This document shows positions 1-64,000 of a DNA stretch of 64,000 nt, in pieces. Under the pieces are notes generated by a model. It had not been told where the DNA came from, made no database searches, and worked only from the letters and a program-made list of their open reading frames with translations. The translations under genes were made by a program, and so were the position numbers. The DNA is from Gaiellaceae bacterium (GTDB lineage Bacteria > Actinomycetota > Thermoleophilia > Gaiellales > Gaiellaceae): positions 496,001 through 560,000 of the forward strand of contig BPGK01000001.1 in NCBI GenBank assembly GCA_026002995.1, read 5' to 3'. Each line of letters begins with the position of its first letter. Positions within the stretch are counted from its first letter, which is position 1.

Positions 1-80
1 TCTCGGAGAGCCGGAGGCCCCGACCCGAGGGTCTTGGCACGGAATCGACACAGGTGCTCGAGCTCCACGCGAGCCGGGCT

Positions 81-223
81 GGAACGAGGAAGACCTGACC
101 CCCAAGCTCCGGACGGCGCTCGCTCGGGGTCGCGAGAGCGTGGAAAGCGGCCGCTCGTCCTGGCTCTCGGGGCCGCGCTGGGCTTCGCGCCGGGGAGGGT
201 GGAACGAGGAAGACCTGACCCCC
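81..223. repeat. Two direct copies (81-103 and 201-223) of GGAACGAGGAAGACCTGACCCCC, 120 bp apart, in the gap beyond the 3' end of the subtilase gene
   Basis: Identical 23-nt strings read directly; core AGACCTGACCCC is related to the repeats at 59223-59330. Confidence 0.8.
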
Positions 224-250
224 GGGTCACGGGTACCGGTCAATCGCGTC

Positions 251-3200
251 TCAGTGGACGACCATGTTGCCGCCGGCGATCTTCTGCTTCACCGTCGCCG
301 CGCCGTTCCAGTTGCTCGAGAACAGCAGCGTGCTCCCCTGCCAGAGCGTCACTGCGATCTCGTCGTCCCTGCCGGGCTCGCCTTTGTCGGTGAGCGCCAT
401 CTGCAGCGTGAGGTTGCCGCCCAGCGAGACAGGCGCGCTCGGGTCGGTCACATCCGTCAAATTCGCCTTCGAGCGGAACTCGGCGAGCCCGAAGCAGGTC
501 GCGCTCGGCGGGCCGGGGCAGCTCGTGTTGTCCGCTTTCCTGTACGCGATGCCGAGCGACTCCATCGCGTTCGCCTTGATCTGGTACGTCTTCCCGCCCT
601 TCCGGAAGATGATGTTGACGTGCCCCTGGAGGTTCTTCATCGACTTGTTGTACTTGACGTTGAACCCGTAGTTCATCCGCGAGCCGGCGTCCGCTGCATG
701 CTGGCCCACCGAGCTCTGGACGACCGTGTACCCGCCGCCGGTGATGAAGCTGCCGTCGGGCTGCGACACGGTGACGACGCCCGGTCCCGAGCCGACGTAG
801 TAGCCGTTGATCTCGATGGTGAGCGTGTGGTCGCCGACCCCGAGGCTCGCGGTGCACTCAGCCGACCCGGTGGTCGTGTCGCCGCTATTGATGGGGGCCA
901 CGGGGAGCGAGCTACAGAGCAGTGTGCCATTGTCCTTGAACGCCACCTTCGCGTTCGTGATGTTGCCGGGCGAGCCGTCGGGAGCGTCGATGACGGTCGC
1001 TCGGAGAAGCACGCTCGCGGTCGAGCCGCCAGGGGCCGTGAACGCCAGCATGTCGCCCGTGTAGATCGCGCTCGCGTTCTCCTGCGTCACCGTGAACGTG
1101 CCTGCCACGTACGCGAACGAGTAGTTGTCGTCGGCGCCGCTCGAGCAGGTGATCGGGTATTCCCCGGGGGCGCTCTCCGTCGTCCTCGTCGTCGAGCACG
1201 TGGGCGGGGCGTCGATCACCATAGGGTTCTCTCCAAGCACGAACCCTGTGTACTGGAACGTCAGCGTTGGGCTCGGATCGCTGTACTGCGCCGTCTGGTT
1301 GTCTGCCGTCACCGTCAGCTCCTTCTTGGCGACCACGAACGATCCGTTGACGTAGGTGAACGAGTAGTTGTCGTCGGCACCGCCCGAGCAGCTCGTCGGG
1401 TAGGTGCCGGGGCCGGCGCCTTGGGTGTAGGTGGTCGAGCAGGTGGGCGGCGTGTCCAGGTCATCGGCGTCGTCGTCGAGCACGAAGCCCGCGTACTGCG
1501 GCGTGATCGTCGGCGCCGGGTCGCCGTAGGTGCCGTCGGGCGGGCTCGAGGCCGTCACCGTCAGCTCCTTCTTGGCGACCACGAACGATCCGTTGACGTA
1601 GGTGAACGAGTAGTTGTCGTCGGCACCGCCCGAGCAGCTCGTCGGGTAGGTGCCGGGGCCGGCGCCTTGGGTGTAGGTGGTCGAGCAGGTGGGCGGCGTG
1701 TCCAGGTCATCGGCGTCGTCGTCGAGCACGAAGCCCGCGTACTGCGGCGTGATCGTCGGCGCCGGGTCGCCGTAGGTGCCGTCGGGCGGGCTCGAGGCCG
1801 TCACCGTCAGCTCCTTCTTGGCGACCACGAACGATCCGTTGACGTAGGTGAACGAGTAGTTGTCGTCGGCACCGCCCGAGCAGCTCGTCGGGTAGGTGCC
1901 GGGGCCGGCGCCTTGGGTGTAGGTGGTCGAGCAGGTGGGCGGCGTGTCCAGGTCATCGGCGTCGTCGTCGAGCACGAAGCCCGCGTACTGCGGCGTGATC
2001 GTCGGCGCCGGGTCGCCGTAGGTGCCGTCGGGCGGGCTCGAGGCCGTCACCGTCAGCTCCTTCTTGGCGACCACGAACGATCCGTTGACGTAGGTGAACG
2101 AGTAGTTGTCGTCGGCACCGCCCGAGCAGCTCGTCGGGTAGGTGCCGGGGCCGGCGCCTTGGGTGTAGGTGGTCGAGCAGGTGGGCGGCGTGTCCAGGTC
2201 ATCGGCGTCGTCGTCGAGCACGAAGCCCGCGTACTGCGGCGTGATCGTCGGCGCCGGGTCGCCGTAGGTGCCGTCGGGCGGGCTCGAGGCCGTCACCGTC
2301 AGCTCCTTCTTGGCGACCACGAACGATCCGTTGACGTAGGTGAACGAGTAGTTGTCGTCGGCACCGCCCGAGCAGCTCGTCGGGTAGGTGCCGGGGCCGG
2401 CGCCTTGGGTGTAGGTGGTCGAGCAGGTGGGCGGCGTGTCCAGGTCATCGGCGTCGTCGTCGAGCACGAAGCCCGCGTACTGCGGCGTGATCGTCGGCGC
2501 CGGGTCGCCGTAGGTGCCGTCGGGCGGGCTCGAGGCCGTCACCGTCAGCTCCTTCTTGGCGACCACGAACGATCCGTTGACGTAGGTGAACGAGTAGTTG
2601 TCGTCGGCACCGCCCGAGCAGCTCGTCGGGTAGGTGCCGGGGCCGGCGCCTTGGGTGTAGGTGGTCGAGCAGGTGGGCGGCGTGTCCAGGTCATCGGCGT
2701 CGTCGTCGAGCACGAAGCCCGCGTACTGCGGCGTGATCGTCGGCGCCGGGTCGCCGTAGGTGCCGTCGGGCGGGCTCGAGGCCGTCACCGTCAGCTCCTT
2801 CTTGGCGACCACGAACGATCCGTTGACGTAGGTGAACGAGTAGTTGTCGTCGGCACCGCCCGAGCAGCTCGTCGGGTAGGTGCCGGGGCCGGCGCCTTGG
2901 GTGTAGGTGGTCGAGCAGGTGGGCGGCGTGTCCAGGTCATCGGCGTCGTCGTCGAGCACGAAGCCCGCGTACTGCGGCGTGATCGTCGGCGCCGGGTCGC
3001 CGTAGGTGCCGTCGGGCGGGCTCGAGGCCGTCACCGTCAGCTCCTTCTTGGCGACCACGAACGATCCGTTGACGTAGGTGAACGAGTAGTTGTCGTCGGC
3101 ACCGCCCGAGCAGCTCGTCGGGTAGGTGCCGGGGCCGGCGCCTTGGGTGTAGGTGGTCGAGCAGGTGGGCGGCGTGTCCAGGTCATCGGCGTCGTCGTCG

Positions 3201-5461
3201 AGCACGAAGCCCGCGTACTGCGGCGTGATCGTCGGCGCCGGGTCGCCGTAGGTGCCGTCGGGCGGGCTCGAGGCCGTCACCGTCAGCGTCGCCTTGTTGA
3301 TCGTCTGGGTCTGGCTGGCCGGCGTGAGTCCCGTCGCGGATGCGGTCAACTGATGCGACCCGTCGCCAACACCGTCGGGTCGGTAGTAGAAGCTGCCGGA
3401 GTTGCTCCCGCTCGGGATCACCGCGCTCGTGACCGACGTCGTGCAACCGCTGTCGCCGAAGAACGTGCCTGTCGCGTTGGTCGCGAGGCTCACTGTCGTG
3501 TCACTCGTGACGTTGGTCGCCACGTTGCTCGCATTCTGCGTTTGAACCGTGATCGGGCCGAGGCACTGCCCGTAGACGCCGGTCAACGCCGGCGTCGTGA
3601 ACGCCAGTTTCGTCGGGCCGACGGGCGCAGTGACGGTCACAGTCGGCGATCTCCCGCTCGGCGAGAGAGTGAATGTGTAGACCTGCGACGGAGAAGTCGG
3701 TGTGGGTGCCGTGGCCTGGTTGTAGTTGATGATGATGGTCTGACCGTTGGTACAGCCGTTTCCACTTGGCTGAGTAACCGAGATGACCATGCCGGTGACG
3801 GTTAGGTTGCTGACTGAGCAGGTCCCAGCACCAAGGTTGACCTGGCCTGCGCCTGCCCCCGTCTGCGGAGCTGTCCAACCAGTCGGCACCGTGAGAGTCA
3901 CGTTCCTACTCGAACCCGGATTGCCGCTGTTGGTCGCGGTTATGGTGAACACGAGGTTGTTGGTGCTACCGCCCGTAACGGAGTTCGGAGCGGCGACTCC
4001 TGAGAAGCTGTTTGCAGCAACCGCGTACGGCCCCACGTAGGGACCGCCGGAGCCAACCGGATCCGCGCCCGCAGGTTGCACAGAGTCGGTCGACTCGTCC
4101 GCGAGCGCGCGGTCGAGCTGGAGGCGGCCGTTGCCGGTCTCGCCCTGCGAGCCGGCGGGCTCTGCCGTCCTCGCCAGACGTCCCACGATCACGCCGTTCG
4201 AGGCGCCCGAGACGGCCTTGACGAGCGCCGCGGCGCCCGCGACGTGCGCTGCCGCGGCAGACGAGCCCGTGACCGTGCCGTAGCCGCCGCCGGGGGACGT
4301 CGTGGCGATGTCCACGCCGGGTGCTCCGAGGAAGACGGCCTGCCCGGAGTTGCTCCCGCCGCCGAGCGCGTCGCTCTGATCCGTGGCGGAGACGCCGACG
4401 ACGCCGCGGTCGCCGGCCGGGAAGGTGACGGTCGAGGAGCCGTCGTTGCCGGCGGCCGCGATGAGAACCGCTCCCTCGTCCCAGGCGTAGTCGATCGCTT
4501 CCTGCAGGAGCTCGGAGTAGCCGGGGTTGGAGAAGGCCATGAGGATGACGTCCGCGCCCGCCTCGGCCGCGTAGACGACGCCCTCGATGATGTCGCCGTC
4601 CTGGCCCGTGCCATCAGATCCGAGGACCGTGACCGGCATGACCTGCACTCCGGCGTAGCCGACGCCTGCGATGCCGGCGCCATTGTCGGTCTCGGCCGCG
4701 ACGATCCCGGCCATGGCGGTGCCGTGGCCGTTCGGGTCGCTCAGGCCGTTCGAGCCGTCGAGGATCGACGTCCCCGGGACGACGACGCCGTCGAGGTCGG
4801 GATGCGATCCGTCGACGCCCGTGTCGAGGATGGCGACCCGCGCGGAGCCGCCGGGCGACACAGAGCCGAAGACGGTGTCCCAGCCGATCTTCGGGAGCGC
4901 CCACTGGTCGCCGTAGCGCGAGTCGCTCGGCGTCCCGCTGACCTCGCGGGTGCGGTTCGGCTCGACTCGGGCGACCTCGTCGAAGGAGTCGAGCGCCTCG
5001 AGCGAGGCCTCGAGGCTGTCTCCGCCGGGCAGGAGGACGGAGTGGATGCGCAGCGCGCGGACGTACGACTGGCTCACGGCGCCCGCCGCGGCGAGGACCT
5101 CGTCTTGCCTGGCAGCGGACGTGCCGGAGGCGAACTTCACGAGGTAGGGCTCGGTGGCCTCGGGCCAGGGGGGCTCGGTATCGGCTGGAGACGGCTCAGG
5201 CTCGGGCTCGGTGGGAGCCGGCTCGGTCGGATCGGTGGAAGTGGTCTCGGTGTCGGTGGGTTCGGTGGGAGCCGGCTCGGTCGGGTCGGTGGCGGTCGTG
5301 TCCGTATCGCCCGACGAGGCGCTCGAGAGCGCGGCGAGCGGACCCTGGCCCGCGACGACGCCGGCGGTCACGAGCGCCGTGGCGAAGAACGCCACCAGCA
5401 CGAAGCAGATCTCGATCAGCCGCCGGTGCGTCCGGCGCCCGGATGTCGGGCCTGAGCCCAT
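251..5461 (-). CDS. Secreted S8 (subtilisin-like) serine protease with tandem MBG-like repeats
   Basis: ORF 251..5758(-), start placed at MGSGPTSGRRTHRRLIEICFVLVAFFATALVTAG (signal/TM). Triad motifs VAILDTGVDGSHPDL, DPNGHGTAMAGIVA, GSSAAAAHVAGAAALV. Thr/Pro/Glu-rich linker; repeated YGDPAPTITPQYAGFV..SCSGGADDNYSFTYVNGSFVV units. Confidence 0.9.
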   Translation of the reverse strand: MGSGPTSGRRTHRRLIEICFVLVAFFATALVTAGVVAGQGPLAALSSASSGDTDTTATDPTEPAPTEPTDTETTSTDPTEPAPTEPEPEPSPADTEPPWPEATEPYLVKFASGTSAARQDEVLAAAGAVSQSYVRALRIHSVLLPGGDSLEASLEALDSFDEVARVEPNRTREVSGTPSDSRYGDQWALPKIGWDTVFGSVSPGGSARVAILDTGVDGSHPDLDGVVVPGTSILDGSNGLSDPNGHGTAMAGIVAAETDNGAGIAGVGYAGVQVMPVTVLGSDGTGQDGDIIEGVVYAAEAGADVILMAFSNPGYSELLQEAIDYAWDEGAVLIAAAGNDGSSTVTFPAGDRGVVGVSATDQSDALGGGSNSGQAVFLGAPGVDIATTSPGGGYGTVTGSSAAAAHVAGAAALVKAVSGASNGVIVGRLARTAEPAGSQGETGNGRLQLDRALADESTDSVQPAGADPVGSGGPYVGPYAVAANSFSGVAAPNSVTGGSTNNLVFTITATNSGNPGSSRNVTLTVPTGWTAPQTGAGAGQVNLGAGTCSVSNLTVTGMVISVTQPSGNGCTNGQTIIINYNQATAPTPTSPSQVYTFTLSPSGRSPTVTVTAPVGPTKLAFTTPALTGVYGQCLGPITVQTQNASNVATNVTSDTTVSLATNATGTFFGDSGCTTSVTSAVIPSGSNSGSFYYRPDGVGDGSHQLTASATGLTPASQTQTINKATLTVTASSPPDGTYGDPAPTITPQYAGFVLDDDADDLDTPPTCSTTYTQGAGPGTYPTSCSGGADDNYSFTYVNGSFVVAKKELTVTASSPPDGTYGDPAPTITPQYAGFVLDDDADDLDTPPTCSTTYTQGAGPGTYPTSCSGGADDNYSFTYVNGSFVVAKKELTVTASSPPDGTYGDPAPTITPQYAGFVLDDDADDLDTPPTCSTTYTQGAGPGTYPTSCSGGADDNYSFTYVNGSFVVAKKELTVTASSPPDGTYGDPAPTITPQYAGFVLDDDADDLDTPPTCSTTYTQGAGPGTYPTSCSGGADDNYSFTYVNGSFVVAKKELTVTASSPPDGTYGDPAPTITPQYAGFVLDDDADDLDTPPTCSTTYTQGAGPGTYPTSCSGGADDNYSFTYVNGSFVVAKKELTVTASSPPDGTYGDPAPTITPQYAGFVLDDDADDLDTPPTCSTTYTQGAGPGTYPTSCSGGADDNYSFTYVNGSFVVAKKELTVTASSPPDGTYGDPAPTITPQYAGFVLDDDADDLDTPPTCSTTYTQGAGPGTYPTSCSGGADDNYSFTYVNGSFVVAKKELTVTASSPPDGTYGDPAPTITPQYAGFVLDDDADDLDTPPTCSTTYTQGAGPGTYPTSCSGGADDNYSFTYVNGSFVVAKKELTVTADNQTAQYSDPSPTLTFQYTGFVLGENPMVIDAPPTCSTTRTTESAPGEYPITCSSGADDNYSFAYVAGTFTVTQENASAIYTGDMLAFTAPGGSTASVLLRATVIDAPDGSPGNITNAKVAFKDNGTLLCSSLPVAPINSGDTTTGSAECTASLGVGDHTLTIEINGYYVGSGPGVVTVSQPDGSFITGGGYTVVQSSVGQHAADAGSRMNYGFNVKYNKSMKNLQGHVNIIFRKGGKTYQIKANAMESLGIAYRKADNTSCPGPPSATCFGLAEFRSKANLTDVTDPSAPVSLGGNLTLQMALTDKGEPGRDDEIAVTLWQGSTLLFSSNWNGAATVKQKIAGGNMVVH
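1321..3288 (-). repeat. Eight tandem 246-bp (82-aa) MBG-like repeat units inside the subtilase gene, followed toward the C-terminus by one divergent unit
   Basis: CCTTCTTGGCGACC marker recurs at 1321, 1567, 1813, 2059, 2305, 2551, 2797, 3043 (exact 246-bp period); translated units identical. Confidence 0.95.
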
Positions 5462-5480
5462 CGTCCCCACCCCCTTGTGG

Positions 5481-6929
5481 TCAGATCCACCGGCGGCCTC
5501 CCCAGCCGCACGTCGAATTATTTGCCACGTACGCCACGAAGTCAATGACATCGAGGTCGTGTCTAACACTCGCCTCTCGAGTAGCGTGGCCGCTTGTCGA
5601 GGGCGGCGGGCACCCGGCGGACGGGGCGGCACGGGAGCGGGTCTCTTCCCGCAGGGCGAGTCGCGGCCGGGTGTAGCTCCGCGACTCAGCATGAGCGCTG
5701 CAACGGCTTCGCGGCGGCGGCACCATGACACCGAGCCTGCGGAGAGCGGGGATCTCATAGGGGCTGTTTCTCGGGTACCCCGCTGAACGGGGAGGAGCGG
5801 CGAGTCGCCACCAGCGTCGGTAGCCGAACCTGTACCTGCCGAGTCGGCGCTGGCGTACGGCCAAGACGCAGAAGTACACGGCGCCGACAGTCGGCATGGC
5901 GAGCGCCTGTGCGAACGCGTAGAGGGGGTAGGCGACCATCCACGGCGAGCGAACCGGCCAGTTCGCCACGAAGGTCACGAGCACGTACAGGGCGAAGAGG
6001 GCGAGGAGCGCCCGTGCGGCGGACGGGCCCGACCCGGGCTGGACGAGATGCCCGGTTTTCCAGAGCACCCCGGCCGTGACGAGGCCGAGGTAGTACGCCG
6101 TCCAGCCCGGCATGTGCCAGGCGTTCTTGTCGACGTTCACCACGATGTGGCGGAAACCGCCCGCCCACCAGAGGCGCCGCTGTCGGTAGAGGCCGCGCCA
6201 GGTCTCCGGCGCGGCTGTCGCGACCCGCAGGTCGAGGTGCCTCACCCGCATGCCGAGGCCGTGGGCGATGCGGCCGGTCTCGACGTCCTCGCCCGGAAAC
6301 CAGAGCGAGTGCCGACGGAGGATCGTGGTCAACGCCTCGCTGCGAGCTGCGAAACAGGCGCCGGACGTAAGCCACGGGCGGAAATTGCGGGAGAGCATCG
6401 CCATTCGATACTCCAGCGCTTGGATGCGCTCCACCACCGTTCGGGGCCGTGCGACCTCGACCTTGACCGAGCAGATGTCGGCCTGCGCCTCCAGCATCTG
6501 GTGGATGAACTTGCCTACGTCCTCGAGGGGGTAGGTGTCGGCGTCCATGCGCAGGACGAAGGTCGTCGTCACCGATCCCGACTCGAGCGCCGAGAGGACG
6601 AGTTCGGGCGGGCTCGGCTGTGTGCTCTCCACTCGGTGGACGCGCCATCCCTCTGCCTCCAGCTCGTCCGCGAAGACGCGGAGCTCCCGGGCGTGGGGGC
6701 CGCCGACTCCGAGCGCCACGAGCGTGTTTGCCCTGTAGCGCGCGAGGCGCTCGCGCTCCGCGAAGTAGCGGGGGTGACCGTAGACGGGAACGACGAGCGT
6801 GAAGTCGGCGGAGCGCTCGTCTGGGCGCGCGAGCCAGCTGGCGCGAATCGTCCAGCCGTGCCACCAGGAGAGGAGGTTCTGGAGGTCGGCTGCGAGGAGC
6901 AGGCCGAGGAGCGCGATCGTCCAGCTCAC
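5481..6929 (-). CDS. Membrane GT2-family glycosyltransferase
   Basis: [59 protein letters not shown] (DxD/QxxRW-like motifs) plus C-terminal TM segments. Confidence 0.85.
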
Positions 6930-7146
6930 CAGCTCACGCTCCCATGCCCGGCCTCCCGGGTGGACGGCGGGGTACCCGCCCCCGCGTCCCGTGCGACCCG
7001 CTGCCGACGCGCAGGCTGTCAGCTCTGGGTGTTTGCTCCCCCACGCCGGAGAGTCGGCGGCACCGAGCTCGATCCTTACGCTCGATCGTCGAGTCTCTCG
7101 GGCACGGCGACGCGACGCCGCCAGTCGGTTGCTAGAATCCGGCGCC

Positions 7147-7164
7147 GGCGGACAGGCGTCCGCC
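7147..7164 (+). promoter_or_regulatory. Perfect 7-bp hairpin GGCGGAC-AGGC-GTCCGCC just upstream of rplM; candidate r-protein leader element
   Basis: Perfect inverted repeat with 4-nt loop ending 9 nt before the rplM ATG. Confidence 0.45.
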
Positions 7165-7173
7165 CTCTTTGCG

Positions 7174-7605
7174 ATGAAGACCTACACGGCAAAGCCCGGT
7201 GAGATCGAGCGCGAGTGGCTCCTCGTCGATGCGGAAGGCCAGACCCTCGGCCGCCTCGCGACCCGCATCGCCGACCTCCTGCGCGGGAAGGGCAAGCCGC
7301 ACTACACGCCGCACGTGGACACGGGCGACTTCGTCGTCGTCGTGAACGCGGAGAAGATCGCGGTCACGGGCTCGAAGCTCGATACGAAGATCTACTACCG
7401 CCACTCCGGCTACCCGGGTGGGATCAAGCAGCGCACGCTGCGCGAGCAGCTCGAGCGGCGGCCGACCGAGGTCATCCGCAAGGCGGTGAAGGGCATGCTC
7501 CCCAAGAACAGGCTCGCCGCGGCGCAGCTCCGGAAGCTCAAGGTGTACGCAGGGCCGGAGCACCCGCACGCCGCGCAATCCCCGAGGAAGTTGGAGCTCT
7601 CGTGA
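7174..7605 (+). CDS. rplM: 50S ribosomal protein L13
   Basis: [62 protein letters not shown]. Confidence 0.98.
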
Positions 7606-7997
7606 CCGAGATCGCGCAGTACCGAGGCACGGGCAAGCGCAAGACGTCGATCGCGCGCGTGATCCTCCGCCCCGGCGACGGGAAGACCTGGATCAACGGG
7701 CGGACGCTCGAGGACTACTTCCCGCGCGCGCTCCACCGAAAGACGGTGCTCGCGCCGCTCGAGGTCGCCGAGGCGGTGGGGAGGTACGACCTCCGCGTCC
7801 GCGTCCACGGCGGCGGGATCTCCGGCCAAGCCGGCGCGATCCGCCACGGCATCGCGCGCGCGCTCGTCGAGGCCGACCCGGAGCTGCGAGTCCCGCTCAA
7901 GCGCCAGGGGTTCCTCACTCGCGACGCCCGTATCGTCGAGCGCAAGAAAGCCGGCCTGCACAAGGCCCGCAAGGCTCCGCAGTTCTCGAAGCGGTAG
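7602..7997 (+). CDS. rpsI: 30S ribosomal protein S9
   Basis: GTG start overlapping rplM stop; [16 protein letters not shown].. and C-terminal [11 protein letters not shown]. Confidence 0.98.
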
Positions 7998-8106
7998 CCG
8001 TACGGCTACGGGAGTTCGCACTCGTCCTCCGTCCGCATGAGGGCGACCTGCGGGGTGCCATCACGGTTGCTCTCTCGCTCGCAGCGGCGTCGGTATCGTC
8101 GCCGCG

Positions 8107-9369
8107 ATGGGCAGGCGCTACTTCGGGACGGACGGCGTGCGCGGCGTCGTCGGGGAGACGCTGACACGCGACCTCGTCGAGCGCCTCGGGCGGGCAGCGA
8201 CGCTCTGGGCCGGCGTCGGCCACGTCGTCGTCGGCCGGGACACGCGCGGCTCGGGGCCGGAGCTCGAGGAGGCTCTTACGAGCGGAGTCGTCTCGGCGGG
8301 GGGGACGGCGGTGCTCGCGGGCGTCTTGCCCACGCCCGCGGTTGCGCTGCTCGCCGAGGATCTCGGCATCGTGCTCTCCGCCTCGCACAACCCACCCGAG
8401 TACAACGGCGTGAAGGTCTTCGGGCCGGAGGGCGCGAAGCTGACGGACGCCGAGGAAGAGGAGATCGAGTCCCTCCTCGGGGAGCCGGGGCCCGGTGGCG
8501 GCTCGGTGGTCGAGCTCGAGGGCGCTGCGAGCACGTACCTCGAGCACCTCCTCGCGCGGTTCGGGACCGACCTCTCTGGGCTGCGCATTGCTGTGGACTG
8601 CGCGAACGGGGCTTTCTCCACAATCGCGCCGCAGGCGTTCGAGCGGCTCGGGGCCGAGGTGCGCGCGATCGGCGTCTCTCCCGACGGCACGAACATCAAC
8701 GTCGGCTGCGGCGCCACCGACCTCGTGGCTCTGAGCCACAAGGTGAGGGAGGAGGGCCTCGACCTCGGGGTTGCCTTCGACGGCGACGGCGACCGGATGC
8801 TCGCCGTCGACGAGCGCGGCGAGCCGCTGGACGGCGATCACGTCCTCGCGCTCCTCGCGCTCCACCTCGGCGTCGACGTCGTCGCCGTGACGGTGATGAC
8901 GAACCTTGGCTTCCACCGGCTCATGGCCGAGCACGGGATTCGCGTGCTCACGACCCCGGTCGGCGACCGCTACGTGCTCGAGGCCCTCCGCCGCGAAGGC
9001 GGTCTCCTCGGCGGTGAGCAGTCGGGCCACATCGTGTGGCTGCGCGAGCACGTCACCGGCGACGGCCTCGCGGCGGCGCTCCTCCTCTGCGCGGCGACAC
9101 GCGGGCGGACGCTCTCCGAGGCGGCAGCCGTCCTCGACCGCTTCCCGCAGGTCACGCGGAACGTCCCGGTCGCGCGTCGCGAGTTGACACAGTCGATCCT
9201 CGACGAGGCGGAGCGGCTGACCGACGAGCTCGACGGGCGCGGGCGCGTGCTCGTACGCCCCTCGGGCACCGAGCCGGTTGTGCGCGTCCTGGCCGAGGCG
9301 GAGAATGAGCGGGATGCCGAAAGCCTCTGTGCTAGCATCGCCGCGCTCGTGGAAAGGGAGCTCGGCTGA
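8107..9369 (+). CDS. glmM: Phosphoglucosamine mutase
   Basis: RYFGTDGVRG, SASHNPPEYNGVKVF, FDGDGDRMLAVD, RPSGTEPVVRVLAEA. Confidence 0.97.
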   Translation: MGRRYFGTDGVRGVVGETLTRDLVERLGRAATLWAGVGHVVVGRDTRGSGPELEEALTSGVVSAGGTAVLAGVLPTPAVALLAEDLGIVLSASHNPPEYNGVKVFGPEGAKLTDAEEEEIESLLGEPGPGGGSVVELEGAASTYLEHLLARFGTDLSGLRIAVDCANGAFSTIAPQAFERLGAEVRAIGVSPDGTNINVGCGATDLVALSHKVREEGLDLGVAFDGDGDRMLAVDERGEPLDGDHVLALLALHLGVDVVAVTVMTNLGFHRLMAEHGIRVLTTPVGDRYVLEALRREGGLLGGEQSGHIVWLREHVTGDGLAAALLLCAATRGRTLSEAAAVLDRFPQVTRNVPVARRELTQSILDEAERLTDELDGRGRVLVRPSGTEPVVRVLAEAENERDAESLCASIAALVERELG

Positions 9370-9515
9370 GCCCGACGGAGGGCGCTGCCGGGCTCTCGCG
9401 CGTTTGTTGCGACCAGCCGACGCCATGACGACACCGACGAACTCAGCGACCCGCGGGACGGACGACCGCCACGACGAGCGGACGCACAGCGTCCGTGCTT
9501 CGGGGATCTCCCGCG

Positions 9516-9533
9516 CGAGATAACCGAGATAAC
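9516..9533 (+). repeat. Tandem 9-nt repeat CGAGATAAC x2 immediately before the glmS ATG
   Basis: cgagataaccgagataaccATG read directly. Confidence 0.7.
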
Positions 9534-9534
9534 C

Positions 9535-11361
9535 ATGTGCGGGATCATCGGGTACGTCGGCTCACGGGAGGCGAAGCCGCTCCTCCTCCAGGGGCTGGAG
9601 CACCTCGAATACCGCGGCTACGACTCGGCCGGGATCGCGCTGCTCGAGAACGGCGAGCTCCGCTACGTGCGAGCGGTCGGCGTCCTCTCGAACCTGAAGG
9701 AGCGCGCGGGCAACGGCCGCTCCCCGGCGACGACGGGGCTCGGCCACACCCGCTGGGCGACGCATGGCGCCGTGACCGAGCAGAACGCCCACCCGCTCGC
9801 CGGCTGCGACGCGGGAGCGGTCTCGATCGTCTTGAACGGGATCGTCGAGAACTACCGCGAGCTCAAGGAGAGCCTCGTTGCCGAAGGCCACGTGTTCAGC
9901 TCGGAGACGGACGCCGAGACAGTCACGCACCTCGTCGAGCGCCACTACGACGGGGATCTCGTCGAGGCCGTGCGCCGTGCGTTCGCCGAGCTCGAGGGGC
10001 ACTTCTCCTTCGTCGTGATCCACCGCGACCACCCTGGGCTCCTCGTGGGCGCGCGTCACCAGGTGCCCCTCGTCGTGGGGCTCGCCGAGGGCGAGTCGTT
10101 CCTCGCCTCGAACGCGGCGGCGTTCCTCACGGAGACGCGCACGGTGCAGTTCCCGGGCGACGGCGAGATCGTCGCCGTGACCCCCGCCGGCGCGACGTAC
10201 CGGGACGTGGACGGAAACCCGGTGGCGCACGAGGAGACCGTCCTCGACTGGGACTACGAGGGCGCCGAGAAGGCCGGCTTCGAGACGTTCATGCTCAAGG
10301 AGATCCACGAGCAGCCGGAGGCCGTCGCCGAGACGATCGGCGACCGGGTACGCCACGGTCAGCTCGTCCTCGAGGGGCTCGGTATGACCGACGTCGAACT
10401 CCGCACCTTGCGGCGACTCGTCCTGGTCGCCTGCGGCACGGCCTACCACGCGTGCGTGGTCGGGCGCTACGTCATCGAGGAGTGGGCGCGCGTGCCGGTC
10501 GAGTTCGACATCGCGAGCGAGTGGATCTACCGCAACCCGGTCATCGACGAGCACGACCTCGTCATCGGGATCACGCAGTCGGGCGAGACGCGCGACACGA
10601 TCTCGGCTCTGAAGCTCGCGAAGGAGCGTGGGGCGCGCACGGTCGCGATCACGAACATGATGGGCTCGCAGGTCACGCGGGAGGTCGACTCGGTGCTCTA
10701 CACCCGGGCGGGCCTGGAGATGGGTGTCGCCGCTTCGAAGACCTTCACCGCGCAGGTCGCCCTCCTCTACCTCGTCGCCCTCAAGCTCGCGCAGATCCGG
10801 GAGACGCTCCCCCGGGGCGAGATCGAGTTCATCCTCGACCACGTCTACAAGCTGCCCAAGCGCATCCAGCAGTTCCTCGACTCCGACCATCCGATCGAGG
10901 AGATCGCCAGGCGCACCTACGACGCGCCGTTCTTCCTCTACCTCGGGCGCCACATCGGGCTGCCCATCGCGCTCGAGGGAGCCCTCAAGCTGAAGGAGAT
11001 CTCGTACATCCCGACCGAGGCCTACTCGGCGGGCGAGATGAAGCACGGGCCGATCGCACTCCTCGACGAGGCGACGCCGGTCGTCGTCGTCGCGACGAAC
11101 ATCCACGTCTACGACAAGATCGTCTCCAACATCCAGGAGGTGCGGGCGCGCGGAGCGCACGTCATCGCGATCGCGACCGACGGCAACGACGACATCGGCC
11201 ACCACGCCGACGACGTCGTCTTCGTCCCCAAGACGCCCGCCTTCTTGCAAGCGGCGCTCGCCGTCGTTCCTCTCCAGCTCCTCGCCTACCACATCGCGCG
11301 CCTGCGGGGTCTGAACGTCGACCAGCCGCGGAACCTCGCGAAGACGGTCACCGTCGAGTAG
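9535..11361 (+). CDS. glmS: Glutamine-fructose-6-phosphate aminotransferase (isomerizing)
   Basis: MCGIIGYVGSREAKPLLLQGLEHLEYRGYDSAGIAL; SIS domains; C-terminal PRNLAKTVTVE. Confidence 0.98.
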   Translation: MCGIIGYVGSREAKPLLLQGLEHLEYRGYDSAGIALLENGELRYVRAVGVLSNLKERAGNGRSPATTGLGHTRWATHGAVTEQNAHPLAGCDAGAVSIVLNGIVENYRELKESLVAEGHVFSSETDAETVTHLVERHYDGDLVEAVRRAFAELEGHFSFVVIHRDHPGLLVGARHQVPLVVGLAEGESFLASNAAAFLTETRTVQFPGDGEIVAVTPAGATYRDVDGNPVAHEETVLDWDYEGAEKAGFETFMLKEIHEQPEAVAETIGDRVRHGQLVLEGLGMTDVELRTLRRLVLVACGTAYHACVVGRYVIEEWARVPVEFDIASEWIYRNPVIDEHDLVIGITQSGETRDTISALKLAKERGARTVAITNMMGSQVTREVDSVLYTRAGLEMGVAASKTFTAQVALLYLVALKLAQIRETLPRGEIEFILDHVYKLPKRIQQFLDSDHPIEEIARRTYDAPFFLYLGRHIGLPIALEGALKLKEISYIPTEAYSAGEMKHGPIALLDEATPVVVVATNIHVYDKIVSNIQEVRARGAHVIAIATDGNDDIGHHADDVVFVPKTPAFLQAALAVVPLQLLAYHIARLRGLNVDQPRNLAKTVTVE

Positions 11362-11363
11362 TC

Positions 11364-11405
11364 GCAGGCCGCGCGGTCGCGGCCGAAGAGCACGGGGCGG
11401 CCTGC
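11364..11405. terminator. Candidate bidirectional terminator between convergent glmS and the DUF3179 gene
   Basis: GCAGGCCGC (11364-11372) / GCGGCCTGC (11397-11405) perfect 9-bp inverted repeat; no T-run. Confidence 0.45.
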
Positions 11406-11416
11406 TGAGCCCGAGC

Positions 11417-12541
11417 TCAGCCGTCGACGATCTGGATGTCCGGGCGGAAGGCCGCGACCGCAAACCAGAAGGGCTCGTGGAAGGGGTACGGCTCGCCGTC
11501 GAGGGTCACGCTCGTCGCTCCCACGTCTCGCCCGGAGGCGATCGTGACGTGGTGGAGCGCCGAGCTGACGCCCGGCGTCCAGCGAACGGCGACCGTCCCT
11601 TCGGCAGTCTCGATCTCGATCGTCCGCTTCTCGGCGAGCGACGAGAACGGCACGGCGTACGCCTGCTCGCCGACCTCCACGTACGCGACCCGCTCCTTCG
11701 GCGGCAGGCGGTCGTCGCTCTCGTTCCGCACGGCGAAGAGCGGCGAGCTGTCGATCCGGTCGTAGCCCGCGTACGGGTTCACGCCGTACTCGCGGAAGAA
11801 GCCCGTGTCGGTGTTCAGGACGAGCCCGTCGGGGTACTCCTTCCGGAACTCCGACCAGGCGACGATCCGGGCAGGGATCTGCTCGAGCTTCGTCCCGGTG
11901 AGCTCGCCGACGATCGCCTCGCCCGAGAACTGCTGCCACCACGACTCGGTCTGGCGGTCGTACATCACGAGGTCGGAGTTCCGGAGCTTGCCGGTCGTCC
12001 CGAAGTCGAGCAGGCGCCCGTTCACCCGTCGGTCGAAGACGATCGCGGTGTTGCACAGCGGGCAGAACGTCACGGCGACGTCCCGGTCGCCGACGCGCGC
12101 GTTCACGATCTCGTGCCAGATGAGGATCTGGATCGGGTAAGCGTGCGTCTCGCCCTCGATGCTCACGAGGATGACGGGCTCCGGATCCTCGAGGAAGTCG
12201 ACGTCGGTCGCCTTCGCGTAGCGGGGCTCGTCGATTGCCGGAATGCCGTCCTTCGGCGGGCCGCCCGACTCGATCTCGTCGAGCGAGACGCTCGCCTTCG
12301 AGAAGTCCGTCCTCCACTGCGCGGCATCCGGTGGCGGCGACCCCTCGCCGAGGCCGACGTTCGGCACCTCCCTGTTGATCTCGTCCGCCATCTTCGCCAG
12401 CTCCTCGTCGCTCGGCGTGCTTTCGTCGGAGCCGCCGCACCCGGCCGCCGCGAGCGCGATCGTCGCGAGGAGGAGCGCGCCGGCTGCGGAGATGCGATGC
12501 CGCGCGTGCGGTCGATCTCGGCGCTCGCTCGGGCTCGACAT
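11417..12541 (-). CDS. DUF3179 domain-containing lipoprotein
   Basis: Lipobox-like ALAAAGCGGS; PIQILIWHEIVNARVGDRDVAVTFCPLCNTAIVFDR and NTDTGFFREYGVNPYAGYD are DUF3179-type. Confidence 0.85.
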   Translation of the reverse strand: MSSPSERRDRPHARHRISAAGALLLATIALAAAGCGGSDESTPSDEELAKMADEINREVPNVGLGEGSPPPDAAQWRTDFSKASVSLDEIESGGPPKDGIPAIDEPRYAKATDVDFLEDPEPVILVSIEGETHAYPIQILIWHEIVNARVGDRDVAVTFCPLCNTAIVFDRRVNGRLLDFGTTGKLRNSDLVMYDRQTESWWQQFSGEAIVGELTGTKLEQIPARIVAWSEFRKEYPDGLVLNTDTGFFREYGVNPYAGYDRIDSSPLFAVRNESDDRLPPKERVAYVEVGEQAYAVPFSSLAEKRTIEIETAEGTVAVRWTPGVSSALHHVTIASGRDVGATSVTLDGEPYPFHEPFWFAVAAFRPDIQIVDG

Positions 12542-12544
12542 GTC

Positions 12545-13279
12545 TCAGATCGAGAGCCCCGTGAACTGCGCGAGGCTCCTCGTCAGGCGTCCGAGGTAGC
12601 CGGTTGCGAGGAGGACACCGAAGACGACGAGCACGGAGCCCGAGATCGTGCCGACCGCTGCCCGGTGTCGCTGGAGGACGCCGACGACTGAGAGCGCCCT
12701 CGTGAACGCAAGGCCGAAGGCGAGGAACGGGATGCCGAGCCCGATCGCATAGACGGCGAGCAGTACCGCTCCCTGCGGGGCGCTCCCGGTTGCGGCAGCG
12801 AGTGTGAGAATGGCTGCGAGTGTCGGCCCGATGCACGGCGTCCAGCCGACCCCGAAGCCCAGTCCGACGAGGGCGGCCGTCAGAACCCCTCCACCACGGG
12901 GCCTGTGCCCGAGCACGCGCTTCTCTCGCAGCAGGGGGAGGGGGAGAGGCACTCCCGCGAACACGAGCCCCGCGAAGACGATCAGGATGCCGGCTACGAT
13001 CTCGAGCGTCCGACGGTTGGTGAGGAGGAGGTCGCCGAAGAGGGCCGCACCCGCCCCGAGCAGGACGAACACGGTCGAGAAGCCGCCGACGAAGGCGATC
13101 GTGGCCGAGGTCACCTTGCGCGGCGCCGACCCGAGCTCGCCGACGCCGACGCCCGACACGATCGAGAGGTAGCCGGGGACGAGGGGGAGGACGCAAGGGG
13201 AGAGGAACGAGACGACGCCGGCTGCGAATGCGGCCGCGAACGCGGGCGGCCCGAACTCGATTGCGGTCAGAAGTTCCAC
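12545..13279 (-). CDS. ccdA: CcdA-like cytochrome c biogenesis / thiol-disulfide transmembrane protein
   Basis: GTG start; FAAGVVSFLSPCVLPLVPGYLS.., GFGVGWTPCIGPTLAAIL. Confidence 0.9.
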   Translation of the reverse strand: MELLTAIEFGPPAFAAAFAAGVVSFLSPCVLPLVPGYLSIVSGVGVGELGSAPRKVTSATIAFVGGFSTVFVLLGAGAALFGDLLLTNRRTLEIVAGILIVFAGLVFAGVPLPLPLLREKRVLGHRPRGGGVLTAALVGLGFGVGWTPCIGPTLAAILTLAAATGSAPQGAVLLAVYAIGLGIPFLAFGLAFTRALSVVGVLQRHRAAVGTISGSVLVVFGVLLATGYLGRLTRSLAQFTGLSI

Positions 13280-13352
13280 GACACGTTGGATGCATTCGCT
13301 CGCGTCCGGGATTCCGTGAATCGCTCGCCGCCCACGGCGCATCGAACCCGTC

Positions 13353-13955
13353 GTGAGCGAACGCACGGCGAGAGAAGCCCGGCGGGCGGAGCAGGTCGCT
13401 GCGTGGGCAGGAGCTCCGCGCCGGCTCCCGGGCGGCATGAGGCTCTGGGCGGTCTGCGGGGCTGCACTGCTCGCGGGGGTCGTCGTCCTCGGTGTGCTCG
13501 CCGCGCGGGACACGGGGCGCGCCGAGCCGGTGGCGCAGCGCCAGGGTGACCCCGTCTCCTTCTCGGGCACCGATCCGATCACCGGGAAGGAGGTTTCCCT
13601 CGCCGACTACGCAGGCACGCCGCTCGTGATCACCGTGTGGGGCTCGTGGTGCCCGGGCTGCAACGCCGAGGCCGAGGATCTCCGCCGGTTTGCCGAGGAG
13701 CATCCCGAAGTGCAAGTGGTCGGCGTCAACCTCCAGGACTCGACGAGCGGCGCGCGCGCCTTCTACGCGCGGTGGGGCTGGACGCACCCGAGCGTCTCCG
13801 ATCCCGACGGCGCCATCTCGTTCTCTCTCGGGCTCCAGGGCACGCCTACGACGTTCTTCACGGATCGCGAGCACCGGATCGTCACCCGGATCGTCGGCGA
13901 GACCGACTACGAGGGGTTCGTCGAGGCGTTGCGCGTGGCGCTCGCCGAGTCCTGA
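13353..13955 (+). CDS. TlpA/ResA-like periplasmic thioredoxin-fold protein
   Basis: N-terminal TM, VITVWGSWCPGCNAEAEDL, GTPTTFFTDREHRIV; divergent from ccdA. Confidence 0.88.
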   Translation: MSERTAREARRAEQVAAWAGAPRRLPGGMRLWAVCGAALLAGVVVLGVLAARDTGRAEPVAQRQGDPVSFSGTDPITGKEVSLADYAGTPLVITVWGSWCPGCNAEAEDLRRFAEEHPEVQVVGVNLQDSTSGARAFYARWGWTHPSVSDPDGAISFSLGLQGTPTTFFTDREHRIVTRIVGETDYEGFVEALRVALAES

Positions 13956-14060
13956 ACGCGACTCTGCGCGGTCGCCGTACTCGACGGTTCGCTATCCGTC
14001 TTCGACGACTCTCGGTCGATCGCGCCGAGCCGCAGCGCGTCGATTCTGATCGGAGCCACG

Positions 14061-15500
14061 CTACGCGGCGCAGCAGGAGAGCGTCGCCACCTCACTGTCG
14101 AACGTCTGCGCGGCGAGCTTGAGCGCCTCGCTCATCGTCAGATAGGGAGCCCAAGTCGCTGTCAGCTGGTCGAGCGTGAGCCCGAAGCGCACGGCGTAGA
14201 CTGCCGCAAGGATCACGTCTCCGGCGCCCTCGGCGACTACCGTCGCGCCGACGATCCGGCGCGTTGTGCGCTCGACGACGAGCTTTACGATCCCGCAGGT
14301 GTCGCGCTCGACGATCGCGCGTGGCACGTGGGAGAGCTCGAGCGTACGGCACGAGCAGTCGAGTCCGTGTTCTCTCGCCTGCTCGTCGGTGAGTCCGACT
14401 GCAGCGAGCTGTGGGCTCGTGAACGTGACTCTCGGGAGCGCCTGGTAGTCGATGGTGTGAGCGCTCGCCGTGAGCGCGTTCTCGGCCGCCGCCGCGCCCA
14501 TGGCCGCCGCGACGTAGACGAACTGCGGAGCAGTGGTGACGTCCCCGGCGGCGTAGACACGCGGGTTCGTCGATCGCAGTGTCGCATCGATCGCGATCTG
14601 GCCGAGCGGCGTCGTCGCGATGCCTGCGCGCTCGAGCCCGAGCGTCTCTGTGTTCGCGCGCCGACCGGTCGCGACGAGGATCTCGTCGGTCGCGAGGATC
14701 GTGCGCTCGCCGTCGACGCGTGCGTGCACGAGCGTGTCTCCGTGGTGCCGCTCGACACGCTCGACGAGCGCTCCTGTGACGACCGTGATTGCCTCGCCGC
14801 GGAGCGCCTCGGAGAGGACGGCACTTGCCTGTGGCTCGTCGAAGGGGGCCACCCGATCGAGCGCCTCCACGAGCGTGACCTCCGTCCCGAGGCGAGTGAA
14901 GAGCTGAGCGAGCTCGAGCCCGACGTAGTTCCCGCCGATGACGACGAGGCGTCTCGGGAGCTCAGTCAGCTCGAGCGCTGTCGTGGACGTCAGGAAACCC
15001 ACCTCGGCGAGACCGTCGATCGGGGGAACGGCAGGCGAAGCCCCGGTCGCGAGGAGGTAGCGCTCGGCGCGCAAAGGCTCGCCGTCGACGACGAGCGTCT
15101 CCGCGTCGGCGAAGCTCGCGCTTCCGTGGACGAGCTCGAAGCCGTAGTGGTCGACGAGGTCGAGGTACTTGTGGCGACGCAGCGAGCAGACGATCTCGTC
15201 CTTGCCTGTGACAAGGGACGGAAGGTCGACCGCCTCCGCGCTCGTTTCGATTCCCGGGAATGGGCTGTGCAACCCGCGGTATCGCTGCGCTGCAGCCGCG
15301 AGCAGCGCCTTCGACGGAATGCAGCCCACGTTGACGCACGTTCCGCCCACGACCCCGCGCTCGACCATCGCGACGGAAGCGCCGAGACGTGTTGCCCGAA
15401 TCGCGGCGGCGAACCCCGCCGAGCCCGAGCCGACGATCGCGAGGTCGTACCCTCGGGCCTCGCTCACGAGTCGCCTCGTCGCGCGTGCACGGATGAACAT
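14061..15500 (-). CDS. merA: Mercuric reductase (MerA-like flavoprotein disulfide reductase)
   Basis: GGTCVNVGCIPSKALL redox motif, FAD/NAD motifs, C-terminal vicinal Cys pair TLSCCAA; ATG at 15500. Confidence 0.88.
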   Translation of the reverse strand: MFIRARATRRLVSEARGYDLAIVGSGSAGFAAAIRATRLGASVAMVERGVVGGTCVNVGCIPSKALLAAAAQRYRGLHSPFPGIETSAEAVDLPSLVTGKDEIVCSLRRHKYLDLVDHYGFELVHGSASFADAETLVVDGEPLRAERYLLATGASPAVPPIDGLAEVGFLTSTTALELTELPRRLVVIGGNYVGLELAQLFTRLGTEVTLVEALDRVAPFDEPQASAVLSEALRGEAITVVTGALVERVERHHGDTLVHARVDGERTILATDEILVATGRRANTETLGLERAGIATTPLGQIAIDATLRSTNPRVYAAGDVTTAPQFVYVAAAMGAAAAENALTASAHTIDYQALPRVTFTSPQLAAVGLTDEQAREHGLDCSCRTLELSHVPRAIVERDTCGIVKLVVERTTRRIVGATVVAEGAGDVILAAVYAVRFGLTLDQLTATWAPYLTMSEALKLAAQTFDSEVATLSCCAA

Positions 15501-15502
15501 TA

Positions 15503-15520
15503 TATCAAAAAAAGCTGATA
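15503..15520. promoter_or_regulatory. Candidate ArsR-family operator in the merA/arsR divergent gap
   Basis: AT-rich TATCA-N8-TGATA inverted repeat in an otherwise GC-rich locus, only 30 bp between the two starts. Confidence 0.55.
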
Positions 15521-15530
15521 AAAGATCTGC

Positions 15531-15887
15531 GTGCCTCCCGTTCCGCCGTTCCGCCTCCCCGACGCACCAGCACGCCACGAGCTCGTCGCCAAGTACTTCC
15601 GCGCGCTCGGTGACCCGACGCGTTTGAGGATCCTCGAGTTGCTCCGAGCGCACGGGCAACTCACCGTCGGTGAGCTCGTCGCGGAGCTTGCGCTGCCGCA
15701 GCCGAAGGTCTCGAACCACCTGGCCTGCCTTCGCTGGTGCGGGTTCGTGGACGCGATACGGGATCGGCGCTTGAGGCACTACCGACTTGCCGATCCTCGG
15801 GTGGCCGCGTTGCTCGACCTCGGACACACGCTCCTCGAGGCGAACGAGGAGCACGTGGCGATGTGCCGCCGCATCGACGCTCCGTAG
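15531..15887 (+). CDS. ArsR/SmtB-family metalloregulator
   Basis: FRALGDPTRLRILELLRAHGQLTVGELVAELALPQPKVSNHLACLRWCGFV; Cys pair and C-terminal Cys (MCRRIDAP). Confidence 0.9.
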   Translation: MPPVPPFRLPDAPARHELVAKYFRALGDPTRLRILELLRAHGQLTVGELVAELALPQPKVSNHLACLRWCGFVDAIRDRRLRHYRLADPRVAALLDLGHTLLEANEEHVAMCRRIDAP

Positions 15888-15943
15888 CCGCTGCCGAGCA
15901 CGACGCAGCGAATCGTCTGGGCACGACCCGGGTTGAACCGGGC

Positions 15944-16180
15944 ATGTGGAGAGCACGCCGCTCGCTCGCGACGAAGCTACGAGGCGTCGCCACCCCGGAG
16001 GCGTGCGAGCACGTTCCCTTCGCGCACGCAGAGGCGCGAACCGACGCGTGCGAGGAACGCGGGTCGCGTGTCATTCTCCGCGTCTGCTCGACATGCGGTC
16101 ACGTCGGGTGCTGCGACTCACAGTTCGGCCACGCGCGCGAGCACTACCATCCGACGGGCAATCCCGTCATGCGCGCGAGG
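15944..16180 (+). pseudogene. Truncated UBP-type zinc-finger protein
   Basis: CEHV..DACEERGSRVILRVCSTCGHVGCCDSQFGHAREHYHPTGNPVM matches the zf-UBP pattern, then homology is lost. Confidence 0.6.
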
Positions 16181-16570
16181 ACGCGGGGCGGCACCGGCTT
16201 CGCCCGTCGCTCGGCTTCCGCGACGATGTCGGCGAGCGACCGTCGAACTGCTGCCTCCCAGCTCCTCGCGACGACGTACGTCCAGATTCGCCCGGCGCGC
16301 GCGAGATCGGCGCCGAGCTCGCCCGTGCAGACGAGCTCCGTGCCGTCGGGACGCTCGGAGAGCGCGAGCTGCTCGACCGCGTACGTCCCGGTCGCGACGA
16401 CGACGGCGCGACGTGTGTGGACGACTCGCCGTCGACCTCGGCCACGCACTCGCCGGCAAGACGTCCGACGCCTCGTAGGACGGTGACGCTCCGTTCCTCG
16501 GGCCACGGGAGCATGACTCTGTCGTCGAGATCGTGGATGACCTCGTTTCGCCCGCTCGAGCACGGCAGCG
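16144..16570 (-). pseudogene. Frameshifted SRPBCC (polyketide cyclase/dehydrase-like) gene
   Basis: N-terminal half NEVIHDLDDRVMLPWPEERSVTVLRGVGRLAGECVAEVDG in one minus frame; C-terminal half VVVATGTYAVEQLALSERPDGTELVCTGELGADLARAGRIWTYVVARSWEAAVRRSLADIV in another. Confidence 0.6.
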
Positions 16571-16602
16571 ACGTCGAGCGCGCTCGACGCAGCCTCCCGC
16601 GC

Positions 16603-17092
16603 TCAGGGAGTCCGGCGCGCCTCGGCGAGCACCTCTGCGGGGCGCAGCAGCGCCTTCGAGGGCATGCAGCCGTGGTACGAGCACTCGCTGTCGAGGTCGG
16701 GGACGTTGTGCATGACGTGGTCGAAGGGGAGGTGCTCGCGACGGCTCTCGTGCGCGAGGGAGCGGTTACCCTCGTTGAGCGCGATCCGGTAGATCCACGT
16801 GGAGAACCGAGCGTCGCGGCGGAAGCGCGGGAGCGCGCGCCAGGCGTGGACGAAGCTCTCTCGGGTGACGTCCTCGGCCGCGCTCGGATCTCCGAGCAGA
16901 CGTACGAGCAGACGGTAGATGGCAGGGCCCCCCGCGGCGGACGAGCTCCTCGAAGGCGCCCACGCCCCCGCTGTGCGCGCGGATGACGAGCTCGTCGCTC
17001 AGCTTGAGGTACCGGGCGGGTGAGGGTGGCGAATCTCGGGAGGTCGCCGGAGGTCCAACGGACACGATGCGCGCGTCGCTCGACAAGCTCAT
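16603..17092 (-). pseudogene. ECF sigma factor region-2 remnant, frameshifted and joined to a flavoprotein disulfide-reductase fragment
   Basis: LKLSDELVIRAHSGGVGAFEELVRR, frameshift in a 6-G run, GPAIYRLLVRLLGDPSAAEDVTRESFVHAWRALPRFRRDARFSTWIYRIALNEGNRSLAHES, then CSYHGCMPSKALLRPAEVLAEARRTP*. Confidence 0.7.
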
Positions 17093-17339
17093 GAGGCCCG
17101 ATCCGCGGGAGTGCGAGGAGACCCGTGCTCTGATGTCCGACTTCGGCGACGGTGACCTGGACGACGTAGCGCGAAAACGCGTCGAGCGTCACGTGCGCCT
17201 CTGTTCTGGCTGCGACAGGGTGCTCGGCAATCTCCGGAAGACGATCGCGCGCTTGCGAGCGATCCGCAGCGAGCTCCCAAGCCCCGAAGACGATGCCGTA
17301 GATGCGCGAGTGCCGCGTGCCTGGCGCGACCGCGTGTAG
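17067..17339 (+). CDS. Putative zf-HC2 anti-sigma factor
   Basis: CEETRALMSDFGDGDLDDVARKRVERHVRLCSGCDRVL (H-x3-C-x2-C type zinc finger). Confidence 0.65.
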   Translation: MRASLDKLMRPDPRECEETRALMSDFGDGDLDDVARKRVERHVRLCSGCDRVLGNLRKTIARLRAIRSELPSPEDDAVDARVPRAWRDRV

Positions 17340-17342
17340 ACA

Positions 17343-17606
17343 TCAGTCGCCCCGGCGGATGCGGGAGACGATCACAGCCACCGTTTCGGGGGCAGGCTCC
17401 GCGGGCTCGCTTGCTCGCAGCGATCGGAGCTGGTCGAGGGCTCGCGTCAGGGAGGAGAGTAGCTCCCGGCAGCGCTTGCAGCGGCGCAGATGGCGCTGGA
17501 CGCGCGCGAGGCCGCGACCCTGGAGCTCACCGTCGATGTAGTCGGAGAGTCGGTCTGCGGTCTCGTGACACGTCGCCACCCAGGGCTTGAGGACGAAGTC
17601 ACGCAC
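17343..17606 (-). CDS. Putative zf-HC2 anti-sigma factor
   Basis: CHETADRLSDYIDGELQGRGLARVQRHLRRCKRCRELLSSL. Confidence 0.75.
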   Translation of the reverse strand: MRDFVLKPWVATCHETADRLSDYIDGELQGRGLARVQRHLRRCKRCRELLSSLTRALDQLRSLRASEPAEPAPETVAVIVSRIRRGD

Positions 17607-17660
17607 GATCGTTTAGATGCAGGCGTGCGGCGGAACGGTTCTCGGCCGTACGATCCTCGA

Positions 17661-18242
17661 ATGGACGTCGGCGCACGCTCCGACGGCGATCTCGCTCGGC
17701 TCGCCCGCGAAGGAGACATCGACGCGTTCGTGGAGATCGTTCGTCGCTATGAGCCGAGGGTCCGAGCCGTCTTGATCCGTCTCCTGGACGACACGCGCGA
17801 CGTCGAGGAGGCCGTACAGGACGTCTTCGTCCAGGCGTGGCGGAACGTCGACGGGTACCGCGGAGACGCTGCGCTCTTCACGTGGCTCTATCGCATCGGC
17901 GTGAACGCGGCGCTCGCGCGCACGCGCCGGAGGAGCCTTCCAACCGTCGCTGCGTCCGAGATCGAGAGTGGGGCGCAGGCGAGCGTAAGCGACCAGCCGG
18001 AGGTTGTCGTCGAGCGTGAGGATCTGCGCGGAGGCGTGCTGCGCGCGCTCGCCGCGCTTCCGTTGCAGTACCGAGAGGCCGTGATTCTCCGCGATCTTGT
18101 CGGGCTCTCGAATGCCGAGGTGGCCGACACCCTGGGCATTGGAATCGCGGCGGCGAAGAGCCGGATCCACCGCGGCCGGCTTCAGCTCCACGAGTTGCTC
18201 CGACCGCTCCTGGAGGACGAGCGGGACGAGCGCATCGCGTGA
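17661..18242 (+). CDS. ECF-family RNA polymerase sigma factor
   Basis: LAREGDIDAFVEIVRRYEPRVRAVLIRLL..EEAVQDVFVQAWRNVDGYRGDAALFTWLYRIGVNAALAR and LPLQYREAVILRDLVGLSNAEVADTLGIGIAAAKSRIHRGR. Confidence 0.92.
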   Translation: MDVGARSDGDLARLAREGDIDAFVEIVRRYEPRVRAVLIRLLDDTRDVEEAVQDVFVQAWRNVDGYRGDAALFTWLYRIGVNAALARTRRRSLPTVAASEIESGAQASVSDQPEVVVEREDLRGGVLRALAALPLQYREAVILRDLVGLSNAEVADTLGIGIAAAKSRIHRGRLQLHELLRPLLEDERDERIA

Positions 18243-18274
18243 CGGGCTCCGGGCATCGAACTCGCTGAGTGTGG

Positions 18275-18780
18275 ATGGATAGGGCACGCCTCCTGCTTGC
18301 CGCCGGAGCGGGATACCTGCTGGGGATGGCTCCCTCGGCTGACCTCGCCGTACAAGCGGTTGGGCGAGAAGGCGTGGACCTGCGCCGGGACGGCAGTCGG
18401 AACCCCGGTGCACTACGTCGGCGCCGTCGCCGTGGTGGCGGGACACTGCTATCCAGTCTGGAACGGCTTCCGCGGGCGCAAGGGGCATCGCCACCTCAAT
18501 CGGGCACTGCCTCGCGACGATGCCCTTGTACGCATCCGCTCGATGTCGGGCTCGCCCTCGTCGTCGCGCGCCTCTCGCGTGCGCGCCGGCCTGCGTGGGT
18601 CGGGTCGGTCGTCGCCTCGTTCATGTGGGTCGGAGCAGGTGTCGTGTGGTGGAAGCGTGATCTGCCGACCCTCTGGGGCCCTCGACCCACCGCTGCTCTC
18701 CCCCTCGCAAACGCTGCGACGATGGCCGTCATCGCGCCACGAGCGCTCGAGATCGTCGTCTGTCGTCAGCCCGATCAGCT
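18275..18780 (+). pseudogene. Degenerate PlsY-like glycerol-3-phosphate acyltransferase
   Basis: DLRRDGSRNPGA in one frame, VGAVAVVAGHCYPVWNGFRGRKG in a second, IATSIGHCLATMPLYA in a third, LDVGLALVVARLSRARRPAWVGSVVASFMWVGAGV back in the first; segment after the NPGA motif missing. Confidence 0.7.
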
Positions 18781-18792
18781 CGCGCTCCAGGG

Positions 18793-19589
18793 GTGGCCTC
18801 GATCCAGGTTTGCAGCGACTCGAGCGCGCTTCTTCCGCAGGAAGAGGAGACCCGGCTCGGAGTCACGGTCGTTCTCGTTCACGTCGTCCTCGACGGCGAG
18901 CCGTTCGACGGTGACACCGACGAGCTCTACGAGCGGCTGGAGGCTGGAGCGAGGGCGACGACCTCGGCTCCGAGCCCCGGGGAGCTGCTCGCGGCGTACC
19001 GCGAGCTCGCCGCCGGCGGGGCTGCCGAGGTCAGTTCGCTCCACCTCGACGCGCGTGTCTCGGGTACCGTCGCGGCCGCCGAGCTCGCCGCCCGAGAGGC
19101 GCCGATCCGCGTCCGCGTTCTCGACACGCGAGCCACGAGTTTCGGTGTCGCGCTCTGCCCCCGGGCCCAAGCGTGGGCTCCCGCGTACGGCCTGGGCGCG
19201 GAGGACGCGGTGGAGAGCGTGCGCAGGCGGGGAAGCTCTCTGCGCAATGCGTTCGTGCGTTCTGTAGGAGGGGGCGGCCGAGCCGCTCCGACTCGGGCTG
19301 GAAGGTTCTGAGTCTCAGCGAAGGACGCGTCGTCGGGAAGGACTCGTGCTCGTCCCCGGAGGAGGCGGTCCGGGTCATGGCCGCTGAGATCGGTGGGCAC
19401 CGTGAGCGGGTGGCCGTTGCGGTGGGACACGCCTCGCGGCGCGTCGAGCCGGGGGCCGACGAGCTTGCGGCCAGCCTCCTCGGCTTCCCGAGCGTGGTCG
19501 GGGTGGAGCGGTATCGGCCCGCCCCCTCGGTCGGCGCGCACACAGGGCCTCGCGCGTTCGGCGTCTTCTGCTATCCGGCCCCGGGCTGA
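18793..19589 (+). pseudogene. DegV-family protein split by a frameshift
   Basis: N-part MASIQVCSDSSALLP..ARVSGTVAAAELA..LDTRATSFGVAL (18793..19311); C-part KVLSLSEGRVVGK..VAVAVGHASRRVEPGADELAASLLG..VERYRPAPSVGAHTGPRAFGVFCY in the 19173..19589 frame. Confidence 0.75.
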
Positions 19590-20425
19590 TGGCGCGGACG
19601 GATGCACCGGGAGCGCTACGCTGGCCGCCGGTGACCGACGCGCCCCAGACTCCGCCGCCCTACTCAACGCGGGCGACGCGCGCGCTCCGGCTGCCCGAGC
19701 GGGTCGAGAGCAACGACCTCGTCGCGGTCGAGGAGCCGCTCGAGATCCGCATCGCCGGCGAGCCCGTCGCCGTGACAATGCGCACGCCCGGGCATGACGA
19801 GGAGCTCGCGCTCGGGTTCTGCCTGACGGAGGGGCTCCGGCCGGAGGCCGCGCGGGTGCCCGACGACCTCGCTGCAAACGTCGTCGAGGTTGCGGCACCG
19901 GGCTACGACCCCGCGCACGTGCGTCGGAGCTTCTACACGACGTCGTCGTGCGGCGTGTGCGGGAAGGGGGCGATCGAAGCGGTACGGGTCGAGGCGCCGC
20001 TCGTCGAGAGCGACCTGCGCGTCGACGCTCGGGTCGTGTCCGGGCTCTCCGAGAAGCTGCTCGCCGCGCAGCGCGCGTTCGCCGCGACTGGCGGGCTCCA
20101 CGCGACCGGCCTCTTCTCGGCCGACGGGGAGCTCATCTGCGTGCGCGAGGACGTGGGCCGCCACAACGCGATGGACAAGGTCGTGGGTTGGGCCTTCCGT
20201 GAGGAGCTCCTCCCGCTCGAGCGACATCTGCTCTGCGTCAGCGGGCGCCTCTCCTTCGAGCTCGTGCAGAAGGCGGCAGTGGCCGGCTGCCCGATCGTCG
20301 TCGCCGTCGGCGCGCCGTCGTCGCTCGCCGTCGAGCTCGCCGCGGATCGGAGAATGACGCTCTGCGGCTGGGCACGGAACGGCCGTGTCGCCGTCTACTC
20401 GGAGCCCTGGCGGATCGCTGGCTGA
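19589..20425 (+). CDS. fdhD: Formate dehydrogenase accessory sulfurtransferase FdhD
   Basis: EEPLEIRIAGEPVAVTMRTPGHDEELALGFCLTEG, TTSSCGVCGKGAIEAV, CVREDVGRHNAMDKVVG. Confidence 0.95.
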   Translation: MARTDAPGALRWPPVTDAPQTPPPYSTRATRALRLPERVESNDLVAVEEPLEIRIAGEPVAVTMRTPGHDEELALGFCLTEGLRPEAARVPDDLAANVVEVAAPGYDPAHVRRSFYTTSSCGVCGKGAIEAVRVEAPLVESDLRVDARVVSGLSEKLLAAQRAFAATGGLHATGLFSADGELICVREDVGRHNAMDKVVGWAFREELLPLERHLLCVSGRLSFELVQKAAVAGCPIVVAVGAPSSLAVELAADRRMTLCGWARNGRVAVYSEPWRIAG

Positions 20426-20455
20426 CCGCCGGCCACCCTGTGGAAAAGTGGAAAA

Positions 20456-20468
20456 GGTGTCAGACACC
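20456..20468. repeat. GGTGTCAGACACC palindrome at the 5' end of the mobA-like gene
   Basis: Exact 13-nt inverted repeat with 1-nt centre. Confidence 0.9.
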
Positions 20469-21824
20469 GTCTCGGAGAAGGCCGCGGTCAGCGGGATCTT
20501 GCTCGTTGGGGGCAGGTCCGAAAGATTCGGGTCGGCGAAGGCCCTCGCGTCCTTCCGCGGGGAGACCCTTGCCGAGCGCGCGTGGCGCCTTCTCCACGCC
20601 GTCTGCGACGAGGTGCTCGCGGTCGGCAAGGCTGCGGACGCGCTGCCGCTGCCCTTCCCGGTGCTCGACGACGGCTCACCCGAGCGCGCTCCCGTCTTCG
20701 GGCTCGTCGCCGGACTGCGGGCGGCGACGCACGACACGTGCCTCGCCGTCCCGGTTGACTGCCCGCTCCTGACGACAGAGGCGCTCCGGGAGCTCGCACG
20801 AGCCGTCGCCGTTCCCGGGATAGGGCCGCTTCCCGGCGCATACACGAAGGCGATGCTCCCCGTGCTGGAGGAACGGATCGCCGCCAGAGAGCTCTCGCTT
20901 CGAGGCGTCAACGAGACCGTGGTCGAGCTCGACGAAGCGACTCTCACGAACGTCAACACGCGCGCCGAGCTCTTGGCCGCGGCCGCCGCCGACTGGGCGT
21001 CCGAGCACGAGGACGTCCGCGCGGTCATCGTCGTCGGCTCGCAGGCGCGCCGCGACACGCCAGCCGATCGCTGGTCGGATCTCGACCTCGTCCTCCTCCT
21101 CGACGACCCGCAGCCCTACCTCGACGATGCGTCGTGGGTGCGGGAGCTCGGCAGGCCCGTCCTGACCTTCCTGGAGAGCGCGCCCGACGGGCACGTCGAA
21201 CGACGCGTCCTCTACGAGGAGGGGGACGACGTGGACTTCGTCCTCTTCCCGGTCTCCGCCCTCGAGCGGCTGGAGACGAGCGAGAGCGCGACGGCGCTCG
21301 TCCGGCGCGGCTACCGCGTCCTGCTCGACCGGATCGGCCTCGCCGAGCGCTTAGAGCGGATCGCGCGGACGCGGCCCCCGAGCGCCCTCCCCACCGGCGA
21401 CGACCTCCGCGAGCTCGCGAGCGACTTCTGGTACCACGCGCTCTGGACGGCGAAGAAGCTGCGGCGGGGCGAGGTGTTCTCGGCCAAGGAGTGCCTCGAC
21501 TGCTACCTCAAGGCGCGGCTTGTCACCCTGCTCCGTTGGCACGCGCAGGCGCTCGACCCGTCCGTCGACACCTGGCACGGCGGCCGCTTCCTCGAACGCT
21601 GGGGGGATCCAGGGGCGCTCGCCGGCCTCGAGCGCGCCTACGCCCGCTACGACCTGCACGACGTCGTCCGCGCGCTCTGGGAGACGATCGATCTCTGGCA
21701 GGGGCTCGAGGAGGAGACCGCTCGCCGACTCGGAGTGGAGACGGGCCTCGACCACACAGAGTTGCGGCGCCGCATCTCCGCGGTCGCGCTCGATCCGCGC
21801 CGAGGCTCTACGCTTCGGGCGTGA
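20457..21824 (+). CDS. Fusion: MobA-like NTP transferase + ANT(6)-like nucleotidyltransferase (start uncertain, GTG 20448 or 20457)
   Basis: SGILLVGGRSERFGSAKAL..VPVDCPLLT..NVNTRAEL (MobA-like), then VIVVGSQARRDTPADRWSDLDLVLLLDD..FWYHALWTAKKLRRGEVFSAKECLDCYLKARLVTLL (ANT(6)-like). Confidence 0.8.
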   Translation: MSDTVSEKAAVSGILLVGGRSERFGSAKALASFRGETLAERAWRLLHAVCDEVLAVGKAADALPLPFPVLDDGSPERAPVFGLVAGLRAATHDTCLAVPVDCPLLTTEALRELARAVAVPGIGPLPGAYTKAMLPVLEERIAARELSLRGVNETVVELDEATLTNVNTRAELLAAAAADWASEHEDVRAVIVVGSQARRDTPADRWSDLDLVLLLDDPQPYLDDASWVRELGRPVLTFLESAPDGHVERRVLYEEGDDVDFVLFPVSALERLETSESATALVRRGYRVLLDRIGLAERLERIARTRPPSALPTGDDLRELASDFWYHALWTAKKLRRGEVFSAKECLDCYLKARLVTLLRWHAQALDPSVDTWHGGRFLERWGDPGALAGLERAYARYDLHDVVRALWETIDLWQGLEEETARRLGVETGLDHTELRRRISAVALDPRRGSTLRA

Positions 21825-22597
21825 AGCGGCTGCCGACTCTCCTCGCCGCGCTCGTAACGCTCGTCGCGCTCGCCGGCTGCGGCGGCGACGAGCCCGGGAC
21901 GAGCGGGAGGACGACGGACGGAGCGCCGGCCGAGACACTCGACCTGAGCGTCTACTTCCTCCTCGAAGGCAAGGTGTGGCCAGTGCGACGGACGGTCGAA
22001 CGCACGCCGGCGGTGGCGACGGCGTCGCTCGAGGAGCTCCTCGCGGGGCCGACCGACGAGGAGCGAGACGAGCTCTCGCTCTCCACCGCGATCCCGGAGG
22101 ACGCGGAGGTCGTGTCGCTCGCCGTGCAGGACGGGGTTGCGCAGGTCGCGTTCTCGACGCCACTTCCGAACGCTGCGCTCGCGCAGGTCATCTACACGCT
22201 CACGCAGTTCCCGAGCGTGGACTCCGTCGAGCTGCTCGAGGGGGGCGTCGCGATCCCCGGGTTCGATCGCTCCGACTACGAGGACGTGACGCCAGCGATC
22301 CTGGTCGAGTCGCCCCGCTTCTTCGAGGAGGTGGGGAACCCGGTGCGGGTGCAGGGCACGGCCAATACGTTCGAGGCGACGTTCCAGTACGAGCTGACCG
22401 ATACGGATGGGCGGATCGTCGACGAGGGCTTCGTCACCGCGACCTCGGGCTCGGGGACGCGGGGGACGTTCGACTTCACGACGAAGCGCTACGAGGTCCC
22501 GTTCGACGGCGTCGGCGCGCTGACCGTCTTCGAGCTGTCGGCGAAGGACGGGTCTCGCACGAACCTGCGCGAGATCCCGATTCGCATGAGCCGGTAG
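21821..22597 (+). CDS. Lipoprotein with GerMN and Gmad2-like immunoglobulin domains
   Basis: VALAGCGGDEPG lipobox; LSVYFLLEGKVWPVRRTV..EELLAGPTDEE; VESPRFFEEVGNPVRVQGTANTFEATFQYEL. Confidence 0.82.
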   Translation: MKRLPTLLAALVTLVALAGCGGDEPGTSGRTTDGAPAETLDLSVYFLLEGKVWPVRRTVERTPAVATASLEELLAGPTDEERDELSLSTAIPEDAEVVSLAVQDGVAQVAFSTPLPNAALAQVIYTLTQFPSVDSVELLEGGVAIPGFDRSDYEDVTPAILVESPRFFEEVGNPVRVQGTANTFEATFQYELTDTDGRIVDEGFVTATSGSGTRGTFDFTTKRYEVPFDGVGALTVFELSAKDGSRTNLREIPIRMSR

Positions 22598-22607
22598 GGT
22601 CGGTGCG

Positions 22608-22988
22608 GTGGCGGATGCTCCCTGGCAGTGTCCCCAGTGCGGGACGGTGAACGAGCCGAGCGCGAGCGCCTGTCGGGGCTGCGGGCGCTGGCCGAGCTTG
22701 TTCGACCTCGAGCGGGGTGCGATCGCGACGACGCGGGACGAGCCCGAGACGTGGGCAAGCCGTCCGCTCGAGGTAGACGAGCTTTACCCCGAGATCTCCT
22801 TCGAGCCCGAGCTCGAGGTCGAGCCGGTCACCGTCGAGCCGACGTCGGTCGAGCCCGTCTTCGAGCCGGCTGCGGAAGAAGAGGTCAGAGGCGGCCGGGG
22901 GAAGCTCCTGCGCTCGCTCATCGTTCCGATCGCCTTCGCGATCTACATCGTCATCTCGATCATCTTCGGCGACCGCGGCTCGTCATAG
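22608..22988 (+). CDS. Zinc-ribbon protein with acidic Pro/Val/Glu linker and C-terminal TM helix
   Basis: WQCPQCGTVNEPSASACRGCGRW; EVEPVTVEPTSVEPVFEP; LIVPIAFAIYIVISIIFG. Confidence 0.65.
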   Translation: MADAPWQCPQCGTVNEPSASACRGCGRWPSLFDLERGAIATTRDEPETWASRPLEVDELYPEISFEPELEVEPVTVEPTSVEPVFEPAAEEEVRGGRGKLLRSLIVPIAFAIYIVISIIFGDRGSS

Positions 22989-23012
22989 GGGCGAGGCTCG
23001 CCTCCCTCGCCT
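22989..23012. repeat. GGGCGA-family palindromic repeat / possible terminator between convergent genes
   Basis: taGGGGCGAGGCTCGCCTCCCTCGCC. Confidence 0.5.
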
Positions 23013-23019
23013 GGATCCC

Positions 23020-23769
23020 TCACGGGCGGCCGAGCGAGACCTCGCCCGAGTCGAGCGCATGCACCGTGCCGTCAGGCGCTGCGACCTCGAGGCGCCCGTC
23101 CGCGAGGATCCGCTTCGCGACGAGCGTGCGACCGTCGAGCCGAACGGGTCTCCCGCGCAGGGCGTCGCGGGCTGCGATCTCGTCGTGGAGCGACGCGAGG
23201 CTTCCGCGGAGCCACTCGTCGTAGCGGCGCTCGAGGCGCTCGAGGACGGCGGCGAGGAGCGCGACGCGGTCCGGAGCCGTGCCGGTGACTGTCTGGAGCG
23301 ATCCCGCCGGCGTCGGCGCGTCGGTCGGCAGCTCCTCCTCGGTTTGCGACACGTTGACTCCGATCCCCACGACGACGTGCCGGCGCAGCTCCGCGAGGAT
23401 CCCGGCGACCTTCGCGCCGCCGATCAGAACGTCGTTCGGCCACTTCAGCTCGGCGCGCGCTCCCGTCGTCTCCTCGAGCGCCTCTGCCACGGCGAGCCCG
23501 GCGACGAGGGAGAGCTCCGGGGCGCACCGCTCCGGGGGCGGTCGGAGCAGCACCGAGACGAGCAGCGCCGTGCCCGGCGGTGCCAGCCACGACCGTCCCT
23601 GTCGCCCGCGTCCCGCGGTCTGGTGCTCAGCGACCGCCACCGCCCCTTCCGGGAGGCTCGAGTCGAGCAAGAGGCGCTGGGTCGAGGCGCACTCGTACGC
23701 GTACAGGTAGGGCTGTCCGAACCGCCCTCGCAGGCGGGGGACGACGGCGTCGGGGGCGAGCGGATCCAT
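23020..23769 (-). CDS. birA: Biotin-[acetyl-CoA-carboxylase] ligase
   Basis: CASTQRLLLDSSLPEGAVAVAEHQTAGRGRQGRSWLAPPGTALLVSVLLRP; LKWPNDVLIGGAKVAGILAEL. Confidence 0.93.
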   Translation of the reverse strand: MDPLAPDAVVPRLRGRFGQPYLYAYECASTQRLLLDSSLPEGAVAVAEHQTAGRGRQGRSWLAPPGTALLVSVLLRPPPERCAPELSLVAGLAVAEALEETTGARAELKWPNDVLIGGAKVAGILAELRRHVVVGIGVNVSQTEEELPTDAPTPAGSLQTVTGTAPDRVALLAAVLERLERRYDEWLRGSLASLHDEIAARDALRGRPVRLDGRTLVAKRILADGRLEVAAPDGTVHALDSGEVSLGRP

Positions 23770-23827
23770 CGGCCTCGAGTATGGCGTGCGCCATGTGCAG
23801 TGGGGGTACAGCCGCGCGTCGCCTCGC

Positions 23828-24244
23828 CTACTCGGAGTCCGCGGGAGGCCGGCGCAGGCGCTTGCGCTCCTTCCGTCTGCGCTTCTCGGCGAGCCGCCGC
23901 TCTCGCGCCGCGGCGGTTGGAGCCGTGGGGACGCGTCGCCGTGGCACGGCGAGCGCGGCGCGCAGCCTCTCGACGAGCCGCTCGAGCGCGAGCTCGCGGT
24001 TGCGCGCCTGGCTCCGCTCGTCCTGGGAGACGGCGCGCAGCACCGGTCCGACCCGCTTCAAGACTCTCCGCTTCTGCGCCTCCGAGAGCGCGCTCGAGGC
24101 CTCGACGTCGAAGGTCGCCTCGACCCGTGTCGAGCTCTTCTGCGCGTGCTGACCACCTGGGCCGGCGGACCGTGACACGCGGAGTCGCACCTCGGAGAGC
24201 GGGAGGGAGACGGAGCGGGTCACGCGAATAGACTCCCGCTCCAT
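23828..24244 (-). CDS. arfB: ArfB-like ribosome-rescue peptidyl-tRNA hydrolase
   Basis: VRLRVSRSAGPGGQHAQKSSTRVEATFDV (GGQ) with basic C-terminal tail. Confidence 0.85.
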   Translation of the reverse strand: MERESIRVTRSVSLPLSEVRLRVSRSAGPGGQHAQKSSTRVEATFDVEASSALSEAQKRRVLKRVGPVLRAVSQDERSQARNRELALERLVERLRAALAVPRRRVPTAPTAAARERRLAEKRRRKERKRLRRPPADSE

Positions 24245-25040
24245 GGCCTGCATTCTGCTCGACGTCGACGGCGTCCTCCACGTGTCCGGCGAGCCGATCC
24301 CGGGCTCCGTCGAGGCCGTCGCCGAGCTCCGGGCCAGCGGGCACTCGCTCCGCTTCGTCACGAACAACTCGACCCGTCCTCGCGCGCGCCTCGCCGAGGA
24401 GCTCCGCGCGATGGGGTTTGCGCTCGACGACGCCGAGCTCCAGACGACTCCCGGCGCCGCCGCGCGCGAGCTCGCGGGCAAGCGGGTGCTCGCGCTCGTC
24501 ATGGAGGCGATCGTGCCCGACCTCGAGGGGCTCGAGCTCGTGGGTCACGACGTGGACGCGGTGCTCATCGGGGGCTGCGACGAGACGCTCGAGCCGAACC
24601 AGGTGTTCAGCTACATGAACATGGCGCGCGCGTTCAGCGAGATTCGGATGGGGGCGAGCCTGTACTGCCTGCACAAGAACACGTGGTGGCAGACGAGCCG
24701 CGGCCCGATGCTCGACTCGGGCGCGTACGTGGCCGGGCTCGAGTACGCGACCGGTGTGGAGGCGATCGTGCTCGGCAAGCCGAGCCCGTCGTACTTCGCC
24801 GCCGCGCTCGACGCGCTCGAGGCCGAGCCGGAGCTCACCTGGATGGTCACGGACGACGTCGAGGCGGACGTGCGCGGCGCCCGTCTCTTCGGGATGCGGA
24901 CGGCGCTCGTCCGGACCGGCAAGTTCCGCCCAGAGACGCTCGAGCGAGCCGACCCGGCTCCCGATATCGTCGTCTCCTCGCTCGGGCAGTTCCCGTCGCT
25001 GCTCGAGGAGGCGCTGAGCGAGGGGTTCGGGGCGCCGTGA
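24243..25040 (+). CDS. HAD-superfamily IIA hydrolase (NagD-like)
   Basis: ILLDVDGVLHVSGEPIPGSVEAV, FVTNNSTRPRARLAEEL, VLGKPSPSYFAAAL, WMVTDDVEADVRGA. Confidence 0.88.
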   Translation: MACILLDVDGVLHVSGEPIPGSVEAVAELRASGHSLRFVTNNSTRPRARLAEELRAMGFALDDAELQTTPGAAARELAGKRVLALVMEAIVPDLEGLELVGHDVDAVLIGGCDETLEPNQVFSYMNMARAFSEIRMGASLYCLHKNTWWQTSRGPMLDSGAYVAGLEYATGVEAIVLGKPSPSYFAAALDALEAEPELTWMVTDDVEADVRGARLFGMRTALVRTGKFRPETLERADPAPDIVVSSLGQFPSLLEEALSEGFGAP

Positions 25041-25411
25041 GAGTCGGCGTCGACATCATCGAGATCGAGCGCGTGCGGAGGGCGCTCGAGCGGCCCGGCT
25101 TCCGCGACCGTTGTTTCACGCCTGCTGAGCAGGCCTACTGCGACTCCCGCGCGAAGCCCGAGGAGAGCTACGCGGCCCGCTTCGCCGGCAAGGAGGCGGT
25201 CGGTAAGGCGCTCGGCTGCGGCGTGCGCTTCACGTGGAAAGAGGTCGAGATCGTCGGCCGCCCGAAGCCTGGGGTGCGCCTCTCCGGTCGAACGGCCGCC
25301 TTCGCCGAGCGCGTCCAGGCGGGGGCGATCGACCTCTCGATGACGCACTCGCGCGAGCTCGCCGCGGCGATCGCCGTCGTCGCCCCGCGCGATTTCGGCG
25401 CACTTTCTTAA
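25037..25411 (+). CDS. acpS: Holo-[acyl-carrier-protein] synthase
   Basis: VGVDIIEIERVRRALERPGFRDRCFTPAEQAYC, RFAGKEAVGKALG; TAA stop lies in the TTAAC preceding a palindromic repeat. Confidence 0.93.
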   Translation: MRVGVDIIEIERVRRALERPGFRDRCFTPAEQAYCDSRAKPEESYAARFAGKEAVGKALGCGVRFTWKEVEIVGRPKPGVRLSGRTAAFAERVQAGAIDLSMTHSRELAAAIAVVAPRDFGALS

Positions 25412-25415
25412 CACA

Positions 25416-25517
25416 CGGTGTCAGACACCGCTCGCACCGATGCCCCGCACGACGACTTCGAACCCGCTCCTCGAGTCAGATTCCGCGGAGCGCACGTAAC
25501 ACAAGGTGTCAGACACC
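25416..25517. repeat. Doublet of GGTGTCAGACACC palindromes (25417-25429, 25505-25517), direct orientation, 88 bp apart
   Basis: cttaacacaCGGTGTCAGACACCG and gtaacacaaGGTGTCAGACACCG read directly. Confidence 0.92.
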
Positions 25518-26966
25518 GGTCCTGAGAAGGGCACGCTCGAGCCGCTCTACACAGCGGCCGAGATGCGCGCCGCGGAGGAGCGCTACCCGCGCTACCCGGA
25601 CTCGATCCCGGAGCTCATGGAGAGAGCCGGAACCGCGGTCGCCGAGGAGACGCTCCGCTCCTACCCCGAGGCGCGGCGGCTCGCGTGCGTCTGCGGCAAG
25701 GGGTCGAACGGCGGCGACGGGCGCGTCGCCGCCCGCGTCCTGCGCGAGGCCGGGCGTGAGGCAGACGTGATCGAGCGAGACGCGGCGGCGACCGTCGACC
25801 TCGATCGCTACGACGTGCTTGTCGACGCACTCTTCGGCACCGGCTTCCGAGGAGCCCCGCGCCCGCCCGCCGCGGCGCTGATCGAGGCCATGAACGCGGC
25901 CTCCGCGCCGGTCGTCGCCGTCGACGTGCCGTCCGGCGTCGACGCGTCCACGGGTGAGGTCGCCGGCCCTGCGGTCGCCGCGGCGCTCACGGTCACCTTC
26001 CACGCTCCCAAGGTCGGCCTTGTCGTCGAGCCCGGCCGCACGCACGCGGGGCGCGTCGTCGTCGCCGACATCGGGCTCGAAGGGGTGCCGACCGCGTGCG
26101 CGCGCGCCACTGAGGAGCTCGTGCGCCTCGTGGGCCGCCGCTCTGCGCACGACACGAAGTACAGCGCGGGCTCCGTGCTCGTCGTCGGCGGCCAGCCGGG
26201 GATGACGGGCGCCGCCGCCCTCGCGGCGATGGCCGCCCTTCGTGCCGACGCAGGCTACGTCCAGCTCGCCGTGCCCGCCGCCGCCCTGCCCGTCGTCGAG
26301 ACGCTCACGCTCGAGCCGGTGAAGCTCGGCTGGACGGACGCCGACGCAGTAGAGGTGATCACGAAGGCGGCGGCGAGGGCCTCGGCGCTCGCGATCGGGC
26401 CCGGGCTCGGTCGCGGCCCGGGACGGCAGGCGCTCGTCCGAGAGCTGCTCCGCCGGATCGAGCTGCCGGCAGTCGTCGACGCCGATGCGCTGTACGGCCT
26501 CGAGCCCGTGGAGCGACAGCACCCCACGGTGTTGACGCCGCACGCCGGCGAGCTCACGCGGCTCCTCGAGGCGGCGCCCGGTTGGGTGGATGCACATCGC
26601 CTCGAGGCGGCGCTGACCGCGGCCGCGCGCTTCGGGGCGATCGTGCTACTCAAGGGCCGCGACACGATCGTCGCCTCCCCTCCGGCCGAGCGGTCGGCGC
26701 CCTCGACTGCCCCGGAGACGATCGTCTGCGACTTCGGCCCTCCCTCGCTCGCGACCGCAGGAACCGGCGACGTCCTGACCGGGATCCTCAGCGCCTTCCT
26801 CACGCGCCTGGACGCTCCCCTTGCGGCCGCCGCCGCGGCCGTTGTGCACGGCCTCGCGGCGCGCGCCGCCCCGCACCAGGCCGGCCTTGTCGCCTCCGAC
26901 CTGCTCACCGCGATCCCCGCTGTGCTCGGAGGCGAGCGGCTCGGGCGCGCGGCTTCATCGCAATAG
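25506..26966 (+). CDS. nnrD: Bifunctional NAD(P)H-hydrate repair enzyme (epimerase + dehydratase)
   Basis: LYTAAEMRAAEERY, GKGSNGGDGRVAARVL, SGVDASTGEVAG, TVLTPHAGELTRLL, LLKGRDTIVASP, ATAGTGDVLTGILSAFL; GTG start inside the palindrome. Confidence 0.92.
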   Translation: MSDTGPEKGTLEPLYTAAEMRAAEERYPRYPDSIPELMERAGTAVAEETLRSYPEARRLACVCGKGSNGGDGRVAARVLREAGREADVIERDAAATVDLDRYDVLVDALFGTGFRGAPRPPAAALIEAMNAASAPVVAVDVPSGVDASTGEVAGPAVAAALTVTFHAPKVGLVVEPGRTHAGRVVVADIGLEGVPTACARATEELVRLVGRRSAHDTKYSAGSVLVVGGQPGMTGAAALAAMAALRADAGYVQLAVPAAALPVVETLTLEPVKLGWTDADAVEVITKAAARASALAIGPGLGRGPGRQALVRELLRRIELPAVVDADALYGLEPVERQHPTVLTPHAGELTRLLEAAPGWVDAHRLEAALTAAARFGAIVLLKGRDTIVASPPAERSAPSTAPETIVCDFGPPSLATAGTGDVLTGILSAFLTRLDAPLAAAAAAVVHGLAARAAPHQAGLVASDLLTAIPAVLGGERLGRAASSQ

Positions 26967-26985
26967 CCCAGAATGCGGGAGCGCC

Positions 26986-28005
26986 ATGCAGCGCTCCTGC
27001 TTCACCATCGATCTCGGGGCGATCCGGCGGAACGCCGAGACGCTTCTTCGAGCCGCGCGGAGCGCGGAGCTGTGGGCGGTCGTCAAGGCCGAGGGGTATG
27101 GGCACGGCGCCGTCGACACCTCGCGGGCGGCGCTCGCCGGAGGCGCGACTGCTCTCTGCGTCGCCACGCTCCCGGAGGCGCTCCACCTCCGGGCCTCGCT
27201 CCGCGACGCGCGCATCATCGTCATGTGCCCGGTGAGTGAGCGCGAGGTCGGGGAGGCGCGGGCGGCGAGGCTCGAGCTCGTCGCGGCCGACGGGCGCGTG
27301 CCGGAGGGCGTCAAGGTGCACCTCAAGCTCGACACCGGCATGGGCAGGTGGGGGCTCTCGGAGCTCCCCTCGCCGTCCCGCGAGGTCGTCGGGGTGATGA
27401 GTCACCTCGCCTGCGCGGAGTCGGACGAGCCGTTCACGCGGGCGCAGATCGAGCGCTTCGCGGCCGCCACCGCTGGGCTCGGGAAGATCACCCGGCATCT
27501 CGCGAACACGGCCGCGACGCTCCGCTACCCGGAAGCGCGCTTCGACGCCGTCCGCTGCGGGATCGGGCTGTACGGGATCTCGCCCTTCGGGGGCGACCCG
27601 GCGGACAACGGGCTCGAGCCGGCGCTGCGCTGGGAGTCGTACCTCGCGCTCGTGAAGCGACTCGAGCCGGGGCAGAGCACCGGCTACTGCCGGCGCTTCG
27701 TCGCCGCCGAGCCGACGTGGATCGGGATCGTCCCGGTGGGGTACGCGGATGGGTTCCGTCGCGACATGACCGGGACGGAGGTGCTCGTCGCGGGCGAGCG
27801 TCGCCGCGTCGTGGGAACGGTGTCGATGGACGCGCTCGCCGTCGAGCTCGGCCGCGAGCTCCCCGTGGGCACGCCGGTGACCCTCGTCGGCGACGGCATC
27901 CGCATCGAGGAGCACGCACGGGTGGCCGACACGATCGGGTACGAGATCGCGACCGGGCTCAACACCCGGTCGGGGCGCGCCCGCCGCGTGACGGTGGATG
28001 GCTGA
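26986..28005 (+). CDS. alr: Alanine racemase
   Basis: FTIDLGAIRRNAETLLRAARSAELWAVVKAEGYGHGAV; GTVSMDALAVELG. Confidence 0.94.
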   Translation: MQRSCFTIDLGAIRRNAETLLRAARSAELWAVVKAEGYGHGAVDTSRAALAGGATALCVATLPEALHLRASLRDARIIVMCPVSEREVGEARAARLELVAADGRVPEGVKVHLKLDTGMGRWGLSELPSPSREVVGVMSHLACAESDEPFTRAQIERFAAATAGLGKITRHLANTAATLRYPEARFDAVRCGIGLYGISPFGGDPADNGLEPALRWESYLALVKRLEPGQSTGYCRRFVAAEPTWIGIVPVGYADGFRRDMTGTEVLVAGERRRVVGTVSMDALAVELGRELPVGTPVTLVGDGIRIEEHARVADTIGYEIATGLNTRSGRARRVTVDG

Positions 28006-29032
28006 CGCGCGCGCGCAGGCACGCGAGCTCCTCGCCGGGGCGCAGGCCTGGATCGTCGGAGGCGCCGTCCGCGACCTGCTGCTCGGCAGGCCGCTACTCG
28101 ACCTCGATATCGCCTGTCCGAGCCCGCGAGACGCGGCGACGCGCTTCGCGCGGGCCTACGGCGGCGCGGCGTTTCCGCTCTCCGACCGACACGGGGCGTG
28201 GCGCGTGGCGCGCGGCGAGGAGACCGTCGACTTCACGCCGCTCCCGGACGGGATCGACGCCGACCTCGCGACGCGCGACTTCACCATCAACGCGATGGCG
28301 ATGCCGCTGCAAGGCGAGGAAGTCGTCGATCCCCACGGTGGGAGGGCCGACCTCGAGGCGGGGATCGTTCGTGCGGTGTCGGCGAGCGTCTTCCGCGACG
28401 ATCCACTGCGGCTGCTGCGGGCGGTGCGCTTCGAGGACGAGCTCGGGTTCCGGATGGACGAGGAGACGGAGACGCTCGCGCGCAGGGAGGCGGGGCTCGT
28501 TACGAGCCCGGCCGGAGAGCGCATTCTCGCCGAGCTCCGGCGCTTGTCGGCAGCCGGCTACCGGAGGCTCGCCGAGCTCGGGCTGCTCGAGCCGCTCGGC
28601 GGATCGCTGGACGGCCCGCTCGACGCGCTCGACGACCCGGACTTCCGTCTCGTGGCCGTCTTCCGGGAGAGCCTCGAGCGGCTGCCGATCTCGAACGAGC
28701 TCCGCCGTTACGCGCGCACGCTGCTCGGCGCCAGCCCTCCCGAGGACGCGTCGCCACGTGCCATCCACCGCTTTCGGCGTCGCACCGAGCCCTGGGCGCT
28801 CGACGCGCTTGCGTTCACCGGCGCCTGGGAGCTCGCTGGCGTGGTCGAGGCGGCGCGCGCGGCCGACTCCCGAGCTCCTCTCGTGCGTGGCGACGAGCTC
28901 GGACTGCCGCCCGGCCCCGAGATCGGGCGTATCCTCGCGGCCATCGACGAGGAGCGGGCAGCTGGGACGATCTCGACGCGCGAGGAGGCGCTCGCGCTCG
29001 CGCGCGAGTTGGCCGGGAAGGCGTCGGCATGA
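27998..29032 (+). CDS. CCA tRNA nucleotidyltransferase / poly(A) polymerase family protein
   Basis: WIVGGAVRDLLLGRPLLDLDIACP, RDFTINAMAMPL, DDPLRLLRAVRFEDELGF. Confidence 0.9.
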   Translation: MADARAQARELLAGAQAWIVGGAVRDLLLGRPLLDLDIACPSPRDAATRFARAYGGAAFPLSDRHGAWRVARGEETVDFTPLPDGIDADLATRDFTINAMAMPLQGEEVVDPHGGRADLEAGIVRAVSASVFRDDPLRLLRAVRFEDELGFRMDEETETLARREAGLVTSPAGERILAELRRLSAAGYRRLAELGLLEPLGGSLDGPLDALDDPDFRLVAVFRESLERLPISNELRRYARTLLGASPPEDASPRAIHRFRRRTEPWALDALAFTGAWELAGVVEAARAADSRAPLVRGDELGLPPGPEIGRILAAIDEERAAGTISTREEALALARELAGKASA

Positions 29033-29646
29033 GCGAGGGGACGGCGTCCGCCCATGCGCCCTACGAGCTCGACGGGCTCGCCGAGCGGGTTCGGCGGCTG
29101 CTCGGGCCGTTCACCGGCTCGGAGGTGGCGCTCGATGCCGGCTGCGGCAGAGGAGCGCTCGCGCTCACGCTCGCGAGGTTCGTCGGCGAGGTCGTCGGCG
29201 TCGACGCGGATCGGGAGGCGCTCGAGGCTGCGCGCGCCTCGGCGCCGCCGAACGTCCGGTTCGTCGAAGGAGACGTGACCGCGCTCCCGTTCGAGCTCGG
29301 GAGCTTCGACATCGCGGCCTGTCGCGGCGTCCTCCACCACACGCGTCGCCCGGAGCTCGTCGTGTCCGAGCTCGCGCGGGTCACCCGTCTCGGCGGGCGT
29401 GTCCTCATCGTCGACCAGCTCGGCTCGATCGATCCGCTCCGCTCGCTCGAGATGGATCGCTTCCTCCGGCGCCGAGACGCGTCGCATCAGCGGCTCCTGC
29501 CGGACGCCGACATCCGCGGCTACCTCGACGCCAACGATCTCGTGCTCGTGAGCCACGAGGTGGCGCGCGAGCCGGTCGCGGTCGAGGGCGGCCCGGACGA
29601 GGTCGAGATCGGCTGGTACGTCGCCCGCAAGCCCGTTCCCTCGTAA
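29029..29646 (+). CDS. SAM-dependent class I methyltransferase
   Basis: VALDAGCGRGALALTLARFVGEVVGVDADREAL..CRGVLHHTRRPELVVSELARVTRLGGRVLIVD. Confidence 0.88.
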   Translation: MSEGTASAHAPYELDGLAERVRRLLGPFTGSEVALDAGCGRGALALTLARFVGEVVGVDADREALEAARASAPPNVRFVEGDVTALPFELGSFDIAACRGVLHHTRRPELVVSELARVTRLGGRVLIVDQLGSIDPLRSLEMDRFLRRRDASHQRLLPDADIRGYLDANDLVLVSHEVAREPVAVEGGPDEVEIGWYVARKPVPS

Positions 29647-29667
29647 GGGCGAGGCAAAGGCCGCCCC
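29647..29667. repeat. GGGCGA-family palindromic repeat between convergent genes
   Basis: aaGGGCGAGGCAAAGGCCGCCCCTAC. Confidence 0.55.
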
Positions 29668-30446
29668 TACTCGTCGCGGTGGCGGGTCGCGCGCGCCGCC
29701 AGCGCGGCGACGAGTCCGGGTGCGAGGGCCTGCGCGATCGTGACGAGCCGGTACGGAAACCACGGCACCGTGATCTCGCCGCGATCCTTCTCGATCGCGC
29801 GCACGACTGCCCTCGCCACGTCGTCGGCCTCGATGACGAAGCGGCGCAGGAGCGGACTGCGCAGCTTCGATCGCTGCGGGAAGCCCTCGGTCTCGACGAA
29901 CCCGGGAAGGACCGCGTGTACTCGGATCCCGCTCCCGCGCAGCAGTGCGGCGGCCGAGCGGGAGAAGGCGAGCTGGGCGTGCTTGGAGGCCGCGTACGCC
30001 CCTGCAGGCGCGAACGCGACCGTGCCCGCGACCGAGACGACGTTGACGACGTGGGCGCGGCCGGTTCCCGCCGCTCGGCGTAGACCCGGCTCGAACGCCC
30101 GCAAGCACCAGACGGAGCCGAGGTAGTTCACGTCCATGGCCGCCTCGATTCGCGCAGGATCGATCTCGAGGAAGCCCCCGCGCGCTGGAATGCCGGCGTT
30201 GTTCACGAGCAGGGCGACGGCGGGATGATGCTGGAGCACGCGTGCCGCCACCGCGTCCACCTGCGCTCGATCGGCGACGTCGCAGGTCTCCCACTCGCCG
30301 CCGATCTCCAAAGCGATGCGCTCGAGCCGGTCGGCGCGGCGCGCCAGCAGCACGCAGCGCCAGCCTCGGGCGGCGAGCGCGCGCGCGGTCGCCTCGCCGA
30401 TTCCCGAGGACGCGCCGGTGACCACTGCGACGGGCTTCTCAGCCAT
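29667..30446 (-). CDS. SDR-family oxidoreductase
   Basis: VAVVTGASSGIGEATARALAARGWRCVLLARR, LVNNAGIPARGG, YAASKHAQLAFSR. Confidence 0.9.
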   Translation of the reverse strand: MAEKPVAVVTGASSGIGEATARALAARGWRCVLLARRADRLERIALEIGGEWETCDVADRAQVDAVAARVLQHHPAVALLVNNAGIPARGGFLEIDPARIEAAMDVNYLGSVWCLRAFEPGLRRAAGTGRAHVVNVVSVAGTVAFAPAGAYAASKHAQLAFSRSAAALLRGSGIRVHAVLPGFVETEGFPQRSKLRSPLLRRFVIEADDVARAVVRAIEKDRGEITVPWFPYRLVTIAQALAPGLVAALAARATRHRDE

Positions 30447-30474
30447 GGCCGCGCGAGCCTAGCCGAAGACGCAA

Positions 30475-30565
30475 CGGTGTCAGACACCGCGAGCCGAACG
30501 GCCCAAAAATTGCAGCCGCTTTTCGTCTTTTGTGCCCTCGTCTTAACATCCGGTGTCAGACACCG
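30475..30565. repeat. Doublet of GGTGTCAGACACC palindromes (30476-30488, 30552-30564), 76 bp apart
   Basis: gcaaCGGTGTCAGACACCG and cttaacatcCGGTGTCAGACACCG. Confidence 0.92.
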
Positions 30566-30579
30566 TTAGGGTTGGCGCC

Positions 30580-31359
30580 ATGGCCGGAAGGTTCGAGGGG
30601 AAGCGGGCGCTCGTCCTCGGCGTCGCGAACCGGCGCTCGATCGCATGGGCGATCGCGAAGCGCCTCTCCGACGAGGGTGCGACCGTCGCCTTCACATACC
30701 AAGGTGAGCGGATCGAGAAGAACGTCCGCGAGCTCGCCGCGAGCGTCGCGAGTCCGCTCGTGACCGCGTGCGACGTCCGCTCCGACGAGGACCTCGACCG
30801 CGTCTTCCAGGAGGTCGCCGACACCTTCGACGGCGGGCTCGACGTCCTCGTCCACTCGGTCGCATTCGCCGCCGCCGAGGACCTCGAAGGCCGCTTCGTG
30901 GACACCCCGCGGGACCGCTTCTGGCTCGCGCTCGACATCAGCGCGTACTCGCTCGTCGCGTGCGCACGGCGCGCGGAGCCGCTCATGGCGGCGCGAGGCG
31001 GCGGCGCCATCGTGACGATGACGTATCTCGGCGGCGAGCGTGCGGTGCCGCACTACAACGTCATGGGAGTCGCGAAGGCGGCGCTCGACTCGTCCGTCCG
31101 CTACCTCGCCTGGGACCTCGGCTTCGAGAACATCCGCGTCAACGCGATCTCGGCCGGGCCGGTGCGGACGCTCGCGGCGCGCTCGATCGCCGGCTTCACG
31201 ACGATGGAGGCGATGTTCGAGGAACGCGCCCCTCTCCACCGCCAGATCGACGCCGACGACTGCGCCGCAGCGGCGGCGTACCTCCTCTCCGAGGAGGCTG
31301 CGAACGTGACCGGCACGACGCTGTACGTCGACGCCGGCTACCACGCGATGGGCATGTAG
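30580..31359 (+). CDS. fabI: Enoyl-[acyl-carrier-protein] reductase
   Basis: FEGKRALVLGVANRRSIAWAIAKRLSDEGATVAFTYQGER; YNVMGVAKAALDSSVRYLAWDLG; SAGPVRTLAARSI. Confidence 0.95.
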   Translation: MAGRFEGKRALVLGVANRRSIAWAIAKRLSDEGATVAFTYQGERIEKNVRELAASVASPLVTACDVRSDEDLDRVFQEVADTFDGGLDVLVHSVAFAAAEDLEGRFVDTPRDRFWLALDISAYSLVACARRAEPLMAARGGGAIVTMTYLGGERAVPHYNVMGVAKAALDSSVRYLAWDLGFENIRVNAISAGPVRTLAARSIAGFTTMEAMFEERAPLHRQIDADDCAAAAAYLLSEEAANVTGTTLYVDAGYHAMGM

Positions 31360-31389
31360 AGCGTCCCTGCGCGCCTCGCGCACGGGAGC

Positions 31390-32628
31390 TCAGGCGAGGC
31401 GCTCGGCGAGGAGCTCCGGCGCCACGGGGAGGGCCTCGGTCGCGTCGGCGATCTCGCGCGCCACCTCCACGATGTCGTGGTTGGCGTTCCAGATCCGGAG
31501 CTGCCGCTCGGCGCTCGAGCCGCGGTCGAGGATCTCGAGCACGCCCTCGAGCTCGCGCTCCGAGCCGAGCTCGCGCGCGTGCGGGCGGAGCTCCGCCACG
31601 GTTCGACGGACGACGCGCGCGACCGGGATCCGGTTCCGCCGGTTGGATCCGAGATCCATGATTGGCGCCTGGAGCCCGTAGCGAGCCGCGAGCCACTTGT
31701 TCTCGCTCGTGAGGATCCGGTGGTAAGAGGGAATCTCGCGGCCGGCCTCGTAGTGCTCCGAGAGCTGCTTCACGAGCGCTTGACAGTAGGCGGCGATCGC
31801 GACCGCGTCCTCGATTCGCGTCACGGCGTCGCAGACGCGGATCTCGATCGTCCCCAGTCGGGGGTGGAGGCGGATGTCCCACCAGATGTGCGTGTAGTCG
31901 GCGATGCAGCCCGTGCGCTCGAGCTGCCCGACGACCTCGGCGTAGTCGGCGTAGTCGCGGAAGCGTGGCGGCGGTCCCGAGCGCGGGAATGCGGAGAAGA
32001 CCATCTGCCGACTCGAGGCGAGGCCCGTCGGCTCGCCGCGCCAGAAGGGAGAGCTCGCCGAGAGGGCGAGCAGCGGCGCGAGCTGGGGGAGGAGGCCGTT
32101 GACGACCTGCACGGCCTTCTCGGGGTCGTCCACCGCCACGTGCACGTGCATCCCGAAGATGAGCTCGCGACGGGCGACGTACTGGAGCTGGTCGATGAGC
32201 GCCCGGTAGCGATCCTTCGCGGTGATCCGCTGGCGCTCGAAGAGGCTGAAGGGGTGGGTGCCCGCGGAGCCGACGCGCGCTCCTTTGGCGCGCGCGGTCT
32301 CGGTCACGTAGCCGCGGAGGGTCGTCAGCCAGCGCATCACGTCGCCCGCATGACGGCAGACGGGGGTCGAGATCTCGAGGACGGACTGCATGAGCTCCGC
32401 GTTGATCCGCGCCTCGAGCTCGTGGCCGGTGACCGCCTCGAGCATCGTCTCGATGTGCTGTACGAGGTCGAAGGTCTCCGCGTCGAGCAGCTGGTACTCC
32501 TCCTCGACGCCGAGCGTGTAGGGGTCTCCCTTGCCGAAAGCGTGATCGAGGACGCTGCCCGCGTGCCCCGGAACCTCGCCGGTGATCGAGGGCGGGAAGA
32601 TCTGGGCCGTGCCGCTCGCGCCGCTCAC
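31390..32628 (-). CDS. Carboxylate-amine ligase / GCS2-type glutamate-cysteine ligase family (YbdK-like)
   Basis: YTLGVEEEYQLLDAETFDLV, GMHVHVAVDDPEKAVQVVN, TIEIRVCDAVTRIEDAVAIAAYCQALV, NKWLAARYGLQAPIMD. Confidence 0.9.
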   Translation of the reverse strand: MSGASGTAQIFPPSITGEVPGHAGSVLDHAFGKGDPYTLGVEEEYQLLDAETFDLVQHIETMLEAVTGHELEARINAELMQSVLEISTPVCRHAGDVMRWLTTLRGYVTETARAKGARVGSAGTHPFSLFERQRITAKDRYRALIDQLQYVARRELIFGMHVHVAVDDPEKAVQVVNGLLPQLAPLLALSASSPFWRGEPTGLASSRQMVFSAFPRSGPPPRFRDYADYAEVVGQLERTGCIADYTHIWWDIRLHPRLGTIEIRVCDAVTRIEDAVAIAAYCQALVKQLSEHYEAGREIPSYHRILTSENKWLAARYGLQAPIMDLGSNRRNRIPVARVVRRTVAELRPHARELGSERELEGVLEILDRGSSAERQLRIWNANHDIVEVAREIADATEALPVAPELLAERLA

Positions 32629-33008
32629 TCGAGCACCGCGTCGACTTCGAGCTCCACCGTCCACGCCGGATCCATGAGCGAGGTCACAACCGTCGTGTTC
32701 ACGGGTCGGATGTCTGCGAACGCCTCGCCGTGCGCACGCGCCATCCCTTCGAAGTGCTCGGGGCCGGCGAGGTAGACGCGGGTTCGTACGACGTGCTCGA
32801 GCCCCGCTCCGGCCTGCTCGAGCGCGCGTCGGACGATCTCGAGGCAGAGGCGCGTCTGCTCGTACGAGCCTTCCGGCGGCGGCGAGCCGTCGGGCGGGAT
32901 CGGCGCGGTCCCCGCGACGTAGACGTGCTTCCCGACGACCACCGCGCGGCAGTAGCCCATGACGTCCTCGTAGGGCGACGTCCCTCGGATCGCGCGGCGC
33001 TCCGCCAC
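32625..33008 (-). CDS. RidA/YjgF-family protein
   Basis: YCRAVVVGKHVYVAGTAPIPPDG..LEIVRRALEQAGAGLEHVVRTRVYLAG. Confidence 0.88.
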   Translation of the reverse strand: MAERRAIRGTSPYEDVMGYCRAVVVGKHVYVAGTAPIPPDGSPPPEGSYEQTRLCLEIVRRALEQAGAGLEHVVRTRVYLAGPEHFEGMARAHGEAFADIRPVNTTVVTSLMDPAWTVELEVDAVLE

Positions 33009-33027
33009 GCGCCTAGTATCGCCCGGA

Positions 33028-33840
33028 ATGGAGGCGCTCCGCCAGGTCGACGCGTGGCCGGCGCCGTTCGCGGCGGCAGGCGTCGTACGCAGGGACGGGT
33101 CGCAGGAGACGCATGGCGACACGAGCCGCGTCGTGCGGCTCGCCTCCGTCTCGAAGCCGGTCGCCGCCCTCGCCCTCCTCGTCGCTGCCGAGGAGGGCGT
33201 CGTCGACCTCGACGAGCCGGCGGGTCCTCCCGGCTCCACGGTTCGCCACCTCCTCGCGCACGCGTCGGGCCTGCCCTTCCACGGCTCGACGCCGATCGCG
33301 CCTCCGGGGAAGCGGCGCATCTACTCGAACGAGGGCTTCCGCGTGCTCGCCGAGCACCTCGAGCGCCGCGCGGAGATGCCCTTCGCCGAGTACGTACGCG
33401 AGGCGATCTGCCTCCCCCTCGGGATCGGTCTCGATCCGTCCGGCGACCCCGGCTCGGGCATGCACGGCTCGCTCTCCGACGTGCTCGCGATCGGGGCCGA
33501 GCTGCTCGCGCCGACCCTCGTGGCCCCCGAGACGCTCGAGGAGATGACGAGCGTGCAGTTCCCGGGGCTCCGTGGCGTCCTCCCCGACTACGGGCGCTTC
33601 GACCCGCTCGACTGGGGCCTCGGCGTCCAGCGCAACACGCGTCCACCCTCGTGGATGGGGGCGAGGGCCTCGTCGCAGGCGTTCGGGCACTTCGGGGGCT
33701 CGGGCACCCTCCTCTGGGTCGATCCCGCTGTCGGTGTCGCCTGCGCGGCGCTCGCGACTCGAGACTTCGGCCCCTGGGCGAAGGAGGTCTGGCCGCGCCT
33801 CGCCGACGCGGTGCTCGAGGAGGAGGCTGCGAGGCGGTAG
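33028..33840 (+). CDS. Serine hydrolase / beta-lactamase family protein
   Basis: RLASVSKPVAALALLVAAEEGVVDLDEPAG (SxxK), RIYSNEGFRVLAEHLE (YxN), GHFGGSGTLLWVDPAVGVACAAL. Confidence 0.86.
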   Translation: MEALRQVDAWPAPFAAAGVVRRDGSQETHGDTSRVVRLASVSKPVAALALLVAAEEGVVDLDEPAGPPGSTVRHLLAHASGLPFHGSTPIAPPGKRRIYSNEGFRVLAEHLERRAEMPFAEYVREAICLPLGIGLDPSGDPGSGMHGSLSDVLAIGAELLAPTLVAPETLEEMTSVQFPGLRGVLPDYGRFDPLDWGLGVQRNTRPPSWMGARASSQAFGHFGGSGTLLWVDPAVGVACAALATRDFGPWAKEVWPRLADAVLEEEAARR

Positions 33841-33910
33841 CGACGAGCCGCCGAGACCCCGAGGCGCCGCATCGGGGATGATGCAGGCGTCGTCGGAGAA
33901 GGGAGGATCC

Positions 33911-34438
33911 ATGCGAGTACGATCCGTCATCGCCGGAACGGTGGCGCTCGCCGCCGTCCTCGTCGCGCCTGCCGCGTTCCCGTCCGGGACGCGCGGCGCG
34001 GCGCCGACGCTCGAGCGCTTGCCGCGGGCCGCGGCGGCCGGACAGCTCAGCCAGTACGGGCACATCCGCTCACTGACGCGAGTCGGGCCCGGGTTCAGGC
34101 TCCGTTTCGACCCCGCCTTCTGGCTCGGGGGCAGCACCGCGAACCGCGCGGCCGAGGAGGATGGGGTGATCGCACCGGGCGAGGGCGTCCCCAACGACTA
34201 CTACGTCCGCGACGAGGCGAGGAAGCTCCTCACGTACCGCGTGCCCCCGAGCGCGAAGGTCACTGTGCTCGACCGACGGCTGCGGCCGTTCTCGATCAGC
34301 GTCGCGCAGCTCGCCGCCGTGGTCGCGGGACGCAACCCGACCGGGAGGCCGCTGTACGACCGGCCGCGGGCGCTCGGCTACTGGATTCTCGTCGACACCG
34401 ACCGCGTCCTCGCTCTCGACCAGCAGTACCAGCCGTAG
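33911..34438 (+). CDS. Secreted hypothetical protein
   Basis: Signal peptide MRVRSVIAGTVALAAVLVAPAAFP; no family recognised. Confidence 0.6.
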   Translation: MRVRSVIAGTVALAAVLVAPAAFPSGTRGAAPTLERLPRAAAAGQLSQYGHIRSLTRVGPGFRLRFDPAFWLGGSTANRAAEEDGVIAPGEGVPNDYYVRDEARKLLTYRVPPSAKVTVLDRRLRPFSISVAQLAAVVAGRNPTGRPLYDRPRALGYWILVDTDRVLALDQQYQP

Positions 34439-34444
34439 AGCGCG

Positions 34445-34822
34445 TCACGCGTCGTCGACGAAGAGGGGTCGCAAGAGCTCGTCGAAGGTCTCGCGGTCGC
34501 AGCTCGCGACGACGCAGGGGGTCATCGCGGTGACCGTCGCGGTTCTCGGAACGCCCATCGTCAACGCGACCTCGCCGAAGTACTCACCCGCGCGCAGCAC
34601 GCGACGCTCGCCGAGCGAGGACTGCGAGACTCCGGCAACGCCTGAGAGGAGGACGAAGAAGCGGTCGCCGGGCTCGCCCTCGTGGACGAGCGTCGTTCCG
34701 GCCGCCACCTCCTCTCGCCGCATGCGAGCGGCAAGCCTCGCGAGCGTCTCGCCGGAGAGGGCCGCGAAGAGGCCGACCCGCGCGAGCTCGGTGACCGAGG
34801 CGGGGACGTGGCGGGGCGACAT
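34445..34822 (-). CDS. Cyclic-nucleotide-binding (CRP-type cNMP) domain protein, no DNA-binding domain
   Basis: LVHEGEPGDRFFVLLSGVAGVSQ..RVLRAGEYFGEVALTMGVPRTATVTAMTPC. Confidence 0.82.
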   Translation of the reverse strand: MSPRHVPASVTELARVGLFAALSGETLARLAARMRREEVAAGTTLVHEGEPGDRFFVLLSGVAGVSQSSLGERRVLRAGEYFGEVALTMGVPRTATVTAMTPCVVASCDRETFDELLRPLFVDDA

Positions 34823-35369
34823 GCGCGGGTACGGTACCCCCGTGGGCGTGCACTGGGGCTGGCGGTTCTGTCCGCGCTGCGGACAGCGGCTCACCGTGCT
34901 CGAGCGTCGGGTCGAGTGCGACTCCTGCGGGTTCGTGCACTACGCGAACCCGATTCCGGCGGTCGCCGCGCTCGTTCGGGACGGCCGGGGCCGGCTGCTG
35001 CTCGCTCGGAGGGCGGAGGAGCCGTTCGCCGGGCGCTGGGACACGCCGGGAGGGTTTCTGGAGGAGGGGGAGCACCCGGTGGACGCCCTCGTGCGCGAGT
35101 TGTCGGAGGAGACCGGCCTGACCGTCGCTGTGCGTGACCTCGTCGGCGTGTTCCCCGACTCCTACGGAGACGGCCCGGACGCGGTCGAGATCGTCAACCT
35201 CGTCTGGGAGGCGGAGATCGTCGCCGGCGAGCCGGCGCCCGCCGACGACGTCTCGGAGCTCGGGTGGTTCGCGCTCGACGCGCTGCCGCCGGACGAGGAG
35301 CTCGCGTTCCACTGGATCGCGCCGATGCTGCGCGAGTGGCGGGCGGCGCAGGCTCGGAGACGAGGGTGA
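34821..35369 (+). CDS. Nudix hydrolase with N-terminal zinc ribbon
   Basis: RFCPRCGQRLTVLERRVECDSCGFVHYANP; GGFLEEGEHPVDALVRELSEETGL (Nudix box). Confidence 0.9.
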   Translation: MRGYGTPVGVHWGWRFCPRCGQRLTVLERRVECDSCGFVHYANPIPAVAALVRDGRGRLLLARRAEEPFAGRWDTPGGFLEEGEHPVDALVRELSEETGLTVAVRDLVGVFPDSYGDGPDAVEIVNLVWEAEIVAGEPAPADDVSELGWFALDALPPDEELAFHWIAPMLREWRAAQARRRG

Positions 35370-35419
35370 CCGGGTCGCTCGGCCACGCCCTCTGTGGATC
35401 GAGTGCGGCGACCAACGTA

Positions 35420-35447
35420 CCGAAGGGCTGCTGATGCAGCCCTTCGG
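35420..35447. terminator. Perfect 12-bp hairpin between convergent Nudix and trx genes
   Basis: CCGAAGGGCTGC-TGAT-GCAGCCCTTCGG. Confidence 0.75.
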
Positions 35448-35529
35448 TCAGGGGAGGGGGGAGGGGGAAGCCTCGAACAATCCGTTGAGGCCCCTATAGG
35501 GTAGCGATCGAGACGAACGTGGCGAGCGC

Positions 35530-35847
35530 TCAGGCGGCGAGGCCGAGCGAGCGCTCGAGCACGCTCTTCGGCTGCGCCCCAACGGCGGACGCCGCGGGCT
35601 GGCCGTCCTTGAACAGGATCATCGTCGGGATGGACATGACCCCGTAGCGTGCGGACAGCCCCTGCTCGCGGTCGATGTTCACCTTGACGAGCTTCAGCTC
35701 GTCCTTTCGCTCCTCGGCGATCGTCTCGAGGACGGGGGCGACGGCGTGGCACGGTCCGCACCACTCGGCCCAGAAGTCCACGATCACCGGCTTGTCGCTC
35801 TTCAGGACCTCCTGCTCGAAGGTCTCCTCCGTGACGTCGATGGCCAT
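35530..35847 (-). CDS. trx: Thioredoxin
   Basis: PVIVDFWAEWCGPCHAVAPVLETIAEE..GVMSIPTMILFKDGQP. Confidence 0.95.
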   Translation of the reverse strand: MAIDVTEETFEQEVLKSDKPVIVDFWAEWCGPCHAVAPVLETIAEERKDELKLVKVNIDREQGLSARYGVMSIPTMILFKDGQPAASAVGAQPKSVLERSLGLAA

Positions 35848-35935
35848 GCTCTCGTTGGTTCCTTTCGTTGAGATGTCGGCGCCTACGGTGACTCTAACGG
35901 TCGAGGCGCTCGAACCCTTCCCTAGACTCCGCCCC

Positions 35936-38900
35936 GTGGCCCGTACCTTCGCACCACTTCCGGACAAGCCCGACCACAACGCGCTCGAGCTCGAGATGCT
36001 CGAGATCTGGGAGCGCGAGCAGACGTTCGCGCGGCTACGCGAGCAGAACCGCAACGGACCGCGGTTCAGCTTCATCGACGGGCCCGTCACCGCGAACAAG
36101 ACGCTCGCCGTCCACACCGCCTGGGGGAGGACGCTGAAGGACGTCTTCCAGCGCTACAAGGCGCTCCGCGGGTACCACCAGCGCTACCAGAACGGATTCG
36201 ACTGTCAGGGGCTGTGGATCGAGGTCGGCGTCGAGCGCGAGCTCGGCTTCAACTCGAAGCGCGAGATCGAGGAGTACGGGCTCGCGGAGTTCGCGCGACG
36301 CTGCCGGGAGGTAGTCGTCTGGTCTGCGGGCGAGCTCACGAAGGGCTCGATCCGGCTCGGGCAGTGGATGGACTGGGGCAACGACTACTACACGTTCTCC
36401 GACACGAACATCGAGTACATCTGGAAGTTCCTCGCGATCGTCCACGAGCGCGGGTGGCTCGTGCTCGGCCACCGCTCGACCGAGTGGTGCCCGCGGTGCG
36501 GGACGTCGATCTCGGCGCACGAGCTCCACGGCCACTACGAGGACAGGATCGATCCGTCGCTCTACGTGCGCTTTCCGCTCCTCGACCGCGACGGCGAGGC
36601 GCTCGTCGTGTGGACGACGACGCCGTGGACGCTGCCGGCCAACGTCGCCGCGGCAGTGCATCCCGAGGCCGAGTACGGCCTCCTCGAGGCAGGCGACTGG
36701 GTGGCCGTCGCCCTCTTCCCCGACGAGACGTTCGTGCGCCGGACGACCGGCGCCGAGCTCGTCGGGCTCCGCTACCGCGGCCCGTTCGACACGCTCGGGC
36801 CGGGCGCGGGGGTCGACCACCGCGTGATCCCCTGGGAGGAGGTCGACCTCCAGACGGGAACCGGGATCGTGCACATCGCGCCCGGGTGCGGGGCCGAGGA
36901 CTTCGACCTCGCGCGCGAGCACGACCTCCCCGTGCTCGCGCCGGTGGACGAGTCGGGGCGCTTCTACGCCGAGTACGGCTGGCTACACGGCCTCTCGACG
37001 GTCGAGGCCGCTGATCAGATCGTCGCCGACCTCGGCGACCGGGGGCTGCTCGTGCGCGCGGAGACGTACGAGCACGCGTACCCGTTCTGCTGGCGCTGCC
37101 ACACCCCCTTGATCTTCCGCGTCTCGGACGACTGGTTCATCGCGGTGGACGAGATCCGGCCGAAGCTGCTCGAGGCGAACGCAGCCGTCGAGTGGACGCC
37201 CGCGTACATGGGCAAGCGCATGGACGACTGGCTGCGGAACATGGGCGACTGGAACATCTCTCGCCGTCGGTACTACGGCCTGCCGCTCCCCTTCTACCCC
37301 TGCGAGTGCGGGCACCTGAACGTGATCGGATCGCGGGCCGAGCTCGAGGAGCGGGCGGTGCGGGGGCTCGAGCAGCTCGAAGAGCTGCGGCGCCCGTGGA
37401 TCGACGAGGTGCCGATCCGTTGCGCAGCCTGCGGAGAGGAGGTGCGGCGCATCCTCGAGGTGGGCGACGTCTGGCTCGACGCCGGCATCGTTCCCTTCTC
37501 GACGCTCGGCTGGCAGAACCCGACCTGGATCCCGGAGGGCTACGCGACGGGCGCGGCCCGTGGGCTGACGAAGGCCGATCTGCCGGACCACGCCTACTGG
37601 GAGCAGTGGTTCCCCGCCGACTGGGTCTCCGAGATGCGCGAGCAGATCCGGCTCTGGTTCTACTCGCAGCTCTTCATGTCGGTGGTGCTCGTGGGGCGGG
37701 CGCCGTTCGAGCGGGTGCTCGGCTACGAGAAGATGCTCGACGAGCACGGCCGCGAGATGCACGGCTCGTGGGGGAACATGATCGAGGCGGAAGACGCGTT
37801 CGAGCGCATGGGCGCGGACGTGATGCGCTGGCAGTACTGCTCGCAGCCGCCGAACCAGAACCTGCTCTTCGGGTTCGGGCCCGCGCGCGAGATCCAGCGC
37901 AAGCTGCTGACGCTCTGGAACTCGTGCAAGTTCCTCGTCGACTACGCGAACGTCGAGGGGTGGACGCCGACGTGGGCGGATCTCGCGGGCGGCCCCGACG
38001 GCGAGCTCGAGCCGCTCGACCGTTGGCTCGTCGAGCGGACGCGGGCGCTCGTCGCCGAGGCGACAGCGGGCTACGAGAGCTGGCTCACCGTGAACGTCGT
38101 GCGAGCGTTCGAGGCGTTCGTCGACGACCTCTCGAACTGGTACATCCGTCGCTCGCGCCGTCGCTTCTGGGAGGGGGACGCGACCGCGCTCAGGACGCTC
38201 TGGTTCTCCCTCGTCCAGGGCCTGCGGGTCGTCTCGCCGCTCATGCCGTTCCTTACCGATCACCTCTGGCGCGTGTTGACGGCTCCGTGCGAGGAGGCTC
38301 CCTCGTCGGTGCACCTCGCGGGTTGGCCCGAGGTCGCGGAGGCAGACCAGGCGCTCCTCGACGAGATTGCCGAGCTCCGGCGCGTCGTCGAGCTCGGCCG
38401 CCAAGCGCGTGCGACGTCCGGGGTCAAGCTCCGGCAACCGCTCCGCGCGCTCGTCGTCGAGGGCGCGCCGCTCGCCGAGGCCCACGCGGCGGAGATCGCC
38501 GACGAGCTGCGCGTGCGCGAGGTGACGTTCGGGGAGGTCGCGGCGAGCGAGCTCCGCGTCAAGCCGAACCTGCCCGTCCTCGGGCCGAAGCTCGGCCGCG
38601 AGCTCGCTGCCGTGCGGGCCGCTCTCGAGGCGGGCGACTTCGAGGAGCTCCCGGGCGGGGGGTTCCGCGCCGCCGGGCACGAGCTCGGGCCGGACGAGGT
38701 GCTCGTCGAGCGGCGAGGGAAGGAGGGGTGGGCGGTCGCCGCGTCCGACGGGCTGACGGTCGCGCTCGACCTCCACGTCGACGAGGCGCTCGCGCGGGAA
38801 GGCCGCGTCTACGAGCTCGTGCACACAGTCAACACGATGCGCAAGCAGGCGGGACTCGAGCTGACCGACCGCATCCGGCTCACGATCCCCGAGTCCGACG

Positions 38901-38995
38901 CCGACCTCCTCGAGCACGCGGAGTGGATCGCCCGGGAGACGCTGGCCGTCGCGGTAGAGGTCGGCGGCGAGGAGCTTCGGTTCGAGAAGGCCTGA
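35936..38995 (+). CDS. ileS: Isoleucyl-tRNA synthetase-like class I aminoacyl-tRNA synthetase
   Basis: FIDGPVTANKTLAVHTAWGRTLKDVFQRYKALRGYHQRYQNGFDCQGLWIEVGVERELGF; WTTTPWTLPANVA; DDWFIAVDEIRPKLLEAN; class Ia anticodon-binding C-terminal region. Confidence 0.87.
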   Translation: MARTFAPLPDKPDHNALELEMLEIWEREQTFARLREQNRNGPRFSFIDGPVTANKTLAVHTAWGRTLKDVFQRYKALRGYHQRYQNGFDCQGLWIEVGVERELGFNSKREIEEYGLAEFARRCREVVVWSAGELTKGSIRLGQWMDWGNDYYTFSDTNIEYIWKFLAIVHERGWLVLGHRSTEWCPRCGTSISAHELHGHYEDRIDPSLYVRFPLLDRDGEALVVWTTTPWTLPANVAAAVHPEAEYGLLEAGDWVAVALFPDETFVRRTTGAELVGLRYRGPFDTLGPGAGVDHRVIPWEEVDLQTGTGIVHIAPGCGAEDFDLAREHDLPVLAPVDESGRFYAEYGWLHGLSTVEAADQIVADLGDRGLLVRAETYEHAYPFCWRCHTPLIFRVSDDWFIAVDEIRPKLLEANAAVEWTPAYMGKRMDDWLRNMGDWNISRRRYYGLPLPFYPCECGHLNVIGSRAELEERAVRGLEQLEELRRPWIDEVPIRCAACGEEVRRILEVGDVWLDAGIVPFSTLGWQNPTWIPEGYATGAARGLTKADLPDHAYWEQWFPADWVSEMREQIRLWFYSQLFMSVVLVGRAPFERVLGYEKMLDEHGREMHGSWGNMIEAEDAFERMGADVMRWQYCSQPPNQNLLFGFGPAREIQRKLLTLWNSCKFLVDYANVEGWTPTWADLAGGPDGELEPLDRWLVERTRALVAEATAGYESWLTVNVVRAFEAFVDDLSNWYIRRSRRRFWEGDATALRTLWFSLVQGLRVVSPLMPFLTDHLWRVLTAPCEEAPSSVHLAGWPEVAEADQALLDEIAELRRVVELGRQARATSGVKLRQPLRALVVEGAPLAEAHAAEIADELRVREVTFGEVAASELRVKPNLPVLGPKLGRELAAVRAALEAGDFEELPGGGFRAAGHELGPDEVLVERRGKEGWAVAASDGLTVALDLHVDEALAREGRVYELVHTVNTMRKQAGLELTDRIRLTIPESDADLLEHAEWIARETLAVAVEVGGEELRFEKA

Positions 38996-39158
38996 TCGGC
39001 CCGCTCGACGCCCAGTCGAGACGGCCTCGTTCCTCGGCGACGAGGAGCGTCGGTTCGCGAGGGCCCGACCGGTGTCACGAGGCGCGAGGCGTGCTCGCGA
39101 GGGGACTCCGGATGGTTCCTCGAGCGCGCGCGGCCTGCGCGCCGGCACTTCACTCCAT

Positions 39159-39249
39159 GTGGCTCAGAGCCACGAGCCCCTCGTCGCCGCGGAGGGCCCG
39201 GTTGAAGCGCTCTGGATCGAGCAGCGCGTACCTCGTGGCTCTGAGCCAC
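39159..39249. repeat. Doublet of GTGGCTC-N-GAGCCAC palindromes (39159-39173, 39235-39249), 76 bp apart
   Basis: GTGGCTCAGAGCCAC and GTGGCTCTGAGCCAC in the ileS/ispH convergent gap. Confidence 0.85.
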
Positions 39250-39330
39250 GAGCCGGTGGCGACTCTCGACCACTCGAGACCGCCGAGGGGAGCGTGGTGT
39301 TCGGGGTCGCCCGGGCGCTTGTGTGCGTGC

Positions 39331-40284
39331 TCAGCGTGCGTCCGCGAGCTCGAGCTCGCGTCGCAGCTCGAGTGGGAGGCGGAAGGTGACGTCCTCCTCG
39401 ACGAGCCGGTAGCTATCGATATCCGTCACACCCCGCGCACGGAACCAGTCGCACACACGCGAGACGAGCTTCTCCGGCGCCGACGCGCCCGACGTGACTC
39501 CGACCGTCTCGACCCCGTCCAGCCAGGCCTCGTCGATCTCCGACTCGTCGTCGATGAGGTGCGCCGGGGTGCCCGCCGCACGCGCAGTCTCGACGAGCCG
39601 GTTCGAGTTGGAGGAGTTGCGCGAGCCGATCACGAGCAGGAGGTCGATCTCCGGGAGCATCTCCTTCACCGCCCACTGCCGGTTGGAGGTGGCGTAGCAG
39701 ATGTCTTCCTTCCGTGGGGCACGGATGTCCGGGAAGCGGCGACGCAGCACACCGATGATCTCCTGCGTCTCGTCCACGGAGAGCGTCGTCTGCGTCACGT
39801 ACGCGAGCCGCGCGCCGGCCGGCACCTCGAGCGCTTCGGCCTCGGCGACGTTCTGCACGAGCACGGTGGACTCCGGCGCCTCTCCCATCGTCCCGACGAC
39901 CTCCTCGTGCCCCGCGTGGCCGATGAGGACGACGGTGTAGCCCTCCTCGGCGTACCGGCGCGCCTGCACGTGCACCTTCGTCACGAGCGGGCACACGGCG
40001 TCGATCACGTTGTGGCGGAGCCGAGCCGAGTTCTCGTACACCGACGGCGCCACTCCGTGCGCCGAGTAGACGACCGTCGCGCCCTCGGGCACCTCCGTCT
40101 CCTCCTCGACGAAGATGGCGCCTCGGGCCTCGAGCTCGCGGACGACGTGGATGTTGTGGACGATCTGCTTGCGGACGTAGACCGGGGCGCCGTAGTGCTC
40201 GAGCGCTCGCTCGACCGTCTCGACGGCTCGTTCCACCCCGGCGCAGTAGCCGCGCGGGGAGGCGAGGAGGACGCGCTTCACCAT
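39331..40284 (-). CDS. ispH: 4-hydroxy-3-methylbut-2-enyl diphosphate reductase
   Basis: VLLASPRGYCAGVERAVETVERAL, FSAHGVAP-type YSAHGVAPSVYENS, DAVCPLVTKVH, GVTSGASAPEKLV. Confidence 0.96.
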   Translation of the reverse strand: MVKRVLLASPRGYCAGVERAVETVERALEHYGAPVYVRKQIVHNIHVVRELEARGAIFVEEETEVPEGATVVYSAHGVAPSVYENSARLRHNVIDAVCPLVTKVHVQARRYAEEGYTVVLIGHAGHEEVVGTMGEAPESTVLVQNVAEAEALEVPAGARLAYVTQTTLSVDETQEIIGVLRRRFPDIRAPRKEDICYATSNRQWAVKEMLPEIDLLLVIGSRNSSNSNRLVETARAAGTPAHLIDDESEIDEAWLDGVETVGVTSGASAPEKLVSRVCDWFRARGVTDIDSYRLVEEDVTFRLPLELRRELELADAR

Positions 40285-40304
40285 CGCAGACAGGGTATCC
40301 GCCG

Positions 40305-41252
40305 TCAGCGCGCGGACTGGGCGAGCAGGATTCCGGCGATCACAACCGCTCCACCCGCGAGCTGCACTACCCCCAGCGTCTCGCCGAGCCACGCCCAGGC
40401 GACGACCGTCGCCACGACGGGCTCGAGCGTCATGACGATCGACGCCCGCGTCGCGCTGACGTGCCGGAGTGCCCCGGTGAGGAGCGAGAAGGTGACCATC
40501 GTCCCGACGAGCACGACGAAGCCGACGAGCAGCCAGACCGGCGCGGTGAGCTCCGCGAGGTTCCCCTGGAGGGAGACCGAGTCGTTCAGCGTCTCCCAGG
40601 GGAAGTCCCAGAGCGGCCGCACGAGCATCCACATGGTCGCCGCGACGAGGAAGCCGTAGAAGGAGAGTGAGGCCGGGTCGCGGTGCCGGCGCTCGCGCTC
40701 GGCCATGAGCACGTAGGCCGCGAGCGCGAGCGCGCCGCCGAACGCGGCCGTCACGCCGACGGTGCTGAAGGCGACGCCGTGCCAGAGCTCGACGACGAGC
40801 GCGAGCCCGGTGAGGCAGAGGAGGGCCGCGACCCAGACTCGACGGCGCACGTGCTCCTTGTAGACGAAGCGGGCGAAGAGCGCGATGAAGAGCGGGGCGG
40901 TGAACTCGATGAGGAGCGCGATACCGACCGGCAGGTGCTCGATGGCGACGAAGTAGAGCCACTGGACGAGGGCGATGCCGACGAGCCCGAAGGCGACGAG
41001 GAAGAGGAGCTCGCGGCGACCGACCCGGAGGCGGTGGGGGGCAAAAGCGAGGAGGAAGCCGAGGAACAGGATCGTTGCCGCGGTGTTGCGGAGCTGCGTC
41101 AGCTCGAGGGCCGAGAGCCCGGAGCCGAGGACGACCTTGGACACGCTTCCGTTGACCGCGAAGAGCGTCGCGGCTGCCGCCACCATCGCGTAGCCGAGGC
41201 GCGACCTGTCGTCTGGGCGCCCCTCGGGGAGGAGCGTCGGGGCGTCGACCAT
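40305..41252 (-). CDS. EamA/DMT-family transporter
   Basis: Ten hydrophobic segments; VEFTAPLFIALFARFVYKEHVRRRVW; LEPVVATVVAWAWLGETLG. Confidence 0.88.
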   Translation of the reverse strand: MVDAPTLLPEGRPDDRSRLGYAMVAAAATLFAVNGSVSKVVLGSGLSALELTQLRNTAATILFLGFLLAFAPHRLRVGRRELLFLVAFGLVGIALVQWLYFVAIEHLPVGIALLIEFTAPLFIALFARFVYKEHVRRRVWVAALLCLTGLALVVELWHGVAFSTVGVTAAFGGALALAAYVLMAERERRHRDPASLSFYGFLVAATMWMLVRPLWDFPWETLNDSVSLQGNLAELTAPVWLLVGFVVLVGTMVTFSLLTGALRHVSATRASIVMTLEPVVATVVAWAWLGETLGVVQLAGGAVVIAGILLAQSAR

Positions 41253-41286
41253 AGGTGCGCAGGCTATCCACCTACACTTCCGCGGA

Positions 41287-41360
41287 CGGGGCGTAGCTCA
41301 GCCTGGTAGAGCGCTCGCTTTGGGAGCGAGAGGTCGGCAGTTCAAGTCTGCCCGCCCCGA
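41287..41360 (+). tRNA. tRNA-Pro (anticodon TGG)
   Basis: CGGGGCG...CGCCCCG acceptor; D/T arms; anticodon loop TTTGGGA. Confidence 0.95.
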
Positions 41361-41462
41361 CTCCTGCGGAGCAGTGCGCCGAGAGCACGTCCGTTCGCGG
41401 ATCGCCGCCAGGTACTCGTCGATCTCCATGGTGCGAGCTGCTTCTCCGCGAGCGGGCACCGA

Positions 41463-41491
41463 CGGAGGGCCCCGCCAAGCGGGACCCTCCG
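41463..41491. terminator. Strong GC hairpin between tRNA-Pro (+) and aquaporin gene (-)
   Basis: CGGAGGG-c-CCCGC-caa-GCGGG-a-CCCTCCG. Confidence 0.7.
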
Positions 41492-41512
41492 CGTGAACGA
41501 GGTCGGAGTGGT

Positions 41513-42205
41513 TCAGGCCTCGGCGGTCTCGCGGCGACCGACGACGGAGCTCCAGATCGCGCCGCCGAGCACGGCGCCGGCGAGCGGGCCCACGAGGTAG
41601 ATCCAGACGTCGCCCCACTCCTGGTTCCAGAGCACGGGGTCGAGGGAGCGAGCCGGGTTGAACGATCCGCCGGACGTCGGGCCGACAGTGACGGCGGCAG
41701 TGAAGATGAAGAGGCCGATGAGCCACGGCGCCATGACGCCGTTCCACGGCGCCCGGCCGTCGGTCGCGACGGTGAGGATGACCATCACGAACAGTCCGGT
41801 GGCGATGATCTCGAGCACGAGCGCCGCCCAGCTGTCGATCCCGGAGCCGGGCTGGGTGGAGAGAGCCTCGGTGACGTCCTTCGAGTAGACGATCGCCATC
41901 GCGAGCACGGCCACGAACCCGCCGACGAGCTGCGCGATCCAGTACGGGACGACGTCCTTTCCGGGAAAGCGACCGGCGACCGCGAGCCCCGCGCTCACGG
42001 CGGGGTTGAAGTGCCCGCCTGAGACGTGGCCGAAGGCGCTGATCGCGAGCGCGAGGCCGAAGCCGAAGCCGAGCGCGACCCCGAGCGGCGTGATCGCATC
42101 GAGGCCGACCTCGACCGCGACGGCGATCCCTGCGAAGCCGAGGAAGAAGAAGAGGAAGGTGCCGAGGGCCTCGGCGGCGAGTCGGGTACTGAGCGGGTGA
42201 TCCAT
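41513..42205 (-). CDS. MIP/aquaporin family channel
   Basis: GHVSGGHFNPAVSAG and TSGGSFNPARSLDP (two NPA boxes). Confidence 0.93.
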   Translation of the reverse strand: MDHPLSTRLAAEALGTFLFFFLGFAGIAVAVEVGLDAITPLGVALGFGFGLALAISAFGHVSGGHFNPAVSAGLAVAGRFPGKDVVPYWIAQLVGGFVAVLAMAIVYSKDVTEALSTQPGSGIDSWAALVLEIIATGLFVMVILTVATDGRAPWNGVMAPWLIGLFIFTAAVTVGPTSGGSFNPARSLDPVLWNQEWGDVWIYLVGPLAGAVLGGAIWSSVVGRRETAEA

Positions 42206-42276
42206 CAGGGGCGACCTCCTGGAGTCGGTTTCGAGCGACGATTCGTCGTAGCGCGCGAGTCTCCTAGTCTCCGTCC

Positions 42277-43281
42277 ATGGATGCCGCGTCGGCCCTCGTC
42301 GTCGTCCTCGCGCTCGCGTTCGCGTTCACGAACGGGATTCAGGACGCGGCAAACTCGGTCGCGACGCTGGTGGCGACGCGGGCGGCTCCTCCGTGGGCGG
42401 CCCTCGCGCTCGCCACCGTCGTCCTGCTCTGCGCCCCCTTCCTCGTCGGCGCGGCAGTCGCGCAGACGGTCGCCGGGCTCGTGGACGTGCCCCGGGAGGA
42501 CACCCTCTCCGTGCTCTCCTCGGGGCTCCTCGCGGCGCTCGCGTGGAACGTCGGCGTCTGGCTGCGCGGGATCCCGTCGAGCTCGACCCACGCGCTCGTC
42601 GGGGGCCTGACCGGCGCGGCCGTAGGCTCCTCCGGCCTCGACGCGGTCACCTGGGGAGGGATCGACGGGTGGAAGCCGGTCGGCGTCGCGGCGGTTCTCG
42701 TGGGGCTCGCCAGCTCTCCCCTCCTCGGAGCGGTAACGTCGTTCCTCGTGCTGCGCGCGCTCCGGCGGGTGCTGCGTCGGGCAACCCGCCGAGTCGCGCT
42801 CGTCGTGCGCCGGGCCCAGTGGGCGACGTCCGCGGCTCTCGCGATCGGGCAGGGAGCGAACGACGCCCAGAAGGCGGTCGGGGTGATCGCGGCCGTCCTT
42901 GCGGCGGAGGGCGTGTCAGGCGACACCCCGGCCTGGGCGGTTGCGGGGGCGGCGGGCGCGATGGCGGCCGGGACGGCGCTCGGCGGGTGGCGCATCGTGC
43001 GCACCATCGGTCGGCGGATCTACGACCTCCGCTCGCTCGACGCGCTCGCGAGTCAGACGGGCTCGGCCGCGGTGTTGCTGGGCGCGACCGCGGTCGGCGC
43101 TCCCGTTTCCGCGACGCACGTCGTGTCGTCGTCCGTCGTCGGGGTCGGGGGCGCGCGGAGGCGCTGGGGGCGCGTCCGCTGGAGCGTCGTCGAAGGGATC
43201 GCGGTAGCGTGGGTTACGACCCTGCCCGCGACGGCGTTCGCCGGCGCGGCGCTCGTCACCGTCTGGAGGTGGATCGCGTGA
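42277..43281 (+). CDS. Pit-family inorganic phosphate transporter
   Basis: FTNGIQDAANSVATLVATRA; IPSSSTHALVGGLTGAAVG; IGQGANDAQKAVGVIA; VSATHVVSSSVVGVG. Confidence 0.93.
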   Translation: MDAASALVVVLALAFAFTNGIQDAANSVATLVATRAAPPWAALALATVVLLCAPFLVGAAVAQTVAGLVDVPREDTLSVLSSGLLAALAWNVGVWLRGIPSSSTHALVGGLTGAAVGSSGLDAVTWGGIDGWKPVGVAAVLVGLASSPLLGAVTSFLVLRALRRVLRRATRRVALVVRRAQWATSAALAIGQGANDAQKAVGVIAAVLAAEGVSGDTPAWAVAGAAGAMAAGTALGGWRIVRTIGRRIYDLRSLDALASQTGSAAVLLGATAVGAPVSATHVVSSSVVGVGGARRRWGRVRWSVVEGIAVAWVTTLPATAFAGAALVTVWRWIA

Positions 43282-43889
43282 GGGCGCGGCACTGGTTCCT
43301 CCCCGAGCAGCCCGATGTCCTGGGCCTCGTGCGGCGGCAGCTCGCCCTGACGCGCGAGGGCGTCGACGCGCTCGTCGAGTGGGCGCGCGGCGACTCCTCG
43401 CAGGCCGACCGGATCCGCGCGCTCGAGCACCGGGGAGACGAGCTCAAGCGGGAGCTCGAGCTCGCGCTCACGACCGCCTTCACGACGCCGCTCGAGCCGG
43501 AGGACCTCTACACCCTCTCGCGCGGGATCGACTGGATCCTCAACCTCTCGAAGGACCTCGTGCGCGAGAGCGAGGTCATGGCCACGCCTCCAGATGATGC
43601 GCTCCGCGAGATGTGCGAGTGCCTGGCCGAGTCGGTGCACCTCCTCGCCGAGGCGGTCGACATGCTCGGTACCGATCCCGGCGCGGCGACTGAGAGGGCC
43701 AACGAGGCGCTCCGGGCCGAGCGGCGGATCGAGAAGGTCTACCGGGAGGCGATGGCGCGTCTGCTCGCGGTCGACGATCTCCGCGAGGTCATGGCGCGCC
43801 GCGAGCTGTACCGCAGGGTGGCGCGGCTCGGCGAGGCCGTCGTGGACGTCGCCGAACGCGTCTGGTACGCGGTCGTCAAGGAGGCGTGA
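43278..43889 (+). CDS. DUF47/PhoU-like phosphate transport accessory protein
   Basis: GTGA overlap with the Pit gene; IRALEHRGDELKRELELALTTAFTTPLEPEDLYTLSRGIDWILNLSKDLV. Confidence 0.9.
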   Translation: MRARHWFLPEQPDVLGLVRRQLALTREGVDALVEWARGDSSQADRIRALEHRGDELKRELELALTTAFTTPLEPEDLYTLSRGIDWILNLSKDLVRESEVMATPPDDALREMCECLAESVHLLAEAVDMLGTDPGAATERANEALRAERRIEKVYREAMARLLAVDDLREVMARRELYRRVARLGEAVVDVAERVWYAVVKEA

Positions 43890-43911
43890 GCGCTCGGGAG
43901 GGGCGAGAGAG

Positions 43912-43984
43912 AGCGGACGACCGGGCTCGAACCGGCGACATCCAGCTTGGAAGGCTGGCGCTCTACCAACTGAGCTACGTCCGC
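43912..43984 (-). tRNA. tRNA-Gly (anticodon TCC)
   Basis: Reverse complement GCGGACGTAGCTCAGTTGGTAGAGCGCCAGCCTTCCAAGCTGG...TTCGAGCCC..CGTCCGC. Confidence 0.95.
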
Positions 43985-44003
43985 GCCCCGTTAGCGTAGC
44001 GCC

Positions 44004-44774
44004 GTGGATCCGTACGCGTGGTCGTGGAACGTCGAGGCCCTCGTCATCGTCCCGCTGCTCGGCCTCGCGTACGCCGTCGCGCTCCGGCGGTTCGGCGCAT
44101 CCAGGTGGCGCGTCGTCTGCTTCGCGTCCGCCTTGCTCCTCCTCCTCGGGGTGACCGTCACTCCGCTCGAGACGCTCGCGCTGCGCTACCTCCTCGTCGT
44201 GCACCTGCTCCAGAACGTCGTCCTCGCGGAGTGGGCGCCGCTCCTCCTCGTGCTCGGGATCCCGCCGGCGCTCGCGGCGAGGCTCGCCCGCCCACGCGTC
44301 GTTCGCGCGGCCACGCAGCCCTTCGTCGCGCTCCCGCTCTGGCTCGCGAACTACCTCGTCTGGCACCTCCCGTGGATCTACGATGCCGCACTGAGGCACC
44401 CGCATTCGCTCCTCCACCTCGAGCACGCCCTCTACGTCGTCACGGGAGTCGCGATGTGGTGGAGCGTGCTCCACGACGAGCCACACCGCCTCGGGGCCGG
44501 GGCGCGAGCCGCCTACGTCTTCGCCGCCTTCGTGCTCGGGAGCCCGCTCGGGCTCGTCATCGCGCTCGTGCCGAGCGCGATGTACGAGTTCTACGTCGAG
44601 GCCCCGGAGCGCCTGTGGGGGCTCTCGGCGCTCGCCGATCAGCAGCTCGGCGGGATGTTCATGGCGGTCGAGCAGGCTGTCGTCTTCTTCGCCGTGTTCG
44701 CGTACTGGTTCTGGCGCTTCCTCGCCGAGGAGGAGCGTCGGGCTGACGCGGAAGGCCCCGTCGAGGCGGCGTAG
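44004..44774 (+). CDS. ctaG: Cytochrome c oxidase assembly factor CtaG (caa3_CtaG type)
   Basis: LLVVHLLQNVVLAEWAPLLLVLGIPPAL; LVWHLPWIYDAAL; LEHALYVVTGVAMWWSVL. Confidence 0.87.
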   Translation: MDPYAWSWNVEALVIVPLLGLAYAVALRRFGASRWRVVCFASALLLLLGVTVTPLETLALRYLLVVHLLQNVVLAEWAPLLLVLGIPPALAARLARPRVVRAATQPFVALPLWLANYLVWHLPWIYDAALRHPHSLLHLEHALYVVTGVAMWWSVLHDEPHRLGAGARAAYVFAAFVLGSPLGLVIALVPSAMYEFYVEAPERLWGLSALADQQLGGMFMAVEQAVVFFAVFAYWFWRFLAEEERRADAEGPVEAA

Positions 44775-44810
44775 ACTCGACCCGACGGAGCGCGACGGAA
44801 AGGAGCAGGC

Positions 44811-45503
44811 ATGAAGGTCGGGGACGTGATGACGCGCGAGGTGAGGGCGGTGAAGGAGGAGACGCCTCTCAAGGAGGTAGCCCGTCTCCTCGCCGAGAAC
44901 GGCATCTCGGGCCTCCCGGTGACAGACGTCCAGGGGCGCGTCGTCGGCGTCGTCTCCGAGGCCGACATCGTCGGCAAGGAGGCGGGCGCTCGGCACGAGC
45001 GGAGCCTCCTGGGACGGCTCCTCGCGGGTGGCGAGTCGCCGAAGCTCGACGCACGGACGGCCGGCGAGGCGATGACCTCGCCCGCGATCACGATCACCGC
45101 CGATCGCGAGGTCGCCGAGGCGGCGCGGACGATGACGGAGCGGTCGGTGAACCGGCTCCCGGTCGTCGACGAGAACGGCAGGCTCGTCGGGATCGTGACC
45201 CGCGCCGACCTCGTCCGGGCCTTCCTGCGCGCGGACGCCGAGATCGAGAGCGAGCTCCGCGAGGACGTCGCCGCGCGCACGCTCTGGATCGACCCGTCGC
45301 GCCTCGAGATCACGGTCGAGAACGGCGAGGTCACGCTCGGCGGCGAGGTGGACACGAAGGCGGACGCCGAGCTCCTCGAGTACTTCGCGTCTCGGGTGCC
45401 CGGGGTCGTCTCCGTGCGCTCGACGCTGCGCTGGCAGGTCGACGAGCCGAAGCTCCCGCAGTCGAGCCCTCGCATCCCCGAGCCTCCGGGGCCCGAGAGG
45501 TGA
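44811..45503 (+). CDS. CBS-pair + BON domain protein
   Basis: MKVGDVMTREVRAVKEETPLKEVARLLAENGISGLPV..; C-terminal ITVENGEVTLGGEVDTKADAELLEYFASRVPGVVSV. Confidence 0.88.
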   Translation: MKVGDVMTREVRAVKEETPLKEVARLLAENGISGLPVTDVQGRVVGVVSEADIVGKEAGARHERSLLGRLLAGGESPKLDARTAGEAMTSPAITITADREVAEAARTMTERSVNRLPVVDENGRLVGIVTRADLVRAFLRADAEIESELREDVAARTLWIDPSRLEITVENGEVTLGGEVDTKADAELLEYFASRVPGVVSVRSTLRWQVDEPKLPQSSPRIPEPPGPER

Positions 45504-45538
45504 CCTGCCGTTCGGACGGGCGACTACCCTGAGCTCGC

Positions 45539-45611
45539 GCGCCCGTAGCTCAGTGGACAGAGCGGCGGACTTCTAATCCGCGGGTCGGAGGTTCGAATCC
45601 TCCCGGGCGCA
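45539..45611 (+). tRNA. tRNA-Arg (anticodon TCT)
   Basis: GCGCCCGTAGCTCAGTGGACAGAGCGGCGGACTTCTAATCCGC..GGTTCGAATCC..CGGGCGCA. Confidence 0.96.
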
Positions 45612-45699
45612 TCGCTTCCGACCTCCCGCGCGGGTGCCGCTGCGTCGTCCTCCGTCCTGTGCGAAGATCGGAGCGTCAGCGGGGAGAGGGGGAAGCGAG

Positions 45700-45903
45700 A
45701 TGGCGCAGCGATACGAGCTCCACGCCGGGCGGCGGCCGGTCGCGGTGAGGGCGGCACCGAGCGCGCAGGTCGCGCTGCTCGACTACCTCCGCTCGCTTGG
45801 CTGTCGCGACGACGAGCTCACGCGGCTCGGGAGCGCGGCGATCGCCTGGCGCGGGGCGGTCTACGAGGCTCTGCCCAACGAGGAGACCCCATCTCGCGGG
45901 TAG
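45700..45903 (+). CDS. Small hypothetical protein (67 aa)
   Basis: MAQRYELHAGRRPVAVRAAPSAQVALLDYLRSLGCRDDELTRLGSAAIAWRGAVYEALP; coherent composition. Confidence 0.5.
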   Translation: MAQRYELHAGRRPVAVRAAPSAQVALLDYLRSLGCRDDELTRLGSAAIAWRGAVYEALPNEETPSRG

Positions 45904-45954
45904 CTCGGCGGGCTCCGCGGTCATCGCGGCGCGCCGGGAGCTCCGTCCGAGGAG

Positions 45955-47334
45955 CTACCGCGGAAGCCGCAGGCCGAGGCGGCGGGGCAGCGTCGCGACG
46001 AGCTCCGTCAGGCGTCCCGGAGCCCTTCCCGCGTCCTCGGCGGCGTCCTTCGCGACGAGCGCCCGCCGGATGAGCGAGCCGCCGACATAGCGCAAGGGCT
46101 CCGGCGGGAAGAGCGTGCGGGGAGGATCGACGAGCGCGAGGCGCGTCCGCTCGTCGCGGCGGTCGAGGGCGAGGCGGGCGAGGATCTCGCCGCCCAGGTA
46201 CGACGGTCCGACGCCGTTGCCGGTGAAGCCGAACCCGTGGTGGACGCGACCGCGGCTACCGAAGATGGGCAGGTGCGTCGGCGAGACGTCGATCGGCCCG
46301 CCCCAGGCGTGCGTGACCGCGCGGCCGCGGAGCTGCGGGAAGAAGCGCGTCAGGCTCGACTGCGTCCGCGCGACGACCTCGGGATCGAGCTCGAGCCGGC
46401 GCGAGAGTCGCCCATCGAGCCCCATCGCGCCGCCGCCCCAGCCGAAGGCGATGCGCCCGTCCGCGGTGGTGCGCGTGTAGTGGACGAGGGTGCGGCTGTC
46501 CACGATCGCCTCGCCACCGGTCCAGCCGAGCTCCTCGAGCACCTCCGGCACGGGCTCGGTGAGGACGATGTGGCTGGAGGCGACGGCGAGCGAGAGGCGG
46601 TAGCCGGGAAACCGTGCAGTCGCGCTGTTCGCCGCGAGCACCGTCGCACTCGCCCGGACACGGCCGGCCCGCGTCTCGACGCCGCCCTCCCGCAGGAGCT
46701 TCGTGACCTCGGTTCGCTCGTGGATGCGGACGCCGCGGGCGAGGAGCTTCTCGCGCAGCCCGAGCGCGAGCCGCGCCGGCTGGACGGTCGCGTTCAGGCG
46801 GTAGGCCACGCCCCCGAGGAAGAGGGGAGAGTCGCAGCGCGCGCGCACCTCGTCCGCGCCGAGCTCGACGACCTCCTCGGGTGCGCCGAGCTCGGCCGCG
46901 GCTCGTACGGTGTCCGCCCACGATCCGAGCTGCGACTCGGTGGTGGCGACGCGGAGCATCGGCGCCTCTCGGAACCACGCGTCGACGTCGTTCTCCTCGC
47001 ACCAGGCGCCGATTCCGCGCACGGCCTCCTCGGAGGCGCGGCAGACCGCGAGCGCTGCCGCGTCGCCGGCGCGCTCGCGAAGCGTGGCGGCGTCTCCCCA
47101 CAGCGTTTCGCAGAAGCCGCCGTTCCGCCCGCTCGGGCCGTGCCCGCAGATCTCGGCCTCGAGGACGAGGACGTCTGCCTCCGGCTCGAGCGCGAGCAGG
47201 TGCCACGCCGTCCAGAGACCGAGGTACCCGCCGCCGACGATCACCACGTCGGCGCTCGCGTCGCCCTCGAGCGGGCGGGTCGGGGTCACCGCGCCCGCCT
47301 CCTCGAGCCACCATCCGTGCCGCGTGTGGCGCAC
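45955..47334 (-). CDS. FAD-dependent (DAO-type) oxidoreductase
   Basis: ADVVIVGGGYLGLWTAWHLLALEPEADVLVLEAEICGHGPSGRNGGFC; GFGFTGNGVGPSYLGGEILARL. Confidence 0.9.
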   Translation of the reverse strand: MRHTRHGWWLEEAGAVTPTRPLEGDASADVVIVGGGYLGLWTAWHLLALEPEADVLVLEAEICGHGPSGRNGGFCETLWGDAATLRERAGDAAALAVCRASEEAVRGIGAWCEENDVDAWFREAPMLRVATTESQLGSWADTVRAAAELGAPEEVVELGADEVRARCDSPLFLGGVAYRLNATVQPARLALGLREKLLARGVRIHERTEVTKLLREGGVETRAGRVRASATVLAANSATARFPGYRLSLAVASSHIVLTEPVPEVLEELGWTGGEAIVDSRTLVHYTRTTADGRIAFGWGGGAMGLDGRLSRRLELDPEVVARTQSSLTRFFPQLRGRAVTHAWGGPIDVSPTHLPIFGSRGRVHHGFGFTGNGVGPSYLGGEILARLALDRRDERTRLALVDPPRTLFPPEPLRYVGGSLIRRALVAKDAAEDAGRAPGRLTELVATLPRRLGLRLPR

Positions 47335-47343
47335 GGGCAGAGG

Positions 47344-47634
47344 TTACGCGCGCGCCGACTGCCGGCGCGCGAGCGCCACGCTGGACGCGACCACGGCAGC
47401 GGCGGCGACGGGGACGACGATCGTCCAGAACAGCGGGAAGCCACCCGCGATCGCGCCGGTCGAGACGAGCGTTGCCGAGAGAGCGGGCGAGCGCTCGACC
47501 CGCTGGCCGACGAGCATGAGCGTCGCGCCGCCGACCAGCACGGCAACCCAGGCGGCGGCCCGTCCCGGCTCGTAGTCGAGGAAGAGCACGCCCGCGAGCG
47601 CGGCGACGACGAAGAGGGCCGAGAGCGCGTACAC
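47344..47634 (-). CDS. Small membrane protein (start uncertain, may extend upstream)
   Basis: VYALSALFVVAALAGVLFLDYEPGRAAAWVAVLVGGATLMLVG..FPLFWTIVVPVAAAAVVASSVAL. Confidence 0.5.
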   Translation of the reverse strand: MYALSALFVVAALAGVLFLDYEPGRAAAWVAVLVGGATLMLVGQRVERSPALSATLVSTGAIAGGFPLFWTIVVPVAAAAVVASSVALARRQSARA

Positions 47635-47719
47635 GAGGAAGCGCGTCGCCTCCGCGAGCCCCGTGTGCTCGGCGGTCGCGTGCTGGACTGCTCTCCGGTA
47701 GCGGCTCTGCGGCTTCAGG

Positions 47720-47793
47720 GGTGGCGGATGGGACTCGAACCCACGACCACCGGGACCACAACCCGGGGCTCTACCAACTGAGCTACCGCCACC
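47720..47793 (-). tRNA. tRNA-His (anticodon GTG)
   Basis: Reverse complement GTGGCGGTAGCTCAGTTGGTAGAGCCCCGGGTTGTGGTCCCGG..GGGTTCGAGTCCC..CCGCCAC; G-1:C73 pair. Confidence 0.95.
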
Positions 47794-47825
47794 GCGGCCG
47801 GCACAGGATAGCCGGGCGGGGCCGC

Positions 47826-48236
47826 TCAGTCGGCTTGGAGCACGGCCTGCGTCTGCGTCGTGCGCGCGACCCGCTTCCCGCGCTCGTCGAAGAGGTCGGT
47901 CTCGACGACGATGGTGCTGCGACCTCGGTGGAGCGGACGCGCGCGGGCACGCACGACGCCGCCGCGGACGGCGCCGAAGAAGTTCGTCTTCGACTCGATC
48001 GTCGTCGTCCCCGCTGCTCCGTCCGGGAGGTTGAGGAACGCGCACACGGCGCCGGCGGAGTCGGCGAGCGCCATGAGCATCCCGCCGTGCAGGACGCCGC
48101 CGGCGGTGCAGAGCTCCGGCGCCCACTCGAGCGTGCACTCGATCTCGTCCGGGCCGCCGAACGTCCTGATGCCGAGCGTCGTGCCGAGCGGCATCTGCTC
48201 GTTCACGGTCGCCGTCAGCTCCGGGTGCTCGGTCAC
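47826..48236 (-). CDS. PaaI-like hotdog thioesterase
   Basis: ECTLEWAPELCTAGGVLHGGMLMALADSAGAVCAFLNLPDGAAGTTTIESKTNFFGAV. Confidence 0.85.
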   Translation of the reverse strand: MTEHPELTATVNEQMPLGTTLGIRTFGGPDEIECTLEWAPELCTAGGVLHGGMLMALADSAGAVCAFLNLPDGAAGTTTIESKTNFFGAVRGGVVRARARPLHRGRSTIVVETDLFDERGKRVARTTQTQAVLQAD

Positions 48237-48787
48237 CGAGCCTCCTCGCCCACGCTCTCGCGCAGGCGGTCGAGCTCCGCGCGCGCTCGGCGCCGAGATG
48301 CGGCGAGGTACGCCAGTGCGGCGACGAAGAGCGTGGCGAGGATCGCGCCGGCGAGCGTCCCCCCGCGAAAGCCCGGGGCCTCGACGTCGAGGATGCGGTC
48401 GCCCGCGTGGGCCGCGTTGCCGGTGCCGACCGCGATCCCGAGCGTGAACAGGTTCGGCGCCGCGAGCGCGAGCGCGCCGACGGCGAACGCGAGGTACGCG
48501 CGCCAGCCGCGCCGTCTGCGCACCGCCCAGACGACGAGGAGCAGGGGCAGGACGGTGAACAGGAAGCCGTAGACGAGCCCGAGCGTGATGCCCGTCGGGA
48601 TGCTTCCTCCGACCTGGTCGCCCACGCGCTGCGCCCACCAGCGCGGGATGAAGGCGGCGCCGATCCACGCCGCCACGAGCACGGCCACGAGCCCGACGCT
48701 CCCCCAGACGAGACGCCGCCGCCAGCCGCTCGCGACCGACTCGGGTTGTGGCTCCGGCGCGCTCGGTGTCTCGCTCGGAGCCGTCAC
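48233..48787 (-). CDS. Multi-pass membrane protein of unknown function
   Basis: VTAPSETPSAPEPQPESVASGWRRRLVWGSVGLVAVLVAAW.. several TM segments; overlaps neighbours by 4 nt. Confidence 0.65.
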   Translation of the reverse strand: MTAPSETPSAPEPQPESVASGWRRRLVWGSVGLVAVLVAAWIGAAFIPRWWAQRVGDQVGGSIPTGITLGLVYGFLFTVLPLLLVVWAVRRRRGWRAYLAFAVGALALAAPNLFTLGIAVGTGNAAHAGDRILDVEAPGFRGGTLAGAILATLFVAALAYLAASRRRARAELDRLRESVGEEAR

Positions 48788-49932
48788 GATGCTCGCCGAC
48801 GTCGGGGAGGGACTTCGAGCGCCCGCGCGAGATCGGTCACGGAGAGCAGCCCGACCAACCGGCCCTCGCCGTCGACGACGAGCCCCCGTCCGATGGGCGT
48901 CTGCGTCAGTCCCGAGAAGGCCTCGAGTGCATCCCCGTCCTCCGCGTACACGGGCACGTCGTCGATCCCGAGCATGCACTCTCGCACGCGGCGACCGTCC
49001 CACTGGTCGCGCGGCACCTCGGCGATCCGCCGGAAGGGGAGGAGTCCGAGCGGAACGCCGTCCTCGGCGACTGGGTAGGTCGTGAATCGTCGGCGCCAGA
49101 CGACGTCGTCGAGCACTTGGCCGAGGGTGAGATCCGGGTGCACGCTGACGGGATCACGGGCCATGAGATCCCGCACGAGCAGGCCCTCGAGGGCGTGTCG
49201 GGCCGTTGCGTACCGTCCCTCGGCGCCCGCTGCCGAGAGCAGGAACCAGCCCAGGAAGGCGAGCCAGACGCCGCTGAACGCGTTGCCCGCGAGCGCGATC
49301 GCCGCGCCTCCCGCGATCAGCAGGTACCCGAACCCGCGTCCGACCATCGCGGCCGTCTCGGTCGAGCGTGCGAAGTCGCCGCTCCGCTGCCAGAGCGCAG
49401 CGTGCAGGATCCTCCCCCCGTCGAGCGGGACGGCGGGCGCGAGGTTGAAGACGAGCAGCGCGAGGTTCACGTATCCGAGCCACGCGGCCACGCCTTCGAC
49501 CGCCTCGGGAGGGTCAACGAGAGCGATCGCGACGAACGCGATGCCGAGGAGGAGCGAGACAATCGGCCCGGCGACGGCGACGCGGAACTCGGCGCCTGCG
49601 GTCCTAAAGGACCCCTTGAGCGTGGCGACGCCGCCGAAGAGCCAGAGCGTGATGCCCTCGATCTCGATCCGCTCTCTCCGCGCTTGGAGGGCGTGCCCGA
49701 GCTCGTGGAGGAGGACCGACCCGAAGAAGAGCGCTGCCGCGACGAGCGCCATGACGAAGTGCGTGCCTCCTCCGAGGTCCGGGTTCGTGGACGGGAAGAC
49801 GTTCGCAGAGAGCGTCCAGACGAAGAGGGCGAAGACCGCCAGCCAGCTCCAGTGGATCCCGATCCGGATCCCGGCGATGCGTCCTACCTCGAGGCTCGAT
49901 CCCACTCCCGGCTCCTCTCGTGACTGCGCCAC
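48784..49932 (-). CDS. Site-2 protease (M50) with C-terminal CBS domains (Rip3-like)
   Basis: LLHELGHALQARRERIEIEGITLWLFGGVA; NLAPAVPLDGGRIL; LMARDPVSVHPDLTLGQVLDDVV..VDGEGRLVGLLSVTDL. Confidence 0.92.
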   Translation of the reverse strand: MAQSREEPGVGSSLEVGRIAGIRIGIHWSWLAVFALFVWTLSANVFPSTNPDLGGGTHFVMALVAAALFFGSVLLHELGHALQARRERIEIEGITLWLFGGVATLKGSFRTAGAEFRVAVAGPIVSLLLGIAFVAIALVDPPEAVEGVAAWLGYVNLALLVFNLAPAVPLDGGRILHAALWQRSGDFARSTETAAMVGRGFGYLLIAGGAAIALAGNAFSGVWLAFLGWFLLSAAGAEGRYATARHALEGLLVRDLMARDPVSVHPDLTLGQVLDDVVWRRRFTTYPVAEDGVPLGLLPFRRIAEVPRDQWDGRRVRECMLGIDDVPVYAEDGDALEAFSGLTQTPIGRGLVVDGEGRLVGLLSVTDLARALEVPPRRRRAS

Positions 49933-49970
49933 AGTCTCGCACGGACGCGGGTCGGACGCGGGTCTGGAGA

Positions 49971-50042
49971 TGGCCCCGGGAGGAGTCGAACCTCCGCACG
50001 CAGATTCGAAGTCTGCCGCTCTATCCGCTGAGCTACGGGGCC
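49971..50042 (-). tRNA. tRNA-Arg (anticodon TCG)
   Basis: Reverse complement GGCCCCGTAGCTCAGCGGATAGAGCGGCAGACTTCGAATCTGC..GGTTCGACTCC..CGGGGCCA. Confidence 0.93.
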
Positions 50043-50089
50043 GTTGCCGTCACGGTAGCGGGTGACGCCGGAGGGCGGCTCTCGAGCCT

Positions 50090-52057
50090 TCAGGCCGCTC
50101 GCTCGGCGGCGAGCGCGTCGCGGACGTGCGCGACCACGACGCGCACCACCGTCGGGTCGAACTGCGTCCCGGCGCAGCGCTCGAGCTCGGCGAGCGCCTC
50201 CTCCGGCGGGAGCGCCTCCCGATACGCGCGCGTGGACGTCATCGCGTCGTAGGCGTCGCAGACGCAGACGATCCGTGCCGCGAGCGGGATCTCCTCGCCG
50301 GCGAGCCCGTCCGGGTACCCGCTCCCGTCCCAGCGCTCGTGGGTCGAGCGGACGATCGCCGCCACGTCGTAGAGCGCGGGGGACGCGCGCAGGATGCGCT
50401 CGCCGACGACCGTGTGCTGGCGGACGAACGCCCACTCGCGCTCGTCGAGCGGGCCGGGCTTGTGCAGGATCTCGTCGGGGACGGCGATCTTGCCGAGGTC
50501 GTGGAGGCGCGCGGCGCGCACGAGGCGGTCGAGCTCCTCGCCCCGCAGGCCGAGGCTCGTCGCGACTGCCCTCGCGAGGGAGCTCACGCCCTCCAGGTGA
50601 GTCTCGAGCTCGGGGTCGAGCCCCGTGAGCGTGTCGAAGAGGCTCTGCACCGTCCGGTCGTCTGTGCGGCGGGAGCGCTTCTGCGCGTAGAGCCGCTCGT
50701 CGGCGAGCTGCAGCGCTCGGCTCGAATCGGGGGCTTCCTCGGGGAGCAGCACGGCTCCGAAGGAGCTCTCCACGCAGAACCCGTCGCCCTGTTCGCTCAG
50801 CGCCTCGCCGGCGCGGTGGAGGAGCCGCTCAATGTCCTCTCCGCCGGTAGCGGCGAGGATGCAGAACTCGTCGCCGCCCAGCCGGTAGGCCGCGCCGTTC
50901 GGGTGGACGACGTCGGCGAGCTTGCTCCCGAGGCGTGCGAGCAGCGCGTCCCCGGCCGGGTGGCCGAATGTGTCGTTGTAGCTCTTGAAGCCGTCGAGGT
51001 CGAAGAGCGCGAGGAGCGTCGGCTCGGGCGTCGCGCGGCCGAGCTCGCGCTCGAGGTCGTCGATCAGCTTGCGGCGGTTGCCGAGGCCGGTGAGCGCGTC
51101 CGTCGTCGCCTCGCGGCGGGTGAGGTCGAGCAGGCGCGTGTTCTCGCGGAAGGCCACGGCGAGCCGTGCCGTGACGAGGAGGAGGGTCAGGGCGGCGAGG
51201 AGGAGCGCGAGGAGGTTCGTACGGTGGAAGTGGTCGTACACGAGGATCCCGTTGGCGACGAGCGCGCCGGCCGCCGGGACCGCGAGGAGCGGCCGCCCGA
51301 CGACCTCGAGCCCGTCCCGCGTCCGGTCGTCCGTCCAGGCGCTCGCGGAGAGCAGCAGGAGGGCCGCGGGCCAGAGGGTGTCGACCCAGGTGCCTTCGAC
51401 GTACGTTCCCGTCGCCGTCTGCACGAGGTAGACGCCGTCCGCAACCGCGGTCGCGGAGAGCGCGAGCCCGATGAGCAGCCAGCGCGTGCCGGGGCGCCAG
51501 CCCGAGAGCGAGAAGACGCCGACGACGAGCGCGAGGAGGAGGACGTCGGCGATCGGGTAGGCGAGGTTCGTCGCGATGGTCGAGAGACTCCCCTCGGTGG
51601 TGCGGAGGACGATCTCGACGAGGACGGCGGCTCCGAGCGCCGCAGCCGCGAGCGCGGCGATCGCGCCGTCGAGCCACAGCGTTCCCTCGATGCCGCGGGC
51701 GCGCGTGCGCAGGAGGAGGACGATTCCGGCATAGAGGAGCGGGTAGAAGGCGAGAAAGCCGGCGTCCGCCAGCGACGGGTACGCGTCCGGTTGCCATACG
51801 GCATAGACGAGCTCGCCGAAGATCCAGCACCCGATCCCCGCTGCCACGACCGTCCACGCCAGGCGCTCCTCCGGGACGAGGAGCGCGTGCGAGGCGACGA
51901 CGAGGCACGCGAAGACGAGGAGGCCGTTGTAGACCCAGACGTTGAAGAAGGCCGCGAGAGCCTCCTCTTGCGGGGCGAGCACGGTGACGGCCGCGAAGAC
52001 GGCGAGGCCGACGGCGGATGCCGCCCGGGTGAGGTGGATCCACGCTCTCCGCTCCAT
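50090..52057 (-). CDS. Membrane-anchored GGDEF + HD-GYP-type cyclic-di-GMP signalling protein
   Basis: DALTGLGNRRKLIDDL..RLGGDEFCILAATGGED; HDLGKIAVPDEILHKPGPLDEREWAFVRQHTVVGERIL..HERWDGSGYPDGLAGEEIPLAARIVCVCDAYDAMT. Confidence 0.92.
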   Translation of the reverse strand: MERRAWIHLTRAASAVGLAVFAAVTVLAPQEEALAAFFNVWVYNGLLVFACLVVASHALLVPEERLAWTVVAAGIGCWIFGELVYAVWQPDAYPSLADAGFLAFYPLLYAGIVLLLRTRARGIEGTLWLDGAIAALAAAALGAAVLVEIVLRTTEGSLSTIATNLAYPIADVLLLALVVGVFSLSGWRPGTRWLLIGLALSATAVADGVYLVQTATGTYVEGTWVDTLWPAALLLLSASAWTDDRTRDGLEVVGRPLLAVPAAGALVANGILVYDHFHRTNLLALLLAALTLLLVTARLAVAFRENTRLLDLTRREATTDALTGLGNRRKLIDDLERELGRATPEPTLLALFDLDGFKSYNDTFGHPAGDALLARLGSKLADVVHPNGAAYRLGGDEFCILAATGGEDIERLLHRAGEALSEQGDGFCVESSFGAVLLPEEAPDSSRALQLADERLYAQKRSRRTDDRTVQSLFDTLTGLDPELETHLEGVSSLARAVATSLGLRGEELDRLVRAARLHDLGKIAVPDEILHKPGPLDEREWAFVRQHTVVGERILRASPALYDVAAIVRSTHERWDGSGYPDGLAGEEIPLAARIVCVCDAYDAMTSTRAYREALPPEEALAELERCAGTQFDPTVVRVVVAHVRDALAAERAA

Positions 52058-52140
52058 CGCGCTCTCGAACGAGCATCGGCGGCGCGGGCGCGCGCCTTGA
52101 GGGCGGAGGCTCCGTCCGGTGGAGGTCCTACCCTGCCGCC

Positions 52141-52377
52141 ATGGTGCTCGGGATCGTGGTGTTCGGCGCCGCGTTCCTCGTCGGGCTCGCGCTCGGCACG
52201 TACACCCGACGACCGCTCTCGACGGCCTTCCTCGTGCTCGGCAGCTTCACGGCGCTGCTCGTGCTCTCCTCGTCGGGGAACGCCGTCCACGCCGGCGCTG
52301 TCCTCGTCATCGTCGGTCTCCTCGGTCTCGTTGCCGAGAGCATGCGCGAGACGTTCGGGCTCATCGCCGGTCGCTGA
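52141..52377 (+). CDS. Small two-TM membrane protein (78 aa)
   Basis: MVLGIVVFGAAFLVGLALGTYTRRPLSTAFLVLGSFTALLVLSSSGNAVHAGAVLVIVGLLGLVAESMRETFGL. Confidence 0.6.
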   Translation: MVLGIVVFGAAFLVGLALGTYTRRPLSTAFLVLGSFTALLVLSSSGNAVHAGAVLVIVGLLGLVAESMRETFGLIAGR

Positions 52378-52422
52378 GAGCCGAGTCCCCAGAGCGACGC
52401 GCGAGCCTATGCTAGGTGCCGC

Positions 52423-52508
52423 GCGGGCGTGGCGGAACTGGCAGACGCGCCGGGTTTAGGTCCCGGTGGGCCGTGAGGTCCTTGGAGGTTCGAGCCCTCC
52501 CGCCCGCA
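52423..52508 (+). tRNA. tRNA-Leu (anticodon TAG)
   Basis: GCGGGCGTGGCGGAACTGGCAGACGCGCCGGGTTTAGGTCCCGG..long variable arm..GGTTCGAGCCC..CGCCCGCA. Confidence 0.96.
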
Positions 52509-53628
52509 CTCCCGGGAAGCGGTCGAAGCGGAAGAGCGCGATGTCGTGCCGCGTCGAGCCGTCGAGCGCGAGGTCGGCGAGGATCTCCCCGATCACCGAG
52601 CAGAACTTGAAGCCGTGGCCCGAGAAGCCCGCCCCGACGATGGCCGCCTCCGACTCGGGGTGGCGATCGACGAGGAAGTGCTCGTCGGGACTCGGCTCGA
52701 AGAGGCACGTCTCGAGCGCGAGCGTCGGCCCCGCGCCCGCAGGAAAGTACCGCTCGGCGAAGGCGCGCAGCGGGAGCTCGTCCTCGGGCCTCGGCTCGCG
52801 GTCGATCCCGTCCGGAGCGCCACTGGAGCCGAGGCGGTCGTAGCGGCCGAGCTTGAAGCCCGGGATCCCGTGTGCCGGGAACCCGTAGAAGTGCTCTCCT
52901 TCGAGGACGAGGTTGAAGACCGGGAAGCGCTCGGGCGCGAAGAGCTCCGGACGGGAGGGGTGGAACCAGGCGAACGCTTGTCGGACACCACGAACCATGC
53001 CCTCCGGCAGGCGAGCCACGTCCTGCGACCACGCCCCTGCCGTGAGAACGAGCCGCTCCGCCTCGATCTCGCCGCGCTCGGTCCGGATCCTGACGCCGCT
53101 TCCAGTCTCGCGCCACTCGAGCACCCGCTCGCGGGCGCGCACGATGGCGCCGTGCGCGAGCGCCCGCGCGACGTGGGAGACGATGCACCGCTCCGGGACG
53201 AGGAAGCCGCCGTCGGGCTGGTGCACGACCCGCAGGTCGGGCGGGAGCTGGTAGCCGGGGAAGCGACGCGCGACCTCGCGTCCGTCCAGCACCTCGTGCG
53301 CAAGGTCGTGCTCCTCGCACGAACGGAGCGTCCCTTCGAGGATCCGCTCCCCGCCCTCGACGATGCCCGTGACGTGGAGGAGCTGCTCCCCGGACTCGTC
53401 CTCCAGCGTGCGCCAGAGCTCGTACGCGCGGCGGAGCAGGGGCACGTAGCTCGGGTGCTCGAAGTAGGCGAGCCGGATGATCCGGGTCAGGCCGTGCGAC
53501 GAGCCGCGGTTGTGGAGCACGTTGTAGCGCTCGAGACCGAGCACGCGCCTCCCGCGCCGCGCGAGGTGATACAGGGCCGCGCTCCCCATTCCGCCGACTC
53601 CGACGACGACGACGTCGTAGCGCTCCAT
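52456..53628 (-). CDS. FAD-dependent oxidoreductase, sarcosine/N-methyltryptophan oxidase-like; C-terminus antisense to tRNA-Leu
   Basis: YDVVVVGVGGMGSAALYHLARRGRRVLGLERYNVLHNRGSSHGLTRIIRLAYFEHPSYVPLLRRAYELW; CLFEPSPDEHFLVDRHP; GAGFSGHGFKFCSVIGEILADLAL. Confidence 0.9.
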   Translation of the reverse strand: MERYDVVVVGVGGMGSAALYHLARRGRRVLGLERYNVLHNRGSSHGLTRIIRLAYFEHPSYVPLLRRAYELWRTLEDESGEQLLHVTGIVEGGERILEGTLRSCEEHDLAHEVLDGREVARRFPGYQLPPDLRVVHQPDGGFLVPERCIVSHVARALAHGAIVRARERVLEWRETGSGVRIRTERGEIEAERLVLTAGAWSQDVARLPEGMVRGVRQAFAWFHPSRPELFAPERFPVFNLVLEGEHFYGFPAHGIPGFKLGRYDRLGSSGAPDGIDREPRPEDELPLRAFAERYFPAGAGPTLALETCLFEPSPDEHFLVDRHPESEAAIVGAGFSGHGFKFCSVIGEILADLALDGSTRHDIALFRFDRFPGVRAGGLEPPRTSRPTGT

Positions 53629-53645
53629 CGCACCATCCTTAACAA

Positions 53646-53766
53646 CGGTGTCAGACACCGTGCCCCGACACCGTGCGCCGATCTTCGCCACAACGCGTGA
53701 CAGCGCAGGGACGCTGTTTCGATCTCGTATGCGTTCCTTAACGCAAGGTGTCAGACACCGGGTGTC
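53646..53766. repeat. Doublet of GGTGTCAGACACC palindromes (53647-53659, 53747-53759), 100 bp apart, plus extra half-sites
   Basis: cttaacaaCGGTGTCAGACACCGTGCCCCGACACCGTGC and cttaacgcaaGGTGTCAGACACCGGGTGTC. Confidence 0.92.
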
Positions 53767-53816
53767 CGATGCGGTCAATCCACCGCGACAGGACTCCAGG
53801 CTGGTTGAATGGCTGC

Positions 53817-55166
53817 GTGTCCACAACGACGCTGGAGGAACTCGGCGAGAACACGGTCCGTCTGACCGTCGAGGTCTCGCAGGCGCAGGTCGAGCACGCG
53901 GTCGAGCACGCGCTTGCCGACCTTGCCGAGAGCGTGAAGATTCCGGGCTTTCGCAAGGGCAAGATCCCAAGGCCCGTGCTCGTCTCGCGGCTCGGCAAGG
54001 ACCGCATCTACGCGGAGGCCGTCGAGAGCCACATCGGGGGGTGGTTCTGGAGCGCGGCGACGCGAAGCCGCATCCGACCCGTCTCGGAGCCACGGTATGA
54101 GTTCGAGCTCCCGGCGACGACGGAGTCCGGCTGGAGCTTCGTCGCGACCGTTGACGTGCAGCCGCTCCCGGAGATCGTGGACTGGACGACGCTCGAGGTG
54201 CCCCGGGCGCAGGTCGAGGTGCCGCAGGAGGAGGTCGACGCCGAGCTCGAGGCGCTGCGCGAGTCCGTCGCCGAGCTCGCGCCTGCGGGAGATCGGCCGG
54301 CGCAGCTCGGAGACACGCTCGTCGTCGATCTCGTGGATGCAGCCGGCGAGAGCCAGCGCGACACCGTCGTCGAGCTCGGGTCGGGGCGGCTGACGGAGGA
54401 GCTCGAGAGCGCGCTCGTCGGCATGACCGCCGGCGAGACGAGAGAGGTCTCGCTCGCGCAGCGCGACGGCTCCACGACGACGATGCGGGTGACCGTTCAG
54501 GAGATTCAGGAGAAGGTCCTCCCACCGCTCGACGACGAGCTCGCTCGCGCGGCGAGCGAGTTCGACACGCTCGCCGAGCTCCGCGCGAGCATCGAGGCCG
54601 ACCTGCGCAAGCAACTCGAGGCGCAGATCGACGCCGCCTTCCGCGTCGCAGCCGTCGACGAGCTGGTGCGCGCCTCCGGAGTGCAACCCGCGCTGCCCCT
54701 GGTCCGGTCGCGAGCGACGGACTTGCTGACCGGCTTCGTCCACTCGCTCGAGCGCCGCGGTATCTCGCTCGAGACGTACCTCGCTGCGAGCGGGACGAGC
54801 GCCGACGACCTCCAGCGGCAGATGGTGCTCGAAGCTGCCGTCTCGGTCGCGCGCGAGCTCGCGCTCGAGGCGCTCGCCGAGCGTGCCGGCATCGAGGTCT
54901 CCGACGACGACGTGAAGGCCTACCTCCGCGAGCGGGCCGAGGCGGAGGGCGAGGAGGACGTCGAGGAGGTGATCGCGGAGGTGTGGGCGCACGGCCAGCA
55001 GGAGTCGATCCGCGAAGACCTCCGGCTGCGCGCCGCGCTCGACCGGCTCGTCGCCGACGTGAGGCCGATCGCCCCCGAGCTCGCTGAGGCGCGCGAGAAG
55101 CTCTGGACACCGGACAAGGAAAAGCCCCAGGGGGACACGAAGGTGTGGACCCCCGGCTCGAGCTAA
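53817..55166 (+). CDS. tig: Trigger factor
   Basis: VRLTVEVSQAQVEHAVEHALADLAESVKIPGFRKGKIPRPVLVSRLGKDRIYAEAVE..; upstream of clpP-clpX. Confidence 0.92.
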   Translation: MSTTTLEELGENTVRLTVEVSQAQVEHAVEHALADLAESVKIPGFRKGKIPRPVLVSRLGKDRIYAEAVESHIGGWFWSAATRSRIRPVSEPRYEFELPATTESGWSFVATVDVQPLPEIVDWTTLEVPRAQVEVPQEEVDAELEALRESVAELAPAGDRPAQLGDTLVVDLVDAAGESQRDTVVELGSGRLTEELESALVGMTAGETREVSLAQRDGSTTTMRVTVQEIQEKVLPPLDDELARAASEFDTLAELRASIEADLRKQLEAQIDAAFRVAAVDELVRASGVQPALPLVRSRATDLLTGFVHSLERRGISLETYLAASGTSADDLQRQMVLEAAVSVARELALEALAERAGIEVSDDDVKAYLRERAEAEGEEDVEEVIAEVWAHGQQESIREDLRLRAALDRLVADVRPIAPELAEAREKLWTPDKEKPQGDTKVWTPGSS

Positions 55167-55175
55167 GGAGCATCG

Positions 55176-55760
55176 ATGAGTCCACTGATCCCCATGGTCA
55201 TCGAGCAGACCTCGCGCGGCGAGCGCTCGTTCGACATCTACTCCCGACTGCTCAACGAGCGGATCATCTTCCTCGGCACCCCGATCGACGACCAGATCGC
55301 GAACCTCGTCGTCGCCCAGCTCCTCCACCTCGAATCGGAGGATCCCGACAAGGACATCTCGATCTACATCAACTCGCCCGGCGGTGTCGTGTACGCGGGG
55401 CTCGCGATCTACGACACGATGCAGTTCGTCAAGCCCGACGTGCAGACGATCTGCGTGGGGATGGCGATGTCGATGGGCGCCATCGTCCTTGCCGGCGGGG
55501 CGCCCGGGAAGCGCTCGGCGCTCCCGCACTCGAAGATCCTCATCCACCAGGGCTCCGCGGGCTTCCACGGCCAGCCGACCGACATCGAGATCCAGGCGCG
55601 GGAGGTGATCAGCCTCAAGCGGCTAATGGAGGAGATCATGTCCAAGCACACGGGCCAACCGATCGAGAAGGTGCAGAAGGACATGGACCGCGACTACTAC
55701 ATGACCGCCCAGGAGGCGCTCGAGTACGGGATCATCGATCGAGTGATCGAGCACCGGTAG
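55176..55760 (+). CDS. clpP: ATP-dependent Clp protease proteolytic subunit
   Basis: [81 protein letters not shown]. Confidence 0.98.
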
Positions 55761-55808
55761 GCGAACTTCCCCTTCCACAAATCGTCGAAACGGAGTAAAA
55801 GGAGAGGC

Positions 55809-57086
55809 GTGGCTCGGGCGAGCGAGGGCAACGAGCAGCTGCTCTGCAGCTTCTGCGGCAAGAGTCAGCGACAGGTCAAGAAGCTGATCGCCGGTCCGGG
55901 CGTCTACATCTGCGACGAGTGCATCGACCTCTGTAACGAGATCATCGACGAGGAGCTGACGGGCCCTGCCCAGCTCGATCTCGACAACCTCCCCAAGCCG
56001 AGCGACATCTACACCGTCCTGAACGACTACGTCGTCTCGCAGGAGGAGTCCAAGCGCACGCTCGCGGTCGCCGTCTACAACCACTACAAGCGCGTGCGCA
56101 TGGGGCAGGAGGACTCGGACGTCGAGCTCCAGAAGTCGAACATCCTCCTCCTCGGGCCGACCGGCTGCGGGAAGACGCTCCTCGCGCAGACGCTCGCGCG
56201 CATCTTGAACGTCCCGTTTGCGATCGCGGACGCGACCGCGCTCACCGAGGCGGGCTACGTGGGCGAGGACGTCGAGAACATCCTCCTCAAGCTCATCCAG
56301 GCGGCCGACTTCGACATCAAGAAGGCGGAGACGGGGATCATCTACATCGACGAGGTCGACAAGATCGCGCGCAAGGCCGACAACCCGTCGATCACGCGCG
56401 ACGTCTCGGGCGAGGGCGTGCAGCAGGCGCTCCTCAAGATCCTCGAGGGCACGGTCGCGTCGGTGCCGCCGCAGGGCGGGCGCAAGCATCCCCACCAGGA
56501 GTTCCTCTCGATCGACACGACGAACATCCTCTTCATCTGCGGGGGCGCGTTCGCCGGCCTCGACAAGATCATCGAGCGGCGCATCGGCAAGAACACCGTC
56601 GGCTTCGCAGCCGACGTGCGCTCCCGTACCTCGGCGGAGAGCGCAGAGCTGCTCTCGCAGGTCATGCCCGAGGACCTCATCGCGTTCGGGCTCATCCCCG
56701 AGTTCGTCGGCCGCCTTCCCGTCGTCTCGGCGGTACACCAGCTCACGCGCGAAGACCTCGTGGAGATCCTCACCGTTCCGAAGAACGCGCTCGTGAAGCA
56801 GTACCAGCGCTTCTTCGGGTACGACAAGATCGAGCTCGTCTTCACCGACGACGCGCTGTGGGAGATCGCCGACAAGGCGCTCGAGCGGGAGACTGGGGCA
56901 CGCGGTCTGCGCTCGATCATCGAGGCGGCGCTCCTCGACGTGATGTTCGAGCTCCCCTCCCGCAACGACGTCTCGAAGTGCGTCATCACGAAGGAGACGA
57001 TCTCGAAAGGCCTCAAGCCGACGCTCGTGACGAGCGCGGGGAGCCTGATCGGCGAGCTCGACGAGCTCGCCGAGGAGTCCGCCTAG
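55809..57086 (+). CDS. clpX: ATP-dependent Clp protease ATP-binding subunit ClpX
   Basis: [89 protein letters not shown]. Confidence 0.98.
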
Positions 57087-57162
57087 CCTCCCTCGGGTAG
57101 GGTCCAGCTCGCCGGGTCGAACGCGGGGCCCCGTCCTGCGCCAGTCGAGGAAGGAGATCTGC

Positions 57163-57441
57163 ATGTACGTCCTGCGCATCGAGCACCGGGTGCCCGACTT
57201 CGAGGCCTGGAAGCGGGCGTTCGACTCCGACCCGGTCGGCAGGGAGCGGGGTGGAGTGCGACGGCACCGCGTGCTCCGGCCGGCCGACGGGTCGCTGCAC
57301 GCGCTGATCGACCTCGAGTTCGAGCGCGCGGAGGAGGCCGAGTCTTTCCTGGAAGCGCTGCGCGAGCTGTGGGGCCGGGTCGACGTCGTCCGCGATCCGC
57401 ACGCCCAGGTCCTCGAGGTCGTGGAGACCGCGGCGTACTGA
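57163..57441 (+). CDS. Small antibiotic-biosynthesis-monooxygenase-like (ABM fold) protein
   Basis: MYVLRIEHRVPDFEAWKRAFDSDPVGRERGGVRRHRVLRPADGSLHALIDLEFERAEEAESFLEAL. Confidence 0.6.
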   Translation: MYVLRIEHRVPDFEAWKRAFDSDPVGRERGGVRRHRVLRPADGSLHALIDLEFERAEEAESFLEALRELWGRVDVVRDPHAQVLEVVETAAY

Positions 57442-57473
57442 GCCCGGCTGCCCGTCCGCGTACATTCCACCGC

Positions 57474-59147
57474 GTGCGCTTCACGACGAGGCCTGAGCTG
57501 CGCGGCACCTTCGGGATGGTCGCGTCCACGCACTGGCTTGCCTCGGCCGTCGGCATGTCGGTGCTCGAGCGCGGCGGGAACGCCTTCGACGCTGCCTGCG
57601 CGGCGGGCTTCACGCTCCAGGTCGTCGAGCCCCACCTGAACGGGCCCGGCGGCGAGGTGCCTGCGATCTTCTGGCCTGCCGCGCGCGGCGAGCCGCTCGT
57701 CCTCTGCGGTCAAGGGGTCGCGCCGGCGGCGGCGACCATCGAGCGCTACCGCGCGCTCGGCCACGAGCTCATGCCGGGCACCGGGGTTCTCGCGGCGTGC
57801 GTTCCGGGGGCCTTCGGCGGGTGGCTGCTCCTCTTGCGGGAGTTCGGCACCTGGCGGCTCGAAGATGTGCTTGCCCCCGCGATCGGCTACGCGGAGCACG
57901 GCTACCCCCTCCACCCCCGCATTCGCGACACGATCGTCGCGCACGAGGAGCTGCTCTCGCAGTGGCCGGGCTCGCGCGAGCTGTACCTCCCCCCGCCTCG
58001 GGCAGGCGCCCTCTTCCGCAACCGGGCGCTCGCGTCCACCTACCGCCGGATCGTCGAGGAGAGCCGCGGCGGCTCGCGCGAGGAGGAGCTCGAGCGTGCT
58101 CGGCGTCTCTGGTACGAGGGCTTCGTCGCCGAGGAGATCGACCGCTTCTGCGCGGCCGAAGGTGGGCTCCTCACGGGCGACGACCTCGCCTCCTGGGAGG
58201 CGACCCTCGAGAGCCCGGTGACCTTCGAGTATCGGGGGCTGACCGTCTGCAAGACCGGCCCGTGGGGATCGGGGCCGGTCGCCCTCCAGCAGCTCTCCCT
58301 GCTTCGGGGCTTCGATCTCGCGGAGCTGTCGGAGGCCGAGTTCGTCCACGTCGTCACCGAGTGTGCGAAGCTCGCCTTCGCCGACCGGGACGCGCTGTAC
58401 GGCGACGCGGACGTGCCGCTCGCGACCCTCCTCTCGGAGGAGTACGCGACGCGCCGACGAGCGCTCGTCGCTGAGCGGGCGTCGGAGCGGTACGAGCCGG
58501 GCCTCGGTCGCCTGCCGCGTGTGCTCGCCGCCGAGGCGGCCCCGGGCTCAGGGGAGCCGACTCGCGGCGACACGGTGCACCTGGACGTCGCCGACCGCTT
58601 CGGCAACCTCGTCTCGGCGACGCCGAGCGGCGGGTGGTTGCAGAGCTCGCCGACCATCCCCGCGCTCGGCTGGCCGCTCGGCACCCGCGCGCAGATGTTC
58701 TGGCTCGAGGAGGGGTTGCCATCGTCGCTCCGTCCGGGCGCGCGGCCTCGGACGACGCTCTCGCCCGGGCTTGCGCTGCGCGAGGGAGCACCCTACCTCG
58801 CGTGGGGCACGCCGGGCGGCGACCAGCAGGAACAGTGGGCGCTGCACGTCTTCCTCCGCCACGTCGATCGCGGGCTGAACCTGCAAGAGGCGATCGACGC
58901 GCCCGAGTTCCACACCGACCACCTCATCTCGTCCTTCTACCCACGTGGGTTCGCCGCGCGCTCGCTCTCGCTCGAGTCGCGCTTCGGGTCGAGGACGATC
59001 GCCGACCTCGAGCGTCGCGGCCACGACGTCCGGCTCTGGCCCGCGTGGTCGCTCGGTCGGGTGAGCGCCGTCGCCCGCGAGCCCGATGGAGTCCTGCGCG
59101 CGGGCGCGAACGCCCGCGGGATGCAGGGGTACGCCGTCGGCCGATGA
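57474..59147 (+). CDS. ggt: Gamma-glutamyltransferase family protein
   Basis: GMVASTHWLASAVGMSVLERGGNAFDAACAAGFTLQVVEPHLNGPGGE; GDTVHLDVADRFGNLVSATPSGGWL; FWLEEGLPSSLRPGARPRTTLSPGL. Confidence 0.9.
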   Translation: MRFTTRPELRGTFGMVASTHWLASAVGMSVLERGGNAFDAACAAGFTLQVVEPHLNGPGGEVPAIFWPAARGEPLVLCGQGVAPAAATIERYRALGHELMPGTGVLAACVPGAFGGWLLLLREFGTWRLEDVLAPAIGYAEHGYPLHPRIRDTIVAHEELLSQWPGSRELYLPPPRAGALFRNRALASTYRRIVEESRGGSREEELERARRLWYEGFVAEEIDRFCAAEGGLLTGDDLASWEATLESPVTFEYRGLTVCKTGPWGSGPVALQQLSLLRGFDLAELSEAEFVHVVTECAKLAFADRDALYGDADVPLATLLSEEYATRRRALVAERASERYEPGLGRLPRVLAAEAAPGSGEPTRGDTVHLDVADRFGNLVSATPSGGWLQSSPTIPALGWPLGTRAQMFWLEEGLPSSLRPGARPRTTLSPGLALREGAPYLAWGTPGGDQQEQWALHVFLRHVDRGLNLQEAIDAPEFHTDHLISSFYPRGFAARSLSLESRFGSRTIADLERRGHDVRLWPAWSLGRVSAVAREPDGVLRAGANARGMQGYAVGR

Positions 59148-59186
59148 GCGATCGCTCCCGCCCCGTCCGCCGGTCGGACGTACTGC

Positions 59187-59206
59187 GGGCGACCCAAGGC
59201 TCGCCC
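59187..59206. repeat. GGGCGA-family palindromic repeat downstream of ggt
   Basis: GGGCGACCCAAGGCTCGCCCCTAC. Confidence 0.6.
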
Positions 59207-59222
59207 CTACGTGCGCACTCCC

Positions 59223-59330
59223 GCAACAAGAGGGGTCAGGTCTCCGGTGTTGCAGCGAGGCAAGGTGTCGAGGCAAGGCGTCGAGCACGCGCGCAACGAA
59301 AGGGACCTGACCCCGGTGTTGCGCGGAACG
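59223..59330. repeat. Inverted pair of GGGGTCAGG-core repeats, each inside an outer GCAACA/TGTTGC- or GCGCAAC/GTTGCGC-type stem
   Basis: GCAACAAGAGGGGTCAGGTCTCCGGTGTTGC and GCGCAACGAAAGGGACCTGACCCCGGTGTTGCGC. Confidence 0.75.
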
Positions 59331-59464
59331 CCCGGACCGTCCACCGCCCGGAGGGACGAGGCTTGCCTCGCCCTCGCCCGCGTACCTCGTCCACGCCCTC
59401 GCCCCACACGCTCCACCCGATTGGCGACGGGCGTCGCGAGCGCTCCTCTCTAGACTCCCGCGGG

Positions 59465-61891
59465 ATGGATCCCCTCTACCAGCCAGGCGAGGTCGAGCGG
59501 CGCTGGCAGGAGACGTGGGAGGCCGAAGGCCTCTACGCGGCCGGCGCCGGGGCGCGTCGTGACGAGACGTACGTGATCTGCGTGCCGCCGCCGAACGTCA
59601 CCGGCGAGCTGCACATGGGCCACGCGCTGAACGGCTCGATTCAGGACGTACTCATCCGCTGGCACCGCATGCGCGGCTTCGACACGCTCTGGCAGCCCGG
59701 CTACGACCACGCCGGCATCTCCACGCAGAACGTCGTCGAGAAAGAGCTCGCGAAGGAGGGGCTGACGCGCCAGGAGATCGGGCGCGAGGCGTTCCTCGAG
59801 CGGACGTGGGACTGGCTCGAGAAGACGGGCCGCACGATCATGAGCCAGTTCCGGCGGCTCGGCTGCTCGCTCGACTACTCGCGCGAGCGCTTCACCATGG
59901 ACGACGACTACGTCCGCGCGGTGATGACGTTCTTCGTCCACCTCTGGAACCGCGGCTGGATCTACCGCGCGAACCGGATCGTCAACTGGTGCCCGCACCA
60001 CGAGACCGCCATCTCCGACCTCGAGGTCGTGCACGAGGAGATGGAGGACGAGCTCGTCACGATCCGGTACCCGTTCGCGGACGGGGACGGCTCGGACGGT
60101 GTCTCGATCGCGACCGTGCGACCGGCGACGATCCTCGGAGACGTCGCCGTCGCGGTGCACCCCGACGATCCGCGCTACGCGGACGCCGTGGGGCGGGAGG
60201 TGCTCGTCCCCTACGTCGAGCGTCGGGTGCCGGTGATCGCCGACGAGCGGATCGACCGCGATTTCGGAACGGGAGCGCTCAAGGTCACGCCGGGGCACGA
60301 TCCTCTCGACTTCGAGATCGGACGCACGCACGGCCTCCCCGAGCCGACGGTCATCGGGCCCGACGGGCGGATGAACGAGCATGCCGGCGACCTCCAGGGC
60401 CTGACGCAGGAGGAGGCCGGCGCGCGGGTGATCGCCTGGGCGGAGGAGCGCGGCCTCGTCGAGAAGCGCGAGCGCTACCGTCACGCGGTCGGAACCTGCG
60501 AGCGCTGCCACTCCCGCATCGAGCCGCTCATCTCGCTGCAGTGGTGGTGCGCAATGGCCGAGCCGGCGAAGCCCGCGATCGCGGCGCTCCGGGAGCGGCG
60601 CGTCCGCTACCACCCCGAGTCGCAGCACCGCTTTGCGATCTCCTCGCTCGAGGAGGCGCCCGACTGGTGCATCTCGCGCCAGCTCTGGTGGGGGCACCAG
60701 CTCCCGATCTGGACCTGCCCCGAGGGCCATCTGACCGTGCAGGTCGCCGAGCCGACGGCCTGCGGCGAGTGCGGCTCGACCGAGCTCACGCGCGATCCCG
60801 ACGTGCTCGACACGTGGTTCTCCTCGGCCCTGTGGCCGTACGCGACGCTCGGCTGGCCGGACGCGACTCCTGAGCTCGAGCGCTACTACCCGGGTGACGT
60901 CAACTCGACCGCCCGCGAGATCATCCGCCTCTGGGTGAACCGGATGATCTGGACCGGGCTCGAGGTGATGGGAGACGTCCCGTTCACCGACTCGATCATC
61001 CACTCGACCGTGCTCGCGGTGGACGGACGGCGGATGTCGAAGAGCCTCGGCACCGGGATCGATCCCATGGAGCCGATCGAGGAGTACGGAGCCGACGCGA
61101 CGCGCTACGGCCTGCTGAAGATCTCCTCGACCCAGGACGTCCGCTTCTCCTACGGCGCGATCGAGGAGGGCCGGAAGCTCGCGATCAAGCTCTGGAACGT
61201 CGCGCGCCTGATCCTGCAGAACGCCGAGGGAGCCGTGCCGGAGGCGCGACCGCGCGAGCTCGAGGAGCGCTGGATCCTCGCTCGGATCGACGCCGCGCGC
61301 GCCGAGCTCGAGGACGCGTGGGCGCGCTTCGACTTCGCCGAGTCGACGGCGATCCTCTACCACCTCGTCTTCGACGACTTCTGCGACTGGTACGCGGAGG
61401 CGATCAAGCCGCGGCTCTACGACCGCGACGAGGATGCGACGAGCACCGCGCTCGCCGCGCTCGAGCGCTTGCTCGCGCTGCTCCACCCGCTCATGCCGCA
61501 CGTCACGGAGGAGGTCTGGTCGCAGCTTCCTGCGCGCGAGGCTCGCCTCATCGTGTCGCCGTGGCCGGAGCCCGACGGCCGCTACGCGGCCGACGTCGCA
61601 GCCCTCGACCGGGTTCAGGAGGCGGCGCGGATCTTCCGCCGGAGCGGGGTGGAGGTTGCGCTCGGCTCCGACGACGAGCGCCGCATCTTCGCCGCCGTCG
61701 TCAAGCCCGAGCGGGCCAAGGTGCAGGCGAACCGAGAGGCCGAGCTCGAGCGGCTCCGCAAGGAGGTCGCGCGCGCCGAGAGGATGCTCGCGAACGAGCG
61801 CTTCGTGACGAAGGCTCCGCCCGAGGTCGTGGCCGCCGAGCGCGAGAAGCTCGAGCGCTACCGCCGCGAGCTCGCTGCGCTCGAGGCGTAG
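59465..61891 (+). CDS. valS: Valyl-tRNA synthetase
   Basis: PPPNVTGELHMGHALNGSIQDVLIRWHRMRGFDTLWQPGYDHAGIST; RRMSKSLGTGIDPME; C-terminal coiled coil. Confidence 0.97.
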   Translation: MDPLYQPGEVERRWQETWEAEGLYAAGAGARRDETYVICVPPPNVTGELHMGHALNGSIQDVLIRWHRMRGFDTLWQPGYDHAGISTQNVVEKELAKEGLTRQEIGREAFLERTWDWLEKTGRTIMSQFRRLGCSLDYSRERFTMDDDYVRAVMTFFVHLWNRGWIYRANRIVNWCPHHETAISDLEVVHEEMEDELVTIRYPFADGDGSDGVSIATVRPATILGDVAVAVHPDDPRYADAVGREVLVPYVERRVPVIADERIDRDFGTGALKVTPGHDPLDFEIGRTHGLPEPTVIGPDGRMNEHAGDLQGLTQEEAGARVIAWAEERGLVEKRERYRHAVGTCERCHSRIEPLISLQWWCAMAEPAKPAIAALRERRVRYHPESQHRFAISSLEEAPDWCISRQLWWGHQLPIWTCPEGHLTVQVAEPTACGECGSTELTRDPDVLDTWFSSALWPYATLGWPDATPELERYYPGDVNSTAREIIRLWVNRMIWTGLEVMGDVPFTDSIIHSTVLAVDGRRMSKSLGTGIDPMEPIEEYGADATRYGLLKISSTQDVRFSYGAIEEGRKLAIKLWNVARLILQNAEGAVPEARPRELEERWILARIDAARAELEDAWARFDFAESTAILYHLVFDDFCDWYAEAIKPRLYDRDEDATSTALAALERLLALLHPLMPHVTEEVWSQLPAREARLIVSPWPEPDGRYAADVAALDRVQEAARIFRRSGVEVALGSDDERRIFAAVVKPERAKVQANREAELERLRKEVARAERMLANERFVTKAPPEVVAAEREKLERYRRELAALEA

Positions 61892-61898
61892 GACGAGC

Positions 61899-61918
61899 GG
61901 GCGACCCGAGGGTCGCCC
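61899..61918. repeat. GGGCGA-family palindromic repeat between valS and folC
   Basis: GGGCGACCC-GA-GGGTCGCCC(CTAC), perfect 9-bp stem. Confidence 0.75.
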
Positions 61919-61931
61919 CTACGATGTCGGC

Positions 61932-62984
61932 GTGACGGCGGTCGAGTGGCTCGATGCGCTCAGCCCGTGGCCGCGGGACGGCTTCGGGCTCGAGCGCATG
62001 CGAGCGCTCCTCGCGGGGCTCGGGAATCCGCAAGACGCGTATCCCGCGATCCACGTCGTCGGCACGAACGGGAAGTCGACCGCGACGGTCACGATCGAGC
62101 AACTCCTCCTCTCGGAGGGGCTCGCAGTCGGCTCGACGATCTCGCCGCATATCGCGAGCTGGGCCGAGCGGATCCGCATCAACGGGCAGCACGCCGACTT
62201 CGAGGCTGCGATCGCGCGCGTGCGCGAGCAGGCCGAGCGCGTCCGGGCGACCCAGTTCGAGATCGTCACCGCGGCGGCGCTCGCCGCGTTCGCGGATGCG
62301 GGGATCGACGTCGCCGTCGTCGAGGCAGGGCTCGGGGGGAGGCTCGATGCGACGAACGTCCTTCGCACGCGGGTCGTGCTGCTCACGAACGTCGGGCTCG
62401 ACCACACCGACGTGCTCGGCGAGAGTCGGGAGGCGATCGCCCGCGAGAAGCTCGCGGTGGCACGTGAGGACAGTGTCGTCGTGCTTCCCGACCGCGAGTT
62501 CGCGCACCTCGTGCCCGAGCGAGAGGTGGTCGTCGGTGGAGCCCGTGAGGCGGCCGAGGCGTTCCTGGGGCGGAGGATCGACGCGGAGCCTTCCGTCTCG
62601 CTTCCCGGGCGGCTCGAGCTGCGCGAGGGCGAGATCCGGGACGGCGCGCACAATCCCGACGGTGCGCGGTTCCTCGTGGAGCGTCTGCCTCCGGGCGACT
62701 ACACCGTCGTCGCCTCCGTTCTTCGCGACAAGGATGTCGATGCGATGCTCGCAACGCTCGCCCGCGTGGGGTCGCGCTTCGTCGCCACGCGCTCGTCCTC
62801 CCCGCGGGCGCTTCCTGCCGAGGAGCTCGCGGAGCGCGCCCGAGCCCGCTTTCCGCTCGTCGAGGCGGTTCCCGAGCCGTCCGCCGCGGTGCGGCGCGCG
62901 CACGAGCTCGGGGAGCCGGTGCTCGTGACCGGATCGCTCTACCTCCTCGGCGACCTCGCGCAGGCGGAGGGAGGGTCGAGATGA
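61932..62984 (+). CDS. folC: Folylpolyglutamate synthase / dihydrofolate synthase
   Basis: AIHVVGTNGKSTATVTIEQLLLSEGLAVGSTISPHI; VVEAGLGGRLDATNVL; DGAHNPDGARFLVE. Confidence 0.93.
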   Translation: MTAVEWLDALSPWPRDGFGLERMRALLAGLGNPQDAYPAIHVVGTNGKSTATVTIEQLLLSEGLAVGSTISPHIASWAERIRINGQHADFEAAIARVREQAERVRATQFEIVTAAALAAFADAGIDVAVVEAGLGGRLDATNVLRTRVVLLTNVGLDHTDVLGESREAIAREKLAVAREDSVVVLPDREFAHLVPEREVVVGGAREAAEAFLGRRIDAEPSVSLPGRLELREGEIRDGAHNPDGARFLVERLPPGDYTVVASVLRDKDVDAMLATLARVGSRFVATRSSSPRALPAEELAERARARFPLVEAVPEPSAAVRRAHELGEPVLVTGSLYLLGDLAQAEGGSR

Positions 62985-63094
62985 CGCGAACGGGTGAGCG
63001 GATCTCCGTCCTCCTCTTCGCGCTGCTGATCGTGGTCGGGATCGTCGGGCTCGCGTTCGGGCTCGGGTACCTCGTCGGCAGGCTTCTGCTATGA
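62981..63094 (+). CDS. 37-aa single-TM microprotein
   Basis: MTRTGERISVLLFALLIVVGIVGLAFGLGYLVGRLLL*; ATGA overlaps with both folC stop and next gene start; below the ORF-track size cutoff. Confidence 0.65.
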   Translation: MTRTGERISVLLFALLIVVGIVGLAFGLGYLVGRLLL

Positions 63095-63606
63095 GGGAGG
63101 CCACGATGCCGATTGCGCAGGCGCTCGACTCCGTCGACTGGACGCTCGCTCGAAACCTCGGGATCCTGCTCGTCGTCGTCCTCTGGCTGGCGACTGCCTT
63201 CTGGGTCCTCAAGGACGCCCGCCGCCGCATCGCCGACGCGTGGCTCGTCGCGCTCGCGACGCTCGTCGGGCTCGTGCTGCCGTTTCTCGGGCCGATCATC
63301 TACCTCTTCTTCCGACCGCCGGAGTACCTCGCCGACGTGCGCGAGCGCGAGCTCGAGATCCGCGCTATGGAGGAGCGCCTCGCCGAGCTCGATCGCCGCT
63401 GTCCGGTCTGCCGCGCGCGCGTCGAGGCGTCGTACCTCGTGTGCCCGGTCTGTACGACGCGGCTGAAGCAGGCATGTCCGTCGTGCGGCCAACCGCTCGA
63501 GTCGCTCTGGCAGGTCTGCCCCTACTGCGCGACGGAGATCCCGCCCGCGCTACCCGCGCTCGACGAGGTGTCGTTGCGACCGCGCCGTCGTCGGGCGAGC
63601 GACTAG
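63091..63606 (+). CDS. Membrane protein with C-terminal double zinc ribbon
   Basis: TM segments then CPVCRARVEASYLVCPVCTTRLKQACPSCGQPLESLWQVCPYCATEI. Confidence 0.8.
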   Translation: MREATMPIAQALDSVDWTLARNLGILLVVVLWLATAFWVLKDARRRIADAWLVALATLVGLVLPFLGPIIYLFFRPPEYLADVRERELEIRAMEERLAELDRRCPVCRARVEASYLVCPVCTTRLKQACPSCGQPLESLWQVCPYCATEIPPALPALDEVSLRPRRRRASD

Positions 63607-63618
63607 CATCCTCGCTCC

Positions 63619-64000
63619 ATGGCCAGGGAGACCACGCTCGTTCTCGTCAAGCCCGACGGCATGCGCCGCGGCCTCGCGGGCGAGATCCTCGCGCGCTTCG
63701 AGCGGCGCGGGCTCGAGCTCCGGGGCGCGCGGCTGCTCAAGATCTCGAAGTCGCTCGCTCGTGCGCACTACGCCGAGCACAAGGGGAAGCCGTTCTTCGG
63801 CGACCTCGTGGACTTCATCACCTCGGGGCCGGTGCTCGCGCTCGCCGTGAGCGGCGAGTCGGCGATCTCGGTCGTCCGCGCGATGATGGGCGCGACGAAC
63901 CCGCTCGACTCCGCGCCGGGAACCATCCGCGGAGACTTCGCGCTCGAGCTCTCCGAGAACATCGTCCACGGATCGGACTCGAAGGAGAGCGCGAAGCGGG
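63619..64000 (+). CDS. ndk: Nucleoside diphosphate kinase (3' end beyond window)
   Basis: [71 protein letters not shown]. Confidence 0.97.

Follow-up and report, generated by a model that had tools for sequence, protein, structure and literature searches.

The closest described relatives of the palindromes analysed here are the GTAG/CGTC-tagged REPs and their RAYTs (PMC3733652; TnpAREP, PMC8266576), likewise short multi-copy palindromes that are mostly extragenic and linked to a Y1 tyrosine transposase. In contrast to these, no GTAG/CGTC superfamily tag was found at the 5' foot of the present palindrome, which is flanked by CTTAACnnnn or GTGGAAAA (CTTGACA replaces CTTAAC in the sister species G001), with CTGTGGA further out. 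REPs that supply stop codons to flanking genes have already been published, while start codons within REPs were treated as mostly doubtful and suspected to be misannotations (PMC3733652); the stops supplied in the present family are TAA and TGA. REPINs (PMC3116915) find a counterpart in the inverted pairs of G001 and a second sister species, G002, which lie 116-163 bp apart, and in a RAYT with copies of the palindrome on either side, whereas most doublets of the present genome are direct, both units carrying TTAAC on one and the same side, and are spaced 47-177 bp apart. Rickettsia palindromic elements (PMC10969869) also are mobile palindromic repeats that give codons to host proteins, but they span ~150 bp and lie inside reading frames, while in the present case the codons lie at gene boundaries and come from a palindrome of 13 bp plus a short flank. 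The acpS/nnrD junction described below is an extension of what REPs are known to do rather than a novel type of system.

The repeat family and its transposase

The palindrome GGTGTCNGACACC occurs in 33 exact copies in the 2.62-Mb genome, its reversed control in none, and the window, the whole 64,000-nucleotide stretch of Gaiellaceae DNA that was analysed (from an uncultured actinobacterium related to Gaiella), holds seven exact palindromes, six of which make up three doublets. Copies lie mostly between genes or at gene ends, with about three inside predicted genes (L018, L031 and L034), and fall into class A, in which CTTAACnnnn precedes the palindrome, and class B, in which CTGTGGAAAnnGTGGAAAA does so. 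Several are arranged as direct doublets. A Y1 transposase gene at 989992-990309 (Y1_Tnp PF01797, with an HYH motif) lies between palindromes at 989857 and 990499 (enclosed span 989857-990511). Its nearest NCBIfam model is the REP-associated tyrosine transposase NF047646, with scores of 64.9 bits here and 78.8 bits in G001, both below the curated cut-off of 80 bits; the RAYT is a divergent relative. Two more Y1 transposase genes, one immediately before the window (G000:C1:495621-495959) and one at 1287539-1287865, extend further at the C-terminus and have no nearby palindrome.

G001 and G002 contain 69 and 56 palindromes, respectively, together with palindrome-flanked RAYTs (two in G001) that are 58-66% identical and REPIN-like inverted palindrome pairs. 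More than 20 copies were found in only five of 397 sampled genomes of the phylum, a scattered distribution consistent with mobility of the repeat. The relatives that carry names in an alignment-based scan are Gaiellaceae/Thermoleophilia metagenome genomes, and searching the literature for this sequence returned unrelated papers only. A short palindrome in many, mostly intergenic copies, linked in this genome, G001 and G002 to a RAYT that it flanks, has the features of a REP, and on these sequence grounds the palindromes can be classified as REPs belonging to a REP/RAYT mobile system in a Gaiellaceae-related genus. The doublet between acpS and nnrD does not form the inverted pair that characterises a REPIN, as both of its units are direct.

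The acpS/nnrD junction

Coordinates of the relevant features are collected in Table 1. Direct reading of positions 25380-25620 revealed that acpS ends GCA CTT TCT TAA, with the TAA at 25409-25411 lying within TCTTAACACAC, immediately 5' of the first palindrome, GGTGTCAGACACC; the CTTAAC flank of this copy is common to other copies in the genome. AcpS of relatives stops soon after VVSPR, while here it continues as DFGALS to the TAA of the element, and both this tail and the TAA adjoin or derive from the REP element. The TAA of the first REP unit terminates the acpS frame. In most relatives the two genes overlap or are separated by just a few bases.

Table 1. Features of the acpS/nnrD junction and other repeats of the window (positions within the window).
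Feature	Position	Strand	Basis or remark
Single class-B repeat (TGTGGAAAAGTGGAAAA-palindrome), fdhD/mobA junction	20439-20468	+	GTG 20448 and GTG 20457 inside
acpS (holo-ACP synthase)	25037-25411	+	PF01648 (ACPS); C-termini of relatives; coding score
REP copy 1, TAACACACGGTGTCAGACACCGCTC; its TAA stops acpS; palindrome 25417-25429	25409-25433	+	92% direct repeat; 33 genome palindromes
Spacer between the two REP copies	25434-25496	.	88 bp start to start
REP copy 2, TAACACAAGGTGTCAGACACCGGTC; palindrome 25505-25517; TAA 25497-25499 closes and GTG 25506-25508 opens the nnrD frame	25497-25521	+	Sequence reading; 92% direct repeat
nnrD (bifunctional NAD(P)H-hydrate epimerase/dehydratase), proposed GTG start in palindrome	25506-26966	+	YjeF_N PF03853 and Carb_kinase PF01256; start comparison; coding frame
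ACG at -4 codons from LYTA, the usual start position in relatives	25533-25535	+	Orthologue comparison
Conserved internal ATG, rival nnrD start	25563-25565	+	Orthologue comparison
REP doublet 2 of the window, palindromes 30476-30488 and 30552-30564	30476-30564	+	
REP doublet 3 of the window, palindromes 53647-53659 and 53747-53759	53647-53759	+	

The two REP copies, 92% identical, form a direct repeat whose similarity runs beyond the palindrome, so that the acpS stop and the TAA that precedes the GTG of nnrD occupy the same positions of the element, in which TAA and GTG share one frame, nine bases apart. Start-to-start distances of other doublets in the genome are 76, 86, 100 and 76 bp. The nnrD frame is closed by the TAA of the second copy, and GTG 25506, contained in the second palindrome, is the sole ATG, GTG or TTG from there to LYTAAEM (L codon at 25545); the following start codon is ATG 25563. 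The sequence-only reading had placed the acpS stop inside the cTTAAC that precedes the first palindrome, as the reading frame bears out; its assignment of the in-frame TAA and of GTG 25506 as the only canonical start before LYTAAEM is correct to the base, and the peptide it read from that GTG, VSDTGPEKGTLEPLYTAAEMR, was found in the sequence. Starting at GTG 25418, in the first palindrome, a frame of 35 codons runs to TGA 25523-25525; it overlaps the nnrD GTG and could couple translation from acpS to nnrD.

The start of NnrD

In each of the 29 other family orthologues compared, a canonical nnrD start lies 4-10 codons ahead of LYTA, with exactly 4 the commonest distance, and none of the 29 carries a palindrome at the acpS/nnrD junction; L191, which is truncated by a contig end and represents the same gene as L054, was left out of the scoring. 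Further publicly named orthologues also lack a junction palindrome and start 2-10 codons before LYTA, L203 being the one at -2. The sole exception is the present genome, with ACG at -4 and the palindrome GTG at -13. The ancestral start position no longer has a canonical start codon, and ahead of the conserved N-terminus just one is left, the GTG in the second palindrome. The junction comparison proposed in the sequence-only reading, run on these 29 orthologues, thus singles out this genome as the only one with a palindrome and without a start near LYTA. Long junctions of unrelated sequence (108-175 nt) also occur in L052, L110, L119 and L124, where the native nnrD start is retained; that of L052 is hairpin-rich. 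NnrD also begins with VSD in other genera (L116, L118 and L120), but these N-termini were rejected as palindrome remnants, as the sequence there reads GTGAGCGAC.

NnrD initiation at GTG 25506 is likely, rather than proven. Its ribosome site is badly placed, with GGAG ~15 nt upstream, and the codon lies at the base of a 5-bp hairpin; many relatives likewise lack good Shine-Dalgarno sites. An unlikely alternative is that NnrD starts at ATG 25563, which is conserved in nearly all relatives, in which case the palindrome would lie in an untranslated leader and the VSDT N-terminus would never be made. The solved Thermotoga maritima TM0922 seems to begin similarly close before the LMERAG motif, presuming for its construct the usual 12-residue tag, which suggests that a shorter NnrD could fold. 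In addition, REPs at predicted N-termini are often untranslated (PMC3733652). However, every other orthologue keeps its start upstream of LYTA and conserves the intervening stretch, and the codons for LEPLYTAAEM are intact in this genome, which argues for a translation start upstream of ATG 25563; this ATG is preceded by no Shine-Dalgarno-like site (-1.8 kcal/mol).

Initiation at the ancestral position, on the non-canonical ACG 25533, would make the palindrome GTG irrelevant. The codon lies exactly at the usual -4, a single transition from ATG, with GAGAAGG just upstream, but the end of this motif, 1 nt ahead of the codon, is too near for a Shine-Dalgarno interaction, and ACG is a very weak start codon in bacteria; we regard this start as quite improbable. 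It is more improbable still that the doublet acts chiefly in regulation or termination and that its overlap with start and stop is incidental: the palindrome can form a small RNA hairpin and gives a terminator-like match on the minus strand, but the plus-strand hairpin has no T tract, and folding around GTG 25506 resembles that of shuffled sequence (z -0.09). Terminator, promoter and Rfam explanations yielded nothing on the coding strand, with no promoter-like site and no Rfam family match found at the doublet.

Returning to initiation at GTG 25506, a REP unit pair would have come to sit in a formerly tight acpS/nnrD junction, its absence in relatives pointing to an insertion, presumably by RAYT action. 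Ribosomes would begin NnrD at the palindrome GTG, giving a 13-residue leader, VSDTGPEKGTLEP, and the old start at -4 may have drifted to ACG after the palindrome start became available. A regulatory role is not required, and the likely effect would be looser translational coupling between acpS and nnrD. Taken as a whole, the account in which a REP pair occupies the junction, its first unit providing the acpS stop and its second the nnrD GTG, is in our judgement probable.

Palindrome codons at other gene boundaries

Other genes of the genus that appear to start at a palindrome GTG strengthen this reading of nnrD. Proline-racemase-family orthologues (PF05544, domain from residue 10) in G001, G002, G004 and G006 start GTG TCT GAC ACC within a palindrome. 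In G004 and G006 this GTG is the sole start between the upstream stop and the domain, while in G001 and G002 it is the nearest, each having a TTG further upstream. The palindrome spacings are 9, 10, 12 and 9 codons (21 in G000, where an ATG follows the in-frame palindrome 13 codons downstream), and all are in frame. The G003 gene begins ATG GTC TCT GAC ACC (MVSDTG), which looks like a decayed palindrome, and genes from species without palindromes use other starts. At the upstream junction of this gene, palindromes are present in five of 11 species of the genus, with a likely remnant in a sixth (L126, L132, L134, L137, L128 and L129), and may reflect either recurrent or ancestral insertion. The region upstream of the G006 palindrome was dropped as a candidate RAYT remnant, since 20 of 100 shuffles scored equally once the palindrome was left out.

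The MobA-like gene after fdhD (NTP_transf_3 PF12804; ends at 21824) has its nearest starts, GTG 20448 and GTG 20457, in the class-B repeat, while relatives start mobA 3-8 codons before the GILLVGG motif; GTG 20385, inside fdhD, is a possible alternative start. This repeat (TGTGGAAAAGTGGAAAA-palindrome) resembles DnaA-box-like TTTTCCAC motifs on the other strand. Further candidates are a DUF1028 gene and a metallophosphoesterase gene of G002, while a DegT gene of G007 is ambiguous, with an ATG at -7. The palindrome thus seems to have been adopted as a start by the proline-racemase family and mobA, and probably by the DUF1028 and metallophosphoesterase genes. Among genes continuous with a palindrome and without a later start, the GTG frame was used 8 times against 2 and 1 (P=0.009). 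One gene enters this count with four orthologues, and a doubtful antisense case, L030, is also part of it; counted once per locus, the ratio is 5:2:1 (P=0.09). Since orthologues are not independent, this global test is no more than suggestive and the case rests on the individual loci. That the repeat forms part of two gene boundaries, as the sequence-only reading had suggested, is supported by the reading frame for the stop and, for the start, by the orthologue comparison together with these genes.

In its T-centred orientation, GGTGTCTGACACC, the palindrome reads GGT GTC TGA, a stop, in one frame and GTG TCT GAC ACC, a start, in the next, so that a single copy could close one gene and open another. 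The stop frame is used by RAYT and other genes. Five of seven palindrome-flanked RAYT genes, those of G000, G001 (two), G002 and the distant G196, end in GV at the palindrome's own TGA, while those of G220 and G323 do not end there. Across four genomes, RAYT loci with this ending lie at L029:1249-1251, L238, L244, L240 and L246. A single palindrome in G001 appears both to end a RAYT and to start the proline-racemase gene, in overlapping frames. Rather tentatively, the REP family might be viewed as a portable gene-boundary cassette, repeatedly adopted by its hosts, whose start is kept while the rest decays.

REPs are usually called extragenic, and here a 13-bp mobile palindrome supplies gene boundaries, probably changing the N-terminus of NnrD and loosening a conserved gene junction. 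The locus offers a way to test whether N-termini encoded by REPs exist or result from misannotation; for gene callers, proteins that begin VSDT in such genomes may be genuine.
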